NCBI RefSeq assembly: GCF_026965535.1
Contig: NZ_CP114039.1
Span: 124,001 to 188,000 of the forward strand
Direction of reading: 5' to 3'
Source: Corallococcus sp. NCRR
Lineage (GTDB): Bacteria; Myxococcota; Myxococcia; Myxococcales; Myxococcaceae
DNA: 64,000 nucleotides
Shown: in pieces, positions 1 through 64,000 of the stretch
How the letters are laid out: each line of letters starts with the position of its first letter
Numbering within the stretch: the stretch's first letter is position 1
Notes under the pieces: generated by a model
Databases searched by the model: none
What the model was told of the DNA's origin: nothing
The model's input: only the letters and a program-made list of their open reading frames with translations
Translations under genes and position numbers: made by a program

Positions 1-753
1 GCGCGCTCCATCCTCGCGGCGCTGGACGCGCTGGGCGTGGACGAGGTGGCGCTCGTCACCGGCGGCTCGCTGGGCGGCATGGTGGTGCTGTGCCTGGCGG
101 CGCTCGCGCCGGAGCGCTTCCAGCGCATGGTGCCCATCGCGACGGCGGAGGCCGCGTCCGCGTGGGCGGTGGGCTGGAACCACGTGGCCCGTCAGGCCAT
201 CCTGCTCGACCCCGAGTACCCCGAATCCCCCCGGCGAGGCCTGGAGCTGGCGCGCCAACTGGCGACGCTCACCTATCGCGCGGAGGCCGGACTGGAGGCG
301 CTTCAGCCGCGTCCACAGGCGTGGTCATCACGCGCGCTGTACCCGGTGGAGAGCTACCTGGAGCACCAGGGCGCGAAGCTGGAGGCGCGCTTCGACGCGC
401 GGTCCTACCTGGCGCTGCTGGGCGCCATGGACCACCACGACCTCGCGCGCGTGCCCACGCCGAACGGCGGCCCCGGCGTGGACCGCATCCGCGCGAGCAC
501 GCTCACCATCGGCATCGACCGGGACGCGCTCTTTCCGCCCGAGCACATGAAGAACCTGTCCCGCCGCCTGCGCGCGCAGGGACTGCATGCCGAGTACGCG
601 GCCCTGTGCAGCGTGCACGGCCACGACGGCTTCCTCATCGAATGGGACGCGCTCGCGCCCCTGTTGGTCCGCGCGCTGGCCCTGCCTCCGGGCGTGGACC
701 GCGACGCCCGCCTCTCCTCCCCTGCCGGCGTCCGCGCCCGGAAGACCTCATGA
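1..753 (+). CDS. metX: Homoserine O-acetyltransferase, C-terminal part (5' end outside window)
   Basis: This open frame runs in from the left edge, so only about the last 250 residues are visible; the family is usually about 370. It is an alpha/beta-hydrolase acyltransferase that acylates homoserine at the entry to methionine synthesis. The nucleophile elbow GGSLGGM has its serine at bases 67-69. The family stretch W..A.N.V.RQAI..DP.Y follows. The other triad members are visible too: Asp in GIDRDALFPP and His in SVHGHDGF. Its stop overlaps the start of the next gene (ATGA), which indicates translational coupling with the homoserine-forming enzyme. An O-succinyl or serine acyltransferase of the same fold cannot be fully excluded. 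Confidence 0.9.
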   Translation, partial: ARSILAALDALGVDEVALVTGGSLGGMVVLCLAALAPERFQRMVPIATAEAASAWAVGWNHVARQAILLDPEYPESPRRGLELARQLATLTYRAEAGLEALQPRPQAWSSRALYPVESYLEHQGAKLEARFDARSYLALLGAMDHHDLARVPTPNGGPGVDRIRASTLTIGIDRDALFPPEHMKNLSRRLRAQGLHAEYAALCSVHGHDGFLIEWDALAPLLVRALALPPGVDRDARLSSPAGVRARKTS

Positions 754-3263
754 CCGCCCCTGTGAGCATCACCCGCTACGCTCCATTCCTGCTCGACACC
801 GCCCAGGGACTCGCGTCCGTGGCCAGGCACCTGTCTCGCCGCGACGCGGGCAGCACGCGCGCCGCCATCGTGTCCTCACCGCCCTGGCTCGTGGAGGGAC
901 TGGAGTCGGCGCTCTCCATCGCGCTGAAGGGCGACTCCACGCGGGCCCGGCAGGAGCTGGACGGCCTGCTCGCGCGGGGATTGTTGATGCTGGAGGACGC
1001 CGAGCGCCGGCTGGGTGCGCCCCCGGGCTCCACGTCGGTGGAGGCGGACGGCACGCGCACGCTGGCGTCCCTGCTGGAGCCCGCGCGCCGCGCGCTGGAT
1101 GGCGCGAGCCTGGTGCGTGAACGGCGGCCCGCGCTGGAGGACGTGGTGCGCGGCACCGGCGAGCGGCTGACGGCGGCGCTGCTGGCGAAGCTGCTGGGTG
1201 CGCGCGGCATCCCTTCGCTGGAGGTGGACGCGGCGGACTGGACGGTGACGGAGGGCGGGCCCGGACAGGCGCGCGTGAACCGCGAGCACACCCGCGCCCG
1301 GGTGGCCACGCTGCGTCCTTCGTGGGAGGGCCGGCTGACGTTGCACGCGGGTGGCCGGGGCACCGCCTTGGATGGCCGCTCCACGACGCTGGGCGTGGCG
1401 GGTGCGGATGAGACGGCGGCGGTGCTGTCCGTGCTGCTGGGCACGCCGCTGACGCTGTGGACGGACGTGCCCGGGGTGATGACCGCGGATCCGCTGCACG
1501 TCGCGGATGCGCGGCCGGTGCCGCACCTGAGCTACACGGAGGCGCTGGAGCTGGTGTACCTGGGCCTGCCCACGCTGCACCCTCGCGCGCTGTCCACGCT
1601 GCGCGACGCGGACCTTCCGCTGCGCGTACGCCACCTGCAACAGCCCGACGAGCCCGGCACGCTCATCGACGTGCGCGGCGCGGGCAACGGCAGCGTGCCC
1701 ACGTGCGTGGTGTCCCTGGAGGACCTCGCGCTGCTGGGCCTGGAGGGAGGCACGGAGGAAGCGGCGCGGCCGGTGGGGCCTCGCGCGTTGCAGGCGCTGG
1801 AGGCCGCGGGCATCGACGCGTGGATGGCGGCGCAGTCGTCACCGGGGCGCTCGGTGGCGGTGGTGTTGCGCCGGGAGCACGCGGCCCGAGCGGAAGCAGT
1901 GCTGCGGCGGGAGCTGGCGCCAGAGCTGGAGCGTGGCGCGTTGCAGCCTCCCCAGGTGCGCGCGCCGGTGACGCAGGTGGCGCTGGTGGCGGAGGCCATG
2001 GGCCAGGGCGCCAACGTGGCGGGACGGCTGTTCCAGCCGCTGGGCGCGCTGGGCGTCAACGTGCGCGCCATCGCACAGACGGCGAGCGCCCGCTCCATCT
2101 CGTTCATCGTGGACGGGGCGGAGACGGCGCTGACGGTGCGCACGGTGCACGCGGCCTTCCACTTCGCGCATGAAGAGGTGAGCCTGCTGGTGCTGGGCCA
2201 TGGCGTGGTGGGCAGCCAGCTGCTGGAGCAACTGCGCACGTTGCAGGAGACGCTGGCGCAGGAGCACGGCATCCAGCTCAACCTGGTGGGGCTCGCGGAC
2301 AGCCGGCGGGTGCTCTTCTCCCCGGAGGGCATCCCGCTGAAGCAGTGGCGCGAGCGCATCGGGTCCGTGCCCGAAGGAGCGTCACCCCCCGTGGTGCGCG
2401 CGCTGCTGGAGCCGCTGCGCCGCCTGCCCGTGCCGGTGCTGGTGGACTGCACGGCGGCGGAGGGCATGGAGGCGCTGTACCTGGAGGCGCTCAAGAGCGG
2501 CATCCACGTGGTGGCGGCGAACAAGAAGCCGCTGACCCAAGCGCTCGACGTCTGGGAGCAGCTGCGGAGCACGGCGCACCTGAACCACCGCGCGTACCAC
2601 TACGAGACGACGGTGGGCGCGGGGCTGCCGGTCATCCAGACGCTGAAGGACCTGGTGCGCACGGGAGACCGGGTGCACGGCGTGGAGGGCTCGTTCTCCG
2701 GGACGCTCGGCTACCTGAGCCAGCAGTTGATGGAGGGCGTGCCGCTGTCGAAGGCGGTGCGCACCGCGCGCGAGAAGGGCTTCACGGAGCCGCACCCTCG
2801 CGAGGACCTGGCGGGCACGGACGCCGCGCGCAAGGCGCTCATCCTCGCGCGTGAGCAGGGTTTGAACCTGTCGCTGGAGGACGTGGAGGTGGAGCCGTTC
2901 GTGCCTCGCGAGTACCTGGAAGAGGCGGACGTGGAGCGCTTCCTCACGGGGCTGGAGAAGCTGGACCGGACGTTCACCTCGCGCATCGAGGGGCTGCGCG
3001 CGGAGGGCAAGGTGCTGCGCTACCTGGCGCGCATCGACCCGGCGGCGAAGGACGGGCCGGTGCTGCGGGTGGGGCCAGTGGCCGTGCCGACGGAGCATCC
3101 GGCCACGCGGCTGCGCGGCTCGGAGGCGTTCGTGGCCTTCTCCACGGAGCGCTACGCGGACTCTCCGCTGCTGGTCCAGGGAGCGGGGGCAGGCGGCCCT
3201 GTCACGGCGGCGGGCGTCCTGGCGGATATCCTGAAGATCGCCCAGAACCTGCGGGGGCGGTGA
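750..3263 (+). CDS. thrA: Bifunctional aspartokinase-like/homoserine dehydrogenase (ThrA/MetL type) with degenerate kinase motifs
   Basis: The protein has 837 residues, close to E. coli ThrA. The ATG at 750 overlaps the metX stop. Residues about 1-390 align with the aspartokinase fold (IWTDVDGV-like LWTDVPGV, and a Y.EA.EL.Y.G...LHPR stretch). Residues about 400-470 are ACT-like (IAQTASARSISF). From about 475 the homoserine dehydrogenase is complete: NAD motif LGHGVVGS, VDCTAAEG, ANKKP, and the catalytic-region signature GFTEPHPREDLAGTD. The N-terminal KFGGTS kinase motif is absent (ITRYAPFLL sits there), and GRNGSD has become GVAGAD. The dehydrogenase call is firm. Whether the kinase half works is doubtful. 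It feeds homoserine to the upstream acyltransferase. Confidence 0.88.
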   Translation: MTAPVSITRYAPFLLDTAQGLASVARHLSRRDAGSTRAAIVSSPPWLVEGLESALSIALKGDSTRARQELDGLLARGLLMLEDAERRLGAPPGSTSVEADGTRTLASLLEPARRALDGASLVRERRPALEDVVRGTGERLTAALLAKLLGARGIPSLEVDAADWTVTEGGPGQARVNREHTRARVATLRPSWEGRLTLHAGGRGTALDGRSTTLGVAGADETAAVLSVLLGTPLTLWTDVPGVMTADPLHVADARPVPHLSYTEALELVYLGLPTLHPRALSTLRDADLPLRVRHLQQPDEPGTLIDVRGAGNGSVPTCVVSLEDLALLGLEGGTEEAARPVGPRALQALEAAGIDAWMAAQSSPGRSVAVVLRREHAARAEAVLRRELAPELERGALQPPQVRAPVTQVALVAEAMGQGANVAGRLFQPLGALGVNVRAIAQTASARSISFIVDGAETALTVRTVHAAFHFAHEEVSLLVLGHGVVGSQLLEQLRTLQETLAQEHGIQLNLVGLADSRRVLFSPEGIPLKQWRERIGSVPEGASPPVVRALLEPLRRLPVPVLVDCTAAEGMEALYLEALKSGIHVVAANKKPLTQALDVWEQLRSTAHLNHRAYHYETTVGAGLPVIQTLKDLVRTGDRVHGVEGSFSGTLGYLSQQLMEGVPLSKAVRTAREKGFTEPHPREDLAGTDAARKALILAREQGLNLSLEDVEVEPFVPREYLEEADVERFLTGLEKLDRTFTSRIEGLRAEGKVLRYLARIDPAAKDGPVLRVGPVAVPTEHPATRLRGSEAFVAFSTERYADSPLLVQGAGAGGPVTAAGVLADILKIAQNLRGR

Positions 3264-3266
3264 GGC

Positions 3267-4112
3267 TCAGTAGCCGACGTAGCCGCTGCCGCTGTTCATC
3301 GCCTGGATGCCCGGCGTGTTGGACACGGAGCCGTAGCGCTCCACCGAGTAGCGGACGGCCGCGATGATGTTGTCCACCGGGTTGCGGATGTTGTCGTGGC
3401 CCGGGAGCTTGTACGCGTCGAACGTCGGCTGGATGGTCTGCATCAGGCCGATGGACGGGTGGCCATCCTTGGCGTTCTGGTCCCAGAGGTTGATGGCGTT
3501 CGGGTCGCCGCTGGACTCGTGCTGGATGATCTTCGCGATGTCCTGCGGGTTCATCTTGTCCACCGGGACGCCCGCGGCCTTGAGGATGTCCATGGCCTGC
3601 TTGATCCAATCGCCCACCTCGCCCTTCGGCATGTCGCCCGTGGCGCCGGCCGACTGGGTGGAGCCCGCCGACTGGGTGGAGTCCGCCGACTGGGTGGAGC
3701 CGGCCTGGAACGAATCACCCGCGCCCTGCGCGCCGCCCGTGCTGGACGCACCGCTGGTGCTGGGAACGCCACACCTGCTGGGCGCACCGGACACGTCCGA
3801 CGGCGCCTGGGCTCCATCCACGCCGCCCGCGGAGGCAGCGGCGCCGCCCATCTGGGCCTGGAGCAGCTGGACGAGCTGCTGCAGCTGCTTCACCACGTCC
3901 TCGAGCCCCTCCGAGAACTGCTTCCACTGCGCGCCCTTCGCGGGGCCCGCGCTGAAGCCGTCCTGCTGGAACGGGGACACCGAGCCCGCGCCCGGCTTCG
4001 GGCAGTGGGCGCCCTGCACGCGGCCACCGGACACGGCATCCGGACGGGAAGCGAAGTCCTGCGAGGGGAGGCGGAAGGAGGAGAGGCGGGCGGAACCGGG
4101 CGCGGGGACCAT
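3267..4112 (-). CDS. Lytic transglycosylase, SLT domain, with low-complexity linker
   Basis: The protein has 281 residues. The ATG at 4112 is preceded by GAGGAA at good spacing; an upstream TTG/GTG start in the same frame (4154) has no such site. The N-terminal half is low in complexity: a Gln/Leu helical patch, then Ser/Gly/Thr-rich sequence including three GSTQSA repeats. The last 110 residues or so form an SLT transglycosylase domain, with the catalytic Glu in QHESSGDPNAIN near residue 200 and the supporting SIGLMQTI and VDNIIAAVRYS blocks. It should cleave peptidoglycan glycan strands to 1,6-anhydro ends. No signal peptide is obvious, so its export route is unclear. It is convergent with the dehydrogenase gene, leaving only 3 bases between the stops. 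Confidence 0.82.
   Translation of the reverse strand: MVPAPGSARLSSFRLPSQDFASRPDAVSGGRVQGAHCPKPGAGSVSPFQQDGFSAGPAKGAQWKQFSEGLEDVVKQLQQLVQLLQAQMGGAAASAGGVDGAQAPSDVSGAPSRCGVPSTSGASSTGGAQGAGDSFQAGSTQSADSTQSAGSTQSAGATGDMPKGEVGDWIKQAMDILKAAGVPVDKMNPQDIAKIIQHESSGDPNAINLWDQNAKDGHPSIGLMQTIQPTFDAYKLPGHDNIRNPVDNIIAAVRYSVERYGSVSNTPGIQAMNSGSGYVGY
3649..3702 (+). repeat. Three tandem 18-bp repeats inside the transglycosylase gene
   Basis: Three head-to-tail units (3649-3666, 3667-3684, 3685-3702) share the core GCCGACTGGGTGGAG and differ only in the last three bases. They lie in the linker coding sequence and encode GSTQSA/DSTQSA hexapeptides on the minus strand. Repeat-number change would keep the frame. 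Confidence 0.9.
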
Positions 4113-4260
4113 GGGGATTTCCTCGGGAGCTTGAGTACTGCTGACGAGGAACACCTACAGCACGGGACATGCCAGCCCATGAGCCGACACCTGCGTCAGG
4201 CCAAGTGCTTGATGTCCTTGGAAACGCGCGAGGCGCGGTGGGACGAACCGGGGCCCGTCC

Positions 4261-4300
4261 CTGGTGACTGGAGTCACCGCCCGCCAACAGCGGTCACCAG
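4261..4300. promoter_or_regulatory. Nested dyad-symmetric motifs upstream of the transglycosylase gene
   Basis: The 200-base gap 4113-4312 lies between two minus-strand genes and should hold the transglycosylase promoter. It contains a perfect 7-bp dyad GGTGACT-GG-AGTCACC (4263-4278). It also contains a wider 8-bp inverted repeat, CTGGTGAC (4261-4268) with GTCACCAG (4293-4300). These share one arm, so they are alternative pairings. They could be an operator or an RNA hairpin downstream of the SRPBCC gene. The function is inference. Confidence 0.4.
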
Positions 4301-4312
4301 CCGTGAGGGGCC

Positions 4313-4951
4313 CTACTTCGCGCGCCGGGCCTTCTTCGCGGCCACGGCCTTCTTCTTCACCGGCGCGGCCTTCTTCACGACCCGGGGCTGCTTCGCGGCC
4401 ACGGCCTTCTTCGTGCCTCGCGCGGGCCCCTGCTTCTTCAGCGACGCCGCGCCCCGCTTCGCGAGCCCCTTCTCCAGCTCGGGAGGCTTCTTCGCGCCCT
4501 TCTCCCCCGGGGGCTCGCGCTTCGGAGCCCCTTCGCGGGTCACCTCCACGGTCCTCCCGGAGAAGGCGCTCCAGCTCTCCAATGCACGCGTCCAGCGCGC
4601 CAGCATCTCTTCACGAGTGCGTGCGTCCGGCAGCCCCTCCGCGTGCAACGCCACGGTGACGCCATGCACCGACGGCAGCACGCGAAGCTGCACGGTGCGA
4701 GCACGCGGCCACTCGTCGCGCTCCAGGCGCAGGCGCAGCTGCTTGGGTGGCACCTGACGCACGACCGTGACGCGCGTCCCATCCGCGAGCGCGACCCGCG
4801 CACCCTCCGTCAGCGCCTGGGCGCAGGAGCCCACCCAGCGGACCCATCCCGGCGCCTCGCCCCACGCGGCCCAGGCCATCTCCGAGCCCACCGCGAACGA
4901 GCGCCGCACCCCTGCCTGATAACCACCGTCCAAAGTCAGACCTGTCGACAT
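4313..4951 (-). CDS. SRPBCC (START-like) domain protein with histone-like Lys/Ala tail
   Basis: The protein has 212 residues from the ATG at 4951 (AGGGG upstream). A GTG at 4984 would overlap the stop of the upstream gene and add 11 residues. Residues about 10-140 look like the SRPBCC/AHSA1 helix-grip fold (VGSEMAWAAW, a long sheet region, then REEMLARWTRALESW). The remaining 70 residues or so are strongly basic, made of KKAVAAK, KKAAPVKKK and AKKARRAK runs like eukaryotic H1 or AlgP tails. The pairing of a ligand-binding fold with a nucleic-acid-like tail is odd. It is the last gene of the tatB-tatC-channel cluster. Ligand and role are unknown. Confidence 0.65.
   Translation of the reverse strand: MSTGLTLDGGYQAGVRRSFAVGSEMAWAAWGEAPGWVRWVGSCAQALTEGARVALADGTRVTVVRQVPPKQLRLRLERDEWPRARTVQLRVLPSVHGVTVALHAEGLPDARTREEMLARWTRALESWSAFSGRTVEVTREGAPKREPPGEKGAKKPPELEKGLAKRGAASLKKQGPARGTKKAVAAKQPRVVKKAAPVKKKAVAAKKARRAK
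4334..4412 (+). repeat. 22-bp direct repeat in the Lys/Ala tail coding region
   Basis: A 22-base string beginning CTTCGCGGCCACGG occurs at 4334-4355 and again at 4391-4412. It encodes the repeated KKAVAAK element of the basic tail. This suggests that the tail grew by duplication. Confidence 0.8.
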
Positions 4952-4980
4952 AGACGCCCCTGGATACTGGCTGCTGAAGC

Positions 4981-6072
4981 TCACCCCGTGGGGCGGTAGC
5001 CTGGCATGAGGAAGTTGTCGTGGTCCGCGTACGCCGGCGCGTCCGCCTCACCGGTGAAGACGCGCAGGGCGCAGTACTCCGGATAGGACGCCTGGACGGT
5101 GATCTGATCCCCCACCTGGAGGACCACGTCACCGTTCGGGTGCAGCGTCTCCTCTTCGCCCCGGATGAGCGACAGGGCCAGCCCGCCGAAGCGGTCGCGC
5201 ACCTGGGAGATGTTCATCCCTGGCAGCCCCTCCCGCACCACGAACAGCGACACCACCATCAGATGCTTGCCGATGCGGAACGAGTGGACGAGCCGAGGAT
5301 CCAACGCCGCCAGCGCCATGGCGGGCGCGGCCAGCGAGGAGCTGGACAGGGCCTCCGCCTTGAACGTGTCGCGCACCTTCGCGCCCAGATCGTCGTCGAA
5401 CAGGCGGATGACCACGCGGATGCCGGGGTTCAGCCGCCGCGCGTCCAGCGCGATGTTCAGGTTCGCCAGGTCGTCGTCCGTGGCGCAGACGATGGCGGAC
5501 GCCTTCTTCACGTGCGTGCGCGGCAGGCACAGCGGGCTGCGCGTGTCGTCGATGAGCAGCGGGATGTTCTCGTCGCGCAGCGCGGACACGAACGTCGCGT
5601 CCTCGCGCTTCTCCACCACGACGACGTCCTTGCCCATCTCCCGCAGCTGCGTCACCACGCGGTAGCCCACGCGTCCCGCGCCGCACACCACGACGTGGCC
5701 CTTCATCGTTTCGGACACCACGGAGACCCACTCCTTGTCGTTCTTGTGCCGCGCGAAGAAGAGGTACGCGAAGCGCACCACGCCATCCACCACCAGCGCG
5801 ATGCTGACCGGCGGGATGAGGATGTTGAGCGTCTCCACGAACCAGTCGCTCACGTAGGGCAGCGACGGTTGGCCGAAGAGCAGGAAGTAGACGTGGTGCA
5901 GCGCCTCTCCGTAGGAGATGCGGTCCCCGCCCGGCCCCACGTAGCGCCAGTGGTACAGCGCCGGCCCCACCCCGAAGATGACCGCCGCGAGCAGCAACGT
6001 GCTGCGGAACCTCCGCGACAGCGCGCGCAGGTACCGCAGGTCCATCATCAGGCGCGCGGCAGGGCTCTTCAT
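4981..6072 (-). CDS. Membrane TrkA-N/TrkA-C (RCK) protein, ion-channel-like with no recognisable K+ filter
   Basis: The protein has 363 residues. The N-terminal part (about 20-105) has two hydrophobic segments (LLLAAVIFGVGPALY and ILIPPVSIALVVDGVVRF) flanking a re-entrant-like loop, as in two-TM potassium channels. At the filter position it reads FLLFGQPSLPY rather than TVGYG. Residues about 125-270 form an RCK/TrkA-N Rossmann domain (HVVVCGAGRVGYRV, VVVEKRED, ATDDDLANLNIAL). A TrkA-C-like domain ends the protein. It lies 12 bases downstream of tatC, so it is probably co-transcribed. It may be a divergent channel or an NAD(H)-sensing membrane protein; substrate unknown. Confidence 0.75.
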   Translation of the reverse strand: MKSPAARLMMDLRYLRALSRRFRSTLLLAAVIFGVGPALYHWRYVGPGGDRISYGEALHHVYFLLFGQPSLPYVSDWFVETLNILIPPVSIALVVDGVVRFAYLFFARHKNDKEWVSVVSETMKGHVVVCGAGRVGYRVVTQLREMGKDVVVVEKREDATFVSALRDENIPLLIDDTRSPLCLPRTHVKKASAIVCATDDDLANLNIALDARRLNPGIRVVIRLFDDDLGAKVRDTFKAEALSSSSLAAPAMALAALDPRLVHSFRIGKHLMVVSLFVVREGLPGMNISQVRDRFGGLALSLIRGEEETLHPNGDVVLQVGDQITVQASYPEYCALRVFTGEADAPAYADHDNFLMPGYRPTG

Positions 6073-6084
6073 GCGCGCGGGAGT

Positions 6085-7290
6085 CTACGCCGCTGGGGTG
6101 ATGTCCGTGGAGGCTTCCGCCTTCGCACGGCGCTTCTCGATGAGCCACACCGCCAGCACGCCCAGCTCGTAGCAGAGCAGCATGGGGCCGGCCATGAGCG
6201 ACAGGTTCACCACGTCCCCCGTGGGCGTCAGCACCGCCGCCGCGATGAGGCACACCACGAACGCGTGGCGCTGGTAGCGGATGAGGAAGCCCGACTTCAC
6301 CACCCCGACGATGCCCAACAGCGCCATCACCAGCGGCAGCTCGAAGATGACGCCGAAGGCGAGGATGAGCAGCAGCACCAGCGACAGCTGCTCGTTCATC
6401 GTCAGCATGGGCCGCGTCCAGCGCGCGGCCTCCGCCTCGGCGTAGCCCCTGGCCAGCTCCTTCTGCAGCCGCCACAGGCCGGACATCTCCTCGGCGCGCG
6501 TGGGCGCCACGCCCGCGAGCAGGCTGGCCGCCTGGTCCATGGCGGCCTCCGACGCGACGTAGTCCTGCTTGCCGAAGGCCGTCACCGCCTCCACGCGCTT
6601 CTCCACCGCCTGGCGCAGCACGCCGCGCGCGGGCACACCCAGCCCGTCCGCGGCCGCGTCCAGGAGCTCGCCCAGGCCCTTGAGGCGCGCGGTGAGCTCC
6701 ACGCTCTTCGCGGTCGCCACCTCCGGGTCCTTCACCTGGCCTTCACCGGCGGCCGTCAGCGCGGCGCTGGTCTCCTTGGCCACGTGGCCGGCGCGCTCCA
6801 CCTCTCCAATGCGCAGGAAGCGCAGCGCGTCCTCGCCGCCCATGCGCGCGGTGTCCATGCGCTGCTCCAGGGCGAGCGTCTCCTCCTCGTTGAGGAGGAA
6901 CTTGAACATGGAGGGCAGCACCAGGAAGTAGCAGAACAGCGAGCCCACGATGAACGCGACGGAGCCGAGCACCACGAAGGGCGACGCGTACTTGCGCTCC
7001 TCCGGGTAGAGCCCGGGCGCCACGAAGCCCCAGATCTGCCAGAGGATGACGGGCGTGGTGAGGAAGATGCCGCAGTACACGCCCACCTTCATCAGCACGT
7101 TGATTTCTTCGATGCCGGATGTGTAGACGAGCGAGCGCCCCTCCGGGGGCAGCGCGTCCAGCACCGGCCGCATCAACACGCCGAAGATGGGCTTGGCGAA
7201 GATGAGCGACACGGCGCCCAGCACGAGCACCGCGAGCGAACACTTCACGAGCCGCGAGCGCAGCTCCGTGAGGTGCTCCGCCAGGCTCAT
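6085..7290 (-). CDS. tatC: Sec-independent translocase TatC with a large periplasmic insertion
   Basis: At 401 residues it is far longer than the usual 240-260. It is the core multi-spanning receptor for twin-arginine substrates. Conserved features are present: the N-terminal MSLAEHLTELRSRL, the GLYPEERKYA loop (E98 matches the signal-binding Glu of E. coli TatC), and FGVIFELPLV with E317. The six membrane spans are recognisable, and LTPTGDV near residue 355 is typical. The extra sequence, about residues 137-295, lies in the loop between spans 3 and 4. It is charged, Ala/Glu-rich and predicted helical. It starts 39 bases after tatB ends, so the two form an operon. Confidence 0.95.
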   Translation of the reverse strand: MSLAEHLTELRSRLVKCSLAVLVLGAVSLIFAKPIFGVLMRPVLDALPPEGRSLVYTSGIEEINVLMKVGVYCGIFLTTPVILWQIWGFVAPGLYPEERKYASPFVVLGSVAFIVGSLFCYFLVLPSMFKFLLNEEETLALEQRMDTARMGGEDALRFLRIGEVERAGHVAKETSAALTAAGEGQVKDPEVATAKSVELTARLKGLGELLDAAADGLGVPARGVLRQAVEKRVEAVTAFGKQDYVASEAAMDQAASLLAGVAPTRAEEMSGLWRLQKELARGYAEAEAARWTRPMLTMNEQLSLVLLLILAFGVIFELPLVMALLGIVGVVKSGFLIRYQRHAFVVCLIAAAVLTPTGDVVNLSLMAGPMLLCYELGVLAVWLIEKRRAKAEASTDITPAA

Positions 7291-7329
7291 CCGGAAATCC
7301 GACAGGTCAACCCCTTGGCGATTCAGGGC

Positions 7330-7821
7330 TCAGCTCCGTTTCGGCGCGTTGCGCGCCACCGTGCCCGGGATGGGGGCGAGTTGCGGGAGGCCGTTCTCGT
7401 CCTGCGCCGGCGCCGCGCCGGCCTCCGCCACGGCCTGCGGACCGGCGGCGGGAGCGGCGTCCACGGCCCCGGCGGCCTCCGAGGGCGCGGGCACGTTCGC
7501 GGGGTCCACCGTCGCGGCGAGCTCGGGGGCGGGCTCGGCGAGCACGTTGGCGGGGGCGGCCCCGGGGATGGAGGACGGGGCGAGCTCCGGCGGCGGGGAC
7601 GGCACGCGCGTGCCCGGGCGCGTCGGGGGCATGCGGTTGAAGTCCTCGTCCATGGCGTAGAACTCGCGCTCCACCACGTTGCGCACGTCGTCCGTCTGCC
7701 GGCGGAACTCGCGCATGAACTTGCCGATGGCCCGCGCCAGCTCAGGCAGCCGCTGGGGGCCGAGCACGATCAGCGCGGCCACCAGGATGAACACCATTTC
7801 GCCTGCGCCGATGTTGAACAT
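7330..7821 (-). CDS. tatB: Twin-arginine translocase TatA/TatB subunit
   Basis: The protein has 163 residues. The ATG at 7821 gives MFNIGAGEMVFILVAALIVLGP, the canonical single N-terminal span followed by the Gly-Pro hinge and the amphipathic helix LPELARAIGKFMREF. AAGGGGAAG lies upstream. The first residues (Glu inside the span) and the length favour TatB over TatA. The tail after residue 60 is Pro/Ala-rich and probably disordered. It is first in the minus-strand tat cluster. No second tatA-like gene is seen here. Confidence 0.88.
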   Translation of the reverse strand: MFNIGAGEMVFILVAALIVLGPQRLPELARAIGKFMREFRRQTDDVRNVVEREFYAMDEDFNRMPPTRPGTRVPSPPPELAPSSIPGAAPANVLAEPAPELAATVDPANVPAPSEAAGAVDAAPAAGPQAVAEAGAAPAQDENGLPQLAPIPGTVARNAPKRS

Positions 7822-7974
7822 GGGTGGTCGTCTTCCCCTTGGAGGGAGCGTCCCGGGGTTATCGCGCCCGGAGGCGGCCCGCGCAACCGTCAGCGACCGT
7901 CCAGCGTCCGTCCGGCCTCGTGTCAGGGAGGCGGGCGGCCGGGCTCCTCCCGCCCGCTGGGGCACATTGCCCCA

Positions 7975-9276
7975 TCAGCCGTGGGAGTGGGCCTCCGGTG
8001 ACAGCGGCGCGGCCAGCCCCTGCGCCGGGGGGACCGCCAGGGCCCGGGCCTGCTCACGCGAGCGCACCCGCCCCTCCACCACCCGCAACATGACGGGGAC
8101 CCCCACCGCCAGCCCGATGGACACCCAGGCGATGGTGTCCATGCCGCCGAGCGTCCCGTCCGGCAGGTCCACCAGCAGGCGCGACGACAGGAAGGCCCCC
8201 AGCGCGGAGGCCATGTGCTGGGTGGCGGACTGCAACGACATGAAGCGGGCGCGCACCGGGTTGTCCGGCACGCGCGAGGTGAGCGTGTTGTACGCCACGT
8301 TGCGCACGCCCATGGCCAGCATGAAGGCCATGAACAGCACGGGGATGGGCAGCCACGCCGGGTAGTGGATGAAGCCCACGTACGTGGTGAGGGCCGCCAG
8401 CACCACGCCCACCGTGCCCACGCGGAAGGAGCCGAAGCGGTCCACCAGCGGCCCCGTCATCCGCAGCGTGAAGAAGCTCACCACGCCGCCCGCGGCGTAG
8501 ATGATCCACAGGCTCCCGCGCGGGTAGCCCAGGTTCTGCTGGAGGTAGGCGGAGATGTTGGGGATGACGATGAAGCCGCTCATCATCACCAGCGCCGTCA
8601 TCAGGTAGGACAGCTGGACGTCGGTGTTGCCCAGAAGCTCCGCCACGCCCGGGGCCCGGGAGGCGCTGCCGCCGGGCTTGAGGTGCCCGCGCACGGGCGG
8701 CAGGAGCCACAGCGCGGCCAGCACCAGCACCAGCCCCAGCGCCGCCACCACGAAGAAGGGCGTGCGCCAGGTGCCCAGCTCCGCGACCTTCAGCGCCAGG
8801 GGCACGCCCAGCACGGAGGCCACGGAGAAGGACGCCATCACCGCGCCCAGCGCCCGGCCCCGGCGCTCCACCGGGATGAGGTCCGCGATGATGGACAGGG
8901 ACAGCGCCGTCGCCGGCCCGCCGAAGAGCCCCGCGCACACCCGCGCCAGCAGCAGCGTGGACAGCCCCACCGCCAGGCCCCCCGCCGCGGTGGCCGCGAC
9001 GAGCCCCAGCATGCACACGGCCAGCGCCTTGCGCCGGTCGAAGCGGTCCAGGAAGTAGCCGCCCAAAAGCCCCGCCACGCTCGCGGCGGCGGTGTAGCTG
9101 CCGCCAATGGTCCCGATGTGCGAGGACTCGATGCCCAGCCCCTTCGCGAAGTCCGGGCCCAGCGGCATCACCATCACGAAGTCGAGGATGTTGACGAACT
9201 GCACCGCCCCGATGAGCAGCACCACGGCGCGCTCGGACACGGGACGGGAGGTGGCGGACTCGGACGACTCGGGCAT
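7975..9276 (-). CDS. Major facilitator superfamily transporter
   Basis: The protein has 433 residues and about 12 hydrophobic segments, starting at the ATG at 9276 with GAAGG upstream. The loop 2-3 motif GGYFLDRFDRRKA is the MFS motif A. A matching but weaker motif, TGPLVDRFGSFRVG, occurs in the second half. The N-terminal 20 residues are a Ser/Glu-rich cytoplasmic lead. This is the drug/metabolite proton antiporter (DHA1-like) type, and substrate cannot be read from sequence. The next minus-strand gene (the chemoreceptor) ends 31 bases before it begins; a functional link is not evident. Confidence 0.85.
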   Translation of the reverse strand: MPESSESATSRPVSERAVVLLIGAVQFVNILDFVMVMPLGPDFAKGLGIESSHIGTIGGSYTAAASVAGLLGGYFLDRFDRRKALAVCMLGLVAATAAGGLAVGLSTLLLARVCAGLFGGPATALSLSIIADLIPVERRGRALGAVMASFSVASVLGVPLALKVAELGTWRTPFFVVAALGLVLVLAALWLLPPVRGHLKPGGSASRAPGVAELLGNTDVQLSYLMTALVMMSGFIVIPNISAYLQQNLGYPRGSLWIIYAAGGVVSFFTLRMTGPLVDRFGSFRVGTVGVVLAALTTYVGFIHYPAWLPIPVLFMAFMLAMGVRNVAYNTLTSRVPDNPVRARFMSLQSATQHMASALGAFLSSRLLVDLPDGTLGGMDTIAWVSIGLAVGVPVMLRVVEGRVRSREQARALAVPPAQGLAAPLSPEAHSHG

Positions 9277-9307
9277 GGAGGCCTTCGAAAGGGGAACGGC
9301 CAGCGCG

Positions 9308-11407
9308 TCAGACGCGGAAGCGGCGCACCTCGGCGCGCAGGATCTCCGCCTGGCGCGTGAGGTTGTCGATGGCCTCTTCCAACTGGCGCACCGAGCGCGT
9401 CTGGTGCTCGGACACGCCCTTGATGGTCTCCACGGCCTTGAGCACCTGCTCGCTGCCCTTGGTCTGCTCCTTCTGGGCGCGGTTCAGGTGGGTGACCATC
9501 TCGTTGATGCTTTCGATGGAGCGGGTGATCTGCTTGCTGCCGTGCGCCTGCTCCTGGCTGGAGCGCTGCACGTGCTGGGTGAGCGTCTTCATCCGCTCCG
9601 CGCTCTTCATGATCTGCTCGCCGCCCCGGGCCTGCTCGTTGGAGGCCTGGCTAATCATCGACACGGTGGCGGAGATGCGGTGGATGGCGGCCGTGACCTG
9701 CTTGCTGCCGCGCGCCTGCTCCACGGTGGCGCGGGCAATGGCCTTCACCATCTGCGTGGACTTCTGGGTGCTGTCGTTGATCTTCCTGAGGGCGCCCTCC
9801 GCCTCGCGGCCCAGTTGCACGCCCTCCTCCACGCTCTTGACGCCCTGGTTCATCACCACCACGGCGTTGCGGCTCTCCTCCTGCACGCCGCGGATGAGCT
9901 CGGCGATCTCCTTGGTGGACGCGCCGGTGCGCTCGGCCAGGTCCTTGATCTCCTCCGCGACCACCGCGAAGCCCTTGCCGTGCTCACCCGCCTGCGCGGC
10001 GATGATGGCGGCGTTGAGGGCCAGGAGGTTCGTCTGCTCCGCCACGTCGTCGATGACGTTGAGGATGTTGCCAATCTCGCTGATGCGCCGGCCCAGGCTG
10101 TCGATGACGCCCGCGGCGGTGCGGCTGGTGTCCTTGATGCGGTCGATGCCGGAGAGCGTCTTGCGCAGGGCCTCCACGCCCGTCTGCGCGTCCTCGAAGA
10201 CCTGCTCGGACAGGCGGGCCGTCTCGTTGGCGTTGGCGTCGACCTGACCGATGGCGGCGTCCATCTGGCTGATGGCGGAGGAGGTGTCCTCCGTGGACGC
10301 GGAGAGGTCCTCGATGTTCTTGGCGACCTCCTTGATGGAGTACGTCATCTGCTCGATGGCGCTGGTGGTCTCCTCCACGCTGGCGGCCATGGCCTGGACG
10401 TTCTCCGCCACCTCGTCGTTGGTGGCGGCCATCTCCATGATGGAGGAGCTGCTCTCCTCCGCGCTCTGGTAGAGGACCTCCACGTTCTCCGCGATGCCGC
10501 GCAAGGAGGCCATCATCTCCACCATGGAGGAGGACGTCTCCTCCACGCGCGACTGCACGGTGCCCGCGCCGGAGGACACGGTGGTGCCGGTGCGGTGGAT
10601 CTGCTCGATGACGCCGGCCACCACGTCGGACACGCCGCGCACGCGGCCCAGCGTGTCGCGCCAGGACTGGGCCATGCGGTTGAGCGCCTCCGCCAGTTGG
10701 CCCAGCTCGTCCTTGCTGTTGCGCACCTCCGCGCGGCCGGTGAGGTCGGCCTCCGCCAGCTTGCGCGCCATGGACATCATCGCGTCCAGCGGGTGGAGGA
10801 TGAACGCGCGCGAGATGAGGAACGCCACCAGGAGGAAGAGCACCAGGCCCACGAGGAAGGCCAGCAGCACCGTGTGGCGCAGGGCCGTGAGCACTCCCTC
10901 CAGCCGGGCCGCGTCCACCACCACGACGACCTCGCCGGGCACCCCGCCCGCGAGCGTCACCGGCCGGGTCACCGCCCAGTTGCCGCCTTCGAAGTCCATC
11001 TGATCCAACGGCGGGAGCGGGCGCTGCTGGAGGCGCTTCTCCAGGTCCTGGGTGAACCAGGAGGGCGCGGTCGCCGGGGAGGTGGCGCGGGGCACGCCCT
11101 GGGCGTCGAGCACCGCCACGACGCTGAAGTCGTCGTCGCGCAGGCGCTCTCCCAGGTTGGGGACGGGCTGGGTGTCCGCCTGCTTTTCGACCAGCGCGAC
11201 CACCTCCTCGGCCTTGTTCTGGGCGTGCAGGACCATGCGCTCCCTCAGGTGGTTGCCCACCTGGCGGGGAACGACGAAGTAGAGCGTCCCGAGGATGACG
11301 GCCAGCGCGAGGCCGAACGAACCCAGGAGGATGCCCCGGAGACCGGGTTTCTTGAGGCGACGTTGCAAGGCCCGCGCACTGTAGGGAGGGTGGCCTGCCC
11401 AGGGCAA
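9308..11407 (-). CDS. Methyl-accepting chemotaxis protein (transmembrane chemoreceptor)
   Basis: It has about 699 residues if it starts at the TTG at 11407, which has a purine-rich GGCGGGGAAG upstream; a TTG at 11368 is an alternative. A membrane span ([21 protein letters not shown]) precedes a periplasmic sensor of about 150 residues. A second span ([18 protein letters not shown]), a HAMP region ([14 protein letters not shown]) and a long coiled-coil signalling domain follow. The receptor tip reads [39 protein letters not shown]. Its NAAIIAAQ varies from the usual NAAIEAAR. No CheA, CheW, CheR or CheB gene is nearby, so it is an orphan receptor. The ligand is unknown. Confidence 0.93.
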
Positions 11408-11477
11408 GGAACGGACTTCCCCGCCTGCCAGGGACGGACGCTGGGTTCCCGGGAGCAGGATGCGTAAGGTCCAGGGG

Positions 11478-12506
11478 ATGACCGCGACGCTGCTGCTCAC
11501 CGACCCGCTCTTCCTCCAGCACGACGCCGGCGAGGGCCACCCCGAGTCGCCCGCCCGCTTGCGGCGCATCCTCCAGATGCTGGCGCGAAACCCCATCGCG
11601 GGCACGGTGATGACGCATCCGCGCTCCGCCACGGACGCGGAGCTGCTGGCGGTGCACACCCCGGCGCACCTGGACGCGATGGAGAAGCTGGGCGGCCGCT
11701 TCGAGCGCATCGACGAGGACACGGCGGTGTCGCCGGACAGCATCGACGCGGCGCGGGTCGCGGCGGGCGCGGCGGTGCAGGCCGTGGAGCAGGTGATGGC
11801 GGGGCACGTGAGGAACGCGTTCGCGCTGGTGCGTCCGCCCGGCCACCACGCGGAGCCGGACCGGGCGATGGGCTTCTGCCTCTACAACAACGTCGCCATC
11901 GCGGCGGAGGCGGGACGGCGGCTGGGCGCCGAGCGCGTGCTGGTGCTGGACTGGGACGTGCACCACGGCAACGGCACGCAGGCGGCCTTCTGGGGGCGCA
12001 GGGACGTGCTCTACCAGTCGGTGCACCAGTTCCCCTACTACCCGGGCAGCGGCGCCGCGCCGGAGGTGGGGCGTGGCGAGGGCCAGGGCTACACGGTCAA
12101 CTGCGGGCTGCCGGGCGGCAACACGGACGCGGACTACGGGATGATCTTCGAGGAGCTGCTGCTCCCCGTGGCGCAGGCGTACCGGCCGGACCTGGTGCTG
12201 GTGTCCGCGGGGTTCGACCCGCACCGCGCGGATCCGATTGGCGGCATGGACCTCACCGAGCGCGGCTTCGCGGCGATGTGCACCGCCGTGCGCAAGCTGG
12301 CGGAGGAGGTCTCCGGAGGGAAGCTGGCGCTGGTGCTGGAGGGTGGCTATTCGCTGGAGGGGCTGTCGAACTCCGTGCACGCCTGCATCGAAGTGCTGGC
12401 GGGGCGCGATGACAGCTTCGCGCCCGGCACCATCAACGCGGATGCACGGGCCGCGCTGGCGGCGAGCCGTGAAGCGCTCAAGCCGTTCTGGGCCAGCGTG
12501 CGCTGA
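11478..12506 (+). CDS. Histone-deacetylase superfamily protein (class II-like/acetylpolyamine amidohydrolase-like)
   Basis: The protein has 342 residues from the ATG at 11478 (TAAGG upstream). An ATG at 11460 adds six residues. It starts like family members with [21 protein letters not shown]. The catalytic His pair is in [10 protein letters not shown] (H123-H124). The zinc ligands lie in [10 protein letters not shown] (D158, H162) and [11 protein letters not shown]. The catalytic Tyr is in LEGGYSLEG. Bacterial homologues remove acyl groups from protein lysines or polyamines; which applies here is open. It is divergent from the chemoreceptor, and its 3' end overlaps the convergent monooxygenase by 29 bases. 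Confidence 0.9.
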
Positions 12507-14004
12507 AGCGACCGCTCAGGACCGTCTCCAGCTCGGCCTTGAGCACCTGCTCCGCGTCCTGGACGGGCCCACTCCACCGTGCGGCCACCATGCCGTCCGG
12601 GCGCACGAGGCAGGCGCCTTCATCCCCTACCCCATACGCCTGCTGCCAGCCGTGGGCCTCGTGAACGCGCAGGGGCATGCGCTCCGTGAGGCTCTGGCCC
12701 GCACGGCCCCACGCCTCACCTCCCGCGAGCAGGACGAAGCCGTTGCCGAAGAGGTCCAGCGTCGACTTGCTGCCCTCCAGCCACACGTGCGGAGCGCGCG
12801 TGCCGGGTTCGCCCGTGGGGACGAACGTCTTCGGCAGCGGCGGCCCTTCTCCGTAGCGGTAGCCCAGGGTGATGGCGTCTTCGTCGACGAACTCCGCGTC
12901 CGCTGGAAGCGGCTGCTTCGCCATCCGCAGCGCGAGCAGCCCGGCCTGGTTCGCGGTGGCGGCGGCCACGGGCCTCCGCTCGGCGTCGTAGGTCTCCAGC
13001 AGCGCGGGGCCCGCGTGGCCGTTCAACACCGCGGCCAGCTTCCACGCCAGGTTCGCCGCGTCGTGGATGCCGGTGTTGGCGCCAAAGCCTCCCGTGGGCG
13101 GCATCTGGTGCGCCGCGTCTCCAGCCAGGAAGACACGGCCTGAACCGAAACGCTCCGCGACGCGCTCCGCGGCCTCCCACACGAAGGTCCCGTGCAACGT
13201 GGGCTTCAAGTCCGCGATGCCGGTGACGGTGCGCAGGCGCTCCGTCCACCGGGCCTCCGTGAAGTCCTCGGCCTTCTCCCGGGACACGTCGATGCGCGTC
13301 GCGTGGATCCACCGGTCCTTCACGTCCGTGGCCGCGATGACGCCACCCACCTCCGGATGCGTGATCACCGCGAAGGCCAGCGGCACCTCTCGCTGCACGG
13401 CGGAGAGGTCCGCGTCGAAGAGTGTGGAGATATTGTGGCCAAAGGAGCCCCGGCCGCGCGGCGCGATGCCCAGCGCCTCACGCACCGGACTGCGCACGCC
13501 ATCCGCGCCAATGAGATACGCCGCCTCCACGGTGGATACTTCGCCCGTCTCGCGGTCGAGCACCGTGGCCCTTACGCCCTGCGCATCCTGCGTGAAGCCC
13601 GTCAACTCCTGCCGGAAGCGCACCTCTACGCCCTGGCTCCGCGCGGCATCCAGGAGGATGGGCTCCAGCCGGTCCTGTCCCAGGAAGACGTACGGGCACG
13701 GGCTGACCTCCGACCGCTGCGTGGACACCGTCCGCGTCTTCCACGAGTGCACCGGCCCCGCGAGCGTGGCGGCCACCAACTCCCCCACGACCGTGCCCGC
13801 GGGAACCGACCCGGCCCGCTCCACCTGCTCCCGCGCGCACGTGGACCGCAACAACTCCACGGTGCGCGCATGGAAGCCCCGGGCGCGGGGATGGAGCGAG
13901 GTGCCCGCGTGCTTCTCGATGACCAGAGAGCGCACGCCCTGGTGGGCGAGGAACAGCGCCGTCGAGAGGCCCACGAGGCCCCCTCCGACGATGAGCACCT
14001 GCAT
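12478..14004 (-). CDS. FAD-dependent monooxygenase (PheA/TfdB, UbiH-like family)
   Basis: It has about 508 residues from the ATG at 14004; an ATG at 14025 is also possible, and neither has a clear ribosome site. All three class A flavin hydroxylase motifs are present: VLIVGGGLVGLS at the N-terminus (dinucleotide fold), GADGVRSPVREALG (DG motif) and RVFLAGDAAHQMPPTGGFG (GD motif). After residue 390 the thioredoxin-like C-terminal domain typical of phenol/tetracycline hydroxylases is present. It would hydroxylate an aromatic or polyketide-like substrate with NAD(P)H and O2. There is no pathway context, so the substrate is unknown. Confidence 0.88.
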   Translation of the reverse strand: MQVLIVGGGLVGLSTALFLAHQGVRSLVIEKHAGTSLHPRARGFHARTVELLRSTCAREQVERAGSVPAGTVVGELVAATLAGPVHSWKTRTVSTQRSEVSPCPYVFLGQDRLEPILLDAARSQGVEVRFRQELTGFTQDAQGVRATVLDRETGEVSTVEAAYLIGADGVRSPVREALGIAPRGRGSFGHNISTLFDADLSAVQREVPLAFAVITHPEVGGVIAATDVKDRWIHATRIDVSREKAEDFTEARWTERLRTVTGIADLKPTLHGTFVWEAAERVAERFGSGRVFLAGDAAHQMPPTGGFGANTGIHDAANLAWKLAAVLNGHAGPALLETYDAERRPVAAATANQAGLLALRMAKQPLPADAEFVDEDAITLGYRYGEGPPLPKTFVPTGEPGTRAPHVWLEGSKSTLDLFGNGFVLLAGGEAWGRAGQSLTERMPLRVHEAHGWQQAYGVGDEGACLVRPDGMVAARWSGPVQDAEQVLKAELETVLSGRFSARWPRTA

Positions 14005-14069
14005 CTGCGAGGATCGGGCTTGCATGCCCGGACACATAGGACCGGGCCGAGCACCGTGTCCAGGCGTCT

Positions 14070-14693
14070 TCACCCGCCGGACTGGCGGCCTTCAATCGCG
14101 CACAGGAGCACCGCCGCGGCGATGCCCAGACGCCGATCCAACCGGCGCTGCGTGTCCACGGAGAAGTCCAGGTCGATCTTCTGGATGAACGGGTTGAAGT
14201 GCTGCCGGAAGCTGAACACCTGCTCGCTGCCCAGCGTGCCGGTGAAGGTCTGGGGAATCAGGTTGGTGAGGAAGCGCCGCACGAGCGCCAGCAGCATGCT
14301 GTCCTCCTCCACCTTGCCCACCTCCTGCCCGTCCGCGTCCAGGATGAGCCAGGTGTCGCGCAGGATGGAGCTCAGGGCCTTGCGGCGCAGCGCGCCCACG
14401 CGCTCTCCCGTCGCCGCGTCCGTGACGTCGTAGGTGGCGCCGAAGTCCAGGATGCTGCGGGCCTGGATGGTGATGAGCTCCTCCTGCATGTCCTCGCCGC
14501 TGTAGACGCGCAGGTCCTCCTTCAGCTTGAAGGCCTTCATCTTCGAGTAGAAGGCGACGTTGCCCGCCGCGTCGTAGATGTGGAACGCGCCGCCGAACAG
14601 CTTGAAGAACTTGCGGCGGAGCATGAAGCGGGTCTGGCCGAAGCGCCCGGAGGCAAGCTCACTCCGGGGACGGGTCTGGAGGGCGGTGGACAT
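14070..14693 (-). CDS. LURP-one-related/scramblase-like protein
   Basis: The protein has 207 residues, and the ATG at 14693 has a strong GGGAGGGAG site. The arrangement matches LURP-one/Tubby-like C-terminal-fold proteins: RFMLRRKFFKLFGGAFHIYD, then VAFYSKMKAFKLKEDLRVY, ILDFGATYDVTDAATGERVG, and WLILDADGQEVGKVEED. A short hydrophobic stretch near the C-terminus (LGIAAAVLLCAIE) fits the membrane-associated helix of scramblase-type members. There is no predicted signal peptide. The biochemical role in bacteria is unknown. The next gene upstream (GST) ends 46 bases away, so co-transcription is possible. Confidence 0.72.
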   Translation of the reverse strand: MSTALQTRPRSELASGRFGQTRFMLRRKFFKLFGGAFHIYDAAGNVAFYSKMKAFKLKEDLRVYSGEDMQEELITIQARSILDFGATYDVTDAATGERVGALRRKALSSILRDTWLILDADGQEVGKVEEDSMLLALVRRFLTNLIPQTFTGTLGSEQVFSFRQHFNPFIQKIDLDFSVDTQRRLDRRLGIAAAVLLCAIEGRQSGG

Positions 14694-14739
14694 GACTCCC
14701 TCCCTAGCGCGAAGCGGCGCGCGGAGCCAGGGGCCTGCT

Positions 14740-15393
14740 TCAGGCGCCGCGCCGCTCGTGCTGCTGGAAGGCCTCCAACTGCGCGGTCAGCGCGCGCTGG
14801 AACGCGGGCCGGGCCTCACAGCGTTCCTTGTAGGCCTTGAGCGTGGGGTGGGCGTCGAGCATGTCGGTGTGCCTGAGGATGCGCAGCACCGTGGTCATCA
14901 TCAGGTCGCCCGCGGTGAAGCGGTCCTCCAGGTACTCGCGGTCTCCCAGCCAGGTGGCCAGCTCGCCCAGGCGGTGGTCGAGCCGCGCCACCACGTCGGG
15001 CCGGTGGAGCTTCGCCCACTGGGCATCCGGCACGAACAGGTCGATCTCCGCGAGCTGCTGGACGTAGATCTCCAGCGAGTTCAGCGCCGCGAACACCCAC
15101 GTGAGCGCGCGCGCCCGGCCCGCCTCGTCCCTGGGGAAGAGCACCTCGCTCCGCGACGCGAGGTGGACCACGATGGCGCCGGATTCGAAGAGCGTCAGGC
15201 CGTCCTCCTGGAACACCGGCACCTGACCGAAGGGCTGCTGCGCGCGGTAGTCCGCGGACTTCTGCACCTGCGGGTCGATGAGCCGCGCCTCGTACGGCAG
15301 GCCCGCCTCCTCCAGCGCCCACCTCACCCGGAGGTCACGGACCACGCCCTGCGCGAACGGCGGCACCCACTTGAATGCACTGATGGTGATCAT
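14740..15393 (-). CDS. Glutathione S-transferase family protein
   Basis: The protein has 217 residues, a standard GST length. The N-terminal thioredoxin-like domain (about 1-80) shows VRWALEEAGLPYEARLID, the cis-proline site GQVPVF and the ESGAIVVHLA glutathione-binding block. The helical C-terminal domain (about 90-210) has the N-capping-like GDLMMTTVLR. It is probably a soluble cytoplasmic enzyme conjugating or reducing electrophiles with glutathione. A serine or tyrosine catalytic residue cannot be fixed with confidence. Confidence 0.9.
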   Translation of the reverse strand: MITISAFKWVPPFAQGVVRDLRVRWALEEAGLPYEARLIDPQVQKSADYRAQQPFGQVPVFQEDGLTLFESGAIVVHLASRSEVLFPRDEAGRARALTWVFAALNSLEIYVQQLAEIDLFVPDAQWAKLHRPDVVARLDHRLGELATWLGDREYLEDRFTAGDLMMTTVLRILRHTDMLDAHPTLKAYKERCEARPAFQRALTAQLEAFQQHERRGA

Positions 15394-15510
15394 GCCCGGC
15401 AGCCTCGCGCCGCTCCGTCAGGCATGACCAGCGTCATCCGTGGCGCATGTCGCCGGAGTGACGGGCTTGGAGCGTGGATGGCGACCCGCGGGGGGCGGAC
15501 GGGGCCGCGG

Positions 15511-16701
15511 TCAGAACGCCAGGTTGAGTTGGAGCGTCACCAGGTTGGACGAGCCCGGTTCGCGGGCCAACTGCACCGCTCCCTGCTGCGCGGGGTTTGG
15601 AGCATCCTGATGCGCGAACTGGTAGCGCAGCTTGAAGGCCAGGAAGGGCGCGTCCACGAACCACGCGAGCTGCCCCTCCACGATGTAGAGCGTGTCGTCG
15701 TCCAGATCGAGGCTCGCGTTCAGCCAGGACAGCCGCACCCCGGCGTCCAGCACCTTCTTGTAGAAGACCCAGTCCGCCTGCCCCCACGCCCCCACGCTGG
15801 TGTAGTTCGGCCCCGCGGGGTCTTCCGGCTGGGTGCGCTCCAGCCAGCCCTCCGCGTAGAAGGTGAAGCGCTGGGCCTGGAGCATGAAGTCCACGCCGCC
15901 GGTGGCGAACTTGCGCAGGCCCTCGTCGGTGACGTCGAACCCGCCCGTCTCCACGTTGAAGTTCTCGTCGCGCCGCTCCACCTTGCCGCCCGCGCCCTGC
16001 ACCGTGAAGGACACGCGGAAGGGCGAGCCCTTGTCATCCGACATGATGTACGGCAGTTCGCCGTAGCCCATGGGGCCCATGGGGCTCACCGTGAGCCGCA
16101 CGTTGGACACCCACCGGCCGGGGTCGGACGTGATGGAGCGCAGGGGCGAGCCGCCGAAGATGCCCGCGTAGTACTCCAGCGTCTTCGTGGTCCCCATCAA
16201 CGTCACGCCCTTGTCGCGGCCGGTCCAGAAGTAGTTCGCCACCGCGGCGAACTCCGGAAAGAGGATCTGCTGCGGCCCCAGGGACTCGTGCCGGCTGATG
16301 GGCGTGTAGAACTGCCCGGCCCTCACCCCCAGGGCCTTCCAGGGCTGCAGGTCCACGAACGAGTCCAGCAGGTACGGCGCCCCCGGCGACGCCAGCTCCA
16401 GCGACGTCCAGAAGGAGATCCACGGCCGGAACATGTTGCCGTAGAGGCGCGGACGCAGGAACGGGAACGCCGTGCGGGCCTTGGACTGGCCGTCGTCCCA
16501 CACGGGCTCCAGCTTGTAGCCGCTCTGGAGGCCCACCCCCAGTTTGTAGTTCCCGTCCTCCGACGTGACGGCGAAGCCCTTGTCCTTGGGGGGCGTCTCC
16601 ACCTTCGGAGGACCCCCGCCGTCCTTCGCCGGCGCCCCGGCCTCCGCGCCCAGCGCCGCGAGCACGCCCAGAATCCCCGCCCAGCCCCGCCCCTTGCGCA
16701 T
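15511..16701 (-). CDS. Outer-membrane porin, phosphate/polyphosphate-selective OprO/OprP-like
   Basis: The protein has 396 residues. It begins with a signal peptide (MRKGRGWAGILGVLAALGAEAGA) and ends in the terminal aromatic signature LNLAF expected for BAM-inserted barrels. Alternating hydrophobic strands run throughout. The middle contains VRAGQFYTPISRHESLGPQQ and YFWTGRDKGVTLMG, which resemble OprP/OprO family signature stretches. It should be a diffusion porin in the outer membrane, and anion preference is inferred from the family. No pst or pho genes are nearby. Confidence 0.75.
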   Translation of the reverse strand: MRKGRGWAGILGVLAALGAEAGAPAKDGGGPPKVETPPKDKGFAVTSEDGNYKLGVGLQSGYKLEPVWDDGQSKARTAFPFLRPRLYGNMFRPWISFWTSLELASPGAPYLLDSFVDLQPWKALGVRAGQFYTPISRHESLGPQQILFPEFAAVANYFWTGRDKGVTLMGTTKTLEYYAGIFGGSPLRSITSDPGRWVSNVRLTVSPMGPMGYGELPYIMSDDKGSPFRVSFTVQGAGGKVERRDENFNVETGGFDVTDEGLRKFATGGVDFMLQAQRFTFYAEGWLERTQPEDPAGPNYTSVGAWGQADWVFYKKVLDAGVRLSWLNASLDLDDDTLYIVEGQLAWFVDAPFLAFKLRYQFAHQDAPNPAQQGAVQLAREPGSSNLVTLQLNLAF

Positions 16702-16789
16702 GCCCAGGCCCCCGGCCCCCTCTCACGGGGACCGGAGCATGGTGGGAGGCGAGGGCCCGGATGACATCACCGCCCGCGGTGCCTTGCGC

Positions 16790-17926
16790 CTATCGCTGGC
16801 CGGACACGCCCCCACCTGAACGGGCCGCCTGCTTGGGGCCGCCCGAGAAGACATCCCCGCCCAGCTCCGTGACGATGGCCTCCACCGCCTTCTGGCCGCG
16901 CACGCTGTTGCCCGCCTTGTCCAGCGGCGGGGAGAACGTCGCCACCGCGAAGCGGCCGGGCACCACCGCCACGATGCCGCCGCCCACGCCGCTCTTGGCC
17001 GGCAGGCCCGCGGTGAAGGACCAGTCCCCGGAGTTCTCATAGAGGCCCGTGGTGAGCATCAGCGACAGCACCTTCTGCGCGTTGTCGGCGTCCACCACGC
17101 GCTTGCCGGTGACGGGGTTGGTGCCGCTGTTGGCCAGCGTGGCCCCCATGATGGCCAGGTCCTTCGCGGTGACGTTCACCGAGCACTGGCGCGTGTAGAG
17201 GTCCAGCGCCTCCATCGGGTCGCCGGGCAGCGCGTCGTAGGACTTGAGCAGCCAGGAGATGGCGCGGTTGCGCGTATTGGTGGCGGACTCGGAGCGGTAG
17301 ACGTCCTCGTTCACGCTGAGCTGCCGCCCGGCGAAGTCTTCGAACGTGCCCTGGATGCGGGACCACCGCTCGTCCGCGTCCTTCGCCGGCACCATGCTCA
17401 CCGCGGTGATGGCGCCCGCGTTCACCAGCGGGTTGCCCGCGGGCGGCCGTTTCGCCTCCTCGTTCTGCTCGATGGCGGTGATGGAGTTGAAGGGCTCGCC
17501 GGTGGCGTTGGCGCCGATCTTCTTCTCCACCTGATCCGCCCCCACGTCCTCGAGGATGCGCGCCAGCGTGAAGGGCTTGGACACGGACTCGATGGCGAAG
17601 GGATGCTCCGAGTCACCCACCGAGTAGACACGCCCGTCCACGGTCACCAGCACGATGCCGAAGAGGTTCGGGTCCACCTTCGCCAGCGACGGGATGTAAT
17701 CCGCGTTCTTGCCGGCCTTCACCCCCTTGAAGCGCGCGTGTGCCCGCTGCAGCGCGTCCTTCGCCTCCGTCGCGGACACCGCCGCGGTGTCGGGCGTGCG
17801 CTGCGTCCGCTGCGCGGTGGCGGGCGCCTGCGCGGCCAGCCCCACCCCTGGCGCCCCCCAGAGCCCCACCGCGCAGACGAGCCCCACGGCCGCCCGCCCC
17901 TTCCTGCTCCAGATTCCCTTCGCCAT
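16790..17926 (-). CDS. glsA: Exported glutaminase A
   Basis: The protein has 378 residues. The ATG at 17926 follows GGGAGGA. Usual glutaminases of this class have about 310 residues; the excess is an N-terminal signal peptide ([21 protein letters not shown], cleaved near residue 32) plus a short linker. The serine-hydrolase-like S-x-x-K pair is S114-K117 in [16 protein letters not shown] and [15 protein letters not shown] are family hallmarks. It converts glutamine to glutamate plus ammonia, here apparently in the periplasm. It is divergent from glutamate decarboxylase, an arrangement that fits glutamine-dependent acid resistance. The missing cytoplasmic location is unusual for that role. Confidence 0.92.
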
Positions 17927-18106
17927 GGACCGTCCTCCCTCGTGTGTGGGTTCACCCTGGAGACGCAGGCCCCTGTCGCACAAGGCACGCCCGGCGGGTG
18001 CAATGGGAGGCCGTGCCGCTGGCCGTCCCTCCCTGAAGGTCGACGCCCTTCGCGCGCGCGCACCCCATTTCCAGTGGGGAAGCCCACCCACCACCAAGGA
18101 GCGCGC
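17927..18106. promoter_or_regulatory. Divergent control region between glutaminase and glutamate decarboxylase
   Basis: These 180 bases separate two divergent, metabolically linked genes, so they should hold both promoters and perhaps a shared acid-response operator. A short dyad CCCCA-N7-TGGGG (18063-18079) lies just upstream of the decarboxylase ribosome site AAGGAG and could form a leader hairpin. I could not recognise a defined promoter class. Confidence 0.45.
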
Positions 18107-19498
<1,392 letters not shown>

Positions 19499-19526
19499 GC
19501 CCCACGACGAAGAGGGAGCGTTCCCC

Positions 19527-21362
19527 ATGCGAGTCATCACCCGTCACACCGTGCTCGTCGTGGGGGCCGCGGCCCTGGGGCTGGCGGCCGCCGCGCTGGC
19601 CCAGGGCACGTCCGCGCCCGGCGCGTCCCCGGCCCCACACGGCGTCTTCGGCAGGCTGCTCGGGGCGCTGGGCCACCAGCCCTTCATCCTGCTGTTCCTC
19701 GTCGTCGCGGGGGGCTACGCGCTGGGCAAGGTGCAGGTGAAGGGCGTGGGCCTGGGCGCCACCGCGGCCACGCTGCTGCTGGGAATGGTGGTGAGCCTCT
19801 GGGCCTTCCAGTCCTTCCACGTCACCTACGCCATCCCGGAGTTCACCAGCACGGTGTTCTTCAACCTCTTCATCTTCGCCATCGGCATGAAGGTGGGGCC
19901 GCAGTTCATTGGCGGCCTCCAGCGCGAGGGCCGCCACCTGCTGGTGCTGTCGCTGCTGGTGCCGCTGGCGTCCGCGCTGCTGGTGTACCTGGCGAGGTTC
20001 GTCTTCCACCTGGGGCCGGGGCTCATGGCCGGCATCCTGTCCGGCGCGAACACCGCCACGCCGGGCTTCGGCGCGGCGCAGGCGGCGCTGGGCGGCGGCG
20101 CGGTGAAGCTGCCCCCGGGCACGACGCTGGAGCAGGCCCGCGCGAACCTGACCACGTCCTACGCGCTGCTCTACTCCGTCAGCATGGTCATCTTCACGGT
20201 GATGGTGAAGGTGTTGCCGAAGGCCTTCGGCCGGGACGCGGCGGCGGATGCGAAGGCGATGGAGAAGGCGCTCGCGGGCGAGCAGCAGGCTCCCCTGCCC
20301 GGCACCGCCGAGTCCTTCCTCCGGGGCAACGCGTCCGTGCACGTGCGGGTGTTCCGCGTGGAGAGTCCGGAGGTGGACGGGCACTCGCTGGCGCAGCTTG
20401 CGCACCTGGCGCCGCGCGCGGGCATCGAGCGGGTGCTGCACGCGGGCCGCGTCTACCTGCCGGAGGAGGGGCTCGTCCTGCACCGGGGGGACGAGGTCGC
20501 CGTGGCGGGCCCGGTGGGGCTGCTGCTGCAGGGGCCCACGCGCATCGGGCCGGAGGTGAACTCACCGCTGGGAGACGTGCGCGTGGAGACGGTGGAGATC
20601 GTCGCGCACAAGGCGGACCTCGTCGGGCACACACTGGGGGAGCTGGCCCGCGAGGAGGGCCACGGCCTCTACCTCAACGCGATGTTCCGCGCCGGGGACG
20701 CGCTGCCCATCGACCCGGACGAGGTCATCCGCCGGGGTGACGTGCTGCGCGTGACGGGCAGCCGCCGGCGCCTGGAGGCGCTCCAGAAGCGCGTGGGCCA
20801 CCTGGTGCGGCCCAGCCTGGTGACGGACATCATCACCCTGGCCCTGGGCCTGTCGCTGGGCGCCTTCCTGGGCGCCATCACCGTGCCGGTGGGCGGGGTG
20901 AAGTTCAGCCTGGGCTCCGCGGTGGGGCTGCTCATCGTGAGCATCGGGCTGAGCATCCTGCGCACGCACAACCCGGCGTTCGGAGGCCCCTTCCCGGAGG
21001 CCTCGCGCGAGCTGCTGGAGGACCTGGGCCTCAACGTCTTCATCGCCATCCTGGGCATCAACGCGGGCGCGGGCGTGGCGAGCGCCGTCGCCGGGGGCAC
21101 GCTGATGCCCATCCTGGTGGTGGGCACCATCGCGGCGCTGGTGCCGCCCATCATCGCGTGGGCGGTGGGCCAGTACCTGATGAAGATGAACACCGCGGTG
21201 CTGATGGGCGCCGTCGCGGGGGCGCGGTGCAACAGCGCCGGCATGCGCGCGTCGCAGGAGGCCACGAACAGCATCGTGCCGGCCATCGGCTATCCGGTGA
21301 CGTTCGCCGTGTCGAACCTGCTGCTCACGCTCATCTGCTACCTCTTCGCGCTGATGGGCTGA
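19527..21362 (+). CDS. AspT-like aspartate:alanine exchanger-family transporter, probable glutamate/GABA antiporter
   Basis: The protein has 611 residues; the ATG at 19527 follows GAGGGAG. It has two membrane blocks, each with several spans and the family stretches IFAIGMKVGPQFIGG and LSGANTATPGFGAAQAAL. Between them are two TrkA-C-like (RCK-C) soluble domains (about 265-350 and 355-435). This is the AAE family (TC 2.A.81) architecture of AspT. AspT homologues exchange an amino acid with its decarboxylated product. Next to gadB, the simplest inference is glutamate in, GABA out, replacing GadC. A hydrophobic N-terminal stretch (VLVVGAAALGLAAAALAQG) may be a cleaved signal or an extra span. Confidence 0.85.
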   Translation: MRVITRHTVLVVGAAALGLAAAALAQGTSAPGASPAPHGVFGRLLGALGHQPFILLFLVVAGGYALGKVQVKGVGLGATAATLLLGMVVSLWAFQSFHVTYAIPEFTSTVFFNLFIFAIGMKVGPQFIGGLQREGRHLLVLSLLVPLASALLVYLARFVFHLGPGLMAGILSGANTATPGFGAAQAALGGGAVKLPPGTTLEQARANLTTSYALLYSVSMVIFTVMVKVLPKAFGRDAAADAKAMEKALAGEQQAPLPGTAESFLRGNASVHVRVFRVESPEVDGHSLAQLAHLAPRAGIERVLHAGRVYLPEEGLVLHRGDEVAVAGPVGLLLQGPTRIGPEVNSPLGDVRVETVEIVAHKADLVGHTLGELAREEGHGLYLNAMFRAGDALPIDPDEVIRRGDVLRVTGSRRRLEALQKRVGHLVRPSLVTDIITLALGLSLGAFLGAITVPVGGVKFSLGSAVGLLIVSIGLSILRTHNPAFGGPFPEASRELLEDLGLNVFIAILGINAGAGVASAVAGGTLMPILVVGTIAALVPPIIAWAVGQYLMKMNTAVLMGAVAGARCNSAGMRASQEATNSIVPAIGYPVTFAVSNLLLTLICYLFALMG

Positions 21363-21449
21363 CGCCCCCCGCGCGGAAGGCCCCGGACCTGCCCCGCGGG
21401 ACGAGGCCCACGTCGGCTCGCGTGGGCACCTCATGCCCAGGAGGCCTCC

Positions 21450-23108
21450 ATGACAAGCAAGGCGAAAACCTCGGGCAACGGACATGGCAAGCAGGCGAAG
21501 CAGAAGCCCAACATCCTGGTCATCTGGGGAGATGACATCGGCTTCTGGAACATCAGCGCCTACAACCAGGGGATGATGGGCTACCGCACGCCCAACATCG
21601 ACCGCATCGCGAAGCAGGGCGCGATGATGACGGACTGCTATGGCCAGCAGAGCTGCACCGCGGGCCGCGCGGCGTTCATCACCGGCATGAACCCGCTTCG
21701 CACGGGGCTCACCACCATTGGCATGCCGGGCGCGAAGTACGGCCTGCAGGACTCCGACCCCACCATCGCGGAGATGCTCAAGCCGCTGGGCTACACCTGC
21801 GGCCAGTTCGGCAAGAACCACCTGGGCGACTCCAATCCCTACCTGCCCACCCACCACGGCTTCGACGAGTTCTTCGGCAACCTCTACCACCTCAACGCGG
21901 AGAACGAGCCGGAGTGCCCGGACTACCCCAAGGACCCGTCCTTCAAGGCGCGCTTCGGCCCGCGCGGCGTGCTCCACAGTTGGGCCACGAGCCGCAAGGA
22001 CGTCACCGAGGATCCGCGCTGGGGTCTGGTGGGCGGCCAGCGCATCGAGGACACCGGCCCGCTCACCAAGAAGCGCATGGAGACCGTGGACGGCGAGTTC
22101 CTGGAGGGCGCGCTGGGCTTCATGGAGCGCGCCGTGGAGGAGGGCAAGCCCTTCTTCCTCTGGCACAACACCACGCGCACGCACGTCTGGACGTTCCTCC
22201 AGGAGAAGTACCGCAACGCCACGGGCTACGGCCTCTACGCGGACGCGATGCGGGAGCTGGACGACATCGTCGGGGCGCTGCTGGACAAGCTGGACGAGCT
22301 GGGCATCGCGGACAACACCCTGGTGGTCTTCTCCACCGACAACGGCGTGGAGAAGATGGGCTGGCCGGATGGAGGCAACAGCCCGTTCCGCGGGGAGAAG
22401 GGCTCGACGTGGGAGGGCGGCGTGCGGGTGCCGTGCGTGGTGCGCTGGCCGGGCGTGGTGGAGCCGGGGCGCGTCATCAACGACATCTTCGCGCACGAGG
22501 ACTGGATGCCCACGCTGGTGGCGGCGGCGGGCGGCCCCGCGGACCTGGTGGAGAAGTGCAAGGGTGGCTACAAGGTGGGCCACAAGACCTTCCGGGTCCA
22601 CCTGGACGGGTACGACCAGACGGGGCTGCTGGCGGGCACGGAGGAGGGCCGCCGCAACGAGTTCATCTACGTGCTCGACAGCGGCGACCTGGCGGCGGTC
22701 CGGTACAAGGACTGGAAGATCATCTTCAGCTACCAGGACGGTGAAGGCCCGGACATGTGGTTCAGCGGCAAGCGCTTCAGCCCGGCGTGGCCCTACCTCA
22801 TCAACCTGCGTTCGGACCCGTTCGAATACGGGCCGCACTCCGGCCTGTACACCCAGTGGTACGGCGAGCGCATGTTCACGTTCGTCCCGGCGCAGATGCT
22901 GGTGAAGCAGTTCGCGGAGAGCCTCATCGAGTTCCTGCCCAGCCAGGCTCCGGGCAGCCTGAGCATCGGGCCGCTGAAGGAGCGCGTGAAACAGAAGATG
23001 GCACAGGCGCGCAAGCAGCATGAGGAGCCCAGCGTCGGAGACCAGGTCATGTCGCTGGCCAACGAGGTGGAGCAGTTCATCCACCGCTTCCAGCAGTCGC
23101 ACCATTAG
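21450..23108 (+). CDS. Arylsulfatase (formylglycine-type), first paralogue
   Basis: The protein has 552 residues and belongs to the alkaline-phosphatase-like sulfatase family. Metal-binding Asp residues lie in VIWGDDIG (D28, D29). The active-site Cys to be turned into formylglycine is C69 in the C-x-A-x-R form CTAGR. Gly-His-type support is GQFGKNHLG, and the C-terminal metal ligands are in FSTDNGVEK. No signal peptide is visible: the N-terminus is KTSGNGHGKQAKQKPNILV. The enzyme therefore appears cytoplasmic, like its formylglycine-generating enzyme encoded 1 kb downstream. A helical tail of about 60 residues follows. Its 3' end faces a strong hairpin. Confidence 0.93.
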   Translation: MTSKAKTSGNGHGKQAKQKPNILVIWGDDIGFWNISAYNQGMMGYRTPNIDRIAKQGAMMTDCYGQQSCTAGRAAFITGMNPLRTGLTTIGMPGAKYGLQDSDPTIAEMLKPLGYTCGQFGKNHLGDSNPYLPTHHGFDEFFGNLYHLNAENEPECPDYPKDPSFKARFGPRGVLHSWATSRKDVTEDPRWGLVGGQRIEDTGPLTKKRMETVDGEFLEGALGFMERAVEEGKPFFLWHNTTRTHVWTFLQEKYRNATGYGLYADAMRELDDIVGALLDKLDELGIADNTLVVFSTDNGVEKMGWPDGGNSPFRGEKGSTWEGGVRVPCVVRWPGVVEPGRVINDIFAHEDWMPTLVAAAGGPADLVEKCKGGYKVGHKTFRVHLDGYDQTGLLAGTEEGRRNEFIYVLDSGDLAAVRYKDWKIIFSYQDGEGPDMWFSGKRFSPAWPYLINLRSDPFEYGPHSGLYTQWYGERMFTFVPAQMLVKQFAESLIEFLPSQAPGSLSIGPLKERVKQKMAQARKQHEEPSVGDQVMSLANEVEQFIHRFQQSHH

Positions 23109-23116
23109 CCCAACCC

Positions 23117-23157
23117 CACCGCCACTGCCGACTGGAGCATCAACGGCGGTGGCGGTG
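23117..23157. terminator. Strong hairpin between convergent sulfatase and small-protein genes
   Basis: Arms 23117-23130 and 23144-23157 (CACCGCCACTGCCG with CGGCGGTGGCGGTG) pair over 14 bp with one G-U, leaving a 13-base loop. It lies in the gap between two convergent genes, as expected for a bidirectional terminator. There is no clear U tract. Confidence 0.7.
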
Positions 23158-23165
23158 CGGCTCCG

Positions 23166-23546
23166 CTACCTGGGCTCTGGAGGTCCCAGCTCATCCGGCA
23201 GGGGCGTCCGGAGGAACTTCAGCCCCTTGGGCAATTGGATGACCTGGAAGCCCCGGCCGTCGATCCTGACGAGCGCACCATCGACAGCGGCTCCACTGGC
23301 CAACCAAGCATCGGCGTCCGCCTGGGTCACGAAGTCCCTCGCGATGGGAACATGCGCCGAGGAGTCGGAGAACTCCCGGTGGTACTCGAGGAACCCGTCC
23401 AACTTCTTGATGCGTCGGAGATAAAGCAACGCGACAGCCGCCAGTTGGACCGCGGCCTCTTCCTTGGAACCGGGCGGATGGCTCTTGCTCACGGCATCCA
23501 GCGTCCTCAGCGTCGCTTCCATCTCGAACTCTTTGGATGCGGCCAT
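23166..23546 (-). CDS. Small uncharacterised protein downstream of the Cys-rich lipoprotein (possible immunity partner)
   Basis: The protein has 126 residues; the ATG at 23546 has GGAGG at ideal spacing. I recognise no family. It is soluble and helical at the N-terminus (EFEMEATLRTLDAV, EEAAVQLAAVALLYLRRIKKL). A stretch HVPIARDFVTQADADAWLASG and a beta-rich C-terminus (RIDGRGFQVIQLPKGLKFL) follow. It starts 22 bases after the lipoprotein gene ends and is almost certainly co-transcribed. The order of a secreted lipoprotein followed by a small soluble protein is that of a toxin-immunity pair, but this is only inference. Confidence 0.75.
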   Translation of the reverse strand: MAASKEFEMEATLRTLDAVSKSHPPGSKEEAAVQLAAVALLYLRRIKKLDGFLEYHREFSDSSAHVPIARDFVTQADADAWLASGAAVDGALVRIDGRGFQVIQLPKGLKFLRTPLPDELGPPEPR

Positions 23547-23568
23547 GGCGGCCTCCTGTCCGCGGCCA

Positions 23569-24072
23569 CTAGAGCGCAAGTGGTGCGAGAATCAACGCCC
23601 CTGAGCCGCCAGTGGCGACGACGAACGCCACGCCCGCGATGATGACGACCGTTCCAATCACCAACTCCGTCCGGTGCGTCCTCAACCAATTCAGCGCACC
23701 GTCGAGATTCGAGAACCGAAGCTCCTGGGCGTCCCCCTTCCGGGACGCCCGCTCTACGTCCTCGATGCAATCCATGTAGCGTGCGCGACACTCCTCCGTG
23801 CAGTACTCATGGTGCTTGCCAGAGCCCCACTTGATGCTCGTCAGCGGCGGAGCGGTGTTCCAGCATCGATCGAAGCACGCGACATGCTCGGCATCACAGT
23901 CGCGTCCGCCGGCGCCGCCGACTCCAGCTGCGTCTTCCGCGATGAGATAGACACGCCGCTCTGGCTTCTGGACATGGGAGCATCCGCCAGTGGCAGCGGC
24001 GGCGAGCAGCAGGCCCCATGCTCCAAGAGCTCCAAGCAGGGATGGCTTCCGGTCTCGAATGTTGCTGGCCAT
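23569..24072 (-). CDS. Cys-rich lipoprotein with C-terminal membrane segment
   Basis: The protein has 167 residues. Signal peptide GALGAWGLLLAAAATGGC ends in a lipobox-like GGC, with lipidation expected at the Cys near residue 31. The mature part has six clustered cysteines, with DCDAEHVACFDRCW and HHEYCTEECRARYMDC as paired CxxxC-like motifs, probably disulfide-bonded. It ends in a hydrophobic segment (LVIGTVVIIAGVAFVVATGGSGALIL). From memory, similar lipoproteins accompany polymorphic toxin loci in myxobacteria; I cannot verify this. It interrupts the sulfatase/formylglycine-enzyme cluster on the opposite strand and looks less GC-biased than its flanks. Confidence 0.8.
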   Translation of the reverse strand: MASNIRDRKPSLLGALGAWGLLLAAAATGGCSHVQKPERRVYLIAEDAAGVGGAGGRDCDAEHVACFDRCWNTAPPLTSIKWGSGKHHEYCTEECRARYMDCIEDVERASRKGDAQELRFSNLDGALNWLRTHRTELVIGTVVIIAGVAFVVATGGSGALILAPLAL

Positions 24073-24178
24073 TCATGCCCCAACACGCGCGTCAACGTGC
24101 GGACACCCTACCCGGCCCCCGGTGCGAGTGTCATTCCCCGCGCCGGGCCGGATGTTCTCCGTTGGAGGATTTTCCACC
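24073..24178. promoter_or_regulatory. Divergent control region, Cys-rich lipoprotein versus formylglycine enzyme
   Basis: These 106 bases separate divergent starts. A GGAGG ten bases before the plus-strand ATG at 24179 is the ribosome site of the formylglycine enzyme. No recognisable promoter box or dyad was found. Confidence 0.35.
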
Positions 24179-25180
24179 ATGCACCGGAATGACAGCCGCG
24201 ACGCCACACCCGACGTGGAGCCCACCGACACCGCCGCGCGCCCCGGCCGGGCTCCGTTCCCGGACATGGTGTGGATTCCCGGCGGCACGTACTGGATGGG
24301 CTCCGACCATCACTATCCGGAAGAAGCCCCCGCGCATCAGGTGACCGTCTCCGGCTTCTGGATGGACCGCTTCACCGTGACGAACGAACAGTTCGCCCGC
24401 TTCGTCGAAGCCACCGGCTACGTCACCGTCGCCCAGCGCCCGCTCAACCCCGCGGACTATCCCGGCGCCACACCGGAGACGCTCGTCCCCGGCTCGCTCG
24501 TCTTTCAGAAGGCCCGGGGGCCCGTGGACCTGGGCAACGTGGCCAACTGGTGGAGCTATGTCCCCGAGGCCTGCTGGAAGCACCCCGAAGGCCGCCGCTC
24601 CTCCGTGAAACACCGCCGCGACCACCCCGTCGTCCACATCGCCTTCGAGGACGCGGAGGCCTACGCCACCTGGGCCGGCAAGACGCTCCCCACCGAAGCG
24701 GAGTGGGAACGCGCCGCTCGCGGCGGACTGGACCGCAACGAGTTCTGCTGGGGCAATGACTTCACCCCGAACGGCGAGCACCTGGCCAACACCTGGCAGG
24801 GCTACTTCCCGTGGCAGAACCTCCGCGAGGACGGCCACGAAGGCACCTGCCCCGTCGGCGCCTTCCCGCCCAATGGCTACGGCCTGCATGAGATGGCCGG
24901 CAACGTCTGGGAATGGACCACCGACTGGTACCAGGAGCGCCACCAGGGCAACAAAGGCAAGGCGTGCTGCATCCCCGTCAACCCGCGCGGCCCCGCCACC
25001 GCGCGGGACAGCCAGGCCCCCTCGACGCCCGCCATCACCATCCCTCGCCGCGTCCTCAAGGGCGGCAGCCACCTGTGCGCGCCCAACTACTGCCGCCGCT
25101 ACCGCCCCGCCGCGCGCTCGCCCCAGGCCGTGGACAGCGGCGCCAGCCACATCGGCTTCCGCTGCATCGTGCGCCCCTAG
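24179..25180 (+). CDS. Formylglycine-generating enzyme (SUMF1/FGE family)
   Basis: The protein has 333 residues with no signal peptide. It oxidises the active-site Cys of sulfatases to formylglycine, so it should activate the two neighbouring CTAGR sulfatases. The FGE-sulfatase domain spans nearly the whole length. Landmarks are MVWIPGGTYWMGSD, MDRFTVTNEQFARFV, LPTEAEWERAARGG, NGYGLHEMAGNVWEW and a C-terminal GFRCIVRP. The copper-binding redox cysteines of true FGEs are present as C300 and C305 in LCAPNYCRRYRPAAR. This separates it from other SUMF1-fold proteins. The stop is followed at once by GGAGG, the ribosome site for the next gene. Confidence 0.95.
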   Translation: MHRNDSRDATPDVEPTDTAARPGRAPFPDMVWIPGGTYWMGSDHHYPEEAPAHQVTVSGFWMDRFTVTNEQFARFVEATGYVTVAQRPLNPADYPGATPETLVPGSLVFQKARGPVDLGNVANWWSYVPEACWKHPEGRRSSVKHRRDHPVVHIAFEDAEAYATWAGKTLPTEAEWERAARGGLDRNEFCWGNDFTPNGEHLANTWQGYFPWQNLREDGHEGTCPVGAFPPNGYGLHEMAGNVWEWTTDWYQERHQGNKGKACCIPVNPRGPATARDSQAPSTPAITIPRRVLKGGSHLCAPNYCRRYRPAARSPQAVDSGASHIGFRCIVRP

Positions 25181-25192
25181 GAGGTGACGCGC

Positions 25193-26569
25193 GTGGCGGA
25201 CGCACAGGGACCTCCCCGAGCCAGCACCCGACGGCCCCGCGAGACCCCTGCCTTCCGTTGGTGGCTCCGGCACCAACTGTGGATTCCGCCCGTGCTGGGA
25301 GCCCTGCTGGGAGCCCTGCTGGGCATCCTCACCGTGAAGCAAACGCTCCCGGTGGCGGGGGTGCTGGCAGGCGTGGCCTGGCGGGCCACGGCCACCGAGG
25401 CGCGGAGCATGCTCTCCACGGTGCTGGGCATCGCCCTCACCTCGTTGAGCATCGTGCTGTCCCTGTCCATGCTCGTGGTGCAGAACGCCGCGGGGCAGTA
25501 CTCGCCGCGCCTCTTGCGGCTGTATCTCAACAGCGCGGGCATCCGCGTGGTCATCCCGGTGTTCGTCGCCACGAGCGTGTTCTGCCTGGCGGCGACGCAC
25601 GCGTTCGGCTTCGTCTCGGGGCTCGAGCGCGCGCCCCGCCCGGCGCTCGCGCTGGCCATGCTGCTGCTCATCGTCTGCGAGGGCGCGCTCATCTTCCAGG
25701 TGCTCCAGACGCTCCAGCTCATGCGCGTGGAGAACCTGGTCCGGCGGGTGCGACAGGACACGCTGGGCGCGGCCCGGACGCTCGAGCGGTTCCGGGCAGC
25801 GGACCTCGACGCGGCGGTCCCGGTCCGCGCCCGCGGGGACTCCCCGGGGACGGTCTGGCCGCTTCGCGCCCGGGCGGACGGCTTCATCGCCTCCGTCGAC
25901 GCGGGGGCCCTCCTGGAGGTGGCGACGGCGCATCAGCTCACCGTCCACCTGGAGCGAGCCGTGGGGGAGCCGGTGATTCACGGCGAGCAGATGGGCTGGA
26001 TGGAGCTGGAGGCGCGTGCTTCCGCGGGGCACGAGTCCAGCGAGTCGCGCGTGTGCCGCGCCATCCACCTGGACCGCTGGCGGGACGCGGACCGGGACCT
26101 CGCGCTGGGGGTGCGTCAGCTGGTGGATGTGGCCATCAAGGCGCTCTCGCCGGGGATCAATGATCCGTACACCGCGGTGGAGGCGGTGGACCAGCTGACG
26201 TTCCTCTTGTGCGGGCTCAGCCGGATGCGCCTGGGGCCCCGCGTGCTGGCGGATGCCGCGGGAACGCCTCGCGTGTTCCTGCACGGCCCCACGCTGCGGG
26301 ACTACCTGGCGCTGGCCACGGATCAGATCCTCCGCTACGGCGCCGCCGAGCCCGCGGTGGTGCTCCGGCTCCTGCGGCTGGCGGCCTCCGTGGCCCAGCG
26401 CGCACGGGAGGACGAAGACCGGCGCGCGGCGCGGGAGCGGCTCCACGCCATCCTGGCCATTTCGGAGCGGAGCATCCCGGAGCCGTCACTCCCACGCCAC
26501 TACGCGGAAGCGCTGGAGCAGGCCCTGGACGGAGGGCCGTGGCCGCCACTCCCGGCGATTGGCTTCTGA
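25193..26569 (+). CDS. DUF2254 integral membrane protein
   Basis: The protein has 458 residues. The GTG at 25193 has TAGGAGG at proper spacing; an earlier GTG at 25184 abuts that site. There are four N-terminal spans (about 30-165) including MLSTVLGIALTSLSIVLSLSM, followed by QNAAGQYSPRLLRLYL, the DUF2254 hallmark. The cytoplasmic C-terminal half contains ALSPGINDPYTAVEAVDQLT, also typical. Function is unknown for the family. It sits 12 bases after the formylglycine enzyme, so it is translationally linked to sulfatase maturation here. Confidence 0.85.
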   Translation: MADAQGPPRASTRRPRETPAFRWWLRHQLWIPPVLGALLGALLGILTVKQTLPVAGVLAGVAWRATATEARSMLSTVLGIALTSLSIVLSLSMLVVQNAAGQYSPRLLRLYLNSAGIRVVIPVFVATSVFCLAATHAFGFVSGLERAPRPALALAMLLLIVCEGALIFQVLQTLQLMRVENLVRRVRQDTLGAARTLERFRAADLDAAVPVRARGDSPGTVWPLRARADGFIASVDAGALLEVATAHQLTVHLERAVGEPVIHGEQMGWMELEARASAGHESSESRVCRAIHLDRWRDADRDLALGVRQLVDVAIKALSPGINDPYTAVEAVDQLTFLLCGLSRMRLGPRVLADAAGTPRVFLHGPTLRDYLALATDQILRYGAAEPAVVLRLLRLAASVAQRAREDEDRRAARERLHAILAISERSIPEPSLPRHYAEALEQALDGGPWPPLPAIGF

Positions 26570-26583
26570 GCGCCGTCCATGGC

Positions 26584-26605
26584 CCTCACCCGCTGGCGGG
26601 TGGGG
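26584..26605. terminator. Hairpin at convergent gene ends
   Basis: CCTCACCCG (26584-26592) pairs with CGGGTGGGG (26597-26605) around a CTGG tetraloop, nine pairs with one G-U. It overlaps the end of the exporter gene on the minus strand and lies 15 bases past the DUF2254 stop. This position suits a bidirectional terminator. Confidence 0.45.
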
Positions 26606-27857
26606 ACGCGGAAGCGCCGCCGTCCACGGGGATGCGAGGCGGCACCACCACCGTCGCGAACACCAGCCCCAGCACCAGCTGGAGCGCCACCAGCATCACG
26701 TTGAACAGCCGGGCGTCCTCCGCGCCCGCGGTGCCCGAGCCGAGCAGCGCGACGATGGCCTCCGTGCCGATGAAGCCCGGCGCCAGCTGCAACATCCCCG
26801 GCAGGATGACCGTCATGGACATCCGGCCCCTCCCGCGCCCGTAGAGCAGCCCCGCCACGCCCAGCACGAACGCCGCCAGCAGCGGGCTGCCCCGGTCCCC
26901 GAGCAGCAGCTTCGCCACCACTTGCGTCCCGTAGGCGAGCAGCACGCCGCCGACAATCCACACCGCGTCGCGCGGCCGCCCCGACATGCACACCGACAGC
27001 GCCACGCCGCCCACCGCCATCAGCAGGAACGTCAGGAGCGGCGGCAGCGCGTGCGACTCGACGTGCGGTGGCAGCAGCCAGGCGAAGCGCCACAACGTCC
27101 CCGCCGCCGCGATGCCCACGCCCAGCATCAGGAAGCGCAAGAGGCCGTACATGAGCCGGGGCAGGCCCGCCTCCACCGACTCCATGGCCAGCTCCAGCGA
27201 GCCCAGCGTCACCACCATCGCGGGCACCAGCAGCACCACCCCGCCGAACAGCGCCCGCACGGCGTTGAAGGGCGGCAGGAGGAGCGTGAGCCCGAGCGCC
27301 ACCAGCGACCCCAGGAACGCGGCGAGGAAGCTCTTCTGCAGGTCCACCCGATGCGACTTCAGCGTGCCGAAGTGGATGAAGCCCGCGAGGAGGCCCACGA
27401 AGAAGGCCGCGAGCATCTCCCACCACGCCCCGCCCACCCGCGCCGCCACCGCCGCGCCGTAGACGCCGTAGGCCACGAACACGAGCCACTTGGGATACGG
27501 CGCGGCGGAGGCCAGGATGCGCTCCAGCTCCGCGCGGGCCTCGGGCAGCCGCACGCGCCCGTCGGCGATGGCGTCCGCCAGCCGCAGGAGCGCGGCGGCC
27601 CGGCCCAGGTTCCAGTGCGGATTGAAGGGCAGCCTCGCGAAGGTCACGTGCGGGCGCCGCGGTGACGCCACCTCCGTCATCGCCAGGCTCTGGAGCGTGA
27701 AGACCTCCACGTCCCATCCCCACGCCTTCGCGGCCCGGCGCACGCGCTCCTCCACCAGCGGCGCCGGCTGGTAGGCCAGGTGCAACGCCTTCGCCAGGTC
27801 CAGCAGGAAGACGGTGGCCGCGGCCTCGTCCACCGTGTCGTCGTGCTTCGGCGTCAT
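26586..27857 (-). CDS. ThrE-like threonine/serine exporter family protein (fused halves)
   Basis: The protein has 423 residues. The ATG at 27857 overlaps the stop of the upstream barrel gene by ATGA. An N-terminal cytoplasmic domain (about 1-115) with the QSLAMTEV-type sequence is followed by about ten spans. These split into a first block (WLVFVAYGVYGAAVAARVGG, LAGFIHFGTLKS, LVPAMVVTLGSLELAMES) and a second, ThrE_2-like block ending ILPGMLQLAPGFIGTEA. This two-part order is that of bacterial ThrE and fused YjjP-YjjB exporters. Substrate (threonine, serine or succinate) is not certain. It is part of the four-gene minus-strand run SulP-FadL-ThrE. Confidence 0.8.
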   Translation of the reverse strand: MTPKHDDTVDEAAATVFLLDLAKALHLAYQPAPLVEERVRRAAKAWGWDVEVFTLQSLAMTEVASPRRPHVTFARLPFNPHWNLGRAAALLRLADAIADGRVRLPEARAELERILASAAPYPKWLVFVAYGVYGAAVAARVGGAWWEMLAAFFVGLLAGFIHFGTLKSHRVDLQKSFLAAFLGSLVALGLTLLLPPFNAVRALFGGVVLLVPAMVVTLGSLELAMESVEAGLPRLMYGLLRFLMLGVGIAAAGTLWRFAWLLPPHVESHALPPLLTFLLMAVGGVALSVCMSGRPRDAVWIVGGVLLAYGTQVVAKLLLGDRGSPLLAAFVLGVAGLLYGRGRGRMSMTVILPGMLQLAPGFIGTEAIVALLGSGTAGAEDARLFNVMLVALQLVLGLVFATVVVPPRIPVDGGASASPPASG

Positions 27858-29305
27858 GGCGCGTCCGCCTTGGGGACCTCTTCCACCGCGCCCTTGCCGC
27901 TCGTGCTCCGCGTGTCCTTGAAGGAGAAGCTGGCGCCCACCAGCAGCGTGGCCTGGAAGAAGCGGACGTCCTGGGTCCGCATGGAGGAGGACAGGCCCAG
28001 TTGCTGGAGCGACTCCGAGAAGCGGCTGGTCTGCTTGCTGCCCCACGCCAGGTCGCCGCCCAGCGTGAAGCGCGAGCGGCCCAGCACGAAGTGGATGCCC
28101 GAGGCGACGTGGTACAGGTCCCAGCCGCCGAGCAGGGCGTTCGTCCCGGGCGTCTGGTCCAACGCGCTGAAGTCCGTGTGCCCGCTCAGGTACACCCGCA
28201 CCCGGTCCCCCAGCGCCTGCTCCACGCCCAGCGCCCCGTTGAGCAGCGGCTTGAGCGCGAAGGCGTAGTCCCCGTCGATGGGCTCGGAGGCGCCGCGCGG
28301 CACGATGGGCTCCGCGTCCACCAGGGTGATGGTCGTGACACGCGCGTAGCCCTCCAGGGACGCGTACACCGCGGTCGACGCGCCGAAGTTCCGGCTGACG
28401 CCGAGCGCCGCGGACCAGGAGTTGCGGAAGTGCGCCGGCAGGTCCTCCTGATAGTTGAACACGGGGGCGGGCGCGTTCGTGTCCAGCCCCTGGGACTGGA
28501 CGGCGCGCTCGTACCCCACCGAGCCCCGGCCCCAGAGCGCCACGCTCGGCGTCGTCACCGCGAGTCCCACGGCCCAGGGGCCGCGCTGGTAGCTGGCGCC
28601 CACCTTCAACAACACCCGGACGTGGTCGAACTCCAGGTCGCGGCCCAGGGTCGCCAGCAGTTGCTGGCCGGCGGCGCCGGAGCCCTGCGCCAGCGTCTGG
28701 AAGCTCAGCTCGTGATGCCGGGACGCGATGAACGGCGTCAGGCCCAGGCCCAGGTGCTCCGTGACGGGGTAGGCCCAGGAGAGGCCCGTCCAGAACTCGC
28801 TCACGGTCTGGTCCAGGCGCACGTTCGTGGACAGCAGGTCCAGGCCCTGCACGCCGGCCAGGTCCGTGCCCAGCCGCGTGCCGCGCGACTGCAGGCTGTA
28901 GGCGAAGCCCTGGCGCGTGAGCAGCGAGTAGGCCATCCGGGACTTCCCCAGGAACCCGAAGCGCAGCGAGCCGGCGATGAGCGACGGCAGCACGTCCACG
29001 TTGGAGTCGGACAGGCCCCTGCCCTGGCCCTGCCCGTCCTTCACGTTCACGTGCGTGTACTCATAGACGCTGCCGGTGAGCTCCAGCTCCGGCGCGCCCA
29101 GGAGCGCGAGCGCGCCGGGGTTGTAATAGACGGCGCTGATGTCGTTCGGGTTGCCCACGAAGGCGCCGCCCAAGAGCCACGCCCGGTTGCCGAACTGCCG
29201 CGTGGTGTAGTGCGCGTCCTGCGCCAGCGCCGGCACGGACAGCAGCAGGACCAGCACCGCGCCCGTCACCGCGCTCCCTCGGACCCTGGATTGGATTGGC
29301 GTCAT
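27854..29305 (-). CDS. Outer-membrane protein, OmpP1/FadL-like
   Basis: The protein has 483 residues; the ATG at 29305 lies just 4 bases after the SulP stop. Signal peptide GAVLVLLLSVPALAQ is cleaved near residue 28. The mature N-terminus reads RAWLLGGAFVGNPNDISAVYYNPGAL, the hatch-region signature of FadL-type channels (A.VG...D..A.YYNPA). The rest is alternating-strand barrel sequence. The last residues extend beyond the usual terminal Phe into a charged tail (STSGKGAVEEVPKADAP), which is unusual for a barrel. It probably imports hydrophobic compounds through the outer membrane. It is translationally coupled to the ThrE-like gene. Confidence 0.75.
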   Translation of the reverse strand: MTPIQSRVRGSAVTGAVLVLLLSVPALAQDAHYTTRQFGNRAWLLGGAFVGNPNDISAVYYNPGALALLGAPELELTGSVYEYTHVNVKDGQGQGRGLSDSNVDVLPSLIAGSLRFGFLGKSRMAYSLLTRQGFAYSLQSRGTRLGTDLAGVQGLDLLSTNVRLDQTVSEFWTGLSWAYPVTEHLGLGLTPFIASRHHELSFQTLAQGSGAAGQQLLATLGRDLEFDHVRVLLKVGASYQRGPWAVGLAVTTPSVALWGRGSVGYERAVQSQGLDTNAPAPVFNYQEDLPAHFRNSWSAALGVSRNFGASTAVYASLEGYARVTTITLVDAEPIVPRGASEPIDGDYAFALKPLLNGALGVEQALGDRVRVYLSGHTDFSALDQTPGTNALLGGWDLYHVASGIHFVLGRSRFTLGGDLAWGSKQTSRFSESLQQLGLSSSMRTQDVRFFQATLLVGASFSFKDTRSTSGKGAVEEVPKADAP

Positions 29306-29309
29306 GGCG

Positions 29310-31067
29310 TCAGTGCACCCGTGGTGAGGCGGCGGGCTCGCCGCTCCCGGCGGTCCGCGCGTCGTCTCGCGATTCGAGGTAGGCGCGTACGGCCGCGCCC
29401 ACGGTGGGAAAGAGCCGGTCCTCGCCAATCCGCGCGGCCAGCCCCGAGCGCTTCAGCATCCGGCGCATGGGCGCGCGCGCCTGGGCCACGGCGAAGACGA
29501 GGCCTTCGTCCGTGAGCTCGTGGCGCACCTTCTCCAGGCTCTCGGCGGCGGTGATGTCCAGGTCGAACACGGAGGACGCGTCCAGCACGAACCACCGCAC
29601 CGGGTGGCGCGACTCGGCCACCAGCCGGCGCACCTGTTCGCGCAGGAAGCGGGCGTTGGCGAAGAAGAGGGGCGCGTCGAAGCGGTAGACGACGAGGCCG
29701 GGAATCGTCTCCGCGTCCGCGTGGCCCTCCACGTCGTGCCAGCCGGGCATGCCCTCGCGCTCGCCCAGCACGGCGTCGTGCGGGTGCGCCGCGCGGCGGA
29801 TGAGGTCCACCAGCGCCAGCGCCACCGCGATGAGGATGCCCTGGAGGATGCCCAGGAAGAGCACGCCCAGCATCGTCACCACCGCGAGCACCGCCTCCAC
29901 CGGCCGCACGCGCCAGAGCCGGAGGACGGGCTTCACCTCCAGCAGGTACACCGCCGCGACGATGACGATGGCCCCCAGCGTCACCAGCGGCAGCTTCGAC
30001 AGGAGCGGCGTGAGGAACAGCGAGAACAGGAGCACCACCCCGGCCGCGCCCACGCCGACGAGCTGCGTGCGCCCCTTCATGGACGCGTTGACCGCCGTGC
30101 GCGAGTCGCTGCCAGTCACCGGGAAGCCCTGCGTGAGGCCGGTGAGCAGGTTGGCCGCCGCCTGGCCGAAGAACTCCTGGTCGGCGTTCAGCCGGTAGCC
30201 GAAGCGGTCCGCGTAGATGCGGCCCGTGAGCACGGAGCCGGCGTAGTTCACCAGCGCGAGGCTGAAGGCCGCGGGCAGCAGCGTGCGCACGTCGTCGAAG
30301 CGCAGGGAGGGCAGGCCGAAGGAGGGCGGCGCCGCGGCGATGGGCCCCACCACCTTCACGCCGCCGTGCTCCAGTTGGAACGCCCAGGTCGCCAGCGTGG
30401 TGAGCGCCACCATCACCAGCGGCGCGGGCCAGCGCGGCAGGAAGCGGCGCATGGCCACCAGCGCCGCGACGATGGCCAGCCCCAACACCAGCGTGGGCAC
30501 GTGCGTGCGGCCCACGTTCGCCGCGACCTCGTGCAACTGCCCCGCGAACGCGTTCGACCTGCGCTCCAGCCCGAACATCCGCGCCAACTGGCTGCCGATG
30601 ATGATGAGCGCCGCGCCGTTGATGTAGCCGATGAGGATGGGCCGCGACAGGAAGTCCGCCAGCGCCCCCGCCCGGAACAGCCCGCCCAGGAGGCTCACGA
30701 CGCCCACCATCAACGCCAGGAGCGCCGCCAGGGACGCGAGCCGCTCCGGCCCTCCGCCCGCCACCATCGGCCCCAGCGCCGTCGCGGTGAGGATGGCCGC
30801 GCCCGCCTCCGGCCCCAGCAGCAGGTGGCGCGACGGCCCGAACAGCGCGTACGCCAGCATCGCGAAGACGCCCGCGTACAGCCCCGCCGCGGGGCGCACG
30901 CCGACAATCTGCGCGTAGGCCAGTCCCTGGGGGATGAGCATCGCGCCCACGGTGAGCGCGGACAGGACGTCCGCGCGCAGCCACCGCCGCTCATAGGTCC
31001 GCGCCTGCTCGACACCCGGGAGGAAGCGGCCCAGGACATGAGCGGCCGTGGCCGCGGTGTGCTTCAT
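29310..31067 (-). CDS. SulP/SLC26 family anion permease with STAS domain
   Basis: The protein has 585 residues; the ATG at 31067 follows GGGAGAAGGG. The membrane domain (about 30-430) shows GAMLIPQGLAYAQIVGVRPAAGLYAG, the SulP signature, and further spans including TGLTQGFPVTGSDSRTAVN. The cytoplasmic STAS domain (about 450-575) contains VVYRFDAPLFFANARFLREQV and FVLDASSVFDLDITAAESL. Family members carry sulfate, bicarbonate or dicarboxylates. Proximity to sulfatases suggests sulfate, while the glutamate/acid-stress context makes bicarbonate or dicarboxylate equally plausible. Confidence 0.92.
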   Translation of the reverse strand: MKHTAATAAHVLGRFLPGVEQARTYERRWLRADVLSALTVGAMLIPQGLAYAQIVGVRPAAGLYAGVFAMLAYALFGPSRHLLLGPEAGAAILTATALGPMVAGGGPERLASLAALLALMVGVVSLLGGLFRAGALADFLSRPILIGYINGAALIIIGSQLARMFGLERRSNAFAGQLHEVAANVGRTHVPTLVLGLAIVAALVAMRRFLPRWPAPLVMVALTTLATWAFQLEHGGVKVVGPIAAAPPSFGLPSLRFDDVRTLLPAAFSLALVNYAGSVLTGRIYADRFGYRLNADQEFFGQAAANLLTGLTQGFPVTGSDSRTAVNASMKGRTQLVGVGAAGVVLLFSLFLTPLLSKLPLVTLGAIVIVAAVYLLEVKPVLRLWRVRPVEAVLAVVTMLGVLFLGILQGILIAVALALVDLIRRAAHPHDAVLGEREGMPGWHDVEGHADAETIPGLVVYRFDAPLFFANARFLREQVRRLVAESRHPVRWFVLDASSVFDLDITAAESLEKVRHELTDEGLVFAVAQARAPMRRMLKRSGLAARIGEDRLFPTVGAAVRAYLESRDDARTAGSGEPAASPRVH

Positions 31068-31187
31068 GGCCCTTCTCCCCCCCGTGCGCCTGGCCTCCTG
31101 GACGCAAGGAAGGGTGGAGGCCCCCGGGCCCCGCGGCATCACCCACCGGGGTGCGTTGCGCGCATCGGTTTCAGGACAGGAAGGGGC

Positions 31188-32090
31188 TCACGTGCCCGTG
31201 GAGGTCCGCCTGCCGGATGGCAGTGACGGCCCGCCGCCGCGCTCGGACGCCTGGTGGCGCTGGTTCCAGAGCAGGTACGGCACCAGGGCCACGGTGCGGA
31301 TGAGGAGGTACAACCCCATGACACCCAGCAGGCTCTTCATGGGATAGGTGCTGCCACCCAGGCAGAAGGCGAAGGCGGGGTTGCCGAAGACCGCGGAGAT
31401 GGCCAGCGCCGTGCGGTCCCCGGGCCGGGGCCGGCCGGCCACGTGTCCCAGGGCCGCGGCCCCCAGCGTCACCACCACCATGGCGACGAACGCCCAGGGG
31501 TGGAGGCGCTTCAACAGCGGGAAGCTGGCGGCGATCAACGCCAGCGCGGCCACGCCCAGGGCGACGTTGAAGTAGAGCTTCACCGGCTTGCGCAGCCGGT
31601 GCGCCCAGACGGGCGCCACCTTCTGGAGGCCGATGCCGAGCGCGAAGGGCACGAGGAACGGGAGGATGACCCTGCCCAGGAGCACGCCGTACGGCGGCGC
31701 CTGGATGGCCACGGGGAACAGCCGCTCCAGCAGGTTCAGGGACAGCGGCATCAGCACGACGGCGACGAGCGACAGGGTGATGGACAGCGCCAGGGTCAGC
31801 GACAGGTTGCCCTTCTGCTGGGACACGACGTTGAGCGCCATGGGCAGCCCGGGGCAGAACGCCATCAGCGCGATGACGCCCGCCGCGACAGGCGGCACCG
31901 GCAGCACCTTCACCACGACGAGGGACAGCAAGGGCACGCCGATGAGACATACGCCCAGCCCTCGCGCGAACGCCGGCTGCCGCACGCCCTGGCCCAGGTT
32001 CGCCAGGTGCCACGACAGGCCCTGCGACAGCCCGAGCGCGATGATGAAGGTCGAAATCATCAGCTTGATGAGGGCATGCAAGGCGTCCAT
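31188..32090 (-). CDS. Bile acid:sodium symporter (BASS) family transporter
   Basis: The protein has 300 residues. The ATG at 32090 overlaps the upstream stop by one base (TGATG), with GGAGG eight bases before. It has about nine hydrophobic segments. IALMAFCPGLPMALNVVSQQKGNLSLTLALSI matches the BASS/SBF crossover region, and AISAVFGNPAFAFCLGG the second. It would co-transport an organic anion with sodium across the inner membrane; real substrates in bacteria vary. It is translationally coupled to the exported HAD phosphatase. Confidence 0.82.
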   Translation of the reverse strand: MDALHALIKLMISTFIIALGLSQGLSWHLANLGQGVRQPAFARGLGVCLIGVPLLSLVVVKVLPVPPVAAGVIALMAFCPGLPMALNVVSQQKGNLSLTLALSITLSLVAVVLMPLSLNLLERLFPVAIQAPPYGVLLGRVILPFLVPFALGIGLQKVAPVWAHRLRKPVKLYFNVALGVAALALIAASFPLLKRLHPWAFVAMVVVTLGAAALGHVAGRPRPGDRTALAISAVFGNPAFAFCLGGSTYPMKSLLGVMGLYLLIRTVALVPYLLWNQRHQASERGGGPSLPSGRRTSTGT

Positions 32091-33085
32091 CACCGAACCT
32101 CCGCCGGGAAGATGCGCTTCCAGTCGTCGCGCATGCTGACCACGGTCCAGCCGCCCTCGCGCGCGGCCTTCAGGGACGCGTCGTTCTTCTCCTGGTAGGC
32201 GAACTCACGCTCCGCGTCGTCGTGGTGGATGAGCAACGCGAAGCCGGGGCGCGGCTGCTCCTTCGTGTACTGGAGCATCTGGATGTCACCGCCCGAGCGG
32301 ACGTTGCCCGCGGCGAACACCGGCCGCCGCCCGATGCGCCGCTCGATTCCCACCGGCTTGCCGGCCTTGTCGTTGAGGTGGTCCAGGCGGGCCTCGCGCC
32401 GCAGCACCGGGTGGCCGTTGCCGTCGTCGAACTTCTCCTGGAGGTCGCTGCCGATGACCTGCTGGGGCGGGATGCCGTAGGTGTCCTCGGAGACGACGCG
32501 CATGAAGTCCGTGCCACCGCCCGAGGAGATCCACGTCTGGAAGCCGTTGGCGCGCAGGTACTGGAGCAGCTCCAGCATGGGTGCGTAGGCGAGCTGCGTG
32601 TAGGGCACGCCGAGCTTCGGGTGGCGCGCGGTCTGGAAGAAGGCGCGGGCCTCGCGGGCGAACTCGTCCTGCGTCTTGCCTTTGTAGGTGGCGGCGAACA
32701 GCTCCATCAACTGGGGCTCGTCCATGGAGGACAGCAGGGCCACGTCCCCTTCCAGCACGGCCTTGAAGGGCTGCCGCTTCGCGAGCGACGCGTCCTGCTT
32801 CACGGCCGCCTTGACCTGCTCCAGCAGGAAGGCGCCCTGGACGACGGGCTGCTCCTGCCAGAGCGTGCCGTCGTTGTCGAAGGTGGCGATGCGCTCCTCC
32901 GGGGGGATGTAGCCAGGGCTGCCCTCGGTGGTGGCGCGGGTGACGAAGTCGATGATGGACTGCTTCACCGGGCCGTCATTCCAGGACGGCAGCGGATCCG
33001 CCGCCAGCGCCTGGAGGGGGATGGCGAGCCACAGCGCCAGCGCCCACGGCAGGCAGGCCGGGCCCATCCCTGTGCGTCGCCTCAC
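32090..33085 (-). CDS. Exported HAD-superfamily phosphatase
   Basis: It has 331 residues if it starts at the GTG at 33085, which has GGAGG six bases upstream; the ATG at 33067 lies too close to its purine tract. That start gives a signal peptide RRRTGMGPACLPWALALWLAIPLQALAA. HAD motif I is FDNDGTLW (first Asp the expected nucleophile), motif II is in WISSGGGTDF, and FAAGNVRSGGD is in the motif III/IV area. It resembles the PSP-like, phosphoserine-phosphatase-type HAD group but is predicted periplasmic. Its substrate is unknown. Such secreted HADs recur next to sulfatase and FGE genes in other bacteria, from memory. Confidence 0.85.
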   Translation of the reverse strand: MRRRTGMGPACLPWALALWLAIPLQALAADPLPSWNDGPVKQSIIDFVTRATTEGSPGYIPPEERIATFDNDGTLWQEQPVVQGAFLLEQVKAAVKQDASLAKRQPFKAVLEGDVALLSSMDEPQLMELFAATYKGKTQDEFAREARAFFQTARHPKLGVPYTQLAYAPMLELLQYLRANGFQTWISSGGGTDFMRVVSEDTYGIPPQQVIGSDLQEKFDDGNGHPVLRREARLDHLNDKAGKPVGIERRIGRRPVFAAGNVRSGGDIQMLQYTKEQPRPGFALLIHHDDAEREFAYQEKNDASLKAAREGGWTVVSMRDDWKRIFPAEVR

Positions 33086-33435
33086 GGTCGCCTCCTGTCC
33101 CGGTGCAATCCCAGACATGAGGTTGGGAACGCGGAGGTCACTCCACAACGCGGCGTGGAGGGCGCGGGAGGAGCGCCCGCCGTGCCCGGCCGCCAGTGAG
33201 GAGGCGGCGTCTGGCGGAGGGGGAAACGGCGCAGCACAGGCCCCCCATGAGTCCGAGCAGCAAGCAACGCGTTCGGGCTCCCGCCATCACGTCCTCCCCT
33301 GCCTGTGCCGCGCCCGGGGATGAAGCTGGTGAGGAAGTGGAGGCGGTCGCCACGGAACGTGGGTCGCACGGGGATGTCCGCTGAAGCGGCCCGGTGCCTG
33401 CCTTCGGACGCGCGTGCACGCATCCAGGCGCCCGC
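33086..33435. other. 350-base region between exported HAD gene and DUF2019 gene
   Basis: The region separates two minus-strand genes and should hold the HAD-gene promoter. One small minus-strand ORF (33138-33287) with a ribosome site lies in it. I saw no repeat, dyad or recognisable promoter box. It marks the left boundary of the toxin-immunity patch. Confidence 0.5.
33138..33287 (-). CDS. Possible 49-residue protein with hydrophobic N-terminus
   Basis: An ATG at 33287 has GGGGAGG about four bases upstream. The N-terminus reads GARTRCLLLGLMGGLCCAVSP, like a short signal or membrane segment. An Arg/Pro-rich tail follows, which could equally be read-through of non-coding GC-rich DNA. No family is recognised, and it is only a candidate. 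Confidence 0.25.
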   Translation of the reverse strand: MAGARTRCLLLGLMGGLCCAVSPSARRRLLTGGRARRALLPRPPRRVVE

Positions 33436-33786
33436 TCACTCCGGGTCGAGCTCCCAGGTGCCTTCGGCCCAGCGTTGAAGGTTCAAGGTGGCGCCAATGG
33501 CCGCCAGGCCTCCTTCCGCCGCGATGGCCTCCAACACCGCCTTCGACTCCTCCGTGCGATATCGCAGGAGGAATGATGCCGCCATGCCTCGCACGTCCGC
33601 GCGGGGATGCTTCAGCAAGGTGGAGAGCGCCTCCCGGCCGGCATCGCCCTGCGCGAGCAGCGCGTCCAAGGCAGCTCCGTACTTCCGAGCATGCTTGTTG
33701 CCCTTCCTGGAGTCACCCTCCCGGATGCAGTCGCCCTGCGCGGCGACATGGTGCGCGAACTGTTCAACGAGTTCCTTCAACTCCAT
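33436..33786 (-). CDS. DUF2019 family protein, likely immunity protein to the adjacent SitA-like toxin
   Basis: The protein has 116 residues. The start at 33786 overlaps the toxin stop (TGATG) with AAGGGAG eight bases upstream; an ATG at 33792 is too close to that site. It is all-helical with HEAT-like pairs: ELVEQFAHHVAAQG, GNKHARKYGAALDALLAQGDAGREAL, HPRADVRGMAASFLLRYRTEES, QRWAEGTWELDP. These blocks match what I recall of DUF2019. DUF2019 proteins are frequent immediate partners of myxobacterial polymorphic toxins. It is intact, while its toxin is broken, so it may act as a surviving resistance gene. Confidence 0.82.
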   Translation of the reverse strand: MELKELVEQFAHHVAAQGDCIREGDSRKGNKHARKYGAALDALLAQGDAGREALSTLLKHPRADVRGMAASFLLRYRTEESKAVLEAIAAEGGLAAIGATLNLQRWAEGTWELDPE

Positions 33787-34864
33787 CACCATGCTCCCTT
33801 CGAGACCTGCTCCAAGACGAACGTCCCAAAGCGGCGTTGCTCCTCGAAAGGCTGGGGGCTCAGCCATTCCACGTTCCCGGGCGTCTGCTCGACGATGTGA
33901 TGCCACTGCTTGCCAGCGCCCGCGGGCCCCATGGCCTGCTTGAAGCCGCTGAACGAGCCCCAGGACCTGACACCGGGAGTCGGCGGAGGACCTCCTCCTC
34001 CCGGTCCTTGAGCCGTCATCGCGACCGCGCCCGGCGCCAGGGAGAGCGTGACGGTGCCCGCGCCCACCGCGACCGACCGCACTTCGCCTACCGCCGTGAG
34101 CCGGACTCCCAACTGGGACCCGGCCTGCACGGAAGCCTGCGCAGCTCCTGGTAGTGCGGGCACGCTCCGCCAGCCCCGCCGCGGTGTTCCCCATCGCCGC
34201 CGTGGCCAGCATCACGAAGGCACGTGCCGCGTTGCGCCCCATGACCTTGCCGTACCGCTCCCCCGCCTGACGCAGTTCATTGAACGTGAGGGCCCTGTCC
34301 GAGGCCTCCACCAGTTGTCTGAAGCCGACGATGAGCCCCCAGAACGTGTCGATGCCCACGTAGGCGATGAGCGTGGCGGTCATCACCGCCGCGATTCCCT
34401 TGGAGATGGGCTCCGGCACCGCGAGCAGGACCATGTACGTGGTCCACGTCCACAGCACCGCGGCCATCATGGCTTCAGGGTCGGCCATGCCCTTGAAGGC
34501 ATCCATCATCTCCGTGAGGACCACTCCCCGGGCCAGCGCCATGGCGAGCACGTAGCGGCCGTCACCATCCAGCCCCCAACGGCGTGATGCGCCGCTCGCG
34601 TGGCTCGAAGCGGTAGGTGCCACTGCGAGCTTCCATCTGGAACAACTCACGCGCGGCTTGCTGCGGACGGGAAGAAGGCCGGACGCGCCGGGCGCTGTCC
34701 TTGAGTGAGGCCCCGACTTCGTCCAACGCCACCACGCGGGCGTCCTGGCGAGGAACGAAGGTGGCCTTCCGGCCCGCGCCCATGTCCAACGTCACCACCG
34801 GCCGGACACCGCCACATCCGGACAGCACGACCAGCAGAAAGACCCACCACCCACGAGCAAGCAT
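33786..34864 (-). pseudogene. SitA-like lipoprotein polymorphic toxin, disrupted by two frameshifts
   Basis: Three overlapping reading frames together give one recognisable protein. Frame 1 (34864 to about 34573) encodes signal peptide and lipobox VFLLVVLSGC, then VVTLDMGAGRKATFVPR and RYRFEP-type sequence, as in SitA lipoproteins. Frame 2 (about 34572 to 34166) encodes DGDGRYVLAMALARGVVL, a membrane-associated middle and GKVMGRNAARAFVMLATAAMGNTAAG. Frame 3 (about 34165 to 33786) encodes PALPGAAQASVQAG and the effector end GFKQAMGPAGAGKQWHHIVEQTPGNVEWL. The first shift coincides with a C5 run on the plus strand (34573-34577). The second is near 34164. SitA toxins are passed between kin by TraA-dependent outer-membrane exchange. 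Sequencing error is an alternative. Confidence 0.72.
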
Positions 34865-34922
34865 TCGGAGCCCTCTCCCGGATGCTTAGCCTGAACCAGA
34901 CAAGGGCGGAATGCGTGTCCTC

Positions 34923-35879
34923 TTACGCGTGGCGCCAGCGCGAAGACAGCACCGTCAGCGCCACGAGCGCACTGCCCGCTCCCGCGAGCGCCATCAGGGG
35001 CCGGCGCAGCCGCGCGCCCAGCGCCTCCAGTGCTCCGGCCGTGATCTCCCGGCTCGTGCGCCGCACCAGGTCCTGGTTGCGTGGCGACTCCCGCCAGCGG
35101 AGCGCATCCTGCGCGAGCGCGCTCCCCGCGCCCCGGACGGTCGCCGCAGCGGTGCGCTCGGCCAGGGCCGCCAGGGATGCGCCCAGCGCTTCCGCGGAGG
35201 CCTTGGGATTCGTCACCAGCTCCTCGTGAAGGCCCGCCGCCAATCCCCGCACCAGCCCCTGCCCCGCTCGCTCCACCAGTTCGACCAACACGCCGGAGTC
35301 CTCGCGCAGCTTGGACTCGACTCCCAGCACCAGCCCCCGGCCCACCTTCGCGGCCACTTCCTCCCCCAACGGCACCACGCCGCGCGCGTCCTCCAGGATG
35401 GCTGGCAGGGAGTCGTGCAACTGCTCCGTGGCCGCCTTCACCACGCCCCGAGCCATCGCCTGGGCGCGCTCGCCCGGTGTGCGGATCTCATCCGTGCGGG
35501 AATGGGCGAATGACACCACTTCATCGAAGAGGTGGTTGAGCCTCACCACGAAGCCGTGGAGCGGCAGGCCCCCGTCGTTCCACTCCTTCTCCAACGCCTT
35601 TAGAGCCCCCTCCATGGCCGCCCCTGCCAGAACCTCGGTCGCTTCCGCCGGCGCTCCCGGTTCTCGCTCGGCGGCTTCGTGCACCATGCGGCTCAGCACC
35701 GTGAGCAGGTCCTGGAGCAAGGTGTTCAACTGACCGTCCGCGCCGGGGACCTCCTCGCGGATTCCGTCGGCTGTGCCGCGCACCACACCGGTCGCGATCT
35801 CGGCCGCCATCACGCGCTGCAGCGACACGGTCAGGTTGCGCAGCGCCTCGATGGGTCCCGTGCGGCCCGTGACTCCCAT
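34923..35879 (-). CDS. Uncharacterised helical protein with C-terminal membrane anchor
   Basis: It has about 318 residues from the ATG at 35879 (a purine tract AAGGACGGG lies rather far upstream). No family is recognised. The sequence is almost entirely amphipathic helix rich in Ala, Glu and Leu, with heptad-like blocks (LNTLLQDLLTVLSRMVHEAAE, LAAGLHEELVTNPKASAEALGASLAALAE). It ends in one hydrophobic segment followed by basic residues (PLMALAGAGSALVALTVLSSRWRHA), which suggests a tail anchor in the inner membrane. It is divergent from the second sulfatase and may belong to either the toxin patch or the sulfatase block. Confidence 0.7.
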   Translation of the reverse strand: MGVTGRTGPIEALRNLTVSLQRVMAAEIATGVVRGTADGIREEVPGADGQLNTLLQDLLTVLSRMVHEAAEREPGAPAEATEVLAGAAMEGALKALEKEWNDGGLPLHGFVVRLNHLFDEVVSFAHSRTDEIRTPGERAQAMARGVVKAATEQLHDSLPAILEDARGVVPLGEEVAAKVGRGLVLGVESKLREDSGVLVELVERAGQGLVRGLAAGLHEELVTNPKASAEALGASLAALAERTAAATVRGAGSALAQDALRWRESPRNQDLVRRTSREITAGALEALGARLRRPLMALAGAGSALVALTVLSSRWRHA

Positions 35880-36052
35880 CGGCACACCCGTCCTTCCACA
35901 GGAGGTTCCCCTTGAGGATGAGAACCCCGGTGCGCCCGGGCAACGACCTCCCGCCACGCCCTCCGCACGACAGGCCGCTCGCCCTCCGGTTGTCCGTCGC
36001 CCGCCGCGTCCCCAACCCTTACGCGCAAAGACAAACACCGGAGCGTGCCCGC
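35880..36052. promoter_or_regulatory. Divergent control region upstream of second arylsulfatase
   Basis: These 173 bases lie between divergent starts and should contain the promoter of the second sulfatase; GGAG nine bases before its ATG is the ribosome site. No clear sigma-factor box or dyad was identified. Confidence 0.35.
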
Positions 36053-37552
36053 ATGGCGACGAAGCCCGCGAAGAAGAAGCAGCCCAACATCCTGGTCATC
36101 TTCGGAGACGACATCGGCTACTGGAACCTCAGCGCCTACAACCTGGGCGTCATGGGCTACCGCACGCCGAACATCGACCGGCTGGCGAAGGAGGGCGCGC
36201 TCTTCACCGACTACTACGCCCAGCAGAGCTGCACCGCCGGCCGCGCGGCCTTCATCACCGGCCAGTGCCCCTTCCGCACCGGCCTCACCAAGGTCGGCAT
36301 GCCGGGCGCGAAGGTGGGGCTCCAGGCCGAGGACCCGACCATCGCGGACCTGCTGAAGCCCCTGGGCTACCGCACCGGCCAGTTCGGCAAGAACCACCTC
36401 GGGGACCGCGACGAATACCTGCCCACCGTGCACGGCTTCGACGAGTTCTTCGGCAACCTCTACCACCTCAACGCGGAGGAGGAGCCGGAGAACGTGGACT
36501 ACCCCAAGGACCCCGCGTTCCGGCAGCGCTTCGGTCCGCGCGGCGTGCTCAGGAGCAAGGCGGACGGCCAGGGCGGACAGACGGTGCAGGACACCGGCCC
36601 GCTCAACAAGAAGCGCATGGAGACCGTGGACGAGGAGTTCCTGGACGCGACCCTGGACTTCATCGACCGCACGCAGCAGGAGCAGAAGCCCTTCTTCATC
36701 TGGTTCAACACCACCCGCATGCACATCCACACGCACTTGAGGAAGGAGTCCCAGGGCAAGACGGGCTTCGGGCTCTTCCCGGACGGCATGGTGGAGCACG
36801 ACGGACACGTGGGGCGGCTGCTCGACAAGCTGGACCAATTGGGCATCGCGGACGACACCCTCGTCGTCTACAGCACGGACAACGGCGCGATGACCAGCAT
36901 GTGGCCGGATGGCGGCATGACGCCCTTCCGCGGCGAGAAGGACACCAACTGGGAGGGCGCGTTCCGGGCCCCCTGCCTCGTGCGCTGGCCCGGCGTGGTG
37001 AAGCCCGGCACGCAGATCAACGAGCTGTTCTCCTCCGAGGACTGGCTGCCCACGCTGGTCGCCGCCGCGGGCGAGCCGGACATCGTGCGGAAGCTGCTCG
37101 ACGGCCATGACGCGGGCGACAAGCACTTCAAGGTCCACCTGGACGGCTATGAGCAGACGGCGCTGCTGTCCGGCCAGTCCCGGGAGTCCAAGCGCGAGGA
37201 GTTCTTCTACTTCGGCGACGACGGCGAGCTGGTCGCCATGCGCTACAGGCGCTTCAAGCTCGTCTTCGAGGAGCAGACCGCCAGGGGCATCGAGGTGTGG
37301 GCGCATCCCTTCAGCAGCCGCCGCGTCCCGCTCATCATCGACCTGCGCGCGGATCCGCTGGAGCGCTCCATGGATTCCGTCGGCTACTCCGCCTGGATGC
37401 TGGACCGCGCCTTCGTCCTGGTGCCCGCGCAGGCCCTGGTGGGCCGGTTCCTGGCCACCTTCCAGGAGTTCCCCTCGCGCCAGCACCCGGCCAGCTTCTC
37501 CATCGACCAGGTGATGGCGAAGATGGAGAACGGCGCCGCCCCCGTCCACTGA
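36053..37552 (+). CDS. Arylsulfatase (formylglycine-type), second paralogue
   Basis: The protein has 499 residues and is very similar by eye to the sulfatase at 21450-23108 over the first 470 residues; it lacks that protein's helical C-terminal tail. The metal site is VIFGDDIG (D19, D20). The formylglycine Cys is C60 in CTAGR, with GQFGKNHLG and YSTDNGAMT completing the active-site set. The N-terminus MATKPAKKKQPNILV is basic with no signal peptide, so it too appears cytoplasmic. It depends on a formylglycine enzyme, encoded 11 kb upstream. The two copies flank the whole transporter/toxin block. Confidence 0.93.
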   Translation: MATKPAKKKQPNILVIFGDDIGYWNLSAYNLGVMGYRTPNIDRLAKEGALFTDYYAQQSCTAGRAAFITGQCPFRTGLTKVGMPGAKVGLQAEDPTIADLLKPLGYRTGQFGKNHLGDRDEYLPTVHGFDEFFGNLYHLNAEEEPENVDYPKDPAFRQRFGPRGVLRSKADGQGGQTVQDTGPLNKKRMETVDEEFLDATLDFIDRTQQEQKPFFIWFNTTRMHIHTHLRKESQGKTGFGLFPDGMVEHDGHVGRLLDKLDQLGIADDTLVVYSTDNGAMTSMWPDGGMTPFRGEKDTNWEGAFRAPCLVRWPGVVKPGTQINELFSSEDWLPTLVAAAGEPDIVRKLLDGHDAGDKHFKVHLDGYEQTALLSGQSRESKREEFFYFGDDGELVAMRYRRFKLVFEEQTARGIEVWAHPFSSRRVPLIIDLRADPLERSMDSVGYSAWMLDRAFVLVPAQALVGRFLATFQEFPSRQHPASFSIDQVMAKMENGAAPVH

Positions 37553-37646
37553 AGGGCGGTGTCTCCCATCCATCGTCGCGAGCAAACACGCCTTGTGCGT
37601 GCCGGGAGCATGAGGCATCCAGGGCCTCTTCCCGGAACCTCGCGAC

Positions 37647-39458
37647 ATGACCGACACCCCGTCCCCTGACGCCGCCCCTCGCAGCAGACGCTGGCGCCGC
37701 GTCGCCCTGTGGGCCCTGGTGGCGGTGGCGGTGCTGGAGGTCGCCATCAACGTCGCGCTCAACACGGGCGTCACCCAGGCCATCATGGGCCGAGGGACGG
37801 ACCGCACACACCTCACGTGGCAGCGCGCGTGGTGGCTGTACCCCGTGGGCCGGCTCCACCTGAAGGGCTTCACCCTCACCCAGCAGGACTCGGACGTCTG
37901 GTGGAAGGTGGAGGTGGAAGAGCTGGAGGCGGGCATGTCGCTCACGGGCCTGCTGCGCAAGCGCGTGGACGTGGACGGCATCGACGGGCACGGCGCCCGC
38001 TTCCACCTGGAGCCGTCCAGCGCCCCCGAAGAGCCGTCCAGCCCGGACAGCAAGCCCTGGGTCATCCACCTCCAGGACGTCACGCTGCACGAGGTGCGCG
38101 AGCTGGACTTCAGCCGCGTGCGCTTCACGGGCGCGCTGGACGTCACCGGCATGCTCAACCTCCAGTCCCGCGAACGCATCCAGGTGGACCTGCCGTCGGT
38201 GCGCGTGGCCGAGGGCTTCATCGAAGTGGACGGCAAACGCGTGGCGCGGCTGGAGTCGCTCGACTCGCGCGCCCGGCTGGACGCGCCCTTCCAGGCCGAC
38301 AAGGGCTACGACCTGTCCAAGGCCCTGGGCGGCCAGGTGAAGACGCGCATCGACGTGCTGCCCCTGGATTGGATCAACGACCTGCTGGGCGCGAGCGCCC
38401 CCGTGTCGCTGCGCGGCGGCGCGGGACGGGTGGACCTGGACGTGCGCATGGAGCGCAACACGCTGGAGCCGGGCAGCCAGCTCAAGGCCTCCGGTGAGGC
38501 GCTGGACCTGCGCGCGGGCCCCATGCGCGCCCAGGCGCCGTGGAGCCTCCAGGCGTCCATGGCCCCGGAGACGGAGGGACAGCCGTCAGGCTCGCTGCGG
38601 CTGGCCTTCGCGCCCGTGCACCTGGCGGGCCCCAAGGGCTACGACCTGGACATCCCGGAGATCGCCCTCGGCGTGCAGGCCCGGCGGCGGGAAGGTCAGC
38701 CGGGCCTGGAGCTGGAGCCCGAGCTGCGCGTGGCGAAGAGCAAGCCCCTGGACCTGCGCGTGCTCAATCCGTGGCTGGGAAAGACGCTGGAGATCGACTC
38801 CGGCCACGTGACGGTGCGCAGCGAGGAGCCCTCCAAGAAGGGCGCGAAGGCGCGCAACGCCCTGGAGCTGCGCATGGACACGGACCTCGTCTCCGGGACC
38901 ATGGGGCCCAACAAGGTCCTCCTGCGCGCGGAGGTGGAGGTGGATGCGCGGCACCTGTCCTGGGACATGACGGAGCTGGGCCTGAGCGGGACGACGCTGC
39001 GGCTGCGGGACGTGTCCTCCAACGGCAACGTGCCCATCCGCGCCTGGAGCGGGAACTTCACCCTGCCGCGCGCCAGCCTCTCCCTGTCCCCCACGGTGCT
39101 GAAGGCGCGCTTCACCAGCCAGCTCACCGACACGCAGCCCATCGTCGCGCTGATCACCTCGTCCAAGAAGCTGCCCGGCTTCCTCACGTCCCTGCTCAAC
39201 ATCCCGAAGGTGGAGGTGACGGGGCAGGTGCAGATCGACGAGCGCGGGCTCCAGCTGCGCGAGCTGAAGGCGAAGGGCGAGGGCTTCTCGATGGAAGGCC
39301 ACCTGGACCTGGTGCAGGGCAACATCACGGGCGCCCTGCTGACGTCGCTGGGCGCGGTGACGGGCGGCATCGAACTGCGGCCCGGCGGCAAGCACGACCT
39401 GCACCTGCTGAAGGCGACGGACTGGTTCAAGCGCCAGCCGGTGCCCCCGTTCCGGTAG
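37647..39458 (+). CDS. AsmA-like inner-membrane-anchored periplasmic protein
   Basis: The protein has 603 residues. One N-terminal span (WRRVALWALVAVAVLEVAINVAL) anchors a long beta-rich periplasmic part of repeated 20-30 residue strands with alternating hydrophobics. The stretch VDVDGIDGHGARFHLEP resembles AsmA/TamB-type repeats, and the end (LQLRELKAKGEGFSMEGHLDLVQG) fits the AsmA C-terminal region. Such proteins are thought to bridge membranes and move lipids. Assignment rests on pattern rather than a diagnostic motif. The gene is 94 bases after the second sulfatase, and its last 32 bases overlap the convergent response regulator. Confidence 0.6.
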   Translation: MTDTPSPDAAPRSRRWRRVALWALVAVAVLEVAINVALNTGVTQAIMGRGTDRTHLTWQRAWWLYPVGRLHLKGFTLTQQDSDVWWKVEVEELEAGMSLTGLLRKRVDVDGIDGHGARFHLEPSSAPEEPSSPDSKPWVIHLQDVTLHEVRELDFSRVRFTGALDVTGMLNLQSRERIQVDLPSVRVAEGFIEVDGKRVARLESLDSRARLDAPFQADKGYDLSKALGGQVKTRIDVLPLDWINDLLGASAPVSLRGGAGRVDLDVRMERNTLEPGSQLKASGEALDLRAGPMRAQAPWSLQASMAPETEGQPSGSLRLAFAPVHLAGPKGYDLDIPEIALGVQARRREGQPGLELEPELRVAKSKPLDLRVLNPWLGKTLEIDSGHVTVRSEEPSKKGAKARNALELRMDTDLVSGTMGPNKVLLRAEVEVDARHLSWDMTELGLSGTTLRLRDVSSNGNVPIRAWSGNFTLPRASLSLSPTVLKARFTSQLTDTQPIVALITSSKKLPGFLTSLLNIPKVEVTGQVQIDERGLQLRELKAKGEGFSMEGHLDLVQGNITGALLTSLGAVTGGIELRPGGKHDLHLLKATDWFKRQPVPPFR

Positions 39459-39825
39459 GTCTCACGTAGGCCGACACCGCGCCCAGCAGCACGTCCAGGT
39501 CCACGGGCTTCTCCAGGAAGCCGTCCACGCCCAGCGCGTTCATCGCCCGGGCGCCCGCGTCCTGCGAGTACAGGACGATGACCGGGATGGAGGCGAGCGC
39601 CGGGTCCTCCAGCTGCCTCAAGCGGAAGGACCAGGCGTTCATCCCCGGCATCATCAAATCCAGCAGGATGAGCGCCGGGCGCAGGCCCTGATGCAGCAGG
39701 CGCAGCGCCTCGAAGCCGTTGCGCGCCAGCGCCACCTCGTGCCCGTCCAGCTCCAGCGCTTCCTTGTAGGCCCGGAGCAGGTCCAGGTCGTCATCCACCA
39801 CCAGGATGCAGTTCCACCAGCGCAT
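39427..39825 (-). CDS. Single-domain response regulator
   Basis: The protein has 132 residues; the ATG at 39825 has GGGAG upstream. It is a receiver domain only: acidic pocket LVVDDDLDLL, phospho-acceptor Asp in LILLDLMMPGM, Ser/Thr position in VIVLYSQDAGA (Ser rather than Thr), and the conserved Lys in FLEKPVDLD. No output domain is present, so it acts through a partner. No histidine kinase gene is nearby. Confidence 0.92.
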   Translation of the reverse strand: MRWWNCILVVDDDLDLLRAYKEALELDGHEVALARNGFEALRLLHQGLRPALILLDLMMPGMNAWSFRLRQLEDPALASIPVIVLYSQDAGARAMNALGVDGFLEKPVDLDVLLGAVSAYVRPTGTGAPAGA

Positions 39826-39979
39826 GCGCCGCACACTCCCGAAGGGTCCCTTTCCCTCCAGGGTGTCAACGCGTTGGCGGCACCACCTCGTCCTGCGGTG
39901 GGGGGAAGGTGTTTTGCGTGCCCTCGGACGCACAACCGTGCGACAAGGCGGGCCGCTGCGACCCCCTTCGGAGGACGAC
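39826..39979. promoter_or_regulatory. Divergent control region, response regulator versus SDR
   Basis: This is a 154-base gap between divergent starts. GGAGG about six bases before the SDR ATG is clear. No promoter class could be assigned. Confidence 0.3.
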
Positions 39980-40741
39980 ATGGCGGAGATGACCTACCGG
40001 ACGGCGCTGGTGACTGGCGCCTCGAGCGGCCTGGGACGTGGACTGGCCCTGTGGTTGGCGAAGCAAGGCGTGCGCGTCTTCGCGACGGGCCGGCGGCTTT
40101 CGCACCTGCAGGCCCTCGCCGCGGAGGCGCAGGCCGCGGGCGCCGTGGTGGAGCCCGTCGTCATGGACGTCAGCGCCGTGGAGCCCTCCCAGGAGCGCAT
40201 CCGCGCCATCGACGCGGAGTGTGGCGGGTTGGACCTGGTGGTGGCCAACGCCGGCATCGGCGGCCCCACGCACGGCAAGCGCATGGACTGGGAGCGCGCG
40301 CGCTCCATCATCGACACCAACGTCACCGGCGCCGCCGCCACGCTGTGCGCGGTGCTGCCCCAGATGGTGGAGCGCCGCCGGGGCCACATCGTCGGCGTGT
40401 CCAGCCTCGCGGGGATGCGGGGGCTCGCCGGCCACGCCGCCTACTCGGCGTCCAAGGCCTTCCTCGCCACCTTCCTGGAGAGCCTGCGCGTGGACCTGAA
40501 GGGCACCGGCGTCCAGGTGACGTGCGTCTACCCGGGCTTCGTGAAGAGCGAGCTCACCGCGAAGAACACCTTCCCCATGCCCTTCCTCATGGAGACCGAG
40601 GACGCGGTGGAGCGCATGGGCCGCGCCATCTTCGCGGGCGCCGCGGAGGTGAGCTTCCCCTGGCAGCTGTCCACGCCCATGCGCGTGCTGAAGGTCATGC
40701 CCAATCCACTGTTCGACGCCACCGCGCGCCGGTTGAAGTGA
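39980..40741 (+). CDS. Short-chain dehydrogenase/reductase
   Basis: The protein has 253 residues of classical SDR type. The cofactor motif is TGASSGLGRG (TGxxxGxG) and ATGRR after beta-2 suggests NADPH. Further markers are VANAGIGG (NAG motif), the catalytic Ser in VGVSSLAG, and YSASK with the Tyr and Lys. GFVKSELT follows the PG motif. It would oxidise or reduce an alcohol/ketone; the substrate is unknown. It lies 13 bases upstream of pyrF, so the two are probably co-transcribed, though no metabolic link is obvious. Confidence 0.93.
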   Translation: MAEMTYRTALVTGASSGLGRGLALWLAKQGVRVFATGRRLSHLQALAAEAQAAGAVVEPVVMDVSAVEPSQERIRAIDAECGGLDLVVANAGIGGPTHGKRMDWERARSIIDTNVTGAAATLCAVLPQMVERRRGHIVGVSSLAGMRGLAGHAAYSASKAFLATFLESLRVDLKGTGVQVTCVYPGFVKSELTAKNTFPMPFLMETEDAVERMGRAIFAGAAEVSFPWQLSTPMRVLKVMPNPLFDATARRLK

Positions 40742-40754
40742 GAAGAGGCCCTCC

Positions 40755-41606
40755 ATGACGACCCCGTCCTTCGCACAGCGCTTCCAGCAGCTCGCCGACG
40801 AGCGCTCCCCCTTCTGCCTGGGCCTGGACCCGTCGCGCGACGTGCTCGCCCGCTGGAACCTGCCGGACACGGCGCAGGGCCTGTCCGACTTCTGCGACCG
40901 GATGGCGGACGCGGCCGGCGGGACGCTCGCGGTGGTGAAGCCCCAGAGCGCCTTCTTCGAGCGCCACGGCCCAGAAGGGCTCGTCGTGCTCCAGCGCGTG
41001 CTCAAGCGCTTTTCCGCCGCGGGCACCCTCACGCTGCTGGACGTGAAGCGCGGCGACATCGGGTCCACCATGGACGCCTACGCGGAATCGCTGTTCGGCC
41101 AGGGCAGCGCGTACGACGTGGACGCCGCCACGTTCACCGCGTACCTGGGCCTGGGCGCGCTGGCGAAGACGGTGGAGCGCGCGCGGGCCCACGGGGCCTG
41201 CGCCTTCGTGGTGGTGCGCTCGTCCAACCCGGAAGGCGTGCCCGTGCAGAACGCCGTGGCCAGCGACGGCCGCACCGTGGCCCAGGCCGTGGCGGACGGC
41301 CTGCGTGAGCTGAACGAGAAGGCCGGCCCCGGCGTGCTGCCCGCGGGCGCGGTGATGGGCGCCACGCTGCCCCCGGCCGACCGCGACGTGGTGGAGCGGC
41401 TGGGAAGCGCGCTGCTGCTCACGCCGGGCATCGGCTCGCAGGGCGCGGGCTTCAATGACTTGCCCAAGCTCTTCTCCGGCCGCGAGCGACAGGTGATTCC
41501 CACCGCCGCGCGCTCCGTGCTGGAGGCCGGGCCGGACGTGGCCGCGCTGAGGAAGGCCCTGGAAGCACATCAGGCGCCCTCGCGTGCGTTCCGCGAAGGC
41601 GCCTGA
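40755..41606 (+). CDS. pyrF: Orotidine 5'-phosphate decarboxylase, type 2 (PyrF)
   Basis: The protein has 283 residues, typical of the longer bacterial type 2 group. It makes UMP from OMP. The active-site signature LLDVKRGDIGST (D-x-K-x-x-D) lies near residue 100. The substrate-binding start CLGLDPSRD, VVRSSNPEG, and the phosphate-binding LLTPGIGSQG (instead of the type 1 TPGIR) support the type 2 call. It is 13 bases downstream of the SDR. Confidence 0.96.
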   Translation: MTTPSFAQRFQQLADERSPFCLGLDPSRDVLARWNLPDTAQGLSDFCDRMADAAGGTLAVVKPQSAFFERHGPEGLVVLQRVLKRFSAAGTLTLLDVKRGDIGSTMDAYAESLFGQGSAYDVDAATFTAYLGLGALAKTVERARAHGACAFVVVRSSNPEGVPVQNAVASDGRTVAQAVADGLRELNEKAGPGVLPAGAVMGATLPPADRDVVERLGSALLLTPGIGSQGAGFNDLPKLFSGRERQVIPTAARSVLEAGPDVAALRKALEAHQAPSRAFREGA

Positions 41607-41637
41607 AGGGCACTGCGTCTGAGATGCGGCGCGCGGG

Positions 41638-44211
41638 CTACTGCGCGCCCATCATGAACTGATCCACGCCGACCTGGTTCTTGTCGGGCACGGCCTCCTT
41701 CGGCTCCGTGCCCTTCTTGAAGAACATCAGCTCGGCACCCTTCGCGCCGGGGCTGGACACCTTGCCCGTCTTCTTGTCGATGTAGAGCCGCGCCAGCTGC
41801 ATGGACTGCCAGGGGTAGAACTCCGACTGGGGCCGGCCCTCCAGCGCGCGCTTCATGTAGTTGAGCCAGATGGGCAGCGCCGCGCGGCCACCCGTCTCGT
41901 AGCGGCCCAGCGGGTGCGGGTTCAGGTCGTAGCCCACCCACGCCACCGTCACCAGGTCCTTGGTGTAGGCCGCGAACCACGCGTCGAAGGAGTCGTTCGT
42001 CGTGCCCGTCTTGCCCGCAGCCGGCTTGCCCAGCTTCTGCGCGGGACCGCCGGTGCCCTGGAGCACCACGCCGCGAAGCAGGTGCGTGAGGATGAAGCCC
42101 GTCTCCGCGCTCATCACCTGCTCGCCCGGCTCGAAGAGGCGCGCGTAGCCCGCGGCCACGCGGTCCTGGAGCGGGGCCCACGCGTCGTCGAACGCCGTGT
42201 GGTCCTCTAGCGTGCGGCCGAAGCGGTCCTCCACCTTGCGGATGAAGTACGTGGGCTTCTTGCGGCCGTAGCGGTTGAAGGTCGCGTACGCGCTGGCCAG
42301 GTCGAACGGGTACACGCAGGAGGAGCCCAGCGCCGCGGAGAAGTCCATGTTCATGGGCGTCGTCAGGCCCAGCTTCTTGGACCACTCCGCCATGTTGTGC
42401 ACGCCCACCGCGCCGAACGTCTTCACCGCGGGGATGTTCATGGAGTTCACCAGCGCCGTGCGCAGGAGCACATCACCCACGAACTCCTCGCTGTAGTTGG
42501 CCGGCTTCCACGACACCTTGTTGTCCGGGTCGTGCTCCACGATGGGCGAGTCCACGATGATGGTGGCCTCCGTCCAGTCCAGCTGCTCCAGCGCCGCCGA
42601 GTACACGAACGGCTTGAAGGACGACCCCGGCTGGCGGCACGCCTGGAAGGCGCGGTTGAACTCGTTGTCGTCGAAGTCGTAACCGCCCACCATCGCGGTG
42701 AGGTACTGGCGATGCGGGTCGATGGACACGAGCGCGCTCTGCGCCTCCGGCGTCTGCTCCAGCCGGAAGAGCTTCACGCCCTCGTCGGGGATGTCCTCCG
42801 CCAGCTTCTTGTCCCACTGCTCCTTGTCGTCCGTGAGCTCCTTCTTCACCACGTGGCGCAGCACCACCACATCACCCACCGCCACGGCCTTCTTGACGGA
42901 GGTGATCATGCTGGCCGGGTAGTAGCTCTCCGGGTTCACCTTGCGCGCCCAGCGCATGCCCAACAGCGGCAGCCGGCCCTGGTGCGGCCCCACCTGCACG
43001 TCCGCGCCCTTGCCGTCGTCGTCGATGCGGGTGACGACGCCCACGTAGAGGCGGTTCTCGACGAGTTCCTCCTTGCCCATGGCCTTCTTCGCCTTGGCGA
43101 TGAAGGCGCCGCGCTCACCCTCGGTGGCCAGCTGCATCACCGGGCCGCGCCAGCCCTGGCGCTTGTCCACGGACATCAGGCCGTCCAGCACGGAGTCCTG
43201 CGCCGCGCGCTGGCGCTCGCTGTCCATGGTGGTGAAGACCTTGAGGCCTTCCTTGAGGAGCACGGGGTTGCCGTAGCGGTCCACCACGTCCTTGCGCACC
43301 TGCTCCACGAAGTACGGGGCGAACTCGTGGAAGACGTCCTCCACCGGGTACACCTTCACCGGCTCCGCGTTGGCCTGGTCGTGCTCCTCCTTCGAAATCA
43401 TGCCCTCCGTCAGCATGCGGCCCAGCACGTACGAGCGGCGCTTCTTCGCGGCGTCCGGACGCAGGAAGGGCGAGTAGCGGCTGGGCGCCTGGGGCAGGCC
43501 CGCGATGAGGGTCATCTCCCCCAGCGTCAGGTCGCGCACGTCCTTGCGGTAGTAGTTCTCCGCCGCGCTCTGCACGCCGTAGCTGTGGTGCCCGAGGAAG
43601 ACGTTGTTCAGGTAGAGGTAGAGGATCTCCTCCTTGGTCAGCGCCTGCTCCAGGCGGAAGGCGAGGATGGCCTCGCGAATCTTGCGCTTGGGTGTCTTCG
43701 CGGTGGCCTCCTTGTAGCCCTCCGCGGAGATGAGCACCGCCTTCGCGGTCTGCTGCGTGAGCGTGGAGCCGCCCTGCACGCCGCCGCCGCGCAGGCCCAG
43801 CTTCGTCAGCACCGTCTTGGTGACGGCGCGCGTGGTGCCCAGCACGTCCACGCCGAAGTGGTCGAAGAAGCTGGAGTCCTCGCTGGCGATGAACGCCTGG
43901 ACGAGCCGCTTGGGGATGCGCTCGTAGGGCACCACCTTGCGCCGCTCGTTGTAGAACTCGCCCGCGAGCACGGCGTCGTCGGTGTAGACCTCCGTGACGA
44001 TGGGCGGCCAGTACTCGTCCACCTTCGGGATGGCGGGCAGCCCGTCGGAGAAGACGTAGTAGGCGCCCACGACGGCGAGCACGCCCGCGGTGGCGCCCAT
44101 GAGGCCCAGCACGGCCACGAGCTTCATCAAGCGCACGAGGATGTTGCGCTTGGGCGGAACGCCGTCGAGCACCAGCTTGGAGCGGCTGCGGTCAATCTTC
44201 GGGTCGGCCAT
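41638..44211 (-). CDS. Penicillin-binding protein 1A (bifunctional transglycosylase/transpeptidase)
   Basis: The protein has 857 residues from the ATG at 44211; a TTG at 44238 also fits, and neither has a strong ribosome site. The N-terminal span is LMKLVAVLGLMGATAGVLAVVGAYYVF. The GT51 domain has its catalytic Glu E111 in IASEDSSFFDHFG and GGSTLTQQTAK. An OB-like insertion (about 345-440) is followed by the transpeptidase with the Ser of S-x-x-K near 530 (PGSSFKPF) and KTGTTNDSF near 745. It builds and cross-links peptidoglycan. It follows the pseudouridine synthase by 30 bases on the same strand. Confidence 0.95.
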   Translation of the reverse strand: MADPKIDRSRSKLVLDGVPPKRNILVRLMKLVAVLGLMGATAGVLAVVGAYYVFSDGLPAIPKVDEYWPPIVTEVYTDDAVLAGEFYNERRKVVPYERIPKRLVQAFIASEDSSFFDHFGVDVLGTTRAVTKTVLTKLGLRGGGVQGGSTLTQQTAKAVLISAEGYKEATAKTPKRKIREAILAFRLEQALTKEEILYLYLNNVFLGHHSYGVQSAAENYYRKDVRDLTLGEMTLIAGLPQAPSRYSPFLRPDAAKKRRSYVLGRMLTEGMISKEEHDQANAEPVKVYPVEDVFHEFAPYFVEQVRKDVVDRYGNPVLLKEGLKVFTTMDSERQRAAQDSVLDGLMSVDKRQGWRGPVMQLATEGERGAFIAKAKKAMGKEELVENRLYVGVVTRIDDDGKGADVQVGPHQGRLPLLGMRWARKVNPESYYPASMITSVKKAVAVGDVVVLRHVVKKELTDDKEQWDKKLAEDIPDEGVKLFRLEQTPEAQSALVSIDPHRQYLTAMVGGYDFDDNEFNRAFQACRQPGSSFKPFVYSAALEQLDWTEATIIVDSPIVEHDPDNKVSWKPANYSEEFVGDVLLRTALVNSMNIPAVKTFGAVGVHNMAEWSKKLGLTTPMNMDFSAALGSSCVYPFDLASAYATFNRYGRKKPTYFIRKVEDRFGRTLEDHTAFDDAWAPLQDRVAAGYARLFEPGEQVMSAETGFILTHLLRGVVLQGTGGPAQKLGKPAAGKTGTTNDSFDAWFAAYTKDLVTVAWVGYDLNPHPLGRYETGGRAALPIWLNYMKRALEGRPQSEFYPWQSMQLARLYIDKKTGKVSSPGAKGAELMFFKKGTEPKEAVPDKNQVGVDQFMMGAQ

Positions 44212-44241
44212 GCGTGTTGTGTCGAGTCCTGGGCTCAAGGC

Positions 44242-45204
44242 TTAGAGGAGCGCCGCCCGCTTCAGCACGTCCTTCAATTCAGATGGCATGGGGGTCTCCA
44301 CGACGACCTTCCTGTCATCCTCGGGATGCGGAAATTCGATGCGCTCGGCGTGCAGGAACAGACGTTTGAGCCCCCAGCGCGCCCGCACGTCGCGGTTGAA
44401 GGCGAAGTCTCCGTACTTCTTGTCACCCGCCACCGGGTGGCCCACGGCGACCAAGTGCCTTCTTATCTGATGCGTGCGCCCGGTCTCGATGGTGCAGGAG
44501 AGGAGGGCTGCCTCGCTCGACTGCCGCACGACCTTCCAGCGGGTGACGGCCTCCTGCATGTTCACTCCCCGACGGGCCTTGGATTCGGCCGTCTGCTGGT
44601 GCTCGGCGAGCGGCAGGTCGATGACGCCGGAATCCTTCGGCATCTTCCCCTTCACCAGGGTCAGGTAGCGCTTCTTCGGGTGGCCGTGGGTGAAGATTTC
44701 CGTGAAATGCACCATCGCCGGGCGGCGCTTGGCCACCAGGATGACGCCGGAGGTCTCCCGGTCCAGGCGGTGGGCGGGTGAGGCGGTGAAGTCGTTGCGG
44801 GTGGCCTTGGGGCCCAGGTAGGCCCGCACGTAATCCACCAGGGTGCCCCCGGTGATGCCGCTGCCGGTATGGACGGCCATTCCGCTGGGCTTGTCCACGG
44901 CCATGAGCCAGTCGTCTTCCAACAGGATGACCAGCCGGGAGGGGTCTACCGGTGGCGGCGGGGGGGGCGGACGGTCCGATTTCGGACGCTCCGCGAGGGT
45001 GAGTTGCTCTTCGGTGCCGCGGATGGTGAGCACGTCTCCTTCGACAAGCAACTGCTCTGGCTGCGCGCGCTTGCCATTCACCCGCACCTTCTTGGTGCGG
45101 ATCATCTTGAAGAGGTGGCTGACGGGGACGTTGGGCATCCGCTTGCGCAGGTGCTTGTCCAGCCGCATCCCGACGGTGTCGGCTTCGATTCGGTACTCGA
45201 TCAT
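44242..45204 (-). CDS. RluC/RluD family pseudouridine synthase
   Basis: The protein has 320 residues from the ATG at 45204. An N-terminal S4 domain (about 12-70, MRLDKHLRKR...FKMIRTKKVRVNGKRA) is followed by a linker with seven consecutive prolines. The catalytic domain carries the nucleophile Asp in HRLDRETSG, and TGRTHQIRRHL is the conserved late motif. It isomerises uridines in rRNA (probably large subunit) or tRNA; the exact site cannot be told. It is divergent, by only 44 bases, from the pentapeptide protein. Confidence 0.94.
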   Translation of the reverse strand: MIEYRIEADTVGMRLDKHLRKRMPNVPVSHLFKMIRTKKVRVNGKRAQPEQLLVEGDVLTIRGTEEQLTLAERPKSDRPPPPPPPVDPSRLVILLEDDWLMAVDKPSGMAVHTGSGITGGTLVDYVRAYLGPKATRNDFTASPAHRLDRETSGVILVAKRRPAMVHFTEIFTHGHPKKRYLTLVKGKMPKDSGVIDLPLAEHQQTAESKARRGVNMQEAVTRWKVVRQSSEAALLSCTIETGRTHQIRRHLVAVGHPVAGDKKYGDFAFNRDVRARWGLKRLFLHAERIEFPHPEDDRKVVVETPMPSELKDVLKRAALL

Positions 45205-45248
45205 TTGTGCTGGCGCCTGGACCAGACCACACGAATAATTCGCGGTCC
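45205..45248. promoter_or_regulatory. 44-base divergent intergenic region
   Basis: Two divergent starts lie only 44 bases apart, so their promoters must overlap each other or the opposite leader. The stretch CACACGAATAATTCGCGG is the only AT-rich patch and is the probable -10 area. Confidence 0.4.
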
Positions 45249-46724
45249 ATGCCGAAAGCCCCAACTATCGAGAAGCTGCTCCAGAACGGTTCCGCCGAAT
45301 GGAACAAGCTGCGCAAGTCCGGTCAGGCGCCCACCGGCCAGACGGGCGCCACGTTCACGCAGCTGTTCTCCGCCAACGCCGACCTCTCCGGACTGGAGCT
45401 GGTGGGCTCCGAGTGGGAGCGCTGTGACCTGTCGAAGATGAACTTCCGGGACACGGACCTCACCAACGCCTACTTCCACGGGGGCCGCCTCCAGGACTGC
45501 GACTTCCGCGGCGCCAACCTGGAAGGCTGTGTCTTCGAGAAGCTCAAGCTCCTGCGCTGTGACTTCACGGGCGCCAAGGGTCTGGACGACCTGGAGATGG
45601 ACGACGTGGACATGGACCGCGTGACGGGCCTGGACGGCGAGGAAGCCCCGCCGCCCCCGCCCCCGCCGGTGCAGGGCATCACGGCGTTCACCCGTGAGCA
45701 GCGCGAGAAGATGCTCGGCCAGACGCACGCGGGCGGCGCCATGGACGGCGCGGCCTCCCCGCACCCGGACGAATTGCCCCCGTTCCGGCCGCAGGATCCG
45801 CCGGGCTCGCTCTTCTTCCGGGCGCTGAAGCGCGTGGGCGCACCGCCGCTCTGGGTGCTGGACGTGCCGGGCCTGCGTCCGCTCCTGCCGCAGCGGCTGC
45901 CGCCGGGCAGCTCCCTGGAGACGCTCTACCGCGAGGCGGTGAAGACGCGGCTGGAGAACAAGAAGCCCGCGGCGGACCCCGGCGCGGTGGAGCGCGCGCA
46001 GAAGGCGCTGCGCATGGGCGGCAAGGAGGCCAACGTCGCGGCGGTGTACCTGCGCGAGGTGGGCGTGCTGCCCCTGTTCCGCTTCGCCGCGGCGAAGCAG
46101 CTCAAGGCGGAGCTGCGCACCGAGGTGGAGGTGGACGACCTCACGGGCTCCGTGGATCCGCGCACCACCGGGGCGCTCCTGGAGCTGCGCCTGACGCACG
46201 AGGTGGTGGAGCACGTGCACGAGGTGCGGCGCCGGCTGGCCGCCGCGCAGCTGTACACGTCGCTCTTGGAGGCGGGCTTCAACCCGGAGAACAACTGGGA
46301 CGAGGCGCTGGAGTCGGCGGACGCGTCGCTGGAGCTGGCGAACGCGGCCACGGGCGAGGACCGGCAGGCGCTGCTGGAGGGCTTCCAGGTGTTCGCGGCC
46401 CTGCCGGAGGAGGCGCGGCTGCGCCGCCTGGCGTACCTGGCGGAGTCCGTGTCCAACCTGGAGCTGCTCAGCCGGCTGCCGGAGGGCATGGAGCCGCAGT
46501 GGCTGTCCGGCCCGGAGGTGCGCGAGTGCCACGAGCGCGAGATGACCTACGTGCAGTCGCTCAAGGCCCAGGACATCCCGGCCAAGGTGCCGGCGCTGGC
46601 CAAGGCGGAGCTGGGCGTGCCCGAGGGCGAGGTGCCCGAGGAGAGCGACGACGACCTGTTCGTGCACGTGCGGTGCGACGTGTGCGGCAAGGAGAAGCTC
46701 ATCGTCCAGTCGCCGGAGGCTTGA
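45249..46724 (+). CDS. Pentapeptide-repeat protein with long helical region and Cys-pair tail
   Basis: The protein has 491 residues. Residues about 40-115 contain pentapeptide-like A(D/N)LxX repeats (NADLSGLEL, CDLSKMNFRDTDLTNAYF, CDFRGANLEGCVF), giving a short beta-helix. A linker with seven prolines follows. About 300 residues of Ala/Leu/Glu-rich helix come next (YREAVKTRLENKK, ANVAAVYLREVGVLPLF, VVEHVHEVRRRLAAAQ). The end reads VRCDVCGKEKLIV, a single CxxC that could bind metal with a partner or dimer. The whole architecture is not one I recognise. No signal peptide. No clear ribosome site. Confidence 0.85.
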   Translation: MPKAPTIEKLLQNGSAEWNKLRKSGQAPTGQTGATFTQLFSANADLSGLELVGSEWERCDLSKMNFRDTDLTNAYFHGGRLQDCDFRGANLEGCVFEKLKLLRCDFTGAKGLDDLEMDDVDMDRVTGLDGEEAPPPPPPPVQGITAFTREQREKMLGQTHAGGAMDGAASPHPDELPPFRPQDPPGSLFFRALKRVGAPPLWVLDVPGLRPLLPQRLPPGSSLETLYREAVKTRLENKKPAADPGAVERAQKALRMGGKEANVAAVYLREVGVLPLFRFAAAKQLKAELRTEVEVDDLTGSVDPRTTGALLELRLTHEVVEHVHEVRRRLAAAQLYTSLLEAGFNPENNWDEALESADASLELANAATGEDRQALLEGFQVFAALPEEARLRRLAYLAESVSNLELLSRLPEGMEPQWLSGPEVRECHEREMTYVQSLKAQDIPAKVPALAKAELGVPEGEVPEESDDDLFVHVRCDVCGKEKLIVQSPEA

Positions 46725-46756
46725 GGCCTTCCGTCACGCGGGTGACGTGACGACAC

Positions 46757-46796
46757 GGCCCGGCCGGAACGCCCCCCAGGCGCATCCCGCCGGGCC
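46757..46796 (+). terminator. Hairpin after the pentapeptide gene
   Basis: GGCCCGGC (46757-46764) pairs perfectly with GCCGGGCC (46789-46796), followed by TTGTC. It lies 33 bases past the stop codon, within the 208-base gap 46725-46932. The rest of that gap should hold the promoter of the first DUF3943 gene. Confidence 0.6.
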
Positions 46797-46932
46797 TTGT
46801 CATGTCCACCGGCGCCTGTGCGCTGGAAGCCGTTTCTCCCTCCTTCCAGGAGGAGGATTTCATCCGGCGCCCCGCCCCCTACCTTCAAGGCGCGCGGCGT
46901 GGCACCGCGAGCGAGGGTGCGGCGGACGGGAT

Positions 46933-48405
46933 ATGGGGCGAGGGGGGCACGGCGGAGGCGGAGGTCCGTGGTCCCCGGGGGGCGTGCGGCTGGCCTGCGC
47001 GCTGCTGGTGGGCGCGCCCGCCTTCGCCCAGGAGGCGCCGTGCGAGGACGCTCCCGCGCCGGAGGCTCCCGCGCGGGCCGGGCCGCGGTCGCCGCCAGCG
47101 GATGCCCCGCTGAACGAGGAGACGGCCCGCGAGGGCTCGCTCCGGCAGAAGGCGCACCCGTGGCTCGCGGTGGGGGAGATCACCGCCATCAACCTGTTCG
47201 TCTGGACGTGGGACCGGGTGCTCGCGAACAAGGACTGGGCGAAGGTGAGCCCGTCCACGTGGGCGAAGAACCTGAGCACGGGCTTCGTCTGGGACGCGGA
47301 CGGCTTCCTCACCAACCAGTTCGCGCACCCGTACCACGGCAGCCTCTACTACACGGCCGCGCGCGACAACGGCGTGCCCTACGCGGCCGCCCTGGCCTTC
47401 ACGCTGTTTGGCAGCGCGCAGTGGGAGCTGTTCGCGGAGAACGAGCTGCCGTCCGCCAACGACCTCATCAACACGTCCGTGGGCGGCATGGCCATTGGCG
47501 AGGGGCTCTACCGGCTGTCCTCGCTGGTGCTGGACACGGAGGCCCGGGGCGGCGAGCGCTTCGTGCGCGAGCTCACCGCCGCCGCCATGAGCCCCGTGCG
47601 CGGCTTCAACCGCGTGGTGCGCGGCGACGTGACGCGCCACGGACCCACGCCCCCGGACTGGCGCCCCAGCGACCTGTCCATCTGGGGCAACCTGGGCTAC
47701 CTCAAGCTGGGTGACGGCCGGCCCCTGGCCTGGGGCGAGGACCAGTTCTTCCTCCACGCGGCCATGCGCTACGGCGACATGTACCAGGGCGACATCCGCC
47801 GCCCCTTCGACGCCTTCGACGCGCGCGTCCAGTTCACCTCGAAGGAGAGCAGCTTCATCAGCCATGCGCGCATCCAGGGGATGCTGCTGAAGGCGTCCCT
47901 CTGGAGCACGCAGAAGGACGAGCTGCGCTTTGGCCTGCTCCAGCAGCTCAGCGTCGTGGACACGGAAGCGTACGAGCTGGGCGGCCAGTCCGTGGAGGCG
48001 GGCCTGCTGCATGAGCGCCAGCTCGACGCGCGCTCGAAGCTGCGGACCGCGCTGCTGGTGGACGGGAGCATCCTCACCGGCATCTCCTCCGAGCACAGCG
48101 GCGTCAAGGGCCGCAACTACGACTACGGTCCCGGCCTGGGCCTGAACCTCCAGGTCGCGTACATGCGCGGCGCCTGGGAGGTCATCACACTGGAGGCGGG
48201 CACCTCCCACATCGTGGTGCTGGACGGCTCCGGCGGCTCGCACCAGGTCTTCACCGGCCAGCTCCAGGCGGACATCCCCGTGTACAAGCGCCTGGGGCTG
48301 GGCACGGAGCTGAACTGGTTCCACCGCCACAGCCGCTTCGAGTCCTACCCGGACGTGGAGAAGGACGCATACCAACTGCGCGTCTTCTTCTCCGTGCACT
48401 ACTAG
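46933..48405 (+). CDS. DUF3943 outer-membrane-type protein, first tandem copy
   Basis: The protein has 490 residues from the ATG at 46933. This choice is supported by the second copy starting at the same alignment point after a matching GGCGGAC leader. A signal peptide (VRLACALLVGAPAFAQ) follows a Gly-rich lead. DUF3943 markers are FVWDADGFLTNQFAHPYHGSLYYTAARDNG and ANDLINTSVGGMAIGE. The second half is beta-barrel-like and ends FFSVHY, an aromatic C-terminus suited to outer-membrane insertion. Function unknown. Probably surface or outer-membrane located. Confidence 0.82.
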   Translation: MGRGGHGGGGGPWSPGGVRLACALLVGAPAFAQEAPCEDAPAPEAPARAGPRSPPADAPLNEETAREGSLRQKAHPWLAVGEITAINLFVWTWDRVLANKDWAKVSPSTWAKNLSTGFVWDADGFLTNQFAHPYHGSLYYTAARDNGVPYAAALAFTLFGSAQWELFAENELPSANDLINTSVGGMAIGEGLYRLSSLVLDTEARGGERFVRELTAAAMSPVRGFNRVVRGDVTRHGPTPPDWRPSDLSIWGNLGYLKLGDGRPLAWGEDQFFLHAAMRYGDMYQGDIRRPFDAFDARVQFTSKESSFISHARIQGMLLKASLWSTQKDELRFGLLQQLSVVDTEAYELGGQSVEAGLLHERQLDARSKLRTALLVDGSILTGISSEHSGVKGRNYDYGPGLGLNLQVAYMRGAWEVITLEAGTSHIVVLDGSGGSHQVFTGQLQADIPVYKRLGLGTELNWFHRHSRFESYPDVEKDAYQLRVFFSVHY

Positions 48406-48508
48406 AAGTCACCCGAAAGGATGAGCGCCGGGGGCGCTTTCCAACACGGGACTGCTTACCTTCCGCGAGCGCGGCATGCAGCCGTGCGCGGAGGCGTGGG
48501 CGGACCGG

Positions 48509-50029
48509 ATGGGGCACGGTGGGTGGGGGCCATGGCTGCCGCGAGGCGTGGCGCTGGCGTGCGCCCTGCGCGCCGGCGCCGCGTTCGCGGATGGTTCGCC
48601 ACAGGACATGGTGCGCTCCGTTCCGTCCAACGTCATGGCCCTCTGCGCGGCGCGGCTTTCGCCCGGCCAGGAGACCCGGTGGGAGCCCTGCCCTCCCGTG
48701 GCCGAGGCGTACGCCGCATTGCCGGCGGATGCGCCCGTGAGGGAGGACGAGCTCCGGAAAAACCCCGGGCCCCACCCGTGGATCGCGGTGGGGGAGGTCA
48801 CGGCCATCAACGTGGTCGTCTGGACGTATGACCGCTACATCGCGAAGAAGGACTGGGCGTACATCTCCCCGTCCGTCTGGAAGGAGAACTTCCGCACGGG
48901 CTTCGTCTGGGACCAGGACGGCTTCTCCACCAACCAGTTCGCGCACCCGTATCACGGCGGCCTCTACTACACGGCCGCGCGCGACAACGGCCTGCCGTAT
49001 GAAGCCGCGGTGCCGCTCACCTTCCTGGGCAGCCTGCAGTGGGAGCTGTTCGCGGAGAACGAGCCGCCGTCCGCCAATGACCTCATCAACACGACCGTGG
49101 GCGGCGTGGCCATGGGCGAGGCGCTCTACCGGCTGTCCTCGCTGGTGCTGGACACGGAGGCCCGGGGCCGCCAGCGCTTCCTCCGCGAGCTGACCGCCGG
49201 CGTCATCAGCCCCGTGCGCGGCATCAACCGCGTGGTGCGCGGCGACGTCTCACACCATGGCCCGTCTCCGACGGAGTGGTGGCCGGACGACATCGCGGGC
49301 TGGGCCTCGCTGGGCTACCTCAAGCTGGGGGACGGCAGGTCCCTGGCCTGGGGCGAGGATCAGTTCTTCATCCAGGGCGCCCTGCGCTACGGCGACATGT
49401 ACCGGGGCGCGCACCACCGCCCCTTCGACTCCTTCGACGCGCGCGTCCAGTTCACCACGCGAGAGAACAGCCTCATCAGCAACGCGCGGCTGCAGGGCCT
49501 GCTCGCGAAGTCCACGCTCTGGAGCGCCGAGCGCGACGAGCTGCGCCTGGGCCTGCTCCAGCAGCTCGACTACACGGACACGCTCGCCTACGAGGTGGGC
49601 GGCCAGTCCCTGGACGTGGGCCTGCTGCACGAGCACCGCTTCCTCAACCGCTCCCGGCTGAGGACCGCGCTGCTCGTGGACGGCAGCCTCCTCACCGGCG
49701 TCACCTCCGAGCACACCGACAGCGAGGGCAACGAGGGCCGCGACTACGACTACGGCCCCGGCCTGGGCTTCCAGTTCCACATGGCGTACCTGCGCGAGGA
49801 CTGGGAGATCCTCACGCTGGAGGCGGGCGCCGAGCACGTGGTGGTGGTGGACGGCTCGGGCGGCGCGCACCGGGTGCACCAGGCCCAGCTGCAGGTGGAC
49901 CTCCCCGTGTACAAGCACCTGGGGATGGGCGGGCAGCTGAACTTCTTCCGGCGCCACAGCCGCTTCGATTCCTTCCCGGCCGTGACGAAGGACACCTGGC
50001 AGCTGCGCATCTTCGTCTCCCTGCACTGA
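48509..50029 (+). CDS. DUF3943 outer-membrane-type protein, second tandem copy
   Basis: The protein has 506 residues and is collinear with the preceding gene from signal peptide (VALACALRAGAAFA) to C-terminal FVSLH. It shares FVWDQDGFSTNQFAHPYHGGLYYTAARDNG and NDLINTTVGGVAMGE. Most differences are in the N-terminal 100 residues and in barrel loops (an extra DSEGNEGR loop here). Both genes have a similar leader (ACCTTC...GCGGAC) just upstream, so the duplication probably included the promoter. This is a recent or conserved tandem duplication in an otherwise unknown family. Confidence 0.82.
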   Translation: MGHGGWGPWLPRGVALACALRAGAAFADGSPQDMVRSVPSNVMALCAARLSPGQETRWEPCPPVAEAYAALPADAPVREDELRKNPGPHPWIAVGEVTAINVVVWTYDRYIAKKDWAYISPSVWKENFRTGFVWDQDGFSTNQFAHPYHGGLYYTAARDNGLPYEAAVPLTFLGSLQWELFAENEPPSANDLINTTVGGVAMGEALYRLSSLVLDTEARGRQRFLRELTAGVISPVRGINRVVRGDVSHHGPSPTEWWPDDIAGWASLGYLKLGDGRSLAWGEDQFFIQGALRYGDMYRGAHHRPFDSFDARVQFTTRENSLISNARLQGLLAKSTLWSAERDELRLGLLQQLDYTDTLAYEVGGQSLDVGLLHEHRFLNRSRLRTALLVDGSLLTGVTSEHTDSEGNEGRDYDYGPGLGFQFHMAYLREDWEILTLEAGAEHVVVVDGSGGAHRVHQAQLQVDLPVYKHLGMGGQLNFFRRHSRFDSFPAVTKDTWQLRIFVSLH

Positions 50030-50032
50030 GAC

Positions 50033-50650
50033 TCAGCCCACCGCTTTCGACTCGGAAGGCGCGGAGGGCAGCGAGTACGTCACCGGCGGCGGCAGCATCA
50101 CGCGCACCTCGTCGCCCGCGCGGATGAGGCCCGGGCGCTCCACCCAGCCCACCAGCCCGCGCTTCTGCCACGCGGCCTTCACGAAGCGGCCCGCCAGCCC
50201 CTTCATGTCCGGGTGGTGCGCTTCAATCACGCGGCCGGGCTGCACGCAGGGGTGGTTCTCCCCTTCCATCACCAGCGTGGCGTCCTCCGGGAAGAACAGC
50301 CGCGTCCCCGGCGGCAGGTGCGTCAGCCGGGGCACGCCCACGAGCTCCAGGTTCGCGCCCAGCCACGACGCCAGCACGTGCGGCACGCCCAGCGTGCGCG
50401 CCACCTCCACCAGCTCCTCGCGCGACACGATGGAGAGCTGCCGGGTGTTGCGGATGACGGTGCCCTTGGGGAACCACGGCACCCGCACGTCCGCCTTGCG
50501 CGTGAGGCCCGCGTGCCGGTCCCCCACGATGCCCGCGAAGTCGACCGTCACCTCCGGGACCTCCCGGGTGACGAAGCGCTTGGGTTCAGCGTCCGTGCAC
50601 AGCAGCACGTTGGCCAGGTGTCCGGTCAGCGAGGGAGCGGGAGTGGGCAT
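50033..50650 (-). CDS. MOSC-domain protein
   Basis: The protein has 205 residues from the ATG at 50650; a start at 50671 is possible. Short N-terminal strand region, then IVGDRHAGLTRKADVR, the MOSC signature (GDRH), and QLSIVSREELVEVA, LGANLELVGV, MEGENHPCVQPG typical of the beta-barrel core with its conserved Cys. MOSC proteins handle sulfur or molybdenum-cofactor-bound groups, e.g. YiiM-like reductases. No partner redox domain is fused. It is convergent with the second DUF3943 gene. Confidence 0.78.
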   Translation of the reverse strand: MPTPAPSLTGHLANVLLCTDAEPKRFVTREVPEVTVDFAGIVGDRHAGLTRKADVRVPWFPKGTVIRNTRQLSIVSREELVEVARTLGVPHVLASWLGANLELVGVPRLTHLPPGTRLFFPEDATLVMEGENHPCVQPGRVIEAHHPDMKGLAGRFVKAAWQKRGLVGWVERPGLIRAGDEVRVMLPPPVTYSLPSAPSESKAVG

Positions 50651-50686
50651 ATCGGGCGCCCGTTCCAACACGCCAGCGCGGCGAAA

Positions 50687-51661
50687 TCAAAACAGGGTCA
50701 TCTGCTGCGGCTTGCCCAGCGGGCGAGCGTCCGTGCCCGCGTCGCGCAGCGCCTGGGCCAGCTCCTCCGCGAAGCCGTGGCAGGTGATGACGTCCCGCGC
50801 GCCGGTGTCCTTCACGTAGCGCAGGAGGGACGGGAAGTCCGCGTGGTCCGACAGCGGGAAGGCCACGTCCGCGCCGTAGCGACGCGCGCCGCCCGGGTCC
50901 ATGGCCCAGCCGGTGAGCACCGCCGTCGCCCGGGGCCAGTGCGGCGCCAGGGCCCCACCGCGCGCCAGGTGCGGCGGGAAGAAGAGGACCTCGCCCGGCT
51001 CCACGCGGCCGTCGTAGCGGCGCAGGTTCTCGATGGGGACGCCCAGCTCCGCGTACAGCTCCGCGACCTCGAAGATGGACGGATGCGCCACCAGGTGGAA
51101 GCCGCGCAGGGCCAGCTGCTTCATCGCCTCCTGGCTCTTGCCCAGCGGATAGCCCAGCAGCACCGGCGTCGCGCCCCGGTTCAGCTGCGCGCGCAGCCAC
51201 GTCTCCACCTGCCCCAGCACCTCCGGGCGCGGCGGGAAGCGGTAGCGCGGGTGCCCGAAGGTGGACTCGATGACCAGCGTGTCGCAGGTCGCGACCTCCG
51301 TGGCCTCCGCGGTGAGCGACGGCGCGGTGTTGAGGTCGCCCGTGTAGACGATGCGCCTGCCATCCGCGCGCGTGACGCGCAGCTGCGCGCTGCCCAGGAT
51401 GTGGCCCGCGGGCAGGAGCTCCAGCAGCAGCGAGCCCAGTTCGAACGGGCGGCGGAACGGCACGGACAGCGGCGCCGCCACCGGCCCCAGCCGGTGGGCC
51501 ATGAAGCGCAGCGTGGCGGCCGTGGCGATGGTGCTCTCGTGGCGGGCGATGTGGTCCGAGTGCCCGTGGCTGACGAAGGACAGCGGCGACTTGCGCTTCG
51601 CGTCCAGCGACAGGGGCGTGCCCGTCAGGTGCAGGCCGTTGCGTCTCAGCTCCACGCTCAT
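50687..51661 (-). CDS. Metallo-beta-lactamase fold nuclease, ligase-associated exonuclease/beta-CASP-like
   Basis: The protein has 324 residues from the ATG at 51661. Zinc ligands are in SHGHSDHI near residue 32 (HxHxDH); AGHILGSAQL and YTGDLN are the next motifs. ESTFGHPRYRFPPR, then a C-terminal SDHADFPSLLRYV and ITCHG, match the family related to mRNA 3'-end processing and LigD-associated DNA exonucleases. It probably cuts or trims nucleic acid ends. No DNA ligase gene is adjacent, so the ligase-associated role is not supported by context. No ribosome site is obvious. Confidence 0.78.
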   Translation of the reverse strand: MSVELRRNGLHLTGTPLSLDAKRKSPLSFVSHGHSDHIARHESTIATAATLRFMAHRLGPVAAPLSVPFRRPFELGSLLLELLPAGHILGSAQLRVTRADGRRIVYTGDLNTAPSLTAEATEVATCDTLVIESTFGHPRYRFPPRPEVLGQVETWLRAQLNRGATPVLLGYPLGKSQEAMKQLALRGFHLVAHPSIFEVAELYAELGVPIENLRRYDGRVEPGEVLFFPPHLARGGALAPHWPRATAVLTGWAMDPGGARRYGADVAFPLSDHADFPSLLRYVKDTGARDVITCHGFAEELAQALRDAGTDARPLGKPQQMTLF

Positions 51662-51726
51662 GGGATGGGCGCTGTCTATAGCGCGGCCCGGCGGCTCGCG
51701 CTCACGGCCGGAGCCGCGCCGGGTGC

Positions 51727-52650
51727 TCAGGCGGCGGGCGTGCGGCCCCGTGCCCGCCATCCGTCCCACACCACCGTGCCCAGCTCCGACGCGAAGACGC
51801 CTACGACAATGAGCGCGCCGCCCAGCCACTCCTTCGGCCCCAGCACCTCGCGGCCCACCGCCACGGAGTAGGCCGAGGCGAACACCGGCTCCAGCGCGAA
51901 GATGAGCGCCGCGCGCACCGCGCTGGTGCGCGCCTGTCCCCAGGTCTGCACCAGGATGGCCACCGCGCTCGCGAGCACGCCGCACGCGAGCACCGCCACC
52001 ACCAGCGGCTGGCTCCACACCAGCTTGCGCTCCACGAAGGGCAGGCACAGCGCGGACAGCACCGCCACGCCAATGAGCTGCACCGCCACCAGGCCCACGG
52101 CGTTGTCCTTCGACGCGAAGCGCTCCGTGAGCAGGATGTGCCCCGCGTACGCCAGCGCGCACCCGATGGACAGCCAGTCCCCCAGGCGGAAGCCCCCCAC
52201 GCCCCCGGCCATCGCGTCGTTCGGGGTGGGCCGCGTCAGCCAGTACAGCCCCACCGCCGCCAGCACCACGCCCACGGCGGTGCCCCACCGGGGCAGGCGC
52301 CGGAGCAGCACCATGGACAGCAGCGGGACGAAGAGGACGTTCAAGCCGGTGAGGAACGCCGCGCGCGACGGCGTGGTGTCCGTCAGGCCCACGGTCTGGA
52401 GCGCGAAGCACAGGAACAGCACCCCCGCCAGCAGCAGCCCCTTGGGGACGATGCCGGGCGCGAACATCCGCCTCCGCGCGATGACGGCCAGCACCGCCGC
52501 GCCCACGATGAAGCGCAGGGTGAGGAAGGTGAACGGATCCGCGAACGCGAGCGCGTCCTTCACCACCACGAACGTCAGTCCCCAGAAGACGGTGAGGAGC
52601 ACCAGCGCCCCGTCCGCCTTCCACTGCGCACCCTCACGCCCTTCAGACAC
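51727..52650 (-). CDS. EamA/DMT family transporter
   Basis: It has about 307 residues from a GTG at 52650 (AAGGG at reasonable spacing); an upstream frame to 52731 is open but lacks support. There are ten hydrophobic segments in two EamA repeats (LVLLTVFWGLTFVVVKDAL and WLSIGCALAYAGHILLTERF). R/T-P-S-x-A-A-F-L-T-G-L-N in the first repeat and ALEPVFASAYSV in the second are typical. It would export a small metabolite or amino acid; substrate unknown. Confidence 0.85.
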   Translation of the reverse strand: MSEGREGAQWKADGALVLLTVFWGLTFVVVKDALAFADPFTFLTLRFIVGAAVLAVIARRRMFAPGIVPKGLLLAGVLFLCFALQTVGLTDTTPSRAAFLTGLNVLFVPLLSMVLLRRLPRWGTAVGVVLAAVGLYWLTRPTPNDAMAGGVGGFRLGDWLSIGCALAYAGHILLTERFASKDNAVGLVAVQLIGVAVLSALCLPFVERKLVWSQPLVVAVLACGVLASAVAILVQTWGQARTSAVRAALIFALEPVFASAYSVAVGREVLGPKEWLGGALIVVGVFASELGTVVWDGWRARGRTPAA

Positions 52651-52737
52651 CGGATCCACCCTTCCCTGCCCACGGCACGAAGCAGGACGCCCTGCCGTTT
52701 GGCCCAGCCACCGGAAGAGCGCAACCCCCATCCGGTG

Positions 52738-53715
52738 TCAGGAGGGAAGCCGGCGCACCAGCACGACCAGTCGCTTGCTCCCCCCGGCCGCGTCCCACTG
52801 CTGGTTCGTGGCGACGGTCAGCGCGTCCGGCGCGGGATGGAACCCCAGGCCGGAGAAGGTCCGCAGGGACGCGGTGTTGTCCTCGTCGATGTCCGCGTGG
52901 AGCCGGTCCGCGCCCTGCCGGTGGATCTCCTCCACCAGGCACCGCACCAGCGCGGTGGCCACGCCCATGCGCCGCACCCTGGGGGACACCACCAGCGAGC
53001 GCACCCAGAAGCCATCCAGGGACAGCCCCTCCTGGTGGTAGTCGTCCGCCCAGGCGAAGCCGAGCAGGTGCCCCTGCGCGTCGAACGCGCCCGCCGCCGC
53101 GCCCACGCGCCGGTCCGCGGGCAGGCCCCAGCGGTCACGCAGCTGCCGGCGCAAGAACGTCCCGGACACCACCAGCCGCTCCGTGGCGAAGGCGAGCAGC
53201 GCGTCCAGGTCATCCGGGCGCACCAGCCGGATTTCGAGCGGACCCACGAACTGGCGGCGCAGCGGCTTCGTCCACCCAGAGAACAGGTCGCGCAGGTGGC
53301 GGAACACCGCGCGGGAACCGGGCTTCGTCCACACGCCGGACAGGGTGCGCTGCAACAGGAACAGCGCCGGCCGCGTGGGCCGGGGCAGCCGCATCACCCA
53401 CCGCCCGCGCTTGAGCGCGATGATGCGCCCCACCAGCTCCCCGCCCGCCACGTCCGTGCCGCCCAGCAGCGACTCCGTCACCCAGGGCTGTGTGGACAGC
53501 ACCACCTGCGCGGCCAGCCGGGGCCCGTGCCGCACCAGCGCCACGTCCCCGCGCGCCAGCCGCTCCGGCCCGCAGCGCAACAGCCGCACCGCGTCCCCGC
53601 TGCGCAGGAGCGGATAGAGACACCGCCCCATGCCGCGCACCCACAGCCGGTGGCCGAAGGGCAGCGCCGCAAGCAGGTCCGCGAGCTCGGCCGTCGAGAC
53701 GCCACCAGAGGGCAT
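52738..53715 (-). CDS. S24/S26 peptidase-like domain fused to GNAT acetyltransferase
   Basis: The protein has 325 residues from the ATG at 53715. Residues about 20-125 resemble the S24/S26 signal-peptidase/LexA fold: VRGMGRCLYPLLRSGDAVRLLRC and LARGDVALVRHG. The usual G-x-S-M serine is replaced (GRCLYP), and a Lys in ELVGRIIALKRGR may match the base. Residues about 165-320 form a GNAT domain, with the acetyl-CoA loop in RSLVVSPRVRRMGVATALV and the C-terminal ENTASLRTFSGLGF. The fusion is unusual. The acceptor is unknown. It is divergent from the Coa1-like gene. Confidence 0.75.
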   Translation of the reverse strand: MPSGGVSTAELADLLAALPFGHRLWVRGMGRCLYPLLRSGDAVRLLRCGPERLARGDVALVRHGPRLAAQVVLSTQPWVTESLLGGTDVAGGELVGRIIALKRGRWVMRLPRPTRPALFLLQRTLSGVWTKPGSRAVFRHLRDLFSGWTKPLRRQFVGPLEIRLVRPDDLDALLAFATERLVVSGTFLRRQLRDRWGLPADRRVGAAAGAFDAQGHLLGFAWADDYHQEGLSLDGFWVRSLVVSPRVRRMGVATALVRCLVEEIHRQGADRLHADIDEDNTASLRTFSGLGFHPAPDALTVATNQQWDAAGGSKRLVVLVRRLPS

Positions 53716-53828
53716 GACACCCACTCTGTCATGAAGGCGCCCCCGAAACCCGCCCCCGGTGCAGGCCCCACCCCGCTTCGTCCGGAACCGGGTATGACAC
53801 GGCCCCAGGTCCAGGCCAGGAGGGCCCC

Positions 53829-54392
53829 ATGCCGCCGACAATGCCCGAGGGTGACTACGCACCCGTGCCCCGCCAGGGATGGTGGAACCGCAACTGGAAG
53901 TGGGCGGTGCCCCTGGGCTGCCTGGGGATGCTGGGCTCGTGCTTCTGCTTCGCGGCCATCGCCGTGGGCTGGGGCTACTCGTCGTTCAAGGACATGGGCG
54001 CGTACACGGACGCCATCGCGGAGGCCCAGGAGGATCCGCACGTGCAGCAGGCCCTGGGCGGCAGCTTCAAGCCGGGCTTCCCCAGCAACACCCAGGTGAG
54101 CACCCGCAACGGCCGCACCCACGCGGAGTTCACCGTCCCGCTGGACGGCCCCAAGGCGGACGGCGACCTCCACGCCGTGGCGGACAAGCAGGGCGAGTCG
54201 TGGACCTTCAGCTCCCTCTACGTCCAGGTGGACGACGGACAGCGCATCGACCTGCTCGACACGGGCGAGGCTCCGGAGCCGGGGGAGCTGGACGAGCCGG
54301 AGGTGCCCCACGAGCTGGAGCCGGACGACGCCGAGCCCCCGGAGCCGCCCGCGCGGAAGAAGCCCGGCGGCGACACCGACATCGAGCTGTAG
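53829..54392 (+). CDS. Coa1-like/single-span membrane protein
   Basis: The protein has 187 residues. A membrane segment ([26 protein letters not shown]) is followed by a globular domain (about 50-145). Its [45 protein letters not shown] resembles Coa1 (cytochrome oxidase assembly factor) family proteins. The last 45 residues are Glu/Pro-rich and acidic. No oxidase genes are nearby. The Coa1 label is structural and does not prove a role in respiration. Confidence 0.68.
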
Positions 54393-54414
54393 GGCCCTTT
54401 CCGGAAATGACGAA

Positions 54415-54450
54415 GGGCGCGTCTCCGGGAGAGGTCCCGGCGACGCGCCC
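54415..54450. terminator. Strong hairpin between convergent genes
   Basis: GGGCGCGTC (54415-54423) pairs with GACGCGCCC (54442-54450), and an inner CCGGGA/TCCCGG stem adds more pairs around a short GAGG-containing loop. It lies between the Coa1-like stop and the etfA stop, as a bidirectional terminator would. Confidence 0.8.
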
Positions 54451-54491
54451 CTCGGATGTCACGGTCCGCCGTGAGGACGGCGGGCGTGTGA

Positions 54492-55457
<966 letters not shown>

Positions 55458-55501
55458 GGTGTGTCTGTCTCCGGAATCGTTGGAAGGGTTGGCAGCGCGG
55501 G

Positions 55502-56299
55502 TCAGACGACCTTCGCCTCGTTGTGCAGCTTCTCCACCAGGGTGGCCACGTCCGGCACCTTGATGCCCGCCTTGCGCGCCGGGGGCGACGCCAGCTTGAG
55601 CACCTGAATCTTGGGGGCCACGTCCACGCCCAGGCCCGCCGGGGTCAGCTCCTCGATGGGCTTGCTCTTCGCCTTCATGATGCCCGGGAGGCTGGCGTAG
55701 CGCGGCTGGTTCAGGCGCAGGTCCGTGGTGACGATGGCGGGCAGCTGGACCTCCAGGGTCGCCAGCCCGTTGTCCACTTCACGCACCACCTGGACGCTCT
55801 TCTTGTCCGCGGACAGCACCACCGCCGGGACCTTGTTCTTCTCCTGGTCGCTCTCCAGCGACTCCACCTTGGAGGCGAACGTGGCCTGGCCCCAGCCCAG
55901 GAACTCGGCCAGGTACTGGCCCACCTGGTTCTGGTCATCGTCGATGGACTGCTTGCCCAAGAGGACGATGTCCGGCTTCTCCTTCTCCGCGACCTTCTGG
56001 AGCAGCCCCGCGATGCCCAGCTGATCCAGCGGGCCCGTGTGGTTCACCCAGATGGCGCGGTTGGCGCCCATGGCCAGCGCGTGGCGCAGCTGCTCCTGCA
56101 CCTCCTTGCCGCCAATGGAGACCACCACCACCTCGCCGGTGTGCTTCGCCGCGAGGCGCAGGCCCTCTTCCACGCCGATTTCATCGAAGGGGTTGATCTT
56201 GTACTTCAACCCCTCCTTCACGATGTCCGAGCCGTCCGGCTTCACCTTGATCTTCGACTCGGGATCTTCCACGCGCTTGGCGGTGACGAGAATCTTCAC
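55502..56299 (-). CDS. etfB: Electron transfer flavoprotein, beta subunit
   Basis: The protein has 265 residues with a GTG start at 56299 (GAGGAGAA upstream). [53 protein letters not shown] and [22 protein letters not shown] are the family blocks, including the AMP-binding region. It is the partner of etfA downstream, and the 131-base gap to the acyl-CoA dehydrogenase stop suggests it either shares that transcript or has its own promoter there. Confidence 0.97.
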
Positions 56300-56430
56300 G
56301 GCGGGCTTCTCCTCAGTGGGGAGTGTTTGGAAATCGGGCGCTTGACGCGTCGCGCATCAGGGCCGGAGTAATAGACATCCGCACACGGCGGCGGCAACGG
56401 GAAAGCCCCGCCGGGCACAGTTTTGCTTTT

Positions 56431-57567
56431 CTACCTGAACAGTTCCTTCGCGATGACCAGGCGCTGCACCTGGCTCGTGCCCTCGTAGACCTGGATGAGC
56501 TTGGCGTCGCGCATCAGCTTCTCCACGGGGTATTCCTTCATGTAGCCGTAGCCGCCGAACACCTGCACCGCGTCCGTGGCGACCTTCATGGCCATGTCCG
56601 CGGCGAAGCACTTCGCGTAGCTGGACTGGAGGGTGTTGCGCTGTCCCTCATCCAGCACCTGCGCGCTCTCGTAGGTGAGCAGGCGCGCGGCGTGGGTGTT
56701 CATGGCCATCTCCGCCAGCATGAACTGGACGGCCTGGTGCTCGCGGATGGGCTTGCCCATCGTCTGGCGCTGCGCGGAGTACTCCAGCGAGTGCTCCAGC
56801 GCCGCGCGGGCGATGCCAATGGAGATGCTCGCCGTCAGCGGGCGGCTGTTGTCCAGCGTGGCCATGGCGATCTTGAAGCCCTCGCCCTCTTCACCGATGC
56901 GGTTGGCGACAGGGACACGCACCTCGTCGAACGTGACGGTGGTGGTGTTGCTGGCGCGCTGGCCCATCTTGTTCTCGTGCTTGCCGGTGGTGAGCCCCTG
57001 CGGACGGCCCTCCACGACGAAGCAGGTGATGCCCTTGTGCTTCTTGCCCTTGTCCAGCGTGGCGAACACGGTGAACTGATCCGCGTAGCCGGCGTTGGTG
57101 ATGAAGCACTTGCTGCCGTTGAGGACGTACTCGTCACCCTCGCGGCGCGCGGTGGTGCCCATGGCCGCCACGTCCGAGCCCGCGGCGGGCTCCGTGAGGC
57201 AGAAGCAGCTGAGCTTGAGCTTCTCCCCGAACGGGGCCAGCAGGCGCTTCTTCTGGTCGTCCGTGCCGTGGAGGATGATGGGCAGGTTGGCCAGGTCGTT
57301 GGCGATGAGGGAGGTGGCCACGCCCGCGCAGCCCCACGCCAGCTCCTCGCACACGATGACCTGCTCCAGGTGCGTCAGGCCCACGCCGTTGTACTCGGAC
57401 GGGATGGCCATGTTCAGCAGGCCCAGCTCGAAGGCCGCGGAGATGAGGTCCTTGGGGAAGTCGGAGGTCTCGTCGTAGTGCGGGGCCTTGGGGCGCACCA
57501 CGTCACGGGCGTACTTGCGCGCGGCGTCCTGCAAGGCGCGCTGGTTTTCGCTGAGCTGGAAATCCAT
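56431..57567 (-). CDS. Acyl-CoA dehydrogenase (short-chain type)
   Basis: The protein has 378 residues. The N-terminal helical domain starts MDFQLSENQRALQDAARKYARDVV. The middle has CFCLTEPAAGSDVAAM (FAD/substrate signature 1), and the C-terminal QVFGGYGYMKEYPVEKLMRDAKLIQVYEGTS carries signature 2 with the catalytic Glu E362. It oxidises acyl-CoA thioesters to enoyl-CoA and passes electrons to the ETF encoded just downstream. The chain-length preference is inferred from overall resemblance to butyryl-CoA dehydrogenases. Confidence 0.95.
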   Translation of the reverse strand: MDFQLSENQRALQDAARKYARDVVRPKAPHYDETSDFPKDLISAAFELGLLNMAIPSEYNGVGLTHLEQVIVCEELAWGCAGVATSLIANDLANLPIILHGTDDQKKRLLAPFGEKLKLSCFCLTEPAAGSDVAAMGTTARREGDEYVLNGSKCFITNAGYADQFTVFATLDKGKKHKGITCFVVEGRPQGLTTGKHENKMGQRASNTTTVTFDEVRVPVANRIGEEGEGFKIAMATLDNSRPLTASISIGIARAALEHSLEYSAQRQTMGKPIREHQAVQFMLAEMAMNTHAARLLTYESAQVLDEGQRNTLQSSYAKCFAADMAMKVATDAVQVFGGYGYMKEYPVEKLMRDAKLIQVYEGTSQVQRLVIAKELFR

Positions 57568-57658
57568 GGGCGGGGCTCCGGGGAGGTTGATTCAAATATC
57601 AATCCGCTTCCCCTGCCATACCGCTCCCGCCGTCCTGGCGCCAGCCCCCGAGAGGGCC

Positions 57659-57693
57659 CCCCCGTCGTTCCAGGGACACCGGAACGGCGGGGG
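57659..57693 (-). terminator. Hairpin downstream of the transaldolase gene
   Basis: Arms 57659-57671 and 57681-57693 pair over 13 bp (CCGTCGTTCC with GGAACGGCGG at the core, one G-U) with a 9-base loop. It sits 14 bases past the transaldolase stop on the minus strand and before the acyl-CoA dehydrogenase leader, so it separates two transcription units. Confidence 0.7.
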
Positions 57694-57707
57694 AGACGGC
57701 CGGACGT

Positions 57708-58373
57708 CTACTTCCCGGCGGGCTTGCCCTGCTTGGGGACCTTCTCCCAATCCGCGAGGAACTTCTGGATGCCCGCGTCGGTGAGGGGGTGGTTCGCCAG
57801 CTGGGTGATGACGTTGTAGGGCAGCGTGGCCACGTCCGCGCCCAGGCGCGCGGCCTGGAGGACGTGGACGGGGTTGCGCACGCTGGCCACCAGCACCTGC
57901 GTGGTGAAGTCGTAGTTCTGGTAGATCTCCAGGATGTGGGCGATGAGCTCCATGCCGTCCTGGGAGATGTCGTCCAGCCGGCCCACGAAGGGCGACACGT
58001 ACGTGGCGCCGGCCTTGGCGCACAGCAGGGCCTGGTTGGCGGAGAAGCAGAGGGTGACGTTGGTGCGGATGCCGTCGGCGGTCAGCGCCTTGACGGCCTT
58101 CATGCCCTCCACGCCCATGGGGATCTTCACCACGACGTTGTCGTGGATCTTCGCCAGGCCCTGGCCTTCCTTGATGAGCTCCGGGGCCGTCAGCGACACG
58201 CACTCGGCGCTGATGGGACCGTCCACGATGGAGCAGATCTCCCGGATGGTCTCCTCCAGGTTGCGGCCGACCTTGGCCAGCAGTGACGGGTTGGTGGTGA
58301 CGCCGTCCACGCAGCCCATCTCATGGGCCTTGCGGATTTCGCCGACGTCCGCGCTGTCGATGAAGAACTTCAT
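57708..58373 (-). CDS. tal: Transaldolase/fructose-6-phosphate aldolase (TalC/MipB type)
   Basis: The protein has 221 residues; the ATG at 58373 follows [22 protein letters not shown] opens the small single-domain transaldolase subfamily. [11 protein letters not shown] is the phosphate site, and the Schiff-base Lys is in NVVVKIPMG. It moves a dihydroxyacetone unit in the pentose phosphate pathway, or cleaves fructose 6-phosphate; the two activities cannot be told apart by eye. It is divergent from kdsD. Confidence 0.95.
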
Positions 58374-58491
58374 GCCGTCCCCTTGGGTTTTCCGGCCACG
58401 GGCGGCCGGGCGGGCAGGCCGTAGCCCAGGCCCCCCCATGCGTCAAGGATGGCCGCCCACGCGATGGCTGGAGTAGAGGTAGCGCCCAGCC
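58374..58491. promoter_or_regulatory. Divergent control region, transaldolase versus kdsD
   Basis: These 118 bases lie between divergent sugar-phosphate genes. There is a clear ribosome site on the transaldolase side. No promoter box or operator was recognised. Confidence 0.3.
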
Positions 58492-59559
58492 ATGGCCCGC
58501 GCCCCCCGCTCCACCGCGAAGAAGCAGCCCCGCCTGCGCGCCCTCCCCGGCCGCGCGTCCCCCCCCGCCCCCACCCGTCGCGACGAGGACGACGAGGCCG
58601 CGCTCACCTACGCGCGCGGCGTGCTGGAGGCGGAGGCCCGCGCGATTCTCGGCGTCACGGACCGGCTGGGGGACGCGTTCCTGCGCGCGCTGAAGCTCGT
58701 GCGCGACTGCCCGGGACAGGTGGTGGTGACGGGCATGGGGAAGGCGGGCCACATCGGCCAGAAGCTGTCCTCCACGCTGGCGTCCACCGGCGTCCGCTCC
58801 GTGTTCCTCCACCCCGCGGAGGCGGTGCACGGCGACCTGGGCCGCGTGGGCGTAGGCGACGTCATCCTCGCCTTGTCCAACAGCGGCAGCACGGAGGAGC
58901 TGTTGCGCCTGTTGCCCCTCTTCAAGCGCATGGGCACGCCGGTGGTGGCGCTCACGGGAGACGCGGACAGCGCGCTCGCGAAGGGCGCGGAGGTGGTGCT
59001 GGACATCGGCCGCATCGAAGAGGCCTGCCCCATGGGCCTGGTCCCCACCGCGTCCACCGCCGCGCTGCACGCCGTGGGCGACGCGCTGGCGATGACGCTG
59101 CTGCGAAGCCGCCCCTTCGGGAGGGACGACTACGCGCTGTTGCACCCGGGCGGGAAGCTGGGGCGCTCCGTGCTGCGCGTCTTCGAGTTGATGCGCACGG
59201 GCCCCGCGAACCCGCTGGTGCTGGACACCGCGAGGCTGTCCCTGGCGGTGGTGGTGATGACCAACACGCCGGGCCGGCCGGGCGCCGCGTGCGTGGTGGA
59301 CCGCGACGGGAAGCTGGAGGGCATCTTCACGGACGGCGACCTGCGCCGGCTGGTGGAGCGGGGCCACACCGACTTCGAGGTGCCGGTGCGCGAGGTGATG
59401 GGCAAGCGCCCGCGCTGCATCACCCCGGACACGCTGGTGCTCACCGCCGCCGCGCAGATGCGCGAGCTGCGGGTGGACCAGCTGCCCGTGGTGGACGTCG
59501 AGGGCCGGGCGGTGGGCCTGCTCGACGTCCAGGACCTGCTGGCGGCGAAGTTCGTGTAG
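58492..59559 (+). CDS. kdsD: Arabinose-5-phosphate isomerase (KpsF/GutQ/KdsD)
   Basis: The protein has 355 residues, slightly longer than the usual 325 because of a basic N-terminal extension (RSTAKKQPRLRALPGRAS). The SIS domain (about 65-200) has VVVTGMGKAGHIGQKLSSTLASTG and ALSNSGSTEEL. Two CBS domains follow (about 235-290 and 300-355; FTDGDLRRLVERG and VMGKRPRCITPDT). It makes arabinose 5-phosphate for the KDO of lipopolysaccharide. Its stop abuts the TPR gene, which ends at 59560 on the other strand. Confidence 0.93.
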   Translation: MARAPRSTAKKQPRLRALPGRASPPAPTRRDEDDEAALTYARGVLEAEARAILGVTDRLGDAFLRALKLVRDCPGQVVVTGMGKAGHIGQKLSSTLASTGVRSVFLHPAEAVHGDLGRVGVGDVILALSNSGSTEELLRLLPLFKRMGTPVVALTGDADSALAKGAEVVLDIGRIEEACPMGLVPTASTAALHAVGDALAMTLLRSRPFGRDDYALLHPGGKLGRSVLRVFELMRTGPANPLVLDTARLSLAVVVMTNTPGRPGAACVVDRDGKLEGIFTDGDLRRLVERGHTDFEVPVREVMGKRPRCITPDTLVLTAAAQMRELRVDQLPVVDVEGRAVGLLDVQDLLAAKFV

Positions 59560-60942
59560 CTACTGCGACAGCTTCGCCTGGAGCGCGGCCTTGTTCGGGT
59601 AGTTGGGCACGTCCTGGGCCAGCTTCTCCCAGAGCGCCCTGGCGCCCTTCGCGTCGCCCTTGGCGAGCAGCGTGTCGCCCAGCTTCTCCACCGCGCCCGC
59701 GTCGGACTCCAGCGCCACGCCCCACACGCGCGCGCCCATGGGACGGCCCAGGCCGACGAGCGCCCAGGCCATGCCCGCCTTCGCGCGGCCGTTCTCCGGC
59801 TGGAAGGGCACCACGCGGGTGTAGTTGGCCAGGGCCTCCTGGTAGCGGCCTCGCGCCAGGTGCTCCTCACCCTCCTCCACCAGCTTCGTGAGGCCCGCCT
59901 CCAGCTCCGGCGTGCGCTCGGTGTTCTTCACCGCGTCCACCATCTCCGGCGTCAGCGGGCGCGGCGCGTCCGAAGGCAGCGCGGCGGCCTGCGCGGGGGA
60001 CTGGGACAGGCGCACCTTGCGGTCCGCGGCGCGCGAGGCGAGCCACTTCTTGCGACCGCCCGCCTTCACAATCTCCGCGATGCGCCCGCTCAGCTCGCGG
60101 GCCATGGGCGCGCGCTGGGACTCCGGGTTCGCCGTCACCACCGCGTCGAAGCCCTGGCGCGCGGCCCCCAGCGCCTGGAGGTCCTCGCCCTGCGTCTCGA
60201 AGAGCAGCGCGGAGTGGGCGTAGAGCGCTTCTTCGTGGCGGGGCGCGATCTCCAGCACGCGCGCGTACGCCTTCAGCGCGTTGGCGCTGTCACCGCTCAG
60301 GTACAGCGCGTTGCCGCGCAGCACGTCCACGTCCAGCGCGGGCACCAGCGCGGCCAGCGCGCACGAGGCGGCGCCCGCGGCGTCACCGGACTTCGCGCGG
60401 GCCTGCGCCACGGCCTCCATGGAGTCCAGCGCCTGGCCCGGCGTGAAGCCGCAGTTCGCGGCCTCCGGGGTGGGGATGGCGGCCTTGCCCAGCTTCTTCC
60501 TGGACGCGAGGAACAGCGAGCGCACGCCGTCCGCCTTGGCCTGCGCCTGGCCCAGGTAGGCCAGCGCCTCCGCGTTGCGGCCGTTCGTGTAGTAGAGCTT
60601 GCCCAGCGACGAGGCGATCTCGAAGGTCTTCTCCCGCTCGCGCAGGCCCTCGGACGAGTCGAGCTGCTTCATCAGCTCCTCGGCGGAGGGCGGCAGCTTG
60701 TTCGTGTCCACCGTGGGGTGGCCCGACGGCAGCGGCGTGCCCGGCGCCACGGGGGAGCCCGCGGGCATCGTGGGGTGGCCGGGGGGCAGCGCGCCGGGGG
60801 CGGCGTTGGCGCCAGCGCCCATGCCCGTGCCCATCGCCGGAGAGGCCTGGGTGCCAGGGGGAATCGTGGGGTGGCCGGGAGGCAGGGAGGTGGGCTCGGC
60901 CGCGAGCAGCGCGGTCGTGGCCAGGACGAGGGACAGGCTCAT
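59560..60942 (-). CDS. Exported TPR protein with GHPT-repeat N-terminal region
   Basis: The protein has 460 residues. The ATG at 60942 overlaps the folK stop (ATGA). Signal peptide SLVLATTALLAAEP is short. Residues about 18-80 form a Pro/Gly-rich linker with three copies of a P(P/S)GHPT motif (LPPGHPTIPPG, LPPGHPTMPAG, LPSGHPTVDTN). The rest is helical TPR-like (LGKLYYTNGRNAEALAYLGQAQ, NALYLSGDSANALKAYARVLEIAP, ARGRYQEALANYTRVVPFQPENGRAKAGMAWAL). It probably scaffolds proteins in the periplasm. His-containing repeats could bind metal; that is inference. Confidence 0.83.
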   Translation of the reverse strand: MSLSLVLATTALLAAEPTSLPPGHPTIPPGTQASPAMGTGMGAGANAAPGALPPGHPTMPAGSPVAPGTPLPSGHPTVDTNKLPPSAEELMKQLDSSEGLREREKTFEIASSLGKLYYTNGRNAEALAYLGQAQAKADGVRSLFLASRKKLGKAAIPTPEAANCGFTPGQALDSMEAVAQARAKSGDAAGAASCALAALVPALDVDVLRGNALYLSGDSANALKAYARVLEIAPRHEEALYAHSALLFETQGEDLQALGAARQGFDAVVTANPESQRAPMARELSGRIAEIVKAGGRKKWLASRAADRKVRLSQSPAQAAALPSDAPRPLTPEMVDAVKNTERTPELEAGLTKLVEEGEEHLARGRYQEALANYTRVVPFQPENGRAKAGMAWALVGLGRPMGARVWGVALESDAGAVEKLGDTLLAKGDAKGARALWEKLAQDVPNYPNKAALQAKLSQ

Positions 60943-61478
60943 AGTTCGTGGACGGGGAAACGGGCGCCCATGTCGGGCCAGTAGAGGGCCTCGCGCTTGC
61001 GGACGTCCTGGGGGGCGAGCTTCGCGAGCAGCTCCTGCACCGTCATGCCCAGCACCGGGTGGCGGGCGTCGGGGGCCAGCTCCGCCAGGGGCTCCAGCGC
61101 GAAGCGGCGCTTGTGCAGTTCGAGGTGGGGCACCTGGAGGTTCGCGTCCGCGACGACGCAGTGGTCCTCCTCGTCCCACAGGAGGATGTCCAGGTCGATG
61201 GTGCGCGGGCCCCAGCGCTGCATCCGGCGGCGGCCCAGGTCCTGCTCAATCCGCTGGAGGATGCACAGCAGGCGCTGCGGCGTCAGGTCGCACTCCAGCG
61301 CCACCACGGCGTTGAGGAAGCGCGGCTGCGCGGGCCCCACCGGGGCCGAGTCATAGAGGGAGGAACAGCCCAGCACCGACACCGCGTCGATGCACGACAT
61401 CGCGGCGAGGGCGGCCACGAGGTGGGACTCGCGGTCGCCCTCGTTGGAACCCAGTCCTACATAGACGGTAGCGCTCAA
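60939..61478 (-). CDS. folK: 2-amino-4-hydroxy-6-hydroxymethyldihydropteridine pyrophosphokinase
   Basis: The protein has 179 residues. It transfers pyrophosphate from ATP in folate synthesis. The HPPK signatures are YVGLGSNEGDRESHL at the start and RWGPRTIDLDILLW in the middle with the metal-binding Asp residues. VPHLELHKRRFALEPLAELAP follows. It overlaps both neighbours by ATGA, so it is embedded in a coupled run. Confidence 0.96.
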   Translation of the reverse strand: MSATVYVGLGSNEGDRESHLVAALAAMSCIDAVSVLGCSSLYDSAPVGPAQPRFLNAVVALECDLTPQRLLCILQRIEQDLGRRRMQRWGPRTIDLDILLWDEEDHCVVADANLQVPHLELHKRRFALEPLAELAPDARHPVLGMTVQELLAKLAPQDVRKREALYWPDMGARFPVHEL

Positions 61479-62242
61479 GGCTCCATCTCAACCGGGTTCA
61501 CCAGGGTTCCGATTCCCTCCAGCTCCACCTCCACCGTGTCCCCGGCCTTCAGCGCGCCCACGCCGGACGGGGTGCCCGTGCTCACCAGGTCGCCGGGCAG
61601 CAGCGTCATGATGTGGGAGATGAAGGAGACCAGGCGGGCGGGGCTGAACACCATGTCGGACGTGCGGCCATCCTGGCGTACCTGTCCGTTCACCCGGCAC
61701 ACCACCCGCAGGTCCGCGGGGGACAGGCCCGTCACGGCCCAGGGGCCCGCACAGGCGAAGGTGTCGTAGCCCTTGGCGCGGGTGTGCTGGATCTCCTTGC
61801 GCTGGATGTCGCGCGCGGTGACGTCGTTGAAGCAGGTGAGGCCCCAGATGGCGCGCGCGGCGGTGGCCTCGTCGGCGTTCTTCAGGCGCTCACTGATGAC
61901 GAGCGCCAGCTCCGCCTCGTGGTGGACCTCCTGGCTCGCCTTGGGGATGCGGATGGGAGCGCCCGGGCCGTTGAGCGCGGTGGAGGGCTTGGTGAAGATG
62001 AGCGGCTCCGTGGGGATGGGCTTGCCCATCTCCTCCGCGTGCTTGCGGTAGTTCTGGCCGATGCAGACGACCTTGGACGCGTCCGAGGGCGTGAGCAGCA
62101 TGAGCCCCTGGAGCGAGCGGCGCAGGCCGGTCTCCTTGCCGCCGGCCCACGGCGCGGCGGTGAGCACCACCACCTCGTTGCCGTCGACGCGGCCGTAGCT
62201 GGCGCGGCCCTCGACCTGGAAGCGGCAGTAACGGGCGGTCAT
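61475..62242 (-). CDS. Fumarylacetoacetate hydrolase family protein
   Basis: The protein has 255 residues. The FAH C-terminal fold is clear: CIGQNYRKHAEEMG, PLIFTKPSTALNGPGAPI, and the metal-site HHEAELALVIS (Glu pair), then IWGLTCFNDVTARDIQ and STGTPSGVGALKAGDTVEVE near the end. Members are hydrolases, decarboxylases or isomerases of beta-diketo or 2-oxo acids. The exact reaction is unknown. It overlaps dapB and folK by ATGA on either side. Confidence 0.92.
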   Translation of the reverse strand: MTARYCRFQVEGRASYGRVDGNEVVVLTAAPWAGGKETGLRRSLQGLMLLTPSDASKVVCIGQNYRKHAEEMGKPIPTEPLIFTKPSTALNGPGAPIRIPKASQEVHHEAELALVISERLKNADEATAARAIWGLTCFNDVTARDIQRKEIQHTRAKGYDTFACAGPWAVTGLSPADLRVVCRVNGQVRQDGRTSDMVFSPARLVSFISHIMTLLPGDLVSTGTPSGVGALKAGDTVEVELEGIGTLVNPVEMEP

Positions 62243-63057
62243 GTCTTCCCCTGGAGGCCGAGCACGTCGGCCATGTCATAGAGTCCCGGCGCGCGGCCCG
62301 CCACCCAGCGCGCGGCCCTCAGCGCCCCTGTGGCGAACTGATCACGGTTCGTCGCGCGGTGGGTGAGCTCGATGCGCTCGCCCTCGCCGAAAAAGTAGAC
62401 CGTGTGCTCGCCCACGACGTCTCCGCCGCGCAGCGCCTGCACGCCAATCTCACCCGGCGGGCGGGCGCCCGTCTGCCCCTCGCGAGCGAAGGTGAGGTCG
62501 TCCTTCGAGCGGCCCAGCGCGTCCACCAGCACCTCCGCCAGCTTGAGCGCGGTGCCGCTGGGCGCGTCCTTCTTCATGCGGTGGTGCGCCTCCAGCACCT
62601 CCACGTCGAACGAAGGGCCCAGCACGCGCGCCAGCTCCGCGGCCATGCGGATGACCAGGTTCACGCCCACGGACATGTTGGGCGCCGCGACGATGGGAAT
62701 CACCTTCGCGTGCTCCTGGAGCTGTGCACGGCCTTCCGGCGTGAAGCCCGTGGTGCCCACCACCAGCGCCACGCCGCGCTCGGCGCAGACCTTCGCGTGG
62801 TGCAGCGTGGCCTCCGGGCCGGTGAAGTCCACGACGACGTCCGCCTTCGCGCCGTCCAGCGCGCGGCCCAGGTCGTCGTGCGCCACCACGTCCAGCGGTG
62901 AACCCAGCCTGGCCACGAGCCCCGCGTCCTGCCCCGCGAGGGGGCTGCCCGGGCGCACCGTGGCGCCCACCACCGGCAGGTCGCTGGCGGCCTTCGCCAG
63001 GCGGACCAGCGTGCTGCCCATGCGGCCGGAGATGCCGGTGATGACGGTGCGGGTCAT
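62239..63057 (-). CDS. dapB: 4-hydroxy-tetrahydrodipicolinate reductase
   Basis: The protein has 272 residues. NAD(P)H fold ITGISGRMGSTLV at the N-terminus, VVDFTGPEATLHH, VGTTGFT, and the catalytic block EAHHRMKKDAPSGTAL are all present. It reduces the DapA product in lysine and diaminopimelate synthesis. It starts 18 bases after dapA ends. Confidence 0.97.
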   Translation of the reverse strand: MTRTVITGISGRMGSTLVRLAKAASDLPVVGATVRPGSPLAGQDAGLVARLGSPLDVVAHDDLGRALDGAKADVVVDFTGPEATLHHAKVCAERGVALVVGTTGFTPEGRAQLQEHAKVIPIVAAPNMSVGVNLVIRMAAELARVLGPSFDVEVLEAHHRMKKDAPSGTALKLAEVLVDALGRSKDDLTFAREGQTGARPPGEIGVQALRGGDVVGEHTVYFFGEGERIELTHRATNRDQFATGALRAARWVAGRAPGLYDMADVLGLQGKT

Positions 63058-63075
63058 GGCGCTCGGTCCCCTTCT

Positions 63076-63963
63076 TCAGGCCTTCAGCAAGCCCAGCCCG
63101 GACAGCTCGGCCTTGAGCTTCGCGGCGTTCGCCTCGCCCATGGGCACGAGCGGCAGGCGGATTTCCGGGCCGAACATGCCCATCAGGTGCAGCGCCCACT
63201 TCACCGGGATGGGGTTGGACTCCACGAAGAGCAGCCGGTGCAGCGCGTTCATCCGCACCTGGAGCCCGCGCGCCTTCGCGATGTCGTTGCTCCGCGCCGC
63301 CGCTACCAGGTCCGCCATCATGCGGGGCGCGACGTTGGAGGACACGGAGATGACGCCCTTGCCGCCGCACGCGATGAAGGGCAGCACCGTGAAGTCGTCG
63401 CCGGACAAGAGCGTCATCCGGTCGCCGCACTTCTCCACCAGGTCCACCGCGCGGATGAGGTTGCCCGTGGCCTCCTTCAGCGCCACGACCTCCGGAATGT
63501 CGCACAGCTGGAGCACCGTCTCCGGCAGCAGGTCCACGCCCGTGCGGCCCGGCACGTTGTAGGCGATGAGCGGGAAGCCCGGATGCGCCTTCGCGATGGC
63601 GCGGTAGTGCTCCACCAAGCCCGCCTGCGTGGGCTTGTTGTAATAGGGCGTGACGATGAGCGCTCCGTCGGCGCCCACCTCGCGCGCGCGGCGCACGGAC
63701 TCAATCGTCTCGCGCGTGCTGTTGCTGCCCGCGCCCGCCACCACCGGCACGCGGCCCTTCACCTCGTCCACCACCACGGCGATGGCGCGCGCGCGCTCGT
63801 CGGCGTCCATGGTGACGGCTTCGCCGGTGGTGCCCATGGGCAGCAGCACGTTCGTGCCGCCGTCCAACTGGTAGCGCACCAGGGCCCGGAAGGCCCCTTC
63901 GTCCAGCACCCCTTCACGGAACGGAGTGGCCAGCGCCGTCATGGAGCCTTCGAAGGTCTTCAT
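63076..63963 (-). CDS. dapA: 4-hydroxy-tetrahydrodipicolinate synthase
   Basis: The protein has 295 residues. It condenses pyruvate with aspartate semialdehyde. LPMGTTGEAVTM is the carboxylate-binding loop, YNVPGRTG carries the proton-relay Tyr, and the Schiff-base Lys is in VVALKEATGNL. It is first in a five-gene minus-strand run (dapA-dapB-FAH-folK-TPR). Only 37 bases upstream of its start lie in the window, so its promoter is mostly outside. Confidence 0.97.
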   Translation of the reverse strand: MKTFEGSMTALATPFREGVLDEGAFRALVRYQLDGGTNVLLPMGTTGEAVTMDADERARAIAVVVDEVKGRVPVVAGAGSNSTRETIESVRRAREVGADGALIVTPYYNKPTQAGLVEHYRAIAKAHPGFPLIAYNVPGRTGVDLLPETVLQLCDIPEVVALKEATGNLIRAVDLVEKCGDRMTLLSGDDFTVLPFIACGGKGVISVSSNVAPRMMADLVAAARSNDIAKARGLQVRMNALHRLLFVESNPIPVKWALHLMGMFGPEIRLPLVPMGEANAAKLKAELSGLGLLKA

Positions 63964-64000
63964 GCCGGCGCTTATACGTTCAGGCCCGCTCGCCGCGCCA

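Follow-up and report, generated by a model that had tools for sequence, protein, structure and literature searches.

The window analysed here, a 64-kb stretch of the Corallococcus sp. NCRR genome, contains a fusion gene, T (positions 52738–53715, minus strand, ATG start at 53715), whose 325-residue product joins an S24/S26-like (LppS-like) domain to a GNAT acetyltransferase. We consider T probably to be the orphaned leader peptidase of a RiPP pathway resembling the linear polyphosphorylated peptide (LPP) system, turned pseudoenzyme and fused to a GNAT whose former role may have been to cap the peptide after cleavage. Judged by its residues, only the acetyltransferase of the window protein is expected to be catalytic.

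The S24/S26-like leader-peptidase domain spans residues 12–105 (53401–53682) by alignment to relatives carrying Ser, His and Asp at the catalytic positions; this part of the protein reads GRCLYPLLRSGD, with the GNAT C-terminal to it. Residues 30–43, translated from the minus-strand ORF, are GRCLYPLLRSGDAV. In place of an active Ser with a His or Lys base, the window protein has Cys32 at the nucleophile position (codon 53620–53622) and Gln70 at the general-base position (codon 53506–53508); all 24 relatives adjacent to the gene cluster described below have Ser and His there. Asp88 (codon 53452–53454) retains the presumed third catalytic residue, the least certain of the three assignments: a profile alignment with the second type of S24 protein described below pairs the Asp with that of MEDPP and not with that of RGDN. 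The acetyltransferase domain covers residues 160–300 (52816–53238). PF00583 matched residues 212–292 with an E-value of 2.5e-11, and the motif RRMGVA at residues 248–253 (52957–52974), aligned with relatives, is one that we take to be the acetyl-CoA-binding hallmark of GNATs.

In 24 genomes T adjoins an HprK-like kinase gene, which was recovered at all 24 loci both by a one-sequence search and by an HprK profile whose seeds include nine of these genomes. The same profile matched beside T at none of the 41 loci termed module-less and at none of the 14 stand-alone loci. Fifteen loci with wider flanks share the order PqqD, very large Ig/FG-GAP protein, short peptide, HprK and T, the block beside T being termed module A; the exception is genome G087 (L056/L092), where the kinase is found on the far side of T. 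The discrete RRE is a PqqD protein (PF05402, 3.1e-13 in L082), and the PqqD profile matched all 15 extended loci, eight of them profile seeds, the other nine of the 24 being too short upstream. The large protein has called lengths of 1,760–2,342 aa (12 loci); in L082 it carries FG-GAP (1.1e-25) and Big domains according to Pfam, and its N-terminus reads by eye as that of a lipoprotein. The kinase is nearest to NCBIfam HprK_rel_B (2.4e-6) and HprK_rel_A (8.4e-6), both matches falling below the curated cut-off.

The short peptide is characterised by a [Y/W]xxP motif. One loose pattern at one position identified it at 23 of the 24 module loci, and the remaining locus has its peptide just before T. 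At the module position this pattern matched none of the 40 module-less loci whose upstream sequence reaches 1 kb or more and one of the 14 stand-alone loci, and anywhere upstream it matched seven of the 40, none at the module position; these control figures use the loose pattern, a stricter one missing three of the 24 module loci. The 18 distinct peptides tabulated have 36–58 aa, with start codons assigned by rule and longer starts possible. Their leader approximates K-Y-x-x-P-x-V-R-S-E-x-I-L-V-P-D-L-F and is followed by a variable, Cys-containing end. Motif position 1 is Tyr in 17 peptides and Trp in one (the W-type peptide of L041 is not among the 18), and position 4 is Pro in all of them. 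Each also has Ser or Thr at position 8 from the motif Tyr, within the presumed leader, a possible site of phosphorylation or of contact with the RRE.

The window retains the surroundings of this block. Upstream of T lie the two flank markers, a Coa1-domain protein (53829–54392, plus strand; PF08695, 6.6e-11) and the electron transfer flavoprotein alpha gene, EtfA (54492–55457, minus strand; PF01012 and PF00766), and by synteny the 113-bp gap between T and Coa1 (53716–53828) is the site of module A (PqqD, Ig/FG-GAP protein, [Y/W]xxP peptide and HprK) in relatives. HprK and PqqD had no matches in the 64-kb window, so T has no set of precursor, RRE and kinase beside it there, and a search of its own genome for the large protein of module A, run without a positive control, gave no match. 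EtfA and Coa1 lie immediately upstream of T at 40 of the 41 module-less loci, the exception (L005) having 35 bases of flank and being counted as module-less on a whole-genome HprK search. Among the 15 extended module loci, both markers lie upstream of the block at nine, EtfA alone at two and neither at four. Elsewhere in the window, 46747–48405 and 48476–50029 encode tandem DUF3943 proteins that are 62% identical.

Residues at the catalytic positions were counted over 79 T loci: 24 module-adjacent, 14 stand-alone, 26 module-less in genus g19, which may be Myxococcus, and 15 in the window's genus. Left out were L106 (its T truncated by the end of the contig, with Ser-Gln), the GNAT-only loci L107 and L108, repeats of species already counted as judged by position and identity (L031–L040), and two divergent second copies in genus g5. 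These g5 copies (L047:5763-6758(-) and L048:5470-6465(+)) are fusions with Pro and Tyr at the Ser and His sites, and the GNAT of L047 matched at 3.5e-6. Ser-His-Asp is present at all 24 module-adjacent loci and all 14 stand-alone loci, and at 10 of the 26 in g19, but the window's genus, with 15 loci, has it nowhere; over all 41 module-less loci it is kept at 10. The other g19 loci show mixtures of Gly, Asp and Cys at the first position, His, Gln and Arg at the second, and Asp, Glu, Ala and Gln at the third, and the window's genus shows Cys-Gln-Asp (10 loci), Cys-Gln-Pro (one) and Ser-Gln-x (four), so that the Ser position in module-less loci holds S, C, D or G. These counts amount to a natural experiment: next to the precursor cluster the peptidase residues do not vary, where the cluster is gone they do, and the active site is thereby tied to the peptide in living genomes. 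A further role for the triad is possible, because 10 module-less loci keep it, as do the 14 stand-alone T, which had neither HprK nor PqqD matches beside them. HprK neighbourhoods elsewhere in the stand-alone-T genomes (L110–L119, 10 loci) contained no PqqD or S24 match and no convincing peptide. The stand-alone proteins (L050–L053, L057–L059, L061–L063 and L065–L068) have about 136–145 aa, L068 being cut at a contig end.

On the tree of T, module presence changed at least three times and the triad at least five times, and all rows with a broken triad are module-less. The module-less clades account for 11% of the branch length, and five triad events would all fall within them by chance with a probability of about 2e-5, a post hoc figure that assumes equal rates; an independent-pairs test of module against triad has only two to three pairs and cannot reach significance. 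The apparent link between loss of the module and change of the triad rests on few independent events. Module A was presumably lost rather than gained, because its occurrences are scattered over many genera and include g5 and a single g19 genome. That His was lost before Ser in the window's genus is no more than the simplest reading, since L012, with Ser-Gln, sits among the Cys rows on the tree.

The GNAT half follows the opposite pattern. It is kept where the module is gone (L080, for example, matched PF00583 at 7.2e-12), and the acetyl-CoA motif at the module-less loci is RRMGVA in 38, RLMGLA in two and RRMKVA in one of the 41. Some module loci keep the domain (L041, 1.3e-6; L042, 0.0025; L082, 2.1e-11). 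L044 and L046 matched PF00583 weakly at about 0.06, L046 also matching Acetyltransf_7 at 0.006. Four module loci that keep Ser-His-Asp (L045, L054, L055 and L060) had no GNAT match at 0.1, and L049 and L064 have no GNAT domain as judged by length. Peptidase residues change where the module is gone and the GNAT is weak or absent at several module loci; each half can therefore fail separately.

Homology, gene order, residue states and the selection pattern are read here directly from the sequences, and from them we infer what the enzymatic steps are and in which order events occurred. Where relatives carry the module, the PqqD/RRE protein would present the [Y/W]xxP precursor, the HprK-like kinase would phosphorylate it, the Ser-His-Asp domain of T would remove the leader and the GNAT of T, where intact, would acetylate the new N-terminus (“cut and cap”). 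A cut-and-cap enzyme would be the simplest interpretation of the fused chain because LppS cuts the LPP leader (PMC13381572) and the microviridin GNAT MvdB acetylates a RiPP N-terminus freed by leader removal (PMC13039773). The genes between Coa1 and T would have been lost in the window's genus, leaving T and EamA, and the peptidase His would have become Gln in all 15 species examined and the Ser would have become Cys in 11. The remainder would be an acetyltransferase with a pseudopeptidase domain under purifying selection, probably because that domain serves in docking or has a structural role.

Selection on the two halves bears on this last step. In the window's genus dN/dS is 0.10 for the N-domain versus 0.29 for the GNAT, and amino-acid change affects four of the 27 variable codons among residues 2–75 (sites 3, 20, 32 and 75) versus 40 of 96 among residues 160–320 (Fisher p 0.012, with the boundary set post hoc). 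The corresponding dN/dS values are 0.43 versus 0.27 in module-less g19 and 0.25 versus 0.32 in module-bearing g7+g8. In the window's genus the tightest constraint on the protein thus falls on the N-domain, which argues against simple decay there, and the altered domain is probably retained for binding or folding.

The alternative that survives best goes one step further and assigns the N-domain a definite new function as a repurposed, non-catalytic binding domain, for example in docking the peptide or the PqqD protein of a second module for acetylation. We regard this as plausible, if short of probable. The strong purifying selection on the domain in the window's genus, unlike that in module-less g19, argues for it, as does the presence in the same genome of a second, apparently intact LPP-like module at 6.769–6.7745 Mb (L094:5154-10594). 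That locus encodes an S24 protein (PF00717, 3.2e-8) with the motifs GDSMWP, LVLHRV and RGDN, a PqqD protein (5.7e-15), a YxxP peptide and an HprK-like kinase, together with a PQQ-type beta-propeller protein (PQQ_2, 1.6e-12) and a protein with sub-threshold Ig-like matches. The three motifs are intact in each of the nine second-type S24 proteins examined, and 11 of 12 second-type peptides, near-copies included, have Ser at position 19 from the motif Tyr or Trp. However, no direct link joins T to the second module, which lies about 6.6 Mb away in contig coordinates. The same genome has another PqqD-like gene at about 1.451 Mb (L180:7025-7303(-)), with no HprK or S24 match in the 15 kb around it.

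It is also conceivable, though we think it rather doubtful, that the GNAT and its neighbour EamA acetylate and export a small metabolite, that the GNAT never acted on the peptide and that the peptidase domain is a passenger. The EamA transporter gene of the window (51727–52731, minus strand; PF00892, 1.6e-34) begins 6 bp after T, and EamA is found downstream of T at 40 of the 41 module-less loci (at nine of them about 1.3 kb off; L010, the one locus without it, lies at the end of its contig). The retention of an intact GNAT where the module is gone, and its weakness or absence at several module loci, fit this reading as well. However, the pairing of EamA with T does not track the GNAT, because EamA also follows T proteins that have no GNAT, as at L049.

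We also considered that Cys32, paired with a different residue, might act as the nucleophile of a cysteine peptidase coupled to acetyl transfer. The preliminary description had recognised the altered Ser position correctly and had left open whether it marked a swap to Cys or a loss of catalysis; of these, loss is the better half. Cys occupies the position at 11 of the 15 loci of the window's genus, within a domain that is otherwise nearly invariant, and at two g19 loci. Such a Cys would nevertheless lack a His partner, because the general base is Gln at all 15 loci of the window's genus. Four of these loci have Ser with Gln, four have a changed third residue, and at other module-less loci the place of the Cys is taken by Asp or Gly. 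The proposed Cys-Lys dyad fares no better, the partner position being His in relatives and Gln70 here. We have rejected the Cys nucleophile as the leading reading on account of the Gln partner and the Asp and Gly at this site elsewhere, and consider it very improbable.

The assignment of the N-domain itself depends on relatives, since the window protein gave no direct S24/S26 match for this domain in Pfam, NCBIfam or PDB searches. In an alignment of 12 N-domains (A3), 10 matched PF00717 (Peptidase_S24), the best at 1.8e-5 and with E-values up to 1. Compared with a set of nine second-type S24 proteins, A3 gave an hhalign probability of 98% (E 3e-13), and the profile of those nine proteins matched LexA (9.2e-4) and SEC11A (1.5e-3) in the PDB. 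A PDB search with the T-domain profile alone gave nothing convincing, signal peptidase I (4nv4) appearing at an E-value of 1.6 behind unrelated proteins, and AlphaFold2, given nine near-identical sequences, returned a pLDDT of 41.3 for the full protein and 34.8 for the N-domain, too low for a usable model. The putative S24/S26 fold of the window protein's N-domain is supported by the two-step sequence chain from A3 through the S24 set to LexA and SEC11A. That the protein is a plain GNAT whose N-terminal likeness to S24/S26 is accidental, as the missing direct Pfam and NCBIfam matches might suggest, is scarcely credible given this chain and the Ser, His and Asp pattern of the relatives.

Protein searches for T found matches in 83 of 96 genomes of the family, three of them GNAT-only, leaving the gene in 80, and A3 retrieves T at up to 1.5e-55; because of this distribution and these scores, the observation is not a matter of chance. 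Matches to A3 turned up in 82 of the 145 genomes searched in the order and in 93 of the 195 in the phylum, 11 of these 93 lying outside the family; both counts include weaker matches to the second type of S24 protein. The fusion that the preliminary description proposed is borne out, as is its suggested link to a peptide product, the relatives adjoining a precursor-peptide cluster. Its concern that the two halves might be separate genes in all relatives is answered by a fusion that is conserved in the family yet not universal, with peptidase-only proteins at the 14 stand-alone loci and at two module-adjacent ones.

LPP-like sets (S24 with HprK, some with PqqD and YxxP-type peptides) also occur at L163–L175, spread over 11 genomes that belong to the phylum but not to the family. 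Over 15 S24 loci, namely these 13 and two weaker ones within the family, all have HprK or PqqD in their flanks and six have PqqD, compared with none of 20 control loci (14 stand-alone T, the window, two paralogue loci and three module-less Corallococcus loci). Some of these matches are weak, that of HprK in L169 (5e-5) for example, and the S24 match of L172 was not recovered by the second profile. YxxP-type peptides, picked by eye without a control, are present at about 10 of the 15. With four of the six LPP core genes in a phylum other than Bacillota, together with a leader peptidase-acetyltransferase fusion, the module A loci point to a little-known modified-peptide family outside the bacteria in which it was described, and two-step maturation in one chain becomes testable. 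A bolder proposal, which we put forward only tentatively, is that LPP-like phosphorylated peptides form a broad family of their own in Myxococcota, with a single-chain cut-and-cap maturase evolved in one branch, and that the window's genus kept this chain after losing the pathway, its dead site now serving as a conserved peptide-docking domain.

Several known systems share parts of this arrangement. SipW and the archaeal and ER-type (SEC11) signal peptidases have the GxSMxP...GD...H...D layout common to the relatives of T. These signal peptidases belong to MEROPS class S26B. Unlike them, T has no signal-peptidase context, and in the window protein the Ser and His are replaced. MvdB differs from T in being a separate enzyme encoded in the cluster of a different RiPP class. 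Paeninodin-type phosphorylated lasso peptides share with module A an HprK-like kinase, a PqqD-like RRE and a [Y/W]xxP-type leader (PMC13381572); they also have a lasso cyclase and a B2 cysteine peptidase, neither of which is among the L082 gene calls between Coa1 and T. Among the literature matches listed, titles and abstract openings described neither LPP-like modules in Myxococcota nor a leader peptidase-GNAT fusion, subscription papers being mostly uncovered.

The closest comparison is with the LPP system itself, published in 2026 and stated there to be restricted to Bacillota (PMC13381572). In its pathway an RRE presents the leader, a kinase phosphorylates core Ser3 and LppS cuts, S29, H68 and D93 each being needed for cleavage in addition to the RRE (PMC13381572). 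Module A resembles it in having an SpI-type Ser-His-Asp leader peptidase, a discrete RRE (PqqD), an HprK-like kinase and a [Y/W]xxP-leader precursor with a variable end (PMC13381572), and likewise in having no cyclase gene among the L082 calls between Coa1 and T. It is unlike LPP in its occurrence in Myxococcota, the fusion of the peptidase to a GNAT, the Ig/FG-GAP protein and the Cys-containing cores; its leader also differs from the LPP consensus YxxPxVLxHQxIxFETxxS (PMC13381572). The window locus departs further, with its triad broken and its module absent. We name module A LPP-like, not a member of LPP, because four of the six LPP core genes are matched and two, the NTP transferase and the MsbA-like exporter, are missing from the module gene calls, those of L082 leaving no room for them between Coa1 and T. 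In the LPP consensus the phosphorylated Ser lies at the same distance as S19 of the second-type peptides (PMC13381572). Of the modules found here, the second comes closest to LPP, its peptide spacing fitting the LPP motif better than that of the module A peptide.
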